DNA from: Serratia sp. M24T3
GTDB lineage: Bacteria; Pseudomonadota; Gammaproteobacteria; Enterobacterales; Enterobacteriaceae
Direction of reading: 5' to 3'
Assembly (NCBI RefSeq): GCF_000257645.1
Contig: NZ_AJHJ01000043.1
Coordinates: 1-37,873 of the forward strand
Length of the DNA: 37,873 nucleotides
Made by a program: the position numbers and the translations under genes. Positions 1 through 37,873 of the stretch are shown piece by piece. Position 1 is the first letter of the stretch; every line of letters starts with the position of its first letter. The notes below the pieces were generated by a model that saw nothing but the letters and a program-made list of their open reading frames with translations, made no database searches and was not told the DNA's origin.

Positions 1-47
1 TCCGGCTCGGTTAGCATCAACAGACTGATTGAGAGCGAGATGATTCC

Positions 48-1475
48 TTGAAAAAGCGGCGTATATTCCCAGGTTCTCTGCGTCAGCTAGTCCTGATGGC
101 CTTTTTGCTGGTGCTGTTACCTCTACTGGTTTTGGCTTATCAGGCTTATGCCAGCCTAAAACACCTCAGCGAGCAGGCGGCAGAAATCAACCGCACAACC
201 ATTGTTGACGCCCGACGCAGCGAGTCGATGACCAGTATTGCGCTGGAAATGGAGCGCAGCTATCGCCAATACTGCGTGCTCGACGACCCAACGCTTTCAA
301 CTCTTTACCAAAGTCAGCTGCGTCAATATTCGCAGATGCTGGATGCCCACGCGCCAATATTGCCCGATCCGCGCTACAACCAAAATCTGCGCGACCTGTT
401 GACTCAGCTCTCTTCATTTAAATGTGAAAATAATAGTCCGATCCCTGACGCCTCTCGCCAGCTCGAAGAGTTCTCGCGATCCAACGCCGAAATGGTTCAG
501 GCGACGCGGGAAGTCATCTATTCCCGTGGCCAGAAGTTGCAGCATGCTATCGCCGCACGCGGCAAGTTCTTCGGCTGGCAGGCGCTGGTGTTATTCCTGC
601 TCAGCGGTATGCTGGTGCTGCTGTTTACCCGCATGATTATCGGGCCGGTGAAGGGGGTTGAGAGAATGATTAATCTGCTCGGGGAAGGCCGCTCGCCGGG
701 AAGTGTCGCCAGATTTCGCGGGCCGCGCGAGATCCGCGTGCTGGCAAAACGTATTCACTGGCTCAGTGAACGCCTGGCGTGGTTTGAATCTCAGCGTCAC
801 GAATTTCTCCGCCATATCTCGCACGAACTGAAAACTCCGCTGGCCAGCATGCGTGAAGGCACCGAGCTGCTGCGTGACGAAATTGCCGGTCCGTTAACCG
901 CCGATCAGCAAGAGGTGGTGGCTATTCTCAATAGCAGTAGTCGCCATCTGCAAACCCTGATTGAGCAACTGCTGGATTATAATCGCCGACTGGCCGACAT
1001 TGCGACCGACAAAGAACAGGTCGATCTGCCGGAAATTCTCCACCGCGTGGCGGCGGCACACAGCCTTACGGCACGCAGCAAGATGATCCATACCGAAATC
1101 ACTACCGATGCCGCGCAATGTTGGGCCGAATCTATTCTATTGGTGCGGGTGTTGGATAATCTGTATTCCAATGCGGTGCACTATGGCGCCGAATCCGGTA
1201 ACATTTGGCTGCATAGCTGGCAGGAGGGCGCACGCACCTACATTGATGTCGCCAACAGCGGCACGCCTATTCCTGTCGACGAACAAACCATGATTTTTGA
1301 GCCCTTCTTTCAGGGGAGCCAACTGCGCAAAGGTGCCGTCAAAGGCAGCGGGTTGGGGCTGAGTATCGCCAAAGACTGTATCAAGCGTATGGAGGGCGAG
1401 CTGAAACTGGTCGACGTCGACTACGCCGATGTCTGTTTCCGCATTGAATTACCCTCCAACGCCGGGAAAACTTAG
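48..1475 (+). CDS. glrK: Sensor histidine kinase GlrK (QseE)
   Basis: Inner-membrane sensor kinase that phosphorylates GlrR; in E. coli the pair drives the sigma-54 promoter of the sRNA GlmY and is linked to envelope and amino-sugar control. The 475-residue protein has an N-terminal membrane segment (about 12-32), a periplasmic region to about 175, a second membrane segment (about 177-197), a HAMP-like linker, a dimerisation box HISHELKTP with phospho-acceptor His259, and an ATPase domain with N-box DNLYSNAVHYG and G-box GSGLGLSIA. Length and sequence match E. coli GlrK closely. The start is TTG: the upstream in-frame region has no better codon, and an ATG at 40 is in another frame and stops at once. 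First gene of a glrK-qseG-glrR operon. Identification is sure; the start codon rests on family alignment. Confidence 0.96.
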   Translation: MKKRRIFPGSLRQLVLMAFLLVLLPLLVLAYQAYASLKHLSEQAAEINRTTIVDARRSESMTSIALEMERSYRQYCVLDDPTLSTLYQSQLRQYSQMLDAHAPILPDPRYNQNLRDLLTQLSSFKCENNSPIPDASRQLEEFSRSNAEMVQATREVIYSRGQKLQHAIAARGKFFGWQALVLFLLSGMLVLLFTRMIIGPVKGVERMINLLGEGRSPGSVARFRGPREIRVLAKRIHWLSERLAWFESQRHEFLRHISHELKTPLASMREGTELLRDEIAGPLTADQQEVVAILNSSSRHLQTLIEQLLDYNRRLADIATDKEQVDLPEILHRVAAAHSLTARSKMIHTEITTDAAQCWAESILLVRVLDNLYSNAVHYGAESGNIWLHSWQEGARTYIDVANSGTPIPVDEQTMIFEPFFQGSQLRKGAVKGSGLGLSIAKDCIKRMEGELKLVDVDYADVCFRIELPSNAGKT

Positions 1476-1492
1476 CCGAGTATAATCACACC

Positions 1493-2224
1493 ATGCAGAC
1501 AAGATTAAAACTGCTGCTCACATCGGCGATTCTAACGCCCATGCTGCTGATGCTGAGTGGTTGTACGCATCATCATAGTAAAGAACTTTCCCAGCCGGTT
1601 GAGGATGTTATCCCGGACAGTAAAGTGATCGATTTTCGTGTGGCGCCCTGTGAAACGCTTTGGGCGCTGGATGATAATGCCACGGTCACCAATTCATTGT
1701 ACTGGCTGAGGGCGATGGACTGCTCCGATCGCATGAGCACCGCGCAGGCAAATTATCAGGCGGCGCTAATTCCTGCCTCAGGATGGGCTAATATCTTTAA
1801 ACAGAGCATTTTAGCCGCCGGGGCCGAGCCTGACCTGACTCAGCGCAGAGCGTTGCTCAATAGCGTCAATGATTACCGTGGCCAGATGCCCGGCGAGATC
1901 CGCCCGCTAGTGCAGATGTGGCGTGAGAGAGAGTCGTTGCAAATCGCCTTTGAAGATGAAAAAGCGCGTAACGCTCGCCAGCAATCCTCCAATGAAGCCA
2001 AAATAGAGGAGATGGCCAATCAGCAAACCGCTTTGCAGGCGAGTCTGGATGATACCCGGCGTAAGCTGGAAAATCTGACCGATATCGAGCGCCAGCTGTC
2101 ATCACGCAAACAGCTGCAAAGCGAACTGCCTGACAACGACAGTAACGTCTCGGGGGCCGGGCGCGGCGTTTCTGGCTCTGACAAAGATACCTACGTACCG
2201 GCCAAAACGAGCCAGTCCAAATAA
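1493..2224 (+). CDS. qseG: Outer-membrane lipoprotein QseG
   Basis: Accessory lipoprotein of the GlrK/GlrR system; in E. coli it interacts with GlrK and is needed for its activity. The 243-residue protein begins with a lipoprotein signal ending in LMLSGC, lipidated Cys24, with Thr at +2, so outer-membrane sorting is expected. The middle holds the family sequence LYWLRAMDCSDR, then a charged coiled coil (about 145-205) ending in KLENLTDIERQLSSRK, which matches E. coli QseG, and a polar low-complexity tail. It starts 17 bases after glrK and ends 29 bases before glrR, so it is co-transcribed. It is less conserved than its neighbours, as usual for this protein. Confidence 0.92.
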   Translation: MQTRLKLLLTSAILTPMLLMLSGCTHHHSKELSQPVEDVIPDSKVIDFRVAPCETLWALDDNATVTNSLYWLRAMDCSDRMSTAQANYQAALIPASGWANIFKQSILAAGAEPDLTQRRALLNSVNDYRGQMPGEIRPLVQMWRERESLQIAFEDEKARNARQQSSNEAKIEEMANQQTALQASLDDTRRKLENLTDIERQLSSRKQLQSELPDNDSNVSGAGRGVSGSDKDTYVPAKTSQSK

Positions 2225-2253
2225 AATGAAAAGACACAAGCAACGGGAGAAAC

Positions 2254-3594
2254 ATGAGCGCACGGAGAAATGCCAGCCTGCTGCTGGTGGATGACGATCC
2301 CAGCCTGTTGAAGCTGCTGGGCATGCGCCTTTCCAGCGAGGGATTCCAGGTGACCACCGCGGCCAGCGGTGAAGAGGCATTGAAACTGCTGCGTCGTGAA
2401 CGCATTGATTTGGTGCTGAGCGATTTGCGGATGGATGAGATGGACGGCATGGCGCTGTTTGCAGAAATTCAGAAGCATCAGCCTGGTATGCCCGTGATTA
2501 TATTGACCGCTCACGGCTCTATTCCTGATGCAGTAGCCGCGACTCAGCAGGGCGTATTTGGATTCTTGACCAAGCCGGTTGACCGTGACGCGCTTTACAA
2601 AGCCATTGACGAAGCGCTGGCCCAGTCTGCTCCTGCCGGTGACGATAGCTGGCGTGAACAGATAGTGACGCGTAGCCCGATTATGCTGCGTTTGCTGGAG
2701 CAGGCCAAAATGGTTGCACAGTCGGACGTCAGCCTGCTGATTAACGGGCAAAGCGGCACCGGTAAGGAAGTGCTTGCTCAGGCTATCCATCGCACCAGTC
2801 CGCGCGGCAAGAAGGCGTTTATTGCCATTAACTGCGGCGCATTGCCGGAGCAATTGCTGGAGTCTGAACTGTTTGGTCATGCAAAAGGATCCTTTACCGG
2901 CGCGGTGAACAGCCGGGAAGGTTTGTTTCAGGCGGCCGATGGCGGCACACTATTTCTGGATGAAATCGGCGATATGCCTTTGTCATTGCAGGTAAAGTTG
3001 TTGCGCGTTTTGCAGGAACGCAAAGTGCGGCCGCTGGGGAGTAATCACGACATTGATGTCAATGTGCGGATTATTTCCGCGACTCACCGCGATTTACCCA
3101 AGGCGATGGAGAAGGGCGAGTTTCGCGAAGATCTGTATTATCGACTGAACGTGGTGAATCTCAAACTGCCCGCGCTGCACGAGCGAGCAGAGGATATCCC
3201 GCTGCTTGCCAGTCATTTGCTGCGTGAAGCGGCGATTCGCCATAAGCCGTTTGTGCGCAGTTTCTCGACCGATGCAATGAAACGCCTGATGGCTGCCAGC
3301 TGGCCCGGCAACGTGCGCCAGTTGGTCAATGTGATTGAACAGTGCGTGGCGCTCACGTCTGCGCCGGTAATCAGTGAAGCTCTGGTTGAACAGGCCCTGG
3401 AAGGTGAAAATACGGCACTACCGACCTTTGTCGAGGCAAGAAACACCTTTGAACTGCACTATTTACGCAAACTTTTGCAGATTACACGTGGCAATGTGAC
3501 GCAGGCGGCGAGAATAGCCGGGCGCAACCGAACCGAGTTCTATAAGCTGCTTTCAAGGCATGAACTCGAGGCCAATGACTTTAAAGAGTCTTAA
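2254..3594 (+). CDS. glrR: Sigma-54-dependent response regulator GlrR (QseF)
   Basis: NtrC-type activator phosphorylated by GlrK; it opens sigma-54 promoters such as those of glmY and rpoE in E. coli. Domains of the 446-residue protein: receiver (about 5-120) with acidic pocket DDD at 13-15, phospho-acceptor Asp57 (LVLSDLRM) and Lys107; AAA+ domain (about 135-370) with Walker A GQSGTGKE (165-172), sigma-54 contact loop GSFTGA (212-217, the GAFTGA element with Ser at position 2) and Walker [10 protein letters not shown]-terminal Fis-type helix-turn-helix (about 405-440, [20 protein letters not shown]). A good ribosome binding site, CGGGAGAAAC, precedes the ATG. Last gene of the glrK operon, followed 151 bases later by glnB as in E. 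coli. Confidence 0.96.
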
Positions 3595-3727
3595 AAACGA
3601 CTTCCTTGGCCCACGCAGATTTTAAGGGGCATGAGGATATGATACTTTATGCGCCTGCCGGTGCCCTTGGCACCTTAAAGCTAAAAATTAAATCTTGCCG
3701 CTGTGGATAAAAAACATCGGTAAATGA

Positions 3728-4084
<357 letters not shown>

Positions 4085-4092
4085 GCACTCTT

Positions 4093-4117
4093 TGCGGGCT
4101 GGACCTTCCGGCCCGCA
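4093..4117 (+). other. Hairpin downstream of glnB
   Basis: TGCGGGC (4093-4099) pairs with GCCCGCA (4111-4117), with an inner GG/CC step, nine bases after the glnB stop. There is no T-tract after the stem, so it may be an RNA-stabilising 3' end or a weak terminator rather than a classic intrinsic one. The rest of the 346-base gap to glyA shows no coding potential beyond the regulatory sites listed next; there is no hmp gene here, unlike the divergent hmp-glyA arrangement of E. coli. Confidence 0.4.
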
Positions 4118-4228
4118 CCTAATCCCTGCATCATCCCTCGTCTAATCCCTGCCGTTAATTTGCCTTAAAATTCCTTTTGTCGTTGCTCTGTAACGCGTTA
4201 CCTTCAGTTGCGGGACAGCTCACAAAGC

Positions 4229-4348
4229 TGAAAGATTTGCATGCAAGAATGAAGAAAAGTCGCTTGAAACGGCTTTGCCTATAACAGATCAAAGCCTTGC
4301 CCCACGGGAAGCCAATCGTTTGCTTAAAAACCTGTGCCTGAGACTATG
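4229..4348 (+). promoter_or_regulatory. glyA control region: MetR-like and PurR-like sites
   Basis: AGCCAATCGTTTGCTT at 4310-4325 matches 12 of 16 bases of the PurR operator consensus and keeps the central ATCGTTTGC seen in the E. coli glyA operator as I recall it. TGAAAGATTTGCA at 4229-4241 fits the MetR pattern TGAA-N5-TTCA with one mismatch. A possible -35, TTGCTT (4320-4325), overlaps the PurR box, with a weak -10 around 4343-4349, about 85 bases before the glyA ATG. The arrangement (MetR upstream, PurR over the promoter) mirrors known purine and methionine/homocysteine control of glyA. Site calls are by eye. Confidence 0.5.
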
Positions 4349-4430
4349 CCAATGGGGTGGAAACAGTTTACACTGTGCGCCAGAACCCATCAGGGGCGTT
4401 TATTTAAGTTTGTCGAGTCAGGAGATGCAG

Positions 4431-5684
4431 ATGTTAAAGCGTGAAATGAACATTGCCGATTATGATGCCGAGCTGTGGCATGCAATGGAGCAGGAAGTCG
4501 TACGTCAGGAAGAGCATATCGAGCTGATTGCGTCAGAAAACTACACTAGCCCGCGCGTGATGCAGGCTCAGGGTTCTCAACTGACTAACAAATATGCCGA
4601 AGGCTATCCGGGCAAGCGTTACTACGGCGGCTGCGAATACGTTGACATAGTTGAGCAACTGGCGATTGACCGTGCAAAAGAGCTGTTCGGTGCAGATTAC
4701 GCAAACGTTCAACCCCATTCTGGCTCACAGGCTAACTTCGCGGTTTACACTGCTTTGCTGCAACCGGGCGATACCATTCTGGGTATGAACCTGGCGCACG
4801 GCGGCCACCTGACTCATGGTTCTCCGGTTAACCTGTCTGGCAAACTTTATAATGTCGTTCCTTACGGTATCGACGAAACTGGCAAAATCGATTACGAAGA
4901 TTTGGCTCGTCAGGCTGAGAAACACAAGCCAAAAATGATCATCGGTGGCTTCTCCGCCTTCTCCGGTATTGTTGACTGGGCAAAAATGCGTGAAATCGCA
5001 GACAGTATCGGTGCATGGTTCTTCGTGGACATGGCTCACGTTGCTGGCCTGGTAGCCGCGGGCGTTTATCCTAACCCGGTTCCACACGCTCACATTGTTA
5101 CCAGCACTACGCACAAAACCCTGGCGGGTCCACGCGGTGGCCTGATCCTGGCTAAAGGCGGCGACGAAGATCTGTATAAAAAACTGAATTCTGCCGTGTT
5201 CCCTGGCGGTCAGGGCGGTCCATTGATGCACGTGATTGCCGGTAAAGCGATTGCATTTAAAGAAGCAATGGAACCTGAGTTCAAAGTTTATCAACACCAG
5301 GTTGCTAAAAACGCTAAAGCCATGGTTGAAGTGGTACTTGAGCGCGGTTACAACGTGGTTTCTGGCGGAACTCACAATCACCTGTTCCTGATGGATCTGG
5401 TTGATAAAGGTCTGACCGGTAAAGAAGCTGACGCTGCACTGGGTCGTGCCAACATCACTGTTAACAAAAACAGCGTACCAAACGATCCGAAAAGCCCGTT
5501 CGTGACTTCTGGTATCCGTATCGGTACTCCGGCAGTGACCCGTCGCGGCTTCAAAGAAGCTGACGTGCGTGAGCTGGCTGGCTGGATCTGCGACGTGCTT
5601 GATAATATCAACGACGAAGCAACTATTGAACGCGTTAAGCAAAAAGTTCTGGATATTTGCGCACGTCATCCGGTATATGCATAA
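4431..5684 (+). CDS. glyA: Serine hydroxymethyltransferase
   Basis: PLP enzyme that converts serine plus tetrahydrofolate to glycine plus 5,10-methylene-THF, the main one-carbon source. The 417-residue protein starts [16 protein letters not shown], exactly like E. coli GlyA, and has the family's usual length. It carries the PLP-lysine motif [12 protein letters not shown], the glycine-rich GGQGGPLMH and the C-terminal [10 protein letters not shown]. The reading frame stays open upstream to 4275, but that would add 52 residues across the promoter and is not credible; the ATG at 4431 has GGAGA about 8 bases upstream. Monocistronic, ending in a strong terminator. Confidence 0.98.
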
Positions 5685-5729
5685 GGTAGACGCTTGGTAG
5701 CGGTTTTTATCCGCCACCAGGAAGAACTA

Positions 5730-5759
5730 AAGCCATGTCTGTGGACATGGCTTTTTTTT
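5730..5759 (+). terminator. Rho-independent terminator of glyA
   Basis: A perfect 10-bp stem, AAGCCATGTC / GACATGGCTT (5730-5739 and 5744-5753), with loop TGTG, followed by an unbroken T-run. It closes glyA 46 bases after the stop codon and separates it from the convergent orphan gene ending at 5779. Confidence 0.95.
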
Positions 5760-5778
5760 GCTTCAATATTGATAGCTA

Positions 5779-6861
5779 TTATTCACGCTTTGCAACCTCA
5801 GAGTTGATAAAAGACAGGAAGCCGGTGTTAATTCCGTTATTTTGATTGGCAATCTGATTTTTTATTTCATCGTTTAAATCCATATACCGAGAATACATGG
5901 AATTAAAATCGGAACGATCTCTTCTATCGTCTTTGTGCATGTCATTAAACAGATCAATCAGTCGAGAGACAAAAGCATCATTGTTTTTACCTCCATAAAC
6001 ATCAATTGGCAGAAGTTCTAGCATTGACCTCGCCGCTGAATAAACAATCGCTTTATCAAGTTTATTGGGGTTTAGATCTAGGATTATTTCTGGTGCAAAT
6101 CTATAATTTAAAAACTCCTGTTGCATAAAATTTTTTTCGTATTTATAAAGATCGTGTGTAATGGAAAAGGACGCACGAAAAGGGTCATATCGAGTTATCA
6201 GGCAGTTTAAAAGGTATCCTTTTAACGAAAGCCTGACTTCACCGTTTTGTGGATTGTATTCCAGAAGGTTAGGATTTATATATTTAAAACTTTCAAAAGG
6301 CTCAGCGTACAAATGCCTTTCATCATTTCCTTTTTTTAATAAATTGAGCATCCCTTTTGCGATATCCCAGCTCTGTTCAAGAGTTGACTGACGGGTGAGC
6401 CTAACCGGGATGAAATCATTGATTTTAGAATCAATTTTAATGATCTCCGGGAAATCTACTTTGCTTAGAGCCTCACAGAAATCAGCGTTTTCATTATGGG
6501 AGTGTAATCGAGTTTGGGGATTAAAATTGGGTATTAAACGATCATAACTGATTTTATTAAAAGATGAAGAGCCATTGGCGGCAGTATATTTCTCTACACA
6601 ACCCTCGATATACTGCCTGTGTTCTGCTGTTAAGGTGATTGGTAGCGTTAATCTGGACTGTACATTGATCTGATTATCCAAATTTCCCCAATGGGTATTA
6701 GGTGTGGCCAATGGAGGTTGCAGACTTTTGGGAAGTAAGGTGCTGTTAGAAGTGTTGGTCAGAGGTAGATGAGACGATGAAGACTGTTGAACAGGATCTT
6801 GTCGTGTTATCCCCGTTTGAGTATTTGTATATTGTGTCGATGAGCTTTTTCCAAGCGGCAT
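5779..6861 (-). CDS. Orphan protein with kinase-like C-terminal half; candidate secreted effector
   Basis: I do not recognise this 360-residue protein as a named family. Residues 1-60 are rich in Ser, Thr, Gln, Asn and Pro with no signal peptide or membrane segment, the composition often seen at the N-terminus of type III effectors. From about 125 on, landmarks of a protein-kinase fold appear in order: ALSKVDFPEIIKI (131-143) like helix C/beta-4, a helix-E-like stretch (165-176), YINPNLLEYNPQNGEVRL (194-211) like the catalytic loop and following strand, LKG (213-215) at the DFG position, YRFAPEII (253-260) like the APE motif, VYSAARSMLELL (273-284) like helix F, and DDRRDRSDF (311-319) like the terminal RxR region. 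Both catalytic aspartates appear missing, so it would be a pseudokinase. A strong GGAGGAAT precedes the ATG. Base composition is AT-richer than the flanks, suggesting transfer. It lies 88 bases downstream of csiE on the same strand. Coding is sure; the fold is inference. Confidence 0.85.
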   Translation of the reverse strand: MPLGKSSSTQYTNTQTGITRQDPVQQSSSSHLPLTNTSNSTLLPKSLQPPLATPNTHWGNLDNQINVQSRLTLPITLTAEHRQYIEGCVEKYTAANGSSSFNKISYDRLIPNFNPQTRLHSHNENADFCEALSKVDFPEIIKIDSKINDFIPVRLTRQSTLEQSWDIAKGMLNLLKKGNDERHLYAEPFESFKYINPNLLEYNPQNGEVRLSLKGYLLNCLITRYDPFRASFSITHDLYKYEKNFMQQEFLNYRFAPEIILDLNPNKLDKAIVYSAARSMLELLPIDVYGGKNNDAFVSRLIDLFNDMHKDDRRDRSDFNSMYSRYMDLNDEIKNQIANQNNGINTGFLSFINSEVAKRE

Positions 6862-6949
6862 TTAATTTATTCCTCCATGAGTAAAAAAACACTCTATGGA
6901 AAAATTAATGAATAGTTATTAATCCAGATCATGGATTTGTAGGATGGGG

Positions 6950-8230
6950 TTAGCTGGCTTCCAGTAATGAGCGAATTCTTTTTCTTTCGTCTTTGGTTAG
7001 CGGCAGCTGAGTGTAAATCACTAGCGGATCGGCATCGGTGGTCAAGGTCGCGTAGGGTGTAACAATCATTGCCACGCCGCTGGGCGCACCGTGTCGGTGA
7101 AACTCTTCCAGAGTCTGATATTTAATATTCAACGGCATCAGAGTGGCTTCACGAATGTGGTGTTCTACGGCTTCCTCCAGTTTTGGGTCGGTATCCGTTA
7201 ACAGTAAAATCTGTTTTTCCTGCAAGGCATTACCCTGCATCAGCCAGGCACCAAAAATTACCGCCACCAACCCCACTTCTTCCGGTGAGAATTCGATATC
7301 GTAGGCTTGCTTGAAGTCATGTAGCGCGTCGTGCGTTGTTCGCATCAGCCTCGGGTACATGCGATTGACTTCATCTTGCATCTGGCTATCAACCGCGATG
7401 GCAAAACGGCAGCGCTCTATGGCCGGCCCTAGATGGGCAAAAAGCTGGCTGATCAGCCCTTCATAGCTGCTAAAAGTCATGCCTGATACGTCCTGAAAAT
7501 TGGCAACCAACTCTTCAATCTGCTTCATCAGCTTTTCATCTTCCGGCGTACCGGAGCTTTCATAGCTGTAGTTTTTTATCAGTGTGAGCAGCAGAGCAAT
7601 AAAGTCCCTTTCACAGTCGGCAATGTTGCTGGCACAAAGCGTTTGTAGTTTGTTGACGATCAATTCTGCCGCCGCGAACTCCGGTTTTTCATGCAGCCAT
7701 TGGCGCTGACCGTCGCTAAATGCGATCTGGGTCGGGCTGATATCCTGCCACAGGCAAAACTGCAGATACAGATTCAGGAATTGCTCATCTCGAGGGCTGA
7801 ACTCACGACTGAGCAGCTGTGAGATACGCTCAAGCAGCAGAGGAAACTGGCCATGATAGTGCGGGTTATCAAAATTGGCAGTGTTGCTTAGAGCCTGAGT
7901 TAAATTTGGCGAGAAGTACTGACGGATAAAGTCAGGGCTGGTGCGTATCGCTCTGCGCAGGCCGTTAATCAAACATATTCTTTGATCGAGCAAATCGCCC
8001 TGTAGCCGATAAATCTGTTTCTCGGTCACGACAATTTCCAGCCGATGGAGGCGCTGAATTTCAGTGGAGAGCTGCGCAAGGTCTTTTTGCGTTGTCGCCA
8101 GGTCTACACCATTGATTTGACCAACCTTCTCCAGTTGTATCGCCGCGAACGGCGCATACAGCATCAACAATAGATTGCAGCGACGTTGTTGAGCGGAGAG
8201 CTCAGGCACAGGGGAGGTGTCCAGGCTCAT
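6950..8230 (-). CDS. csiE: Stationary-phase inducible protein CsiE
   Basis: Carbon-starvation-inducible protein of unknown biochemical function, sigma-S and cAMP-CRP dependent in E. coli. The 426 residues equal the E. coli length. The N-terminal part looks like a winged-helix region (about 10-60, CNLLLMLYAPFAAIQLEKVG) and the middle and C-terminal parts resemble PTS regulation domains of BglG-type antiterminators (for example MRTTHDALHDFKQAYDIEFSPEEVGLVAVIFGAW), hence its usual label as PRD-containing. The RBS AGAAGG lies 4 bases before the ATG. It is divergent from the DUF1007/NicO pair and is followed by the orphan gene. Confidence 0.93.
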   Translation of the reverse strand: MSLDTSPVPELSAQQRRCNLLLMLYAPFAAIQLEKVGQINGVDLATTQKDLAQLSTEIQRLHRLEIVVTEKQIYRLQGDLLDQRICLINGLRRAIRTSPDFIRQYFSPNLTQALSNTANFDNPHYHGQFPLLLERISQLLSREFSPRDEQFLNLYLQFCLWQDISPTQIAFSDGQRQWLHEKPEFAAAELIVNKLQTLCASNIADCERDFIALLLTLIKNYSYESSGTPEDEKLMKQIEELVANFQDVSGMTFSSYEGLISQLFAHLGPAIERCRFAIAVDSQMQDEVNRMYPRLMRTTHDALHDFKQAYDIEFSPEEVGLVAVIFGAWLMQGNALQEKQILLLTDTDPKLEEAVEHHIREATLMPLNIKYQTLEEFHRHGAPSGVAMIVTPYATLTTDADPLVIYTQLPLTKDERKRIRSLLEAS

Positions 8231-8268
8231 ATTACCTTCTGTATTCGCTTTATTTAAAATTCTTCATT

Positions 8269-8343
8269 AGCATAGCAAATCATTGGCGATTCAATGTGCT
8301 ACTGGTCGCGGTTTTACACCGCCTTACAACCCAGATCACAGTT
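8269..8343 (-). promoter_or_regulatory. csiE promoter with CRP-like site
   Basis: On the minus strand, 8343-8322 reads as a CRP-type site with a good half (AACTGTGATCT) and a poor second half. A sigma-S-style -10, CTATGCT preceded by TG, lies at 8275-8269. If transcription starts near 8262, the CRP site is centred near -70, a class I position. Known CRP and sigma-S dependence of E. coli csiE supports the reading. By eye only. Confidence 0.5.
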
Positions 8344-8364
8344 ATTTTTTACTTAGCTTCTTAA

Positions 8365-8395
8365 TTGATTTGTTTTAAGATGTTACTTTATAACA
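8365..8395 (+). promoter_or_regulatory. Zur box overlapping promoter of the DUF1007/NicO pair
   Basis: TGTTACTTTATAACA (8381-8395) differs from the enterobacterial Zur core TGTTATANTATAACA at only two central positions and keeps both TGTTA/TAACA arms perfectly. It covers a -10 element TATAAC (8389-8394), spaced 18 bases from a -35 TTGATT (8365-8370), the geometry expected for zinc-dependent repression of the genes starting near 8416-8428. The match is visible in the sequence; regulation is inferred. Confidence 0.6.
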
Positions 8396-8415
8396 ATTAA
8401 AACATTTAACTTGAT

Positions 8416-9108
8416 TTGGACCCTCTTTTGAAAATTTCACCATTGCGCTTCAGGCAAAAATTTACGCCGCGTCAAAAACTTTGCCAATTAGCGGGTGTGA
8501 TTATGATGATGGCTTGTGCGTTTCCAACTTTGGCTCACCCACACAGTTTTATTGATATGCAGACCACTTTAGTGACCAGAGATAAAAGCCTGATTGGTCT
8601 CAAAATGGTATGGACGATGGATGAAATCACCTCCGCCGACTTGCTCTATGATGCAGGTAAAGCAGCCCCTGATTCCATCGTGTGGAAAAAGCTGGCGGCC
8701 GAGGTTATGGCGCGAGTGATGGCACAGCACTATTTCACCGACGTATATCGCGATGGCAAACCGGTGAGATACATGCGCCTACCCAGTGAGTACCAACTAT
8801 CACGTAACGGCGCCAAAGCTGTGCTGGAGTTTGTGATCCCGCTCGCCGAGCCTGCTCCGTTGGCGGGAAAGCCGTTGGTCATCTCGACTTATGATCCCAG
8901 CTATTTTGTTGATATGACGTATAAAGACGATCACGCTTTGCATCTATCTGCCGAAACTCGGCCCAGCTGCAAGTTGTCTCTTTTTACTCCGGCGCCGAAT
9001 GCCTCCTTACAAGCTTATGCTCTGTCGCTGGATAAGGCCGACGCACCGCCTGAAACCATGGATCTTGGTCAGCAATTTGCCCAGAAGGTGACCCTGCAAT
9101 GTCAATAA
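8416..9108 (+). CDS. DUF1007 family periplasmic protein
   Basis: Small exported protein of the DUF1007 family, regularly encoded next to NicO-type nickel/cobalt transporters and thought to assist metal transport. The 230 residues contain a hydrophobic signal segment (about 25-40, LAGVIMMMACAFPTLA) with likely cleavage just before HPHSFIDMQ, so the mature protein starts with a His-Pro-His metal-binding type N-terminus. Other features are WTMDEITSADLLYDAG and YDPSYFVDM, typical of the family. The start is uncertain: TTG at 8416 gives the longest form, and TTG at 8428, with GGA a few bases upstream, is as likely; no ATG precedes the signal peptide core. Its last ten bases overlap the transporter gene, so the two are translationally coupled. 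A Zur-like box lies upstream. Confidence 0.8.
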   Translation: MDPLLKISPLRFRQKFTPRQKLCQLAGVIMMMACAFPTLAHPHSFIDMQTTLVTRDKSLIGLKMVWTMDEITSADLLYDAGKAAPDSIVWKKLAAEVMARVMAQHYFTDVYRDGKPVRYMRLPSEYQLSRNGAKAVLEFVIPLAEPAPLAGKPLVISTYDPSYFVDMTYKDDHALHLSAETRPSCKLSLFTPAPNASLQAYALSLDKADAPPETMDLGQQFAQKVTLQCQ

Positions 9109-10166
9109 AAGAGCTGCCCCTGCTATCGACCAAGACTCCAAAGGGTCAAAATTCCAGCTCGAAAGGGGTAAAACTTTGGCCGCTGGCGCTGTTTGTAGCC
9201 TTGCTGGTATTCGCCTGTGCAGCGCTGTGGCATTTTTGGCCGCGCATTCTATTGAGCAGTATTATTTGGCAACGTGGCCTGCATCAACACCTTGCCGCCA
9301 TTCTCCAGCAAGTAAGCGCTCACCCAGCGCAAGCGGGACTTAGCCTTACCTTACTAAGCCTGATTTATGGAGTTGTTCACGCTGTAGGGCCGGGCCATGG
9401 GAAAGTGGTGATCACTACTTATCTGGCCACTCATCCGTCTCGGCTTAAAAACAGTTTGCGGCTAACTTTTGCCTCTGCAGTGGTGCAAGGGCTGGTGGCT
9501 ATTTTGCTGGTTACACTGGTGCTGGGCGTGTTTCAACTTTCATCTCGTCAGCTCCATCAGAGCAGTTTTTGGCTGGAGAAAGGCAGTTATGTCTTGGTGA
9601 TGCTATTGGGAACAATCCTTTGCTGGCGAGCGATTCGACGAAGCTTCACCCTGCTGAAAGCTGCATGGCGTGAGAATAAATCACAATCCCGGCCGATGAA
9701 GATCCAAACTATTCGCCTGGCCGACGATCATCAGCATGATGCCAACTGTGGTTGCGGGCATCAGCACGTTCCAAGCGATAGCCAGCTTCAATCAGGTAAT
9801 GATTGGCGCACACAGATAGCGGTGGTGCTGGCGATGGGGCTTAGACCCTGCTCGGGCGCTATTATGGTTTTGCTGTTTTCCAAAGTCATCGGGGTTTACT
9901 GGTGGGGCGTATTGTCAGCGCTGGTAATGGCACTAGGCACCTCATTGACGGTGTCACTGGTAGGCTTTTTAGTATTTTATAGCCGAGAGTTAGCGGTGAA
10001 ACTCAGCGTTAATCAAGCTCCCTCACTCGCAACCCGATTAAGCTGGTCGTTATTCTCACTTCTGGGTGGGCTAATTCTGATATTTGCAGGGATTTTACTC
10101 TACCAGGCCAGCGATTCGGTTTTTGGCGGTGGAATAGGGCCATTCGGTCATTCGTCATCGCTATGA
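9099..10166 (+). CDS. NicO-family metal transporter
   Basis: Polytopic inner-membrane protein of the nickel/cobalt NicO (RcnA-like, HI1248-like) family, 355 residues. It shows the family motif HAVGPGHGK (94-102), a second signature MGLRPCSGAIMV (246-257), about seven hydrophobic segments, and a cytoplasmic or periplasmic His/Cys-rich loop (about 207-223: DDHQHDANCGCGHQH) that would bind a divalent metal. The ATG overlaps the end of the DUF1007 gene. Family annotation says nickel/cobalt, but the Zur-like operator upstream argues that zinc may be the physiological ion, or that the pair replaces a zinc-linked function. Direction of transport cannot be read from sequence. Confidence 0.85.
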   Translation: MSIKELPLLSTKTPKGQNSSSKGVKLWPLALFVALLVFACAALWHFWPRILLSSIIWQRGLHQHLAAILQQVSAHPAQAGLSLTLLSLIYGVVHAVGPGHGKVVITTYLATHPSRLKNSLRLTFASAVVQGLVAILLVTLVLGVFQLSSRQLHQSSFWLEKGSYVLVMLLGTILCWRAIRRSFTLLKAAWRENKSQSRPMKIQTIRLADDHQHDANCGCGHQHVPSDSQLQSGNDWRTQIAVVLAMGLRPCSGAIMVLLFSKVIGVYWWGVLSALVMALGTSLTVSLVGFLVFYSRELAVKLSVNQAPSLATRLSWSLFSLLGGLILIFAGILLYQASDSVFGGGIGPFGHSSSL

Positions 10167-10173
10167 TTTAATT

Positions 10174-10212
10174 AATAAAGAGCCAAAAGATAATATTTGG
10201 TTCTTTATTTTT
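10174..10212 (+). terminator. Terminator after the NicO gene
   Basis: A 14-bp stem, AATAAAGAGCCAAA (10174-10187) with TTTGGTTCTTTATT (10196-10209), has one G-U pair and an 8-base loop and is followed by further T residues. It lies 8 bases after the transporter stop. The rest of the 292-base gap up to the acyltransferase gene is AT-rich and shows no other gene or clear element. Confidence 0.85.
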
Positions 10213-10458
10213 CACGTCTTTGTCCCCTAAGATATTCATCTTGCTTCTCACGCAATATCTAGCCTATATTCAGCTCAGGAATACCTTTTACTCATAATAA
10301 TGCCCACCGATTTATTAAATTCAAATCTTGTGCACCGCAGCTGTGCTGAAGTCAGGGATGATCTATTTTAATGGTATTTTAAAAAGTCGCCTAGTTCATT
10401 AGCCCACCTTAATAGTTAAGGTTGTATTACCTTTGAAACCAAAATAGCGTGAGAGGTA

Positions 10459-11532
10459 ATGAAATTGAAAACAAACGAGAATATACAATATCTCCGTGGA
10501 GTAGCGGCGTTAAGCGTTGTTTTCGCACATATCTCTTCAAGCTTTGCTGCATATAGAAACGTGGGTGGTTTAGGAAGTGTAGTCCTGCATAATATGGAGT
10601 TAGTTGGACAGGTTGGTGTTGGCGTGTTTTTTGTTATTAGCGGTTATATTATGTCGATGACCACCAATGACAAGGCAGGCGGTACCGCACACAGCAGGGC
10701 GTTTATCGTCAAGCGGGCAGTCAGAATTTATCCACTCTATTTTTTTTGGACTACGGTGTGTGTGGTTTTGTGGGAACTGCGAATGTTCAACAGCGCGCAG
10801 CATTATTCCCTTGGCAAGATGATAACTTCCTATCTGTTGATCCCTTATATTTCATTTAATGGCGATGTTATCGATCCTATCCTTCGGCAGGGTTGGACAC
10901 TAATGTATGAGATTTTCTTTTATATTTCCTTTGCAGTGCTTATTTTTTGCGGGCAACATCGGAAAAGCGGTATTTATATCCTGACGATATTATTTATCAC
11001 ATTGGGAATGTCGTCTGAATTAATGACTTCTGAAAATGCCAAGTCATTTTTTTCATTTCAAATATCTTATCTTTTTATTGTCGGCATGTTCATTTTTCAT
11101 CATCAAGAAAAAATTCTTGGCTTGATAAGTTCTAAAATGGCTAGAGGAGGACTTTTAACACTTTTCGTGATATTAATGCTTGTTATCATATTTAAATACA
11201 GCGAGTTAGGTGACGATGCAGTATATCTTCCCTATTTGAATGCTATTGTTTTGTTTCTTTATCTGTTTACGGCTAAAAAAGTATCAGGCCCAGTGCTTGA
11301 AATCGGTAACTCCTCTTATTCACTCTATTTAACCCACACATTTTTTACCACCGCCTATGCCATGCTGATCATTCGCAGCGGATTGAGTAATTTAACCTTG
11401 GGTCTGATAGGCATTGTGGTGTTCCTGGCGGCCGTTGTGTTTGGAGAGATAACCTACCGATTGATTGAAAAAAGGCTCATCTTCAAAACTGCGGCCGTGG
11501 CCCATATTCCGTCAAACTTAAAAAAATCCTGA
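10459..11532 (+). CDS. Acyltransferase 3 (OafA/WecH-like) membrane protein
   Basis: Integral membrane O-acyltransferase of the AT3 family, which transfers acetyl or other acyl groups to cell-surface sugars. The 357 residues have about ten hydrophobic segments and the family signatures: N-terminal YLRGVAALSVVFAHISS with the conserved Arg and His, GVGVFFVISGYIM, KRAVRIYPLYF, and QGWTLMYEIFFY with the conserved Glu. There is no C-terminal SGNH domain. The acceptor cannot be told from sequence. The RBS GAGAGGTAA is close to the ATG. It stands alone with no surface-polysaccharide genes nearby and is AT-rich compared with suhB and trmJ, so it is probably an acquired single-gene insertion. Confidence 0.88.
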   Translation: MKLKTNENIQYLRGVAALSVVFAHISSSFAAYRNVGGLGSVVLHNMELVGQVGVGVFFVISGYIMSMTTNDKAGGTAHSRAFIVKRAVRIYPLYFFWTTVCVVLWELRMFNSAQHYSLGKMITSYLLIPYISFNGDVIDPILRQGWTLMYEIFFYISFAVLIFCGQHRKSGIYILTILFITLGMSSELMTSENAKSFFSFQISYLFIVGMFIFHHQEKILGLISSKMARGGLLTLFVILMLVIIFKYSELGDDAVYLPYLNAIVLFLYLFTAKKVSGPVLEIGNSSYSLYLTHTFFTTAYAMLIIRSGLSNLTLGLIGIVVFLAAVVFGEITYRLIEKRLIFKTAAVAHIPSNLKKS

Positions 11533-11553
11533 AACAATGACGGGGTTATACAG

Positions 11554-11580
11554 GCAAAAAAAAGGACGCCGAGGCGTCCT
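11554..11580 (-). terminator. Rho-independent terminator of suhB
   Basis: Read on the minus strand, the stem AGGACGC-CTCG-GCGTCCT (11580-11563) is followed by seven T residues (11562-11556). It closes suhB 19 bases after its stop and faces the convergent acyltransferase gene. Confidence 0.9.
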
Positions 11581-11599
11581 AAAATTTCGCTGCTAACGA

Positions 11600-12403
11600 T
11601 TAACGCTTAAGCGCATCGTGCAGCTCATCACGCATTGCATTAAGGATACCCTTAACAACGCGTGGGTTACCGGCAACAATGTTACCAGAAGAATAATGAT
11701 TGTGGCCGCCAACGAAATCAGTCACTACGCCGCCTGATTCACGAACCAGCAGCTCGCCACCGGCGAAGTCCCAAGGCTTCAGGCCGATTTCGAAGAAACC
11801 GTCAACGCGGCCGGCAGCAACGTAAGCCAGATCCAGCGCGGCTGAACCGCTACGGCGGAAGTCTGCACATTCGGTGAACAGTTTGCCAACCACTTTCATA
11901 TAGCTGGTTGCATGCTGTTTCAGTTTGAATGGGAAACCGGTAGCAAGAATGGTGCCGTCGAGGTCTTTAGCCGAGGTGCCGCGCAGACGATAGCCGTTCA
12001 GCTGTGCGCCCTGACCGCGGGTAGCAGTGAACAGTTCGTTACGCATTGGGTCATAAACTACAGCCACTTCGGTGCGGCCTTTGATGCGCACAGCGATAGA
12101 AACTGCGAAATGAGGGAAACGTTTTACAAAGTTGGTAGTGCCATCCAGCGGGTCGATAATCCATTGTATGTCATTTTCTTCGCCAGCCAATTCACCGCAC
12201 TCTTCGCCGATGATGGTGTGTTTTGGATACGACTTGCGAATAACCTCGATGATCATGCTTTCTGCATCGCGATCTACGTTAGTGACAAAGTCGTTAGTGC
12301 CTTTCTGAGTTGCTTCTACAGAGTCTGGCATTTCGTAATGTTTGGCAATCAGGTTACCGGCCTTGCGCGCAGCGCGCACGGCGATGGTGAGCATCGGATG
12401 CAT
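11600..12403 (-). CDS. suhB: Inositol-1-monophosphatase / Nus-complex factor SuhB
   Basis: Mg-dependent inositol monophosphatase that in E. coli also joins the rRNA antitermination complex with NusA/B/E/G. The 267 residues equal the E. coli length, with IMPase motifs GEECGE, DPLDGTTNF and PWDFAGGELLV, and the N-terminus MHPMLTIAVRAARKAGN as in the E. coli protein. The ATG is preceded by TGGAAGA. It is transcribed divergently from trmJ, with its own promoter and terminator. Confidence 0.97.
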   Translation of the reverse strand: MHPMLTIAVRAARKAGNLIAKHYEMPDSVEATQKGTNDFVTNVDRDAESMIIEVIRKSYPKHTIIGEECGELAGEENDIQWIIDPLDGTTNFVKRFPHFAVSIAVRIKGRTEVAVVYDPMRNELFTATRGQGAQLNGYRLRGTSAKDLDGTILATGFPFKLKQHATSYMKVVGKLFTECADFRRSGSAALDLAYVAAGRVDGFFEIGLKPWDFAGGELLVRESGGVVTDFVGGHNHYSSGNIVAGNPRVVKGILNAMRDELHDALKR

Positions 12404-12447
12404 GGATATCTTCCAACTAGGATGTTAAAGAACGGGAAACGGCGCGC

Positions 12448-12476
12448 AGTATAGCAATAGTTATGCTAAACGCCAA
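12448..12476 (-). promoter_or_regulatory. suhB promoter
   Basis: On the minus strand, -35 TTGGCG (12476-12471), a 17-base spacer and -10 TATACT (12453-12448), about 45 bases before the suhB ATG. It is a near-consensus sigma-70 promoter. Confidence 0.75.
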
Positions 12477-12575
12477 CGAATTTGCACCCTTTGTCTTTTA
12501 AACCGCCTGCTAAACCATGACGCCGCGCCGGATTGTGATAAACTGTTGCGATTTTCCGCAACGCTCAGAGTTTGT

Positions 12576-13313
12576 ATGCTACACAATATTCGCATTGTCC
12601 TGGTTGAAACCTCCCACACCGGGAATATGGGCTCCACCGCCCGCGCTATGAAAACCATGGGGTTGTCTAACCTTTATTTGGTCAACCCGCTCGTAAAACC
12701 TGATTCACAGGCAATCTCGATGTCCGCAGGGGCCAGCGACGTAATTGGCAATGCCACTATCGTCGAAACCCTGGATCAGGCTCTCGAAGGTTGCAGCCTG
12801 GTCATCGGTACCAGCGCACGTTCGCGCACCTTGCCATGGCCTATGCTGGAACCTCGCGAATGCGGCGAGCTCAGCGCTAAAACTTCAGTCAATTCTCCCG
12901 TTGCGCTGGTGTTTGGCCGTGAACGTGTAGGGTTGACCAATGAAGAGCTGCAAAAGTGCAACTATCACGTTTGCATTCCCGCCAACCCGGAATACAGCTC
13001 GCTGAATCTGGCGATGGCAGTACAGCTTATTGCCTACGAAGTTCGCGTCGCCTGGTTAAGCCAATTGGAAGCTGAAAAGCCTCAGATTGAATACGAAGAG
13101 ACACCTTATCCGCTGGTTGAAGACCTTGAACGCTTCTATGTTCACCTTGAACAAGTCCTGCTAAAAGTAGGGTTTATTCGCAAGGCGCACCCAGGTCAGG
13201 TGATGAGCAGACTGCGTCGTTTATTCACCCGCGCGCGTCCAGAATCTCAAGAGCTAGCCATCCTGCGTGGCATTTTAAGCGCCGTAGATAAGCAAAATAT
13301 CGATAAGGAATAA
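12576..13313 (+). CDS. trmJ: tRNA (cytidine/uridine-2'-O)-methyltransferase TrmJ
   Basis: SPOUT-class enzyme that 2'-O-methylates position 32 of several tRNAs, using SAM. The protein starts [20 protein letters not shown], matching E. coli TrmJ, giving 245 residues; ten extra in-frame codons upstream (from 12546) are not supported. Knot motifs [21 protein letters not shown] and [14 protein letters not shown] are present, followed by the family's C-terminal extension with [21 protein letters not shown]. It lies just upstream of iscR, as in E. coli. Confidence 0.96.
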
Positions 13314-13400
13314 GCTTTATTATTCTGTAATATAGTTATTTATCAAAGTGTTACATGCTGGTTTTTTATGGAAAAATTAACCATGGAAACTACGTATGTA

Positions 13401-13425
13401 ATACTTGAGTAAATTACTAGGTTAA
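13401..13425 (+). promoter_or_regulatory. IscR type 1 site, distal
   Basis: The 25 bases beginning ATACTTGAGTAAATTAC fit most positions of the type 1 IscR consensus (dyad GACT...AGTC), with about five mismatches, and abut the proximal site. The tandem arrangement resembles the iscR promoter of E. coli. Confidence 0.6.
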
Positions 13426-13450
13426 ATAGTTGACTAAATTAGTCGGGAAT
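13426..13450 (+). promoter_or_regulatory. IscR type 1 site, proximal, over the iscR promoter
   Basis: The 25 bases carry the dyad GACT-AAATT-AGTC flanked by ATAGTT and GGGAAT and match the type 1 IscR consensus at all but one position. A -35-like TTGACT (13430-13435) lies within it, so [2Fe-2S]-IscR binding would block transcription of iscR. Autoregulation therefore looks preserved although most of the operon it normally controls is gone. Confidence 0.8.
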
Positions 13451-13515
13451 GTCAGACTCATTTTCATGTTGTCCCCCCTATGAATTTTTGACTTCTACTA
13501 ACAGGTAAACATGTT

Positions 13516-14010
13516 ATGAGACTGACATCTAAAGGTCGTTATGCTGTTACAGCTATGTTGGACGTAGCACTGCATTCCCAGGAAGGCCCAGTGCCTTTAG
13601 CTGACATCTCTGAACGTCAGGGCATCTCTCTGTCTTATCTGGAGCAGCTGTTCTCCCGTCTGCGTAAACATGAACTGGTTGCCAGCGTTCGTGGTCCGGG
13701 CGGCGGTTATCTGTTAGGTCGTGAAGCCACCGAAATTTCCGTGGGTGCGGTGATTACTGCCGTTGACGAATCTATCGATGCGACCCGTTGCCAGGGTAAA
13801 GAAGGCTGCCAGGGTGGCGAACGCTGCCTGACCCATACCTTATGGCGTGATCTGAGCGAGCGCATTAGCGGCTTCTTGAATGACATTACTATCGGCGAAC
13901 TGGTTAATAACCAAGACGTGCTGGAAGTTGCCGATCGCCAGAATAACGATCTTCGTCGTATGCCGAATGGTCGTCCGCAAGAAACGATTAATGTGAATCT
14001 GCGCGCCTAA
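13516..14010 (+). CDS. iscR: Fe-S cluster-sensing regulator IscR
   Basis: Rrf2-family repressor/activator that senses Fe-S status through a bound [2Fe-2S] cluster and controls iscRSUA, suf and other genes. The 164-residue protein keeps the winged helix ([20 protein letters not shown] onward) and all cluster ligands, Cys92, Cys98, Cys104 and His107 ([16 protein letters not shown]). It is highly similar to E. coli IscR except at the C-terminal tail. It is followed by a terminator-like hairpin and a 302-base gap before iscS, instead of the short leader usual in the isc operon. Confidence 0.97.
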
Positions 14011-14068
14011 TAATGAGTTACGCATTTTCTTAGACGCCAAACATTTTGCTCTGCAATTTGGGCGTAAT

Positions 14069-14134
14069 AAAAACCGGGTTGGATAAGCGCAACGACAATG
14101 TGTCATTGCAGACTTGTCGCCCGGTTTTTGTTTT
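14069..14134 (+). terminator. Terminator-like long hairpin between iscR and iscS
   Basis: AAAAACCGGG (14069-14078) pairs perfectly with CCCGGTTTTT (14120-14129), and T residues continue after it. The 41 bases between contain a smaller hairpin, CAATG-TGT-CATTG (14096-14108). It would uncouple iscS from the iscR promoter. It could also be a repetitive palindromic unit inserted here. From 14135 to 14312 I see no gene and no strong promoter; a -10-like GATAAT lies at 14260-14265 without a good -35. Confidence 0.65.
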
Positions 14135-14312
14135 ATGAACTTTCTCATTAGAAGGCCGCCTTAATAAGCATATTCTGCTTTCCGACCCGCGTTTGGCATG
14201 ATTTCCCTTTTACCCAGCAGTAAAGCCGTTTTAAACTAACCCGACAATGAACTCGCCTCGATAATAAATAGTCACGTTCGTTTGCGGACGCGCAGTACGG
14301 AGCATTTTTGCC

Positions 14313-15479
14313 ATGAAATTACCGATTTATCTGGATTATTCGGCCACTACGCCGGTTGACCCACGCGTAGCCGAAAAGATGATGCAGTGTTTAACGCTGG
14401 ACGGTACTTTCGGTAACCCGGCCTCCCGTTCCCATCGCTACGGCTGGCAGGCTGAAGAGGCGGTGGATGTAGCGCGAAATAATATTGCCGAGCTTATCAA
14501 CGCTGATCCGCGCGAAATAGTTTTCACCTCTGGCGCAACCGAATCGGACAATTTGGCAATCAAGGGTGCCGCGCTGGCCAATCAGCATAAAGGCCGCCAC
14601 ATCATTACTCTCACCACCGAACATAAAGCGGTGCTGGACACCTGCGAGCAGCTCGAGCGTGAAGGTTTCGACGTCACCTATCTCAATCCACAGGCCAATG
14701 GGCTGCTGAGTCTGCAACAGCTGGAACAGACGTTGCGCGATGACACAATTTTAGTGTCAGTGATGCACGTCAACAATGAAATTGGCGTGATTCAAGATAT
14801 CGCCGCCATCGGTGAAATGTGCCGTAGCCGCGAGATCCTGTTCCACGTCGATGCGACGCAAAGCGTAGGTAAGATCCCGGTCGATCTCGGCGAGCTTAAG
14901 GTCGATTTGATGTCGTTTTCTGCGCACAAAATTTATGGCCCGAAGGGCATCGGCGCACTGTTTGTCAGCCGAAAACCCAAGGTTCGGATTGAAGCCCAGA
15001 TCCACGGTGGTGGACACGAGCGCGGTATGCGCTCCGGCACTTTGCCGGTTCACCAGATTGTTGGCATGGGCGAAGCCTATCGCATTGCCAGGCTTGAGAT
15101 GACTGAAGAAGCCGTTCGTCTGGCGACATTGCGCGATCGACTTTGGGCTGGTGTTCGCCAGAACAAAGACGTCTTCCTTAATGGAGCAGAAGGTCACACC
15201 GCTCCCAATATTCTCAACGTCAGCTTTGCCAACGTTGACGGCGAATCGCTGATCATGACCCTTAAAGATCTTGCGGTATCGTCTGGTTCTGCCTGTACCT
15301 CTGCCAGCCTTGAGCCTTCTTACGTATTAAAGGCTCTGGGGCTTAACGATGAGCTGGCGCACAGTTCCATTCGTTTTTCGGTAGGGCGTTTTACTACTGA
15401 AGAAGAGATCGATTACAGTATTTCGCTGATCGGTAAATCAATAAGCCGTCTGCGCGAATTTTCGAACGCTAATCATTGA
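14313..15479 (+). CDS. iscS: Cysteine desulfurase IscS with shortened C-terminus
   Basis: PLP-dependent desulfurase that takes sulfur from cysteine as a persulfide for Fe-S clusters, tRNA thiolation and cofactors. It is collinear with E. coli IscS through the active site: PLP-lysine Lys206 ([10 protein letters not shown]) and catalytic Cys328 ([17 protein letters not shown]). It ends at residue 388 (LREFSNANH) whereas E. coli IscS has 404; the last ~20 residues ([20 protein letters not shown] in E. coli), which help dock IscU, are missing. Many substitutions relative to E. coli in a usually well-conserved protein suggest relaxed constraint. The RBS is ACGGAG. Downstream, only 27 bases separate it from pepB; iscU, iscA, hscB, hscA, fdx and iscX are absent. 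It is probably still active, serving tRNA thiolation and similar pathways. Confidence 0.93.
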
Positions 15480-15506
15480 AGATTAAGAATAATCAGGAGT
15501 GTTGTA

Positions 15507-16829
15507 ATGACGACCGAAGCTACGACTAATGATGTAATGCCCGTCCTGCTGTCTTCACAACCGGCCGACGCACGTTGGGGTGAAAAAGCCCTGCTGAGCA
15601 CGGATTCCAACGGCATCACTATTCATTTTTCTGCTGAAGACACACTGTCTTCTATTTCACGTGCGGCGCGTCGTATCGACGGTCAGGGCGTAAAAAAAGT
15701 TAAACTGGCAGGTGAAGGCTGGGATCTTGAAAACAGCTGGGCGTTCTGGCAAGGCTTCCGTGGCCCGAAAGGCACTCGCAGCGTTGATTGGGCAGAGCTG
15801 TCCACTGCCGATACTAAAACCCTGCAACAGCGTCTGAAGATTATTGACTGGGTTCGCGATATCATCAACAAACCGGCTGAAGATCTTAGCCCGGAAAAAC
15901 TGGCTCGCAGCGCCGTAGATCTGCTGTGTGAGTTTGGTGACTCCATCAGCTATCGTATCCGCAAGGGCGAAGAGCTGCGCGAGAAAGAGTACAACGGCCT
16001 TTACACCGTGGGTCGCGGCTCTGACCGTCCACCGGTTCTGCTGTCTCTGGATTACAACCCGACCGGTAACCCGGACGCGCCAGTGTTTGCCTGTCTGGTA
16101 GGCAAAGGTATTACTTTTGATACCGGCGGTTATAGCTTAAAGCCAAGTGCGTCAATGGATTCAATGAAAGCCGACATGGGTGGCGCCGCCACGCTGACAG
16201 GTGCGCTGGCACTGGCAGCAGCGGGTGGTTTGGACAAACGTGTCAAACTTTACCTGTGCTGTGCCGACAACATGGTTAGCGGTAATGCGCTGAAGCTGGG
16301 CGACATCATTCATTATCGCAACGGTAAAACCGTTGAAGTGATGAACACTGACGCCGAAGGCCGTCTGGTTCTGGCCGATGGCCTAATCGACGCTGCAAAA
16401 CATAATCCAGCTATCCTGATTGATGCCGCAACGCTGACCGGTGCTGCGAAAACTGCGCTGGGCAACGATTATCACGCGCTGTTCAGCTTTGATGATGCGC
16501 TGGCCGCGGAGCTTCTTGAAAGTGCTGCTGCTGAACATGAACCGTTCTGGCGTCTGCCGCTGGCCGAGTTCCATCGCAAACAGTTGCCGTCAAACTTTGC
16601 CGAATTGAACAATATCGGTGGCCCTGCCTATGGCGCGGGTGCCAGCACTGCCGCGGCTTTCCTGTCGCACTTCGTTGAAAACTATAAGAAAGGCTGGTTG
16701 CACATCGACTGTTCCGCTACCTATCGCAAAAGCGCCGCCGACCAATGGTCTGCGGGCGCTACCGGTGTTGGCGTGCGTACGGTTGCCAATTTGCTGTTAG
16801 CAAAAGCCAACACTGGCAAAACCCAATAA
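15507..16829 (+). CDS. pepB: Aminopeptidase B (peptidase B)
   Basis: Cytosolic M17-family leucyl-type aminopeptidase that uses two divalent metals. The 440 residues show the metal-site motifs [16 protein letters not shown] and [14 protein letters not shown], and the end of the protein ([17 protein letters not shown]) matches E. coli PepB. It is about 13 residues longer than E. coli PepB, at the N-terminus and C-terminal tail. The RBS CAGGAGT lies 8 bases before the ATG. In E. coli pepB follows iscX; here it follows iscS directly, probably as one transcript with iscS and sseB. Confidence 0.96.
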
Positions 16830-16848
16830 GCCGAGGGATTGAGACAAG

Positions 16849-17697
16849 ATGAGCGTCCCGCACGATATTCCTGCCGCAACTGCTACGGATGAAAACGAGC
16901 TTGAGTGTTTGCTCAGGCTTTCTGTGACTCAGGCAGCCTATCGCCCGGCCTTTTATCAGCTATTGCTTGATTCAACGGTGTGGGTGTTAGGCGATGCAGG
17001 CCAGCAGGACGGCGACCTGGCGTCTGAAATTAACGCGGGCAGCGAGCTAAACTTGCTGCATTGGGAAAAGCAGGATGGCAGCTCGATCATTCCTTTCTTT
17101 TCTTCTGTTGAAGTGCTTGAGCGCGCGGCGGCAGGTGAAAGTGAAGACGAACAGTCTTTTGTCGCCTTACCGGCAAAGATCTTGTTTGAGATGACTCAGG
17201 GCGAGGAGCTGTTTCTCAATCCAAAATCGGAGTACGGCAAAGAGCTTTACCCGAGTGAGATAACCATGCTGCTCAATACTGGCGGGTTGGCGGTGCCGAC
17301 CGAGCTGGTTTTAGACGCCGAAAGCCAGCTGTTAATCGGTCAGCCGGAGGAATATCCGTCGGCAATGGTCGATGCGTTGACCACCCTGTTTAGCCAGAAA
17401 AAACCGGTTCGCCGGGCATTTTTGGCGCTGATCCACGATAAAACTGTCGATCCAGAACCCAATCTGCTGATTGGGATCGAGGCTGATGGATCCGAGGCTG
17501 AAGTTGACGCCTTGATCCGCGAGGCCGGAAATGTAGCTAGCGAAACGTCACCTGACGATAAGCCGGTTGATTTCTGCGTGGTGAATGAGAAGGAGAGGGG
17601 GCTGAGCCATTATCTGGTTAGCCATACTCAGCCTTTCTATCAGCGTAAATGGGGCAGTTGGTTACGCAATATTATTCCTTCATCGGGCAAAGCCTGA
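16849..17697 (+). CDS. sseB: SseB family protein
   Basis: Homologue of E. coli SseB (enhanced serine sensitivity), biochemical role unknown. The 282-residue protein is acidic, with the N-terminal SseB domain (about 10-125, NELECLLRLSVTQAAYRPAFYQLLLDSTVWVLG) and the C-terminal SseB domain (about 135-275, ending in SHYLVSHTQPFYQRKWGSW). It starts 19 bases after pepB with a plausible RBS. It should not be confused with the Salmonella SPI-2 translocon protein of the same name. Confidence 0.93.
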   Translation: MSVPHDIPAATATDENELECLLRLSVTQAAYRPAFYQLLLDSTVWVLGDAGQQDGDLASEINAGSELNLLHWEKQDGSSIIPFFSSVEVLERAAAGESEDEQSFVALPAKILFEMTQGEELFLNPKSEYGKELYPSEITMLLNTGGLAVPTELVLDAESQLLIGQPEEYPSAMVDALTTLFSQKKPVRRAFLALIHDKTVDPEPNLLIGIEADGSEAEVDALIREAGNVASETSPDDKPVDFCVVNEKERGLSHYLVSHTQPFYQRKWGSWLRNIIPSSGKA

Positions 17698-17746
17698 GTG
17701 AGTTTGGCGTCGGAATAATCGCCAGTACATTTCACTGAATAAAGTT

Positions 17747-17770
17747 AAGGCCGCAGATTGCGGCCTTTTT
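17747..17770 (+). terminator. Rho-independent terminator of pepB-sseB
   Basis: AAGGCCGCA-GAT-TGCGGCCTT (17747-17767) followed by three more T residues. It separates sseB from the convergent enzyme cluster; the minus-strand side has only a poor T-run. Confidence 0.9.
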
Positions 17771-17783
17771 ACTGGCTGAAGAT

Positions 17784-18962
17784 TTACCATCCGTGGATTA
17801 TTGGCCACAGCGCGTCAATCTTTTCACTGCTATCTCTGACGACCGCAAATTCCCCGTGTTGGCTCACTGTCGCACAGGCGTGATTGGGTAAAATTCTCAC
17901 CCGACTGCCGTAGGGTAACTCTGGAAGCGATTGTTGGCTGCCAGGTCGCAAAGACAGAATCCCGTGTTCCTGATTCACCCCGGTCATAATTAAATCTCCC
18001 AGCGGCTTACCGGACATATCGCAGACGATGCCATAGCCTTGATCGACATCCTGCGATGCCGTGCCTCGGTCGCGAGACATTGCCATCCAGCCAGCATCCA
18101 CCATGATCCAACCTTTTTGGCGCTGATGACCAATCACCGTAGCAACTACTGACAGGGCAATGTCTGAGGTCTGACACACGCCCGCACCGGTCATGACTAG
18201 ATCAAACAGGGTATAAACTCCCGCACGAACTTCAGTGACACCGGTTAAATTCTGACTGAAATGGGCGGTTGGCGTCGAGCCTACGCTGACCACCGGGCTC
18301 GGTAAACCCGCTTCGCGCAGTGCTTCGGCACAGGCCACGGCGGCAGAACGTTCTCTTTCCGCCATGGCCTGATGCTCCTGCAAACTCTTGCAGTGATAAG
18401 ACTCACCGGCATGAGTGATAATGCCACGCAGTTCCGCCCCCTGGTTATGCAGTATTTTACCTATCTCGATAAGTAGAGCATCACCCGGCACCACGCCGCT
18501 GCGATGGCCGTCGCTGTCAATTTCAATCAGCGCTGGAATTTTGACCTCGGACTGTCGGGAATAGTCTGCTACGACCTGCGCCTGCTCAATGCTGTCTAAA
18601 ATCACGCTGATATCCGTGCCTGCTTTTAGCAAAGCGACGACGCGAGCCAGCTTTTGCGGTGCAATACCCACGGCGTAAATCAGATTTTTGCAGCCTGTCG
18701 CTGAAAAGACTTCAGCTTCTTTTAACGTAGAAACTGTCGCCGGGCCATTACCGCCAGTGAGGATAAGCCTGGCTGCCTCAACTGATTTAACCGTTTTGAG
18801 ATGCGGCCGCAAAGGGATGCCAAAACTGTCGGTGTGTTTGCGCAGTCGAGCAACATTACGTTCAAGCTGGTCGCGGTTTAGCAGCAGGAAAGGCGTTTCT
18901 CTGTCGTGAATGCTCTCCCCGTGAAATGGGGCAGTATCTTGAATATTGAGTTTGTCAGTCAT
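17784..18962 (-). CDS. D-threonine aldolase / D-serine dehydratase-like PLP enzyme (BhcC-like)
   Basis: Fold-type III PLP enzyme of the D-threonine aldolase / DSD1 family, which includes beta-hydroxyaspartate aldolase BhcC and D-threo-3-hydroxyaspartate dehydratase. The 392 residues start with an alanine-racemase-like barrel: PLP-lysine in LRPHLKTVKS (about 52-61), substrate/PLP loops EIDSDGHRSGV and VSVGSTPTAH. The C-terminal beta domain holds LPNHACATV (354-362), where His and Cys match the metal (Zn/Mn) ligands of D-serine dehydratase. Together with the adjacent iminosuccinate-reductase-like and dehydratase-like genes, a role in hydroxy-amino-acid breakdown such as beta-hydroxyaspartate is likely. 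Aldolase versus dehydratase activity cannot be told by eye. Last gene of a minus-strand operon, 18 bases after the reductase gene. Confidence 0.82.
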   Translation of the reverse strand: MTDKLNIQDTAPFHGESIHDRETPFLLLNRDQLERNVARLRKHTDSFGIPLRPHLKTVKSVEAARLILTGGNGPATVSTLKEAEVFSATGCKNLIYAVGIAPQKLARVVALLKAGTDISVILDSIEQAQVVADYSRQSEVKIPALIEIDSDGHRSGVVPGDALLIEIGKILHNQGAELRGIITHAGESYHCKSLQEHQAMAERERSAAVACAEALREAGLPSPVVSVGSTPTAHFSQNLTGVTEVRAGVYTLFDLVMTGAGVCQTSDIALSVVATVIGHQRQKGWIMVDAGWMAMSRDRGTASQDVDQGYGIVCDMSGKPLGDLIMTGVNQEHGILSLRPGSQQSLPELPYGSRVRILPNHACATVSQHGEFAVVRDSSEKIDALWPIIHGW

Positions 18963-18980
18963 ATCGGTAGCCTGGAAAAA

Positions 18981-19928
18981 TTAAAAAGAATCCAACGCGT
19001 TAACAATCGCGGCGGCAATAAAGAGGTCTTGCAGCGCGATGCCCGAGCTGTCAAAAACAGTGATTTCATCTCGATTGCTGCGACCCGGCGTTTTACCAAG
19101 GATCACGTCACCCATGGCATTAACCGGGGTATCTTTAGCGGCAAACTGCGTGGCCAGATGTTGAAACTCGCCAATCGTTCGCGACTGTTCCGGCAGGTCG
19201 GCAAAAAGCCGTGCCTGATTAAATAGTTCTGCGGGCAGCTCTTGCTTACCCTGCGCATCTGACCCCATGCTTGCAACGTGCGTGCCGGGTTTCACCCATT
19301 CAGCCTGAAATAAAGGAGAGCGTGATCCGGTGGCGGTGACAATAATATCAGCGGCTTTACAGGCCGTTTCCGCATCACTGAGTCTCGCATCAATGCCTTT
19401 ATTCAGCAGATGCTGGCGTAAACTTTCGGCTCTGGTCTGGTCCCGATTGACGATATAAACGTGGGCAATCGGCAGAATTTCAAGCAGCGCGTCGACCTCA
19501 TAAAATGCCTGATGCCCGGCCCCAAAGATTGCCAGCCGTGTAGCATCGGGTCTGGCTAGATATTTTGCCGCTACCGCATCGGCAGCGGCGGTGCGGTAGG
19601 CGTTAACCTTGCCACCCTCGAGTACGGTTTCTAGTTCGCCGGTTTCATCGTTGAGCAACATGATGTACGAGTTATGATTCGGCAGACCTTTGGCGCTGTT
19701 GTTTGGCCAATAAGTGCCTATTTTTAAACCGGTTAAAGGAGTTGTCACAGACTGCGTTGCTGACTTGACGGTAAAACGCGAGCTGGTCTCTGACCCGTGG
19801 CCGATCAGTACGGGAAACAGCGTGCTTTGTGGTGAAGCGACGGCAATAAACGCAGCTTCAACTGCCTCGAAAGCCAACGGGTGAGAGACCACGGTTAAAC
19901 ACTCTGCTGCTGAAATAAATCGCATCAT
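18981..19928 (-). CDS. Ornithine cyclodeaminase / mu-crystallin family reductase (BhcD-like)
   Basis: NAD(P)H-dependent imine reductase of the OCD/mu-crystallin family, which includes iminosuccinate reductase BhcD, DauB and alanine dehydrogenases. The 315 residues contain the dinucleotide fold AIFGAGHQAFYEVDAL (about 134-149), GGKVNAYRTAAADAVAAKYLA (about 104-124, with the Arg that binds substrate carboxylate) and the C-terminal VFDSSGIALQDLF. In the beta-hydroxyaspartate cycle, BhcD reduces iminosuccinate made by BhcB to aspartate; the tight linkage here (one base after the dehydratase stop) suggests the same hand-over. Alternative: interconversion of D/L amino acids as in dauBAR, given the DauR-type regulator next to it. 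Confidence 0.83.
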   Translation of the reverse strand: MMRFISAAECLTVVSHPLAFEAVEAAFIAVASPQSTLFPVLIGHGSETSSRFTVKSATQSVTTPLTGLKIGTYWPNNSAKGLPNHNSYIMLLNDETGELETVLEGGKVNAYRTAAADAVAAKYLARPDATRLAIFGAGHQAFYEVDALLEILPIAHVYIVNRDQTRAESLRQHLLNKGIDARLSDAETACKAADIIVTATGSRSPLFQAEWVKPGTHVASMGSDAQGKQELPAELFNQARLFADLPEQSRTIGEFQHLATQFAAKDTPVNAMGDVILGKTPGRSNRDEITVFDSSGIALQDLFIAAAIVNALDSF

Positions 19929-19929
19929 G

Positions 19930-20910
19930 TTAATCCTTCTGGCTGGCGAAATTGGCCAGCAAGCGGCTGTAATTGTCTAAATCAACGTTCCCACCGCTGA
20001 TAATGATACCGATTCGTTTACCGCGCAGCGAATCGGCATTGGCACGAACTGCCGCCAGCCCCAAGCAACCCGTTGGTTCCACAATCAGCTTCATACGAGA
20101 AGCGAAAAAGGCCATGCTTTCAACCAGCTGTTCGTCCGTGGCGGTATAAATATCGCTGACATCGCGTTGAATAATAAAGAAGTTTATCTGGCCGAGAGAA
20201 GGCGTTTGCGCGCCGTCGGCTATAGTTTTCGGAGTGCTTATTTTAACGATGGAACCCGAGCGGAAAGACTGTTGCCCGTCATTACCGGCTTGCGGTTCAA
20301 CACCATAAATCTTGCAGGCGGGTGACAGGGCGCGAGTAGCGAGGGCACAGCCAGCCAGCAGACCGCCACCGCCTAACGGAACAAACATGGCATCAAGCTC
20401 GCCGACTTCTTCGATAAGCTCTTTTGCCGCAGTGCCTTGCCCGACAATCACCGGGGCGTAGTCGTACGCTGGGACAATCGTATAGCCGAATTTGTCGGCA
20501 AGTTCTCGAGTAATGTCTTCTCGACTCTGATTATAGCGATCATATTCAACCACTTTTGCGCCGTAGCCTTCGGTAGCCGCACGTTTGGCTTTTGGCGCAT
20601 CCAGTGGCATGACAATGGTCGCTGGAATGCCGAGCAAGGAGGCGGCCAGCGCAATGCCTTGTGCGTGGTTACCAGAGGAAAAGGCGATCACACCTCTTTT
20701 ACGCTGTGATTCGTCGAGCAGGGACAGGGCATTAAACGCGCCACGGAATTTGAAGGCTCCCATACGCTGCAAGTTTTCACACTTGAAAAAAACTTCAGCG
20801 CCCAGCTCTCGATTAAGAATACTTGACTGCATCACCGGCGTTTTATGGGCATAGCCTTCGATTCTTCCGGCGGCAGCGACAACATCATCATAAGTAGGCA
20901 GTGTGATCAT
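19930..20910 (-). CDS. Threonine/3-hydroxyaspartate dehydratase-like PLP enzyme (BhcB-like)
   Basis: Fold-type II PLP enzyme, 326 residues, without the C-terminal ACT domain of biosynthetic threonine deaminase, so of the catabolic/serine-racemase-like group. Motifs: PLP-lysine Lys54 in GAFKFRGAFN, Asn loop SSGNHAQG, phosphate-binding GGGGLLAG, and C-terminal IISGGNVD with the pyridine-nitrogen region. Related enzymes include beta-hydroxyaspartate dehydratase BhcB, yeast Sry1 and L-threo-3-hydroxyaspartate dehydratase. The neighbours (imine reductase and D-threonine-aldolase-type enzyme) favour a hydroxyaspartate substrate. It starts 46 bases after the regulator gene, co-directional, with an RBS (AGGGAAC) before the ATG. 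Confidence 0.83.
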   Translation of the reverse strand: MITLPTYDDVVAAAGRIEGYAHKTPVMQSSILNRELGAEVFFKCENLQRMGAFKFRGAFNALSLLDESQRKRGVIAFSSGNHAQGIALAASLLGIPATIVMPLDAPKAKRAATEGYGAKVVEYDRYNQSREDITRELADKFGYTIVPAYDYAPVIVGQGTAAKELIEEVGELDAMFVPLGGGGLLAGCALATRALSPACKIYGVEPQAGNDGQQSFRSGSIVKISTPKTIADGAQTPSLGQINFFIIQRDVSDIYTATDEQLVESMAFFASRMKLIVEPTGCLGLAAVRANADSLRGKRIGIIISGGNVDLDNYSRLLANFASQKD

Positions 20911-20956
20911 TGTTCCCTCTTTGCTTGCTGTTTAACGACATTGAATGCCAGATATT

Positions 20957-21595
20957 TTAAGGTTTTACATCGTTGTAAAGCGTGGCCCGTGACACTCCAA
21001 TATGTTCGGCAATAATGCTCATCGCCTTGCGAATCTCAAGATAGCCGCCGTCTTTCAGTTCATTTAATAGTTGGCGGCGTTCTGAGGCTTTTAGCGCTTG
21101 AGGGATCCGGGAGCGGCTGGTGGCAAATTTATCGATTTGCTCACGGATTGCTACAGCATTGGCCGGGTCCAGCGTCTCTCTGATTTCCACATTACCGGTC
21201 TGGCAAAACTGCGCCAGCATGCTTTGCATTTGGCTGAAAAGGTTGAGATCAATATTCAGACACAGCGCTGCAACATAACGCCCTTGTGCATCTTTAATGC
21301 CAACTGAGGTACTTTTTGCTCGTCTTCCATCGGCAAAGCGGTTGGCGTAATTAGCTATGACCTGTGGGTATTCAGGATCGGCAATCCGTGCCAGGCCCAG
21401 CTCAGTGGCTGGCGCGCCGACTTCACGACCCGAGAGATTATTATGGATCGACAAAATAGCGTGCTTAGGGTCAAGCAAGTCGTGGACCACCACCTCACAA
21501 AAAGGGGCAAATGTCTCACCAATCCCCTGAGCGATTTGATCCAGCTGACTTAGCAGCGCCTGATTGGCGTGATGTTCGGAAGTCTGTTTTTTCAT
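20957..21595 (-). CDS. YheO/DauR-type PAS-HTH transcriptional regulator
   Basis: DNA-binding regulator with an N-terminal YheO-like PAS domain (about 15-125: IAQGIGETFAPFCEVVVHDLLDPKH) and a C-terminal helix-turn-helix (about 160-212: IRKAMSIIAEHIGVSRATLYNDVK), the DauR layout. 212 residues from the ATG at 21595. The frame stays open 51 codons further up, but that part (rich in Cys, Lys and Arg) is unlike the family and crosses the promoter/operator. No Shine-Dalgarno precedes the chosen ATG; a -10-like element ends about 8 bases upstream, so the mRNA may be leaderless. First gene of the cluster and most likely its controller. Confidence 0.85.
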   Translation of the reverse strand: MKKQTSEHHANQALLSQLDQIAQGIGETFAPFCEVVVHDLLDPKHAILSIHNNLSGREVGAPATELGLARIADPEYPQVIANYANRFADGRRAKSTSVGIKDAQGRYVAALCLNIDLNLFSQMQSMLAQFCQTGNVEIRETLDPANAVAIREQIDKFATSRSRIPQALKASERRQLLNELKDGGYLEIRKAMSIIAEHIGVSRATLYNDVKP

Positions 21596-21633
21596 AATTG
21601 ACAATTTATCTATAATTTTACAAATCGTCAATT
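21596..21633 (-). promoter_or_regulatory. Promoter and inverted-repeat operator of the minus-strand enzyme cluster
   Basis: AATTGACAATTT (21596-21607) and AAATCGTCAATT (21622-21633) form an 11-of-12 inverted repeat with 14 bases between, ending next to the regulator ATG. On the minus strand, -35 TTGACG (21631-21626), a 17-base spacer and -10 TAAATT (21608-21603) sit inside it. This suggests autoregulation by the DauR-type protein. Confidence 0.5.
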
Positions 21634-21669
21634 TGTTTGTTTTATACACCGCGAGTCTCGAGCAGAGGT

Positions 21670-21687
21670 TTGCGAGCTGTCTCGCAA
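21670..21687. promoter_or_regulatory. Perfect palindrome TTGCGAG-N4-CTCGCAA
   Basis: A 7-bp perfect inverted repeat with a 4-base centre in the 244-base gap between the enzyme cluster and yfhM. Related GCGAG/CTCGC words occur nearby at 21650-21660 (GCGAGTCTCG) and 21724-21740. It may be an operator for yfhM or for the cluster; no factor is identified. Confidence 0.35.
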
Positions 21688-21839
21688 CGTGATGGCAAAA
21701 AATGTCTTCTGATGTATCTTTGCGTCTCGCGGTAACGCAATTTTTCAAAATATGTGGTTGTATTTCATTGTTGTCTGGCGCATGTTTAGCCGCGTTTGGG
21801 CAGCGTGAAGAATTGATCGATCATCAGGGAGATAGCGCA

Positions 21840-24800
21840 ATGGGCAAGTCTTTAGTTTCAGGATTAGGCAGGGCAGTGAAACGTTGGCAGGTTTTAGCTG
21901 TCGGGTTAGCTCTGTTAAGTTTAAGTGCCTGTGATGATCCTAAACCTAAAGATCCACCGCCGCCGCCTTCAGAACAGATTGCCGAAAAAGTATCTGCCCA
22001 GAAAATCGCTTCTCCTTTGGCACAGAAGCTTGATAGCAATCAACGTGAGGCGCTGGCAAAAAAGAGTGCCGGACAGCCGCTTGCACTGCTTGATGCCTCC
22101 GAACTTCAGCTTGACGGCGCGAGTGCGCTGGTATTGACCTTTTCCGTTCCTCTCGATCCTGAACAGAATTTTGCATCGTTGGTGCATTTGGTCGATACCA
22201 AAAGTGGAAATCCAGACGGAGCCTGGGAGCTATCAGATAATCTCACGGAGCTAAGATTCCGCCATCTACTACCCAACAGGAAACTGGTAGTCACTGTCGA
22301 CGCAAACCTCAAAGCGCTTAACGGAGCAGGGTTGGGGGCCGAGCAGCAGAAGACTCTCGAGACTCGAAATATTGAACCTAGCGTAGGTTTTGCCAGTAAA
22401 GGCTCGCTGCTGCCAACTCGATGGGCCGAGGGTTTGCCTGTCATCGCGCTCAACGTGGATAATGTTGACGTTAATTTTTTCCGAATTAAAAGTGAATCGC
22501 TTCCAGAGTTTCTTGCCGATTGGCAATCACGCAGCGCGCTGTCTTCCTGGGAGTCCGAGACCCTGTTAAAGCGTGCCGATCTGGTTTATACTGGGCGTTT
22601 TGCACTTAATCCTCAGCTTAATACCCGCGAGCATCTGTTATTACCTCTGGCAGGAATTGAAACGCTAAAGCAGCCGGGAGTCTATCTTGCGGTAATGCAA
22701 CAGGCCGGGCGCTATAGCTACACTAATCCGGCGACCCTTTTTACGCTTAGCGATATCGGCGTGTCATTACATAGTTATAGTCAACAGATTGACGTTTACA
22801 CTCAAGGCCTTGAAGCCGGTATGCCGCTCGCCGATATCAATCTGCAACTAGTAGACGGGAAAGGGCACACGCTGTCGCAGGGCAAGACTGACAGTCAGGG
22901 CCACGCCAAATTTGCCAAAGATTCAAAGGCGGTGTTATTGCTTGCCCAGCATGACGGCGAAACTAGCCTGATTAATCTCAACCAATCGGCACTAGATCTG
23001 GCTGAGTTTGATATTGCCGGTCCGCAAGGCTATAGCAAAACGCTGTTTGCCTTTGGGCCGAGAGATTTATATCGGCCAGGTGAAACCTTGCTTTTAAATG
23101 CTCTGCTGCGCGATGCCGACGGAAAACCAGTTTCTACACAGCCGATCAAAACTCAGCTGATTAAACCCGACGGTCAGGTTGCGCATACCTTTATGTGGCA
23201 GCCACAAAACGGTTTATATCAATATCAATACCCTATCCCACAAGATGGGCCGACCGGTGAATGGAAAGTCAGTTTTAATCTTGGCGATAACCAGCTGCGT
23301 TATTATCCATTCAAGGTCGAGGATTTTCTTCCAGAACGTTTGGCGTTGGATCTCGGCAGCAGTAAGCAACCGCTGGCGATAGATGCCGAGGTCAAGTTTG
23401 ATGTGACCGGGCGTTATCTCTATGGTGCACCGGCGGCGGGAAATCGCCTTCAAGGGCAGGTTTATTTACGGCCGTTGCGAGAGGCAGTTTCTGCCTTGCC
23501 TGATTACGAGTTTGGCGTAGTTAATGAAGAAAACCTTTCCAGAACGCTGAGCGATATTGACCAGACATTAGACGCCGAAGGTAAGGGCGAGGTTAGCATT
23601 GAGAATAGCTGGAACAGCGTGCATTCACCGCTGACGGTGATTCTTCAGGCGAGCCTGCTGGAGTCGGGCGGTCGACCGGTAACCCGTCGGGTCGATCAGG
23701 CGATATGGCCAGCCGAGGTGCTGCCAGGAATCCGCCCGCTATTTAACAAGCAGGATATTTACGATTACCGTACCGATAAAACAGTGTCGCAGGCGATAGT
23801 CAATGAAAACACTCAGGCTGATTTTGACATTGTTTCTGCCAATGCCGAAGGGCAGAAGCTGGCGGCGAAGGGGCTTGAGGTTCGGTTGGTCCGCGAGCGT
23901 CGCGACTATTATTGGCAGTGGTCAGAGAGTGACGGCTGGCAATCTTTATACGACAAAAAGGATTTGGTGCTGGCTCGTCAGCAGATAGATATTGCCGCCG
24001 ATGGCTCGACCAAAGTCAGCTTCCCGGTCGAATGGGGTGCGTATCGTATCGAGGTTGAAGATCCGCAAACTCATCAGGTCAGCAGCCTGCGTTTCTGGGC
24101 CGGTTACAGTTGGCAGGACAATACCGATGGCACCGATGCTGTGCGTCCCGATCAGGTCAAATTAAAACTTGATAAACCGGCTTATCAACCGGGCGAGAGG
24201 GCAAAAATACACATTCAGGCTCCCGCGGCGGGTAAGGGCTATCTGCTGGTGGAGTCAAGCGACGGACCGCTTTGGTGGCAGGAAATAAACGTACCTGAGG
24301 CCGGTATTGATGTCGACGTACCTATCAACAGCGAATGGCGGCGTCACGACCTTTATTTCAGCGCGCTGGTATTGCGTCCTGGCGATAAGAAGCAGCAGTC
24401 TACGCCCAAACGCGCCGTCGGATTATTGCATCTGCCGCTGGTTACTGAAGGCCGTAAGCTAAACCTGCAACTCCAGGCTCCGGCCAAGATTCGCCCTAAC
24501 CAGCTGCTAACCGTGAAAGTTAAAGCCACGGTGGAAGGTAAAGCTGTGCCTCATCATATCAATCTGCTGCTCTCGGCGGTGGATGCCGGGGTGTTGTCGA
24601 TAACTCGTTTTAAAACTCCCGATCCTTACGATGCATTTCTGGGTCGTAAACGTTATAGCGTTGATCAGTATGACGTTTATGGCTATTTGATTGAAGGCAA
24701 AGGCCGTATGGCGAGCCTGAGTTTCGGCGGTGATGGAGATGAAGACCCGTTATCAAGAGGGGGGCAGAAGCCGGTGACCGAAGTGACAATCGTGGCACAG

Positions 24801-26855
24801 CAGGCCATGCCGGTAACGCTTGATGATAATGGCGAAGGCGAGGTGCAAATTCCTATCCCTGACTTTAACGGCGAACTGCGTTTAATGGCTCAGGGTTGGA
24901 GTGATGAAGATTTTGGCAGCGCCGAGTCTAAAGTTGTGGTGGCCGCGCCGGTAATTGCCGATCTTGCAACTCCGCGCTTTATGGCCGATAACGATACCGC
25001 AGCATTGGCTCTGGATGTTACCAATCTTTCAGGCGCAGAGCAGACGCTTAGCCTCAGTGTGGCAACCAGCGGGTTAATAAGCCTGAATGGATCAATTTCT
25101 GATCAACGCGTTGTGCTGGCGCAGGGGCAGCGTAAAACGATTTCAATTCCCGTCAAGGCATTGGCTGGGTTTGGCAAAGGTCAGGTTAGCCTGACCGTTA
25201 GTGGTATGAATCTGCCCAATGAAAAACTACCTGATTATCATCGTAGCTGGGCTATTGGCGTTCGACCTGCCTTCCCGGCGCTGACCCGTAATTTTGCCAC
25301 CGTGCTGCATCTAGGGGAAACCTGGCAACTGCCGCCTGATGCCAATGCGCAACTGGAGCAAGATACGTTACAGGGGCGCTTGTTACTCAGCAGCAAACCG
25401 CCGCTGAATCTGGCTCGCTATATCAGCGAACTGCTGGCTTATCCTTATGGATGTCTTGAGCAAACTACCAGCGGTCTTTACCCTTCGCTGTACACCAGCC
25501 GTGCTCAATTAGCAGCCATGGGTATTAAAACCTCAACCGATGATATTCGCCGTCATAATATCGATATTGGTATCGACAGGCTGTTCGGCATGCAGAAAGA
25601 CAGCGGGGGCTTTGGCCTTTGGAGCAAAGATAGCCCGGAAGAGTTTTGGCTGACCGCCTACGCTACCGACTTCTTGGTACGCGCCTCACAGCAAGGGTAC
25701 AGCGTTTCTAACGACGGATTAGACAAAGCAAATAAACGTTTGCAGCGTTATTTGCAGGACCCAAATCAGATTGATGTGCGCTACAGCTCGCAGCCGGACA
25801 GCACGCGTTTTGCCGTTCAGGCCTACGCTGGGTTAGTTCTTGCCGGGCAGCAACAGGCACCGCTTGGTGCACTGCGCCAGCTTTATGAAAAACGCAGCGC
25901 GGCGCAGTCCGGTTTGCCACTGGTGCAACTGGGTATCGCCCTGAAGATGATGGGTGACATGCCGCGCGCCGAAACTGCCCTAGCAGAGGGCGTTGCTAAA
26001 GTTCGACCAGAGAAAAATTACTGGCTGGAAGATTATGGCAGCCCGCTGAGAGATAACGCGCTAATACTGTCCTTGCTCACTGAAAATAATTTGCTGCCGG
26101 AAGTGCGCGATCGTTTGCTGCTTTCTCTTTCAGCAAGCCTGAACGGCCAGCGCTGGTTGTCGACACAGGAAAGTAACGCACTGTTTATGGCCGGTCGTGG
26201 CCTGATTAACAGTGCCGAAGCACCGTGGCAGGTCAATCTCGGCGGTGACTCGCAAGCGATTGCTGGTACCGTGGCGGTCACCCGAGGTTTTGATGCGATT
26301 CATCTCAAACAACCAGTGATTCTGAAAAATAGCGGAGACGCGGCGGTTTATACCCGTTTTGATGTTACTGGTTATCCTTTGCAGGCACCGACCGAGAGCA
26401 GCAGCGTCCTGCACATTAAACGAAATTATCTGGGCATGGACGGACAACCGCTTTCTTTGGCATCGCTAAAAAGCGGCGATTTAGTGGTAGTCCATCTTGA
26501 CGTCTGGGCTGACTCCCACGTACCGGATGCGCTGGTGGTCGATCTTCTGCCCGCAGGTCTGGAGCTTGAAAATCAGAATCTGGCTGACAGCAGTGCAAGT
26601 CTTGGAGACTCGGCCAGCAAACTCACTGAGTTGATGACTGACATGCAACAGGCCGATATTAAACATCAGGAATACCGTGACGATCGCTATGTCGCCGCCA
26701 TTGATGTTGACGGATATCGACACGTTGCACTGCTTTACCTGGCCCGTGCGGTGACTCCGGGAAGCTATGCCGTGCCTGCGCCACAGGTAGAATCTATGTA
26801 TGTGCCAGCCTGGCGCGCGACAGGACAGACATCGGAAAAAATGAATGTTCGCTAA
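21840..26855 (+). CDS. yfhM: Bacterial alpha-2-macroglobulin YfhM
   Basis: Periplasmic lipoprotein protease trap thought to guard the periplasm together with PBP1C. The ATG at 21840 with AGGGAG upstream gives 1671 residues, beginning with a lipoprotein signal ending LSLSAC (Cys31, Asp32 at +2, so retained in the inner membrane, as in E. coli YfhM). The frame is open 46 codons further up but without family support. The thioester motif CLEQ is intact (Cys1205, YGCLEQTTSGLYPS), so covalent capture of proteases should work. Macroglobulin domains precede it, and a TED-like alpha toroid follows (IGIDRLFGMQKDSGGFGLW). It is followed 18 bases later by pbpC. E. coli has sseA between yfhM and sseB; here the four-gene enzyme cluster takes that place. 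Confidence 0.96.
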   Translation: MGKSLVSGLGRAVKRWQVLAVGLALLSLSACDDPKPKDPPPPPSEQIAEKVSAQKIASPLAQKLDSNQREALAKKSAGQPLALLDASELQLDGASALVLTFSVPLDPEQNFASLVHLVDTKSGNPDGAWELSDNLTELRFRHLLPNRKLVVTVDANLKALNGAGLGAEQQKTLETRNIEPSVGFASKGSLLPTRWAEGLPVIALNVDNVDVNFFRIKSESLPEFLADWQSRSALSSWESETLLKRADLVYTGRFALNPQLNTREHLLLPLAGIETLKQPGVYLAVMQQAGRYSYTNPATLFTLSDIGVSLHSYSQQIDVYTQGLEAGMPLADINLQLVDGKGHTLSQGKTDSQGHAKFAKDSKAVLLLAQHDGETSLINLNQSALDLAEFDIAGPQGYSKTLFAFGPRDLYRPGETLLLNALLRDADGKPVSTQPIKTQLIKPDGQVAHTFMWQPQNGLYQYQYPIPQDGPTGEWKVSFNLGDNQLRYYPFKVEDFLPERLALDLGSSKQPLAIDAEVKFDVTGRYLYGAPAAGNRLQGQVYLRPLREAVSALPDYEFGVVNEENLSRTLSDIDQTLDAEGKGEVSIENSWNSVHSPLTVILQASLLESGGRPVTRRVDQAIWPAEVLPGIRPLFNKQDIYDYRTDKTVSQAIVNENTQADFDIVSANAEGQKLAAKGLEVRLVRERRDYYWQWSESDGWQSLYDKKDLVLARQQIDIAADGSTKVSFPVEWGAYRIEVEDPQTHQVSSLRFWAGYSWQDNTDGTDAVRPDQVKLKLDKPAYQPGERAKIHIQAPAAGKGYLLVESSDGPLWWQEINVPEAGIDVDVPINSEWRRHDLYFSALVLRPGDKKQQSTPKRAVGLLHLPLVTEGRKLNLQLQAPAKIRPNQLLTVKVKATVEGKAVPHHINLLLSAVDAGVLSITRFKTPDPYDAFLGRKRYSVDQYDVYGYLIEGKGRMASLSFGGDGDEDPLSRGGQKPVTEVTIVAQQAMPVTLDDNGEGEVQIPIPDFNGELRLMAQGWSDEDFGSAESKVVVAAPVIADLATPRFMADNDTAALALDVTNLSGAEQTLSLSVATSGLISLNGSISDQRVVLAQGQRKTISIPVKALAGFGKGQVSLTVSGMNLPNEKLPDYHRSWAIGVRPAFPALTRNFATVLHLGETWQLPPDANAQLEQDTLQGRLLLSSKPPLNLARYISELLAYPYGCLEQTTSGLYPSLYTSRAQLAAMGIKTSTDDIRRHNIDIGIDRLFGMQKDSGGFGLWSKDSPEEFWLTAYATDFLVRASQQGYSVSNDGLDKANKRLQRYLQDPNQIDVRYSSQPDSTRFAVQAYAGLVLAGQQQAPLGALRQLYEKRSAAQSGLPLVQLGIALKMMGDMPRAETALAEGVAKVRPEKNYWLEDYGSPLRDNALILSLLTENNLLPEVRDRLLLSLSASLNGQRWLSTQESNALFMAGRGLINSAEAPWQVNLGGDSQAIAGTVAVTRGFDAIHLKQPVILKNSGDAAVYTRFDVTGYPLQAPTESSSVLHIKRNYLGMDGQPLSLASLKSGDLVVVHLDVWADSHVPDALVVDLLPAGLELENQNLADSSASLGDSASKLTELMTDMQQADIKHQEYRDDRYVAAIDVDGYRHVALLYLARAVTPGSYAVPAPQVESMYVPAWRATGQTSEKMNVR

Positions 26856-26873
26856 TCCGAGGGGATAAAAGCA

Positions 26874-29219
26874 ATGAGCCAGGCGGAGGGCGTGCGAACC
26901 TTTTTTGGGTTCAGAGTCGTGCGATTCTTCCTGTTGCTGCTGGTAATGGGAGCCGCGCTGCTGTGGGCGGCAAACCGCATCTGGCCGCTTCCTTTGCAGG
27001 AACTGCCGGTTGCCCGGGTCGTCACGGCAGAAGACGGCACGCCGCTTTGGCGCTATGCCGACGCTCAGGGGGTATGGCGCTATCCTGTGCGTCTTGAAGA
27101 GGTTTCGCCTTATTATTTACAGGCGCTGCTGACTTATGAAGACCGCTGGTTTTGGGATCATCCCGGCATTAATCCCCTGTCGCTGCTGCGCGCCAGTTGG
27201 CAAAATATTCGCGACGGCGACATTGTTTCTGGCGGTAGTACATTATCAATGCAGGTGGCCCGACTTATCAGTCCACATCCACGTACTTTCGCAGGTAAAT
27301 TACGCCAGATTGCACGCACCTTTCAGCTGGAATGGATGCTATCAAAACGGCAGATCCTCGAAATTTATCTTAACCGCGCACCTTATGGCGGGACTTTGCA
27401 GGGAATCGCCGCAGCGAGCTGGACCTATCTGGGCAAGCCACCTTCAGAGCTGACACCGGGAGAGGCTGCGCTGCTGGCGGTATTACCGCAGGCGCCGAGC
27501 CGCTTACGTCCGGACCGTTTTCCAGAACGAGCCAGGGCTGCCCGAGACAAGGTACTCGCCCGATTGGCCGAGTATCACGTCTGGTCGCAGAAAAGGGTTG
27601 ATGATATTCGACAGGAGTCAATCTGGCTGGCGCCGCGTCAGGTGCCGCAACTGGCTCCGCTGCTGGCAAGGCGGCTGACTAATCATAATCATCTCGACGT
27701 GATAACCACCACGATTGATGCCACCTTACAGCGACAACTTGAGGAGTTGGCGGCAGGCTGGAAGAACCAGCTGCCGTCGAAAACCTCCGTAGGCGTGATC
27801 GTTGTTGAAAGTTCTACCATGAAGGTAAAGGCTTATCTGGGGTCGGTGGATTTTAAAGACGACAGCCGCTTCGGCCAGGTCGATGCGGTCAGTGCCTGGC
27901 GTTCGCCGGGGTCAACCCTTAAACCGCTGCTTTATGGTCTGGCGCTGGATGATGGCCTTATTGCGGCAGAATCATTGCTTCAGGATGTCCCACGGCGTTT
28001 TGGCGATTATCGTCCCGGCAACTTTGACACCGGTTTTCACGGGCCGGTCAGTGCCAGTGAGGCGCTGGTCAGGTCGCTGAATCTCCCCGCGGTTCAATTA
28101 CTCGATGCCTATGGGCCAAAGCGTTTTACCGCCAACTTACGCAATGCCGGGGTAGCACTGCGTTTTCCACCTAACAGTGACCCCAGTCTGGCAGTGATTT
28201 TAGGTGGTACCGGCGCGCGGCTCGACCAGCTTGTTGAGGCCTACAGCGCTTTTGCACGCGGTGGAAATGTAGCAAGATTACGTTTTGAACCTCGGCAGCC
28301 TTTAATCGAGCGCAGGCTTATGTCACCGGGTGCTGCGTGGATTGTGCGACGAATTTTAGGCGGACAGGCTCAACCCCAGCCCGATGATACCTTGCCCGGC
28401 AGTGTTCAATTAGCCTGGAAAACCGGCACCAGTTATGGTTATCGAGATGCCTGGGCGATGGGCGTCAATCCGGGTTATATCATCGGCGTTTGGGTAGGGC
28501 GACCCGACGCAACGCCGGTTGCAGGGCAGTTTGGCTATGCAACAGCGGTGCCGGTACTCAATCAGGTGAACAACCTTCTCACAGGCTCGACGCGTTTTAA
28601 TCAACGAATGTCGGTAGCCGATCCGCGCCCGAAATCCGTGGGTATCACCACGCTTTGCTGGCCCGGTGGTCAGCCGCTGCCTGCAGGGGATACCAACTGC
28701 CGACAGCAACGTAATAGCTGGATATTAGACGGCACTGTGCCGCCAACGCTCGCAGCACCCGGCCAGGAGTCGCAGGAAGGCAGTCTAATCACGTTGTGGA
28801 TAAACTCGCACGGTAAGCAGGTTGCCGCCAACTGTCCCGACTCTCACTCTTCGCAAATCGCCCTTTGGCCAACTCCGCTGGAACCGTGGCTGCCGCAAGA
28901 GGAGCATCGCAGTCAGCGGTTGCCAGCCCACGACGCGTTTTGTCCACCATTGGGCAAACCGGCCGTGCAGCCGCTGTTATTGCTTGGGATCCGGGATAAC
29001 GCGATTCTCAGACCATTGCCCGGCAAGAACAGTATTGATTTGCGCATTGAGTCTCAGGGCGGATCAGGGCAGCGCTGGTGGTTTTTGAATGGCGAACAAA
29101 TCGCGAGCGGGGCGGACAGTCGACATTTTCAGACAACCCTGAGTCAGCCCGGTAAGTACCAGCTCACGGTGCTTGATGAGGGCAGTCAGGTAAACACGCT
29201 GAATTTCACCCTTGATTAA
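26874..29219 (+). CDS. pbpC: Penicillin-binding protein 1C
   Basis: Bifunctional class A-type PBP (glycosyltransferase plus transpeptidase-like) of the inner membrane; partner of YfhM, proposed to repair the wall when the envelope is breached. 781 residues: membrane anchor (about 16-34), GT51 domain with EDRWFWDHPGINPLSLLRA and GGSTLSMQVARL, transpeptidase domain with SXXK at Ser347 (SPGSTLKPL) and KTGTSYGYRDAW, and a C-terminal BiPBP_C domain (about 690-775). All active-site motifs are intact. The RBS GAGGGGATAA lies before the ATG. Probably co-transcribed with yfhM. Confidence 0.96.
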   Translation: MSQAEGVRTFFGFRVVRFFLLLLVMGAALLWAANRIWPLPLQELPVARVVTAEDGTPLWRYADAQGVWRYPVRLEEVSPYYLQALLTYEDRWFWDHPGINPLSLLRASWQNIRDGDIVSGGSTLSMQVARLISPHPRTFAGKLRQIARTFQLEWMLSKRQILEIYLNRAPYGGTLQGIAAASWTYLGKPPSELTPGEAALLAVLPQAPSRLRPDRFPERARAARDKVLARLAEYHVWSQKRVDDIRQESIWLAPRQVPQLAPLLARRLTNHNHLDVITTTIDATLQRQLEELAAGWKNQLPSKTSVGVIVVESSTMKVKAYLGSVDFKDDSRFGQVDAVSAWRSPGSTLKPLLYGLALDDGLIAAESLLQDVPRRFGDYRPGNFDTGFHGPVSASEALVRSLNLPAVQLLDAYGPKRFTANLRNAGVALRFPPNSDPSLAVILGGTGARLDQLVEAYSAFARGGNVARLRFEPRQPLIERRLMSPGAAWIVRRILGGQAQPQPDDTLPGSVQLAWKTGTSYGYRDAWAMGVNPGYIIGVWVGRPDATPVAGQFGYATAVPVLNQVNNLLTGSTRFNQRMSVADPRPKSVGITTLCWPGGQPLPAGDTNCRQQRNSWILDGTVPPTLAAPGQESQEGSLITLWINSHGKQVAANCPDSHSSQIALWPTPLEPWLPQEEHRSQRLPAHDAFCPPLGKPAVQPLLLLGIRDNAILRPLPGKNSIDLRIESQGGSGQRWWFLNGEQIASGADSRHFQTTLSQPGKYQLTVLDEGSQVNTLNFTLD

Positions 29220-29302
29220 TGAAATTCTTTATGGAAAATGCGGCTTTTGCGCCAAAAAGTGAATCAGTGACATATATTTTTAATCAAATGTTGTTATTCC
29301 TG

Positions 29303-29331
29303 TAGGCAAGCGTTACTTCGCCCCCTATAAT
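29303..29331 (+). promoter_or_regulatory. ndk promoter
   Basis: -10 TATAAT (29326-29331), 17-base spacer and -35 TAGGCA (29303-29308, 4 of 6 consensus positions), leaving a 5' leader of about 62 bases before the ndk ATG. Confidence 0.65.
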
Positions 29332-29400
29332 CGGCGCCATTTTCCGGCAGTGTTAACATTTAAATTAACCGGCCCCACCTTAAGTCAGACAGAGGTTTTT

Positions 29401-29826
29401 ATGACTATCGAACGTACTTTTTCTATCATCAAGCCAAACTCCGTTGCTAACAATGACATCGGTGCTATCACTGCTCGTTTCGAACGTGCTGGTTTCCAGA
29501 TCATCGCTTCTAAAATGATCCGTCTGAGCAAAGAAAAAGCTGAAGGCTTCTACGCTGAGCACAAAGGCCGCCCATTCTTCGACGGTCTGGTAGAGTTCAT
29601 GACCTCTGGTCCAGTTGTTGTTCAGGTTCTGGAAGGCGAAAATGCCGTTCAGCGTAACCGTGACATCATGGGCGCAACCAACCCAGACAACGCTCTGGCT
29701 GGTACTCTGCGTGCTGATTTCGCTGACAGCTTCACTGCTAACGCCGTTCACGGTTCTGACGCGGTTGAATCAGCACAGCGCGAAATCGCTTACTTCTTCG
29801 ACGAAAGCGAAATCTGCGCTCGTTAA
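29401..29826 (+). CDS. ndk: Nucleoside diphosphate kinase
   Basis: Transfers the gamma-phosphate of NTPs to NDPs through a phospho-histidine. The 141-residue protein starts [15 protein letters not shown] with the active-site His in [20 protein letters not shown], and has the usual family length. Seventeen extra codons open upstream (from 29350) are outside the conserved family start and cross the leader. Codon use is strongly biased (CTG, CGT, GTT, GAA), as expected for an abundant enzyme. Confidence 0.98.
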
Positions 29827-29933
29827 TAAGAAGTCAGGCATGAGTAGGCCAGGATGGATTCACTCGCAGATACAATAATTTTGTATTGACGGGCTTTCAT
29901 TCATAGCTACTCCGCCTTAAAATTTGTACAATA

Positions 29934-29974
29934 CTGCGCCCCAGGAGTTACGCTCTTGGGGCGCAGTTTATTTT
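29934..29974 (+). terminator. Hairpin terminator between ndk and rlmN
   Basis: CTGCGCCCCA (29934-29943) pairs with TGGGGCGCAG (29957-29966), with further GAG/CTC pairs in the loop, followed by TTTATTTT. It sits 108 bases after the ndk stop and 88 bases before rlmN; it could end ndk transcripts or attenuate rlmN. Nothing else coding is seen in this 235-base gap. Confidence 0.8.
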
Positions 29975-30061
29975 CTGGTGGTTTGAGCAACAAGCATTGG
30001 TGGGTTAACGCGACCCGCACTTCCTTCGAGCCATAACGTGTAACAACGAGGCCAATAAAGC

Positions 30062-31297
30062 ATGTCGAATACTATCGAATTAGATATCCCCGTTCTTAGT
30101 TCCAACGAGATCGACTCCCTGAACGTCATCCGTGCAGAAAACGCAGCCATAGCCGAACTGGCTGAGAAATCTGCGGCACCGGTGAGCGCCAAAATTAATC
30201 TTCTGGACCTGAACCGCAAGCAAATGCGCGAGTTTTTCCTCAAAATGGGTGAAAAACCGTTTCGTGCCGATCAGGTTATGAAGTGGATGTACCATTACTG
30301 CAGCGATGATTTCGAGGATATGACCGATATCAATAAAACGCTGCGTGAAAAACTGGCACGCGTTGCCGAAATCCGCGCCCCTGAAGTTGCCGTGGAACAA
30401 CGCTCTGCCGATGGCACCATCAAATGGGCTATTCAGGTTGGCAATCAGCAGGTTGAAACCGTTTATATTCCTGATGGCGATCGCGCCACGCTGTGTGTGT
30501 CTTCTCAGGTAGGCTGCGCGCTGGAATGTACTTTCTGTTCCACCGCACAACAGGGCTTTAACCGCAATCTGCGTGTTTCAGAAATCATCGGTCAGGTCTG
30601 GCGCGCCGCTAAAATTATCGGTGCTGCAAAAATTGCCGGTACTCGTCCAATCACCAACGTGGTGATGATGGGCATGGGTGAGCCACTGCTTAACCTCAAC
30701 AACGTGGTTCCTGCAATGGAGATCATGCTGGATGACTTCGGTTTTGGTCTGTCTAAACGCCGTGTAACGCTTTCAACCTCCGGTGTGGTTCCTGCTCTTG
30801 ATAAACTGGGCGATATGATCGACGTCGCGCTGGCAATCTCTCTGCATGCACCAAATGACACTATTCGTGATGAAATCGTGCCGATTAATCGTAAATACAA
30901 CATCGACACCTTCCTGGCTTCGGTAAATCGCTATTTGGGTAAATCGAATGCGAATCAAGGACGCGTTACCGTTGAATACGTTATGCTTGATCATATCAAC
31001 GACGGTACCGAGCACGCTCACGAGTTGGCCGAAAAGCTGAAAGATACTCCGTGCAAGATTAACCTGATCCCATGGAACCCCTTCCCGGGTGCTCCATACG
31101 GACGTAGCTCCAACAGCCGCATAGACCGTTTCTCTAAAGTATTGATGGAATATGGTTTTACTGTCATTGTGCGTAAAACACGCGGTGATGACATCGATGC
31201 AGCCTGCGGTCAGTTGGCAGGTGAAGTCATTGACCGCACCAAGCGTACTTTGAAGAAAAAAATGGCTAATGACGCTATTATGATGAAATCCATGTAA
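30062..31297 (+). CDS. rlmN: Dual-specificity 23S rRNA/tRNA methyltransferase RlmN
   Basis: Radical-SAM enzyme that makes m2A2503 in 23S rRNA and m2A37 in several tRNAs. 411 residues with the 4Fe-4S triad Cys152, Cys156, Cys159 (CALECTFC) and the two catalytic cysteines Cys145 and Cys382; all are offset by exactly 27 from E. coli numbering, so the enzyme is complete and has a 27-residue longer N-terminus (rich in Glu, Ala, Ser, Asn) before [15 protein letters not shown]. The RBS is a plain GAGG 9 bases before the ATG. Being an Fe-S enzyme, it needs a cluster assembly route although isc is incomplete here. Confidence 0.97.
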
Positions 31298-31391
31298 TTA
31301 GGCTTCTTTTGTAGCTCAAACGACCTAATTTAGGGTTGCGATTTTAAGCTTGCGTTTGTCTTCTAATCGGTAGCAGGTAAAAGGGTTTAGA

Positions 31392-32159
31392 ATGGCGATA
31401 GTGCAGTGGCAGTCGAAGGGATTTTTCGCCGCGAGTCTGGCAGTTTGCCTGCTGGCAGCCTGTTCCAGCTCAAAGCAGCCGCCGGTCGAGGCCGCCTCTG
31501 GCGCACCTCAGACGCAACTTCAGTTGGGAATGGATTACTTGAAGCAGGGCAATATTCCTGCTGCTAAAGTCAATTTGCAACAGGCCGTGGATTCATCGCC
31601 ACAGGATTATCGCAACCAGTTGGGGATGGCGTTGTACGAGCAAAAAATCGGCAACAACGATGCTGCACAAAGCCGCTACCAGCAAGCCTTTAAGCTCGCT
31701 CCGCAAAATGGAACCGTCCTGAATAATTACGGTGCGTTTTTGTGTAGTTTAGGGCAGTATGTACCGTCACAACAGCAGTTTAGCATCGCTGCCAGCTTGC
31801 CTGATTCCGGTCCGGTTGCTGACAGCCTTGAAAATGCGGGCTACTGTTTTCTGAAGGCTAATCAGAATGATGAGGCAAAAATGTTACTGAGCCAGGCTTT
31901 GAAACACGATCCTGACAAAGGCGCACCGCTGATTACTGAAGCCAACAGGCAGTACAAGGAAGGTAATCGCGCCGACGCGCAACTTTTACTGGATGTTTAT
32001 CAACATGTTCTGCCGGCCAGCGCTGACAGTCTTATGTTACAAATTCGTTTCGCGGCGTTAGCCGGCAATCCAGATAGCGTTCAACGTTATGGAAAGCAGC
32101 TTGCGCGGAATTTTCCACAATCCCAACAGTACCAGCACTTCTTAGCTAATGAATACTGA
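31392..32159 (+). CDS. pilW: PilW-type TPR lipoprotein
   Basis: Type IV pilus biogenesis/stability protein family (PilW/PilF), an outer-membrane lipoprotein with TPR repeats. 255 residues: signal ending LLAAC (Cys24, Ser at +2), then about six TPR units (for example [40 protein letters not shown]). The gene overlaps rodZ by 11 bases. No pilus genes lie nearby. It occupies this rlmN-rodZ position in Yersinia and Serratia but is absent from E. coli K-12, which supports the Yersiniaceae assignment. Confidence 0.93.
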
Positions 32160-33156
32160 AGCCACTCAAGATAAAAGTACTAAAGTGACAGCGGGCGAGC
32201 GCCTGCGTCAAGCTCGTGAGCAGTTGGGACTCAGCCATCAGGCTGTGGCGGAACGCCTTTGCCTGAAGCTTTCGACTATTCGACAAATCGAAGAGGGAAC
32301 TACGCCGGCAGACTTGGCGCCGACTTTCCTGCGCGGTTACATTCGCTCCTATGCAAAACTGGTCCACGTTCCTGAAGAGGAGTTGGCAACGTTAATTGGC
32401 AAGCAAGCGCCAATCAATGTGCCAAAAGTGGCGTCTATGCAGGGTGTTTCATTACGCAAGTCACGCAAAAAACGCGATGGCTGGCTGATGGGCTTTACCT
32501 GGCTTATTGTTTTCGTAGTCCTCGGCCTGACCGGTGCATGGTGGTGGCAAAATCATCAAGCGCAGCAGGAAGAGATTGCCAATATGGCAGATCAATCGAC
32601 CGCGCAGCTGAACCAGAACAACGCTCAGGGGCAGTCTATTCCTCTGAACAGTGGTGATACTTCTTCACAGAACACAGCAACGAACGCAGCTCAGCCAGCC
32701 GCTCCAGCCGATACCTCTACGGGTAATGCTGCTGCTCCACAGGCTCAGAACTCGATTCCGCTGAACACGACACCAGGCTCTGCTACCAATGTTGGCACTG
32801 CACAGACTCAGCAACCTGCTGCGGATCAAACCAGCCAGCCAGCTCCGGCTGAGACCCCGTCTTCTACATTGCCTACTGGCGATGCTCAGGCCACTACTGC
32901 TGCAGCTGATGCAGACGCTGTGACCATGACCTTTAAATCAAACTGCTGGTTGCAGATTGATGATGCCACTGGCAAATCATTGTTCAGCGGGATCAAGAAA
33001 GGAGGAGAAACTCTGAGTGTTAAAGGTAAAGCTCCTTACAAGTTGAAAATCGGTGCACCTGGTGCGGTTGATATTCAATACCAAGGTAAGCCGGTTGATC
33101 TAAGCCGTTTCGTTAAATCAAACCGTGTTGCTCGTCTGACTTTAGCTGCGCAGTAA
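32149..33156 (+). CDS. rodZ: Cytoskeleton protein RodZ
   Basis: Inner-membrane bitopic protein that links MreB to the elongasome and sets rod shape. 335 residues: N-terminal helix-turn-helix that binds MreB (about 14-70, [20 protein letters not shown]), basic juxtamembrane KSRKKR (104-109), a membrane helix (about 111-133), a low-complexity periplasmic linker rich in Gln, Ala, Thr, Pro and Asn (about 140-258), and a C-terminal beta domain (262-335, [20 protein letters not shown]). The ATG lies inside the end of pilW, so the two are translationally coupled. Confidence 0.96.
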
Positions 33157-33177
33157 TAATACTAAAGTGCTGGCAAG

Positions 33178-33280
33178 GTCATTGAAGCTACAGCAAGGCA
33201 ACGAGTGAATGAATCCCGATGAGCTGACCTCGGTCAGTAAGTCGGGTGAATAAACGAAGACAACGCAGCTGTAGCTTTAT
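33178..33280. repeat. Imperfect palindromic intergenic repeat (copy 1)
   Basis: About 100 bases between rodZ and ispG, with ends AAGCTACAGC and GCTGTAGCTT as near inverted repeats and an inner GAGCTGACC-TC-GGTCAG hairpin. It matches, in reverse orientation, the repeat that begins just after bamB: shared blocks include GTCATTG, AGCAAGGC, GAGCT, AGTAAGT and CAACGCAGCT. A dispersed, non-coding ERIC/MITE-like family of this lineage. It would be transcribed between rodZ and ispG and could fold in the mRNA. Confidence 0.8.
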
Positions 33281-33318
33281 GTACCAAGGCAGATAGGCAA
33301 CGATGGAGAAGAGTAAAA

Positions 33319-34440
33319 ATGCATAACCAAGCACCCATTACCCGTCGCAAATCAACAAGGATTTACGTCGGCAAGGTGCCTGTCGGTGATGGTGCACCAA
33401 TCGCGGTGCAATCAATGACCAACACCCGCACCACCGATGTCGAGGCAACCGTTGCTCAGATTAAATCTCTTGAGCGTGTTGGCGTCGATATTGTTCGTGT
33501 TTCTGTTCCAACCATGGACGCAGCTGAAGCCTTCAAGCTTATCAAACAGCAGGTTAACGTTCCATTGGTTGCAGATATCCATTTCGACTACCGTATCGCG
33601 CTGAAAGTTGCCGAATACGGGGTTGACTGCCTGCGTATCAATCCAGGCAATATCGGTAATGAATCGCGTATTCGCGCGGTTGTTGACTGCGCCCGCGACA
33701 AAAATATTCCTATCCGTATCGGTGTTAACGGTGGCTCGCTGGAAAAAGATCTGCAGGAAAAATTTGGCGAACCTACGCCTCAAGCCCTGTTTGAGTCCGC
33801 GATGCGTCACGTCGATATCCTCGACAGGCTTAACTTTGATCAGTTCAAGGTTAGCGTGAAGGCCTCTGACGTCTTTCTGGCCGTTGAGTCTTATCGTTTG
33901 TTAGCCAAGCAGATCGTTCAGCCTCTGCATCTTGGTATCACTGAAGCTGGTGGTTTGCGCGCCGGTTCGGTTAAATCTGCCATTGGTCTTGGTCTGCTGC
34001 TGTCTGAAGGGATCGGCGATACGCTGCGTATCTCTCTGGCTGCCGATCCTGTCGAAGAAGTCAAAGTTGGATTCGACATCCTCAAGTCGCTGCGCATTCG
34101 ATCGCGCGGGATCAACTTCATCGCCTGTCCGACCTGTTCGCGTCAGGAGTTTGACGTGATCGGCACGGTTAACGCGCTGGAACAACGTCTCGAAGACATC
34201 ATCACTCCAATGGATATTTCGATTATTGGCTGTGTAGTTAACGGTCCGGGCGAAGCACTGGTGTCAACTATTGGCGTAACTGGCGGTCACAACAAAAGCG
34301 GTTTCTACGAAGACGGCGTTCGTCAGAGAGACAGATTCGATAATGAGCTGATGATCGATCAGCTGGAAGCCAAGATCCGGGCTAAAGCGGCTCTGATGGA
34401 TCAAAGTAAGCGCATTGTTATCAATCATCTCGAAAAGTAA
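33319..34440 (+). CDS. ispG: 4-hydroxy-3-methylbut-2-enyl diphosphate synthase
   Basis: 4Fe-4S enzyme of the MEP isoprenoid pathway that converts MEcPP to HMBPP. 373 residues: TIM barrel N-terminal part ([24 protein letters not shown]-type start) and C-terminal cluster domain with Cys270, Cys273 ([11 protein letters not shown]) and Cys305 ([10 protein letters not shown]), the same positions as in E. coli, and Glu312 as fourth ligand. Like RlmN it is a client of Fe-S assembly. The ATG follows GGAGAAGAGTAAAA. Confidence 0.97.
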
Positions 34441-34448
34441 CCTTAGCA

Positions 34449-34468
34449 CGTGCCGCAATGCCGGCACG
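34449..34468 (+). other. Hairpin after ispG
   Basis: CGTGCCG-CAATGC-CGGCACG, eight bases after the ispG stop, without a T-tract. It is probably a 3'-end stabiliser or a weak terminator. Confidence 0.45.
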
Positions 34469-34525
34469 CCTGCCCATTTGGGCTGAGTTAATCTGAACCC
34501 GATATGAAGTGTTGATGTATCCGCA

Positions 34526-34555
34526 TTGAACCTGAGGATGCAAAACACCTATAAT
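34526..34555 (+). promoter_or_regulatory. hisS promoter
   Basis: -35 TTGAAC (34526-34531), 18-base spacer, consensus -10 TATAAT (34550-34555), 35 bases before the hisS ATG. It starts the hisS-yfgM-bamB transcript. Confidence 0.8.
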
Positions 34556-34590
34556 CGGGTTCATTTTTATAAAAAAGATAGAGAACTGAC

Positions 34591-35865
34591 GTGGCAAAGA
34601 ACATCCAGGCTATCCGCGGCATGAACGATTATCTGCCTGCCGACACCGCTTTATGGCAACGTATTGAAGGCACGCTCAAGCAGGTCCTTGGCACTTACGG
34701 CTATAGCGAAATCCGTATGCCGATTGTAGAGCAGACCCCGTTATTCAAACGCGCGATCGGTGAAGTTACCGACGTGGTTGAAAAAGAAATGTATACCTTC
34801 GAAGACCGCAACGGTGAAAGCCTGACTCTGCGTCCGGAAGGTACTGCTGGCTGCGTTCGCGCCGGTATCGAGCATGGTCTGCTGTACAATCAGGAACAGC
34901 GTATGTGGTACATCGGTCCGATGTTCCGCTATGAGCGTCCGCAGAAAGGTCGTTATCGTCAATTCAATCAGCTGGGTGTCGAAGTGTTTGGCCTTAACGG
35001 CCCTGACATCGATGCCGAGCTCATCATGCTTAGTGCTCGCTGGTGGCGTGCGCTGGGTATCGCGGAAAACGTATCTCTTGAACTGAATTCGATTGGTTCG
35101 CTGGAGGCTCGTGCCAACTATCGTGATGCTCTGGTTGCCTTCCTTGAACAGCATAAAGAACAGCTCGACGAAGACTGTAAACGTCGCATGTACACCAATC
35201 CGTTACGCGTTCTGGACTCTAAAAATCCAGAAGTTCAGGCTTTGCTGAACGGCGCGCCGGAGCTGGCAGACTATCTCGACCAAGAATCTCGTGAACACTT
35301 TGCCGGTCTGTGTGAACTTTTAAGCCTTGCAGGTATCCCATATACGATTAATCAGCGTCTGGTGCGCGGTTTGGACTACTACAACCGCACAGTGTTCGAG
35401 TGGGTGACGACCAGTCTTGGCGCGCAAGGTACCGTGTGTGCCGGTGGCCGTTACGACGGTTTGGTTGAACAACTTGGTGGACGCGCTACACCGGCAGTAG
35501 GTTTTGCAATGGGCCTTGAGCGTTTAGTACTGTTGGTTCAAGCGGTTAACCCTGATTTTAAAGCACCTGCCACGGTCGATGCCTATGTGATTTCTTCCGG
35601 TACGGGTACGCAAGGTGCGGCTATGCAGCTGGCTGAAAAGCTGCGTGATGTACTGCCAGAGCTTAAAGTCATGACTAACTACGGCGGCGGAAACTTTAAA
35701 AAACAGTTTGCCCGCGCCGACAAATGGGGGGCGCGTATCGCCCTGGTATTAGGTGAGGACGAAGTCGCGGCTCAGCAGGTAGTAGTTAAAAATCTGCAAA
35801 GTGGTGAGCAAGAAACGCTGGCGCAAAGCGATTTGGCTGTGCGTCTGGCCTCGATGTTAGGTTAA
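34591..35865 (+). CDS. hisS: Histidyl-tRNA synthetase
   Basis: Class II aminoacyl-tRNA synthetase, 424 residues, the usual length. It has motif 1 region ([21 protein letters not shown]), motif 2 ([24 protein letters not shown]), the histidine-binding [15 protein letters not shown] and [12 protein letters not shown], motif 3 ([12 protein letters not shown]), and the C-terminal anticodon-binding domain (about 330-424). The start [16 protein letters not shown] matches E. coli. Followed 13 bases later by yfgM. Confidence 0.98.
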
Positions 35866-35878
35866 GGAGAAGGACCAC

Positions 35879-36499
35879 GTGGAAGTCTATACCACTGAAA
35901 ATGAACAGGTTGATGCCGTCCGCCGCTTCTTTGCCGAAAACGGTAAAGCGCTGGCCATTGGTGTCGTGCTGGGTATTGCTGCGTTAGGTGGATGGCGCTA
36001 TTGGCAGTCTCATGAGAATACCGCTCTGACAGAAGCCTCAGCCTCATTCCAGCAAGCTACAAACGCATTGACGGATAACAAAGCCGACGGCGTTGCCAAT
36101 TTAGAGAAGTTTGCCCAGAACAACAGCAACAGCTACGGCGTTTTTGCAGCTTTGCAATTAGCTGACCACTTCGTTCAGGCCAAAGACTTTACCAATGCTG
36201 AAAAGCAGCTGAACCAGGCGAGCCAGCTTTCCAAAGACGAAAATTTATTATCACTGGTTAACTACCGTCTGGCACGGGTTCAGTTGCAGGAAAACAAACT
36301 GGATGACGCGCTGAAAACCCTCGACAATGTTAAGGGTGACGGCTGGATGGCGATGCAACAAGAGGTACGTGGTGATGTTCTTCTCGCGAAGGGCGACACC
36401 AAAGGTGCCAGGGATGCATACAGTAAAGGCCTTGATTCCAAGCCATCTCAAACGCTGCAAACTATGCTGCGTATGAAATTGAATAATTTATCCAGCTAA
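35879..36499 (+). CDS. yfgM: Periplasmic chaperone-network protein YfgM
   Basis: Inner-membrane protein with a periplasmic TPR-like domain; in E. coli it binds PpiD and the Sec translocon and modulates RcsB. 206 residues, same length as E. coli. Cytoplasmic N-terminus (about 1-20), one membrane helix (about 22-40, GKALAIGVVLGIAALGGWRYW), then helical repeats (RLARVQLQENKLDDALKTLDNVKGDGW). The start codon is GTG, with AAGGAGAAGG upstream, chosen by alignment to MEIYENENDQVEAVKRFFAENGKA of E. coli. Confidence 0.95.
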   Translation: MEVYTTENEQVDAVRRFFAENGKALAIGVVLGIAALGGWRYWQSHENTALTEASASFQQATNALTDNKADGVANLEKFAQNNSNSYGVFAALQLADHFVQAKDFTNAEKQLNQASQLSKDENLLSLVNYRLARVQLQENKLDDALKTLDNVKGDGWMAMQQEVRGDVLLAKGDTKGARDAYSKGLDSKPSQTLQTMLRMKLNNLSS

Positions 36500-36510
36500 G
36501 GGGAACCCCG

Positions 36511-37692
36511 ATGCAATTGCGTAAAACTCTCCTGGTGGGATTAGTTTCCGTCGCCTTCCTGAGCGGCTGTTCCCTGTTTAACAGCGAAGAAGACGTCGTT
36601 AAAATGTCTCCGCTGCCAAAGGTTGAGAATCAGTTCACACCGACAGAAGTGTGGAGCACTTCCGTGGGTGATGGCGTAGGCGAGTATTACTCTCACCTGC
36701 ACCCGGCCTGGAAAGACAACACTATTTACGCTGCCGATCGTTTTGGTACCGTAAAAGCGCTGGATGCCAACAACGGCAAAGAGAAGTGGAAAGTCGATCT
36801 CTCTGAAAACCCTGGCTTCTTCTCCAGCAACATTTCCGCCGAGCTTTCTGGTGGTGTGACTGTTGACGGTTCCAACCTGTATATCGGCAGTGAAAAAGCT
36901 GTTGTTTACTCGTTGAATACGGCCGACGGTAAACTTGCCTGGAAAACCACGGTAGCAGGTGAAGCGATTTCACGCCCTGTTGTCAGCGACGGTCTGGTAT
37001 TAATCCACACCGGTAACGGCATTCTGCAGGCATTGAACCAGAAAGACGGGACCGTTGCCTGGAGCGCCAACCTTGATATGCCAACCTTGTCCTTGCGTGG
37101 CGAATCTGCCCCTGCTACGGCATTTGGTGCGGCTATCGTCGGCGGCGACAACGGGCGTGTCAGCGCAGTGCTGATGAAAGAAGGCCAGATGATTTGGCAG
37201 CAACGTATCTCTGAGCCGAGCGGAGCGACTGAAATCGACCGCCTGAGCGATATCGATACCACGCCAGTTATCGCAAACGGCGTTATCTATACTGTTGCTT
37301 ACAACGGCAATCTGGTTGCAATGGATCTGCGCTCAGGCCAAATTGCCTGGAAACGTGAAGTTGGCTCGGTGAATAATATCGTTGTCGACGGCGACCGCAT
37401 TTATATGGTTGACCAGAATGACCGCGTTATGGCCCTTAACACTGAAGGCGGCGTGACTATCTGGACTCAGAGTGCGCTTCTACACCGCAACCTGACCGCG
37501 CCAGTGCTGTACAATGGCTTTATTGTGGTCGGCGATGCCGAGGGTTATCTGCATTGGATGAACACTAACGACGGACGCTTTGTCGCCCAGCAGAAAGTGG
37601 ACTCATCTGGCCTGCTGAGCGCGCCAATTGTGGCAAGCGACAAGCTGGTGGTGCAGGCCAAGGGCGGCGAGGTTTACTCCTTCAAACGCTAA
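36511..37692 (+). CDS. bamB: Outer-membrane assembly lipoprotein BamB
   Basis: Lipoprotein subunit of the BAM complex that folds outer-membrane beta-barrels. 393 residues with a lipoprotein signal ending FLSGC (Cys20, Ser at +2) and eight WD/PQQ-like blades (for example VKALDANNGKEKWKVDL, VYSLNTADGKLAWKTTV, LVAMDLRSGQIAWKREV). The C-terminus GGEVYSFKR matches E. coli. It starts 11 bases after yfgM; der, the usual next gene, would lie beyond the window. Confidence 0.97.
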   Translation: MQLRKTLLVGLVSVAFLSGCSLFNSEEDVVKMSPLPKVENQFTPTEVWSTSVGDGVGEYYSHLHPAWKDNTIYAADRFGTVKALDANNGKEKWKVDLSENPGFFSSNISAELSGGVTVDGSNLYIGSEKAVVYSLNTADGKLAWKTTVAGEAISRPVVSDGLVLIHTGNGILQALNQKDGTVAWSANLDMPTLSLRGESAPATAFGAAIVGGDNGRVSAVLMKEGQMIWQQRISEPSGATEIDRLSDIDTTPVIANGVIYTVAYNGNLVAMDLRSGQIAWKREVGSVNNIVVDGDRIYMVDQNDRVMALNTEGGVTIWTQSALLHRNLTAPVLYNGFIVVGDAEGYLHWMNTNDGRFVAQQKVDSSGLLSAPIVASDKLVVQAKGGEVYSFKR

Positions 37693-37815
37693 TACCCTTC
37701 GCCTTTGACGCTGTAGCTGCGTTGGTTTCGCGAGTGCGCCCCGGTCACTTACTTATGTAAGCTCCCGGGGACTTACTCACTTGCCGCCTTGCTACAACGC
37801 CAATGACTTTGGGTA
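37693..37815. repeat. Imperfect palindromic intergenic repeat (copy 2)
   Basis: A ~123-base element that starts at the first base after the bamB stop codon and is bounded by TACCC / GGGTA. It contains GCTGTAGCTGCGTTGG, an inner ACTTACT-TA-TGTAAG-type hairpin and GCCTTGCTACAACG. Same family as copy 1, opposite orientation. It will form the 3' end of bamB mRNA. Confidence 0.85.
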
Positions 37816-37817
37816 AA

Positions 37818-37873
37818 TATATCCTTCGCGTTTGATGCTGTAGCTGCGTTGGTTTCGCGAGTGCGCCCCTGTC
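37818..37873. repeat. Palindromic intergenic repeat (copy 3, cut by window end)
   Basis: From 37822 the sequence CCTTCGCGTTTGATGCTG, followed by TAGCTGCGTTGG and TTTCGCGAGTGCGCCCC, repeats the first ~50 bases of copy 2 with few changes and in the same direction; the element then runs out of the window. Copies 2 and 3 are therefore in tandem. Confidence 0.8.

Follow-up and report, generated by a model that had tools for sequence, protein, structure and literature searches.

In Escherichia coli, ISC is the textbook housekeeping system of Fe-S cluster assembly, with SUF as the stress backup. According to an excerpt of a 2024 paper (PMC11559095), most bacteria have one Fe-S system, as opposed to the two of E. 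coli and related enterobacteria. In Mycobacterium tuberculosis, as stated in the available part of the source (PMC10848736), SUF is the main route and a lone iscS is not surrounded by iscA, iscU, hscA, or hscB; SUF combined with an orphan iscS is thus already known in bacteria. For Pantoea stewartii, an excerpt of PMC8882988 recounts the E. coli two-pathway model and reports a growth defect upon iscR deletion; L074, a strain of that P. stewartii subspecies, carries a collapsed locus of the kind described below. Our literature search recognized no report of ISC loss in Enterobacterales; these genomes may already be listed in the tables of a 2022 survey (Garcia and colleagues).

The window analyzed here, a 37,873-nucleotide stretch from Serratia sp. 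M24T3 (G000:C43), has the usual gene order trmJ-iscR-iscS-pepB-sseB, and all five products scored above their NCBIfam equivalog cutoffs (Table 1). The preliminary description had noted that 27 bases separate the iscS stop from the pepB ATG and that the flanks are retained (trmJ upstream, pepB-sseB downstream), and both points were confirmed, by the ORF coordinates and the NCBIfam equivalogs, respectively. ORF calling placed the trmJ start at TTG 12546. Using an IscR type-1 consensus, which gives scores of 24 and 22 upstream of E. coli iscR, we found two similar sites 5' of iscR, with agreement at 24/25 (13426-13450) and 20/25 (13401-13425) positions. Beyond sseB, two BhcC/BhcD-like genes (beta-hydroxyaspartate cycle) are located on the minus strand at 17784-19928; both scored far below equivalog cutoffs.

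Table 1. Features of the collapsed isc locus and the suf operon of M24T3
Feature	Position	Strand	Basis or remark
trmJ	12576..13313	+	NCBIfam TrmJ equivalog, 478.6 bits; conserved upstream neighbor
Two IscR type-1-like sites, 5' of iscR	13401..13450	+	Consensus scan
iscR	13516..14010	+	NCBIfam IscR equivalogs; ligands Cys92, Cys98, Cys104, His107 kept
Terminator-like hairpin and U-run, iscR/iscS gap	14063..14137	+	Folding energy
iscS, 388 aa	14313..15479	+	NCBIfam IscS equivalog
iscS/pepB junction, 27 bases	15480..15506	+	Place where iscUA-hscBA-fdx-iscX would be
pepB	15507..16829	+	NCBIfam PepB, 735.7 bits; conserved downstream neighbor
sseB	16849..17697	+	NCBIfam SseB, 324.4 bits; conserved downstream neighbor
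sufABCDSE, complete, six genes in order	G000:C5, about 141.0-146.7 kb		Each above curated equivalog cutoff

Compared with the iscRSUA-hscBA-fdx-iscX and sufABCDSE operons of E. coli, M24T3 is similar in the locus, its order, and its flanks, in an IscR with cluster ligands, and in a six-gene suf operon. It differs in that scaffold, chaperones, ferredoxin, IscX, and CyaY are missing, IscS is shorter with an altered partner surface, and the suf Fur box is weak. With M. tuberculosis, as far as the available part of its description goes, it shares SUF plus an orphan iscS, but the mycobacterial iscS lies outside any isc locus, whereas here an iscR-iscS pair is kept between trmJ and pepB, close relatives have a complete operon, and the loss happened repeatedly. 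Like the single-system bacteria, most of which have SUF only, the collapsed lineages appear to have one general Fe-S system; in contrast to them, they are exceptions within an order cited, in the excerpt of the 2024 paper, as having two.

The whole genome (5.25 Mb in 113 contigs) was searched for iscU, iscA, hscA/B, fdx, and sufABCDSE. A profile search for IscU/NifU_N (PF01592) yielded no match in the genome, while the same search detected the E. coli control. No HscA match genome-wide exceeded the curated cutoff of 708.55 bits, the best one (623.8 bits) presumably being DnaK, and neither HscB, Fdx, and IscX nor the frataxin CyaY had any match in the whole genome. The IscA query matched two paralogues only: SufA, whose gene is in the suf operon, and a protein with 39% identity that is presumably ErpA. 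The absence of scaffold, chaperone, and ferredoxin genes, previously stated for the window, thus extends to the genome, and SUF, which had been predicted as the remaining system, was found complete. Furthermore, ThiI, TusA, and NfuA were present in M24T3 and in all 13 genomes checked (9/9 collapsed, 4/4 control). In a 60-genome sample including M24T3, 14 genomes were without an IscU/NifU-domain match; all 14 had SufBD, and none had CyaY or an HscA above the cutoff. As there is no second scaffold system in M24T3 (no IscU/NifU N domain) and the carriers left are SufA, the presumed ErpA, and NfuA, we infer that general Fe-S cluster assembly depends on SUF alone, which supports the preliminary description in this respect.

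A second IscS-like desulfurase is encoded at L181:4889-8009 (G000:C13, about 23.9-27.0 kb). It is 48% identical to IscS, scored below the IscS, NifS, and DndA cutoffs, and has an MFS transporter on one side and, on the other, a 241-aa ORF without a Pfam match. Among the matches listed, a full-length relative was found in G002 and C-terminal fragments only in G003 and G004. The reciprocal state was observed in three full-size enterobacterial genomes (G018, G007, and G016), which have IscU and no SufBD match; G018 is the sampled sister of the collapsed Lonsdalea in the tree described below.

We consider the following explanation very likely. The block iscU-iscA-hscB-hscA-fdx-iscX has been lost along with the unlinked cyaY, which would leave sufABCDSE as the sole general assembly route. 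IscR would stay as a [2Fe-2S] sensor that autoregulates its promoter and is the probable activator of suf, and IscS would stay as sulfur donor to acceptors other than IscU (ThiI, TusA, and similar ones). Once freed from IscU, ferredoxin, and other ISC partners, the docking surface of IscS for them decayed, with its TusA surface remaining under selection. The suf Fur box has decayed too in most of these lineages, and a stress operon would thereby take on the housekeeping role. Of this, the gene losses, the presence of SUF, the surface changes, and purifying selection are seen in the sequences, whereas SUF as sole route, the derepression of suf, and the sulfur-donor role of IscS are inferred from them. 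The clean internal loss proposed in the preliminary description needs three additions: the C-terminal tail and the partner surface of IscS have changed too, a terminator-like hairpin parts iscR from iscS in this genus, and CyaY, which is encoded away from isc in E. coli, is gone as well.

IscS of M24T3 scored 675.3 bits with TIGR02006 (cutoff, 643.2 bits). It keeps the active Cys328 and the TusA contacts, has T at position 101 and E at position 112 (E. coli numbering), and has no C-terminal IscU-binding tail. IscU contacts residues 379 to 391 of E. coli IscS, and IscS without residues 376 to 404 fails to bind IscU, according to the available part of PMC2854127, which also maps the binding of TusA, ThiI, CyaY, and IscX. 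The tail motif was detected in none of the 17 collapsed loci but in all 91 loci with iscU adjoining iscS, and the collapsed proteins, 384 to 405 residues long, end differently. Two gammaproteobacterial MAG loci (L123:4009-6409 and L124:6818-9203), with two tandem desulfurases, iscA-hscB-hscA, and no IscU in the stretch examined, keep the tail and were tallied apart from the 91.

Of the IscS positions 1 to 379, 251 showed conservation in 95% or more of the 45 ISC-bearing controls (the identical pair L040/L061 counting as two rows), and 182 of these were unchanged in all 17 collapsed proteins. Only K101 and R112 were altered in all 17. Retained throughout were the active-site residues H104, D180, K206, and C328, the TusA contacts W45, E49, D52, and D65, and the residues R220, R237, and M239, which are also needed for ThiI binding. 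R225 was kept in 14, R223 in 12, and R116 in 10 of the collapsed proteins. F89, a weak ThiI contact, was lost in 13/17 and kept in 4, despite the presence of ThiI where checked. Within the genus, dN/dS of iscS was 0.040 to 0.062, compared to 0.050 to 0.055 for trmJ and 0.027 to 0.052 for pepB; by this measure, iscS is under strong purifying selection. The active site and the TusA surface are maintained as well. The economical reading is that IscS serves tRNA thiolation and other thio-cofactors.

Alternatively, IscS could still be an Fe-S donor that feeds SufBCD in a hybrid ISC/SUF pathway, rather than working mainly in tRNA and cofactor thiolation. Its retention in 17/17 collapsed loci, including the nine collapsed genomes of the genome sample, is compatible with this, and M. 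tuberculosis IscS, with no iscU beside it, reportedly plays a part in the activity of Fe-S enzymes (PMC10848736, in the available part). However, M24T3 has its own SufS and SufE, and what all 17 proteins retain is the TusA surface along with part of the ThiI surface. We regard a hybrid pathway as unlikely, though more probable than the other alternatives considered, and prefer IscS as a donor for thiolation.

The IscS signature was evaluated with 5 IscU-less and 13 IscU-bearing genomes new to the analysis, several of the latter being tiny and fast evolving. The prediction was fixed before the held-out sequences were read; the ends of the IscS matches were known earlier, which made the evaluation of the tail less than completely blind. 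R112 was replaced in 5/5 IscU-less and kept in 13/13 IscU-bearing genomes. By eye, the tail was lost in 5/5 IscU-less genomes (G033 retains SPLW before diverging) and clear in 12/13 IscU-bearing ones (G058 retains SPLWE only). When discovery and held-out sets were combined, R112 was replaced in 22/22 IscU-less genomes and kept in 58/58 IscU-bearing rows (two of them identical), and the IscU-binding tail was gone in 22/22 IscU-less genomes. K101 failed as a diagnostic residue, as it was kept in 3/5 held-out IscU-less genomes and absent in 4/13 controls. All four TusA contacts were intact in only 3/5 IscU-less and 10/13 control genomes, and R220/R237/M239 in 2/5 IscU-less genomes; most of these genomes are reduced.

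R112 is a shared contact: ferredoxin docks at R112/R116 (PMC3750173), R112 takes part in CyaY salt bridges in a simulation (PMC5176006), and R112/R116 are involved in ACP binding (PMC13343975), each according to an excerpt of the respective paper. Five ISC-bearing genomes without CyaY (G011, G014, G019, G026 [L034], and G034) keep R112, as does Erwinia OLFS4/G035, which is ISC bearing without detected IscX. Since R112 persists without CyaY or detected IscX, it is more likely conserved on account of ferredoxin or ACP than of frataxin or IscX.

Frataxin reportedly co-distributes with the ISC chaperones across genomes, as described by Huynen and colleagues. A sample of 178 genomes of the family contained 112 with an IscU-domain match, one of which (G185) was taken as NifU only and set apart by its 295-aa frame and weaker score. 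CyaY was found in 103 of the 111 genomes with an ISC-type IscU and in none of the 67 without (Fisher P = 2e-40, a descriptive value, the genomes being related). Seven of the eight ISC-bearing genomes without CyaY have at most 1.0 Mb, and the eighth is G026. The latter (5.4 Mb) has ISC and SUF, and its IscS (L034) keeps R112 and the tail; its relative Symbiopectobacterium (G071) has CyaY. CyaY thus tracks the ISC genes as in the earlier comparison, but here the co-loss is repeated inside one family and accompanied by a matching change in IscS.

The loss is not confined to M24T3. Among 110 compared iscS loci, 17 were collapsed to iscR-iscS-pepB; as the 110 comprise 30 loci from the genome sample and the best 80 of 588, this proportion is not a loss rate. 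HscB and HscA references for this comparison were partial ORFs of L058. Five collapsed loci belong to the genus of M24T3 and one to its sister genus (G028). The others were found in G008 and G030 with a MAG (bin27), in Lonsdalea quercina, in three Pantoea with G024, and in Erwinia persicina with an uncultured Erwinia and Pantoea sp. IMH. The observation in the preliminary description was correct, and only the scale differs: the loss recurs in the order and is not a one-off. Whole-genome checks of eight database-named collapsed genomes revealed SufB in 8/8 (split in one), CyaY and ISC-type IscU in 0/8, and one NifU-like match; the corresponding numbers for eight ISC-bearing controls were SufB 7/8, CyaY 8/8, and IscU 8/8. 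The split SufB, of Pantoea anthophila (G064:C39:141261-141931), consists of two overlapping pieces in different frames and is likely a sequencing error or a broken gene.

In a tree built from SuhB, TrmJ, PepB, and SseB, the collapsed taxa were scattered. The genus of M24T3 grouped with its sister genus, also collapsed, in the neighborhood of Serratia and Yersinia, a placement that tentatively points to the Rahnella/Rouxiella/Ewingella group. Constrained-tree tests rejected monophyly of all 17 collapsed taxa (delta lnL 626; AU P = 2e-4, with 5,000 resamplings, fewer than the 10,000 recommended for the program). Three tested clade pairings and a union of Lonsdalea with G008/G030/bin27 were also rejected, but a single loss within Erwiniaceae was not (P = 0.19). 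Since the clades are scattered and their union is rejected, there would have been at least four independent ISC losses, provided that no regain occurred. In another family of the order, G052 (91% complete) has SUF, no CyaY, and only a 30-bit IscU-domain match, and its IscS (L267) has Q at position 112 and no tail; it is probably a further independent loss.

The alternative is one ancient ISC loss, after which Mixta, some Erwinia, and other taxa reacquired the entire operon in place. Conserved flanks make such a replacement conceivable. Furthermore, R112 is changed to E in both the genus of M24T3 and one member of the Pantoea group, and to H in both Lonsdalea and G008/G030, and the unrejected single loss in Erwiniaceae fits as well. 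On the other hand, the IscS tails differ among the clades, and monophyly of the 17 was rejected, although such tests judge topology and not regain itself. We consider ancient loss with regain improbable and favor repeated loss. It seems somewhat more probable than otherwise that at least four lineages took one repeatable route from ISC to SUF as the housekeeping pathway, consisting of loss of iscUA-hscBA-fdx and cyaY, loss of Fur control over suf, and specialization of IscS in sulfur supply for tRNA and cofactors, in which case Arg112 would be diagnostic of a working ISC system. Such apparently SUF-only, free-living relatives would be natural ISC knockouts with close ISC-bearing neighbors, permitting direct tests of the roles of CyaY, Fdx, IscX, and the IscS-ACP contact. 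They would also bear on how a stress operon switches to housekeeping and on which IscS surface serves which partner.

Relocation of the ISC genes or takeover by a NIF system is very improbable for M24T3: a NifU-sized match exists in G002 of the same genus and a 45% match in a 290-aa frame in the MAG bin27, but neither M24T3 nor G001, G003, and G004 has any NifU_N match, and this explanation was rejected for M24T3. An assembly deletion or misjoin between iscS and pepB, conceivable in a draft of 113 contigs, has a negligible probability and was ruled out even without read mapping, because all four other species of the genus (L022-L025; one of them, G003, a two-contig genome) have the same collapsed arrangement, with the 27 bases not necessarily identical, a same-species two-contig genome (G159) lacks IscU and CyaY in a genome-level search, and CyaY, HscA, HscB, Fdx, and IscX are all missing genome-wide. 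We conclude that the loss of the ISC genes from this genome is real.

Regarding regulation, the cluster ligands of IscR (Cys3His) are kept in 17/17 collapsed and 31/31 control proteins. The hairpin downstream of iscR was missed by a loop-limited scan, and has a minimum free energy of -35.1 kcal/mol (14055-14150; z = -5.3). A hairpin with a T-run is present 3' of iscR in 5/5 members of the genus, and a different one is found in the same place in the sister genus (G028). Other collapsed clades have short iscR-iscS spacers (47 to 142 bases), some without such a hairpin. Because the strong hairpin and U-run follow iscR, iscS probably has its own promoter in this genus. A scan for a sigma-70 promoter of iscS detected none; it gave two sites, where chance alone would yield 2.7, and the plus-strand site lies inside iscS.

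At sufA of the genus, the match to the IscR type-2 consensus (18) was not above shuffled sequences (95% null, 19 to 20). Type-2 scoring was rejected as a discriminator, since several ISC-bearing genomes likewise had scores that did not exceed the null. At sufA, the best match to the Fur 7-1-7 pattern reached at least 12/14 in 15/19 ISC-bearing but only 1/17 collapsed promoters, the threshold of 12 having been picked after the scores were known (the null from shuffled 200-base promoters peaks at 9). The score difference was supported by a rank test (P = 7e-6, uncorrected for kinship). Exceptions were the collapsed G024, with an intact Fur match, and the ISC-bearing Samsonia, Mixta, G026, and G035, with scores below 12. 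Loss of Fur repression, if true, would let SUF operate in iron-replete cells. Many sufA promoters have the block CAAGAGGTTGAA in common.
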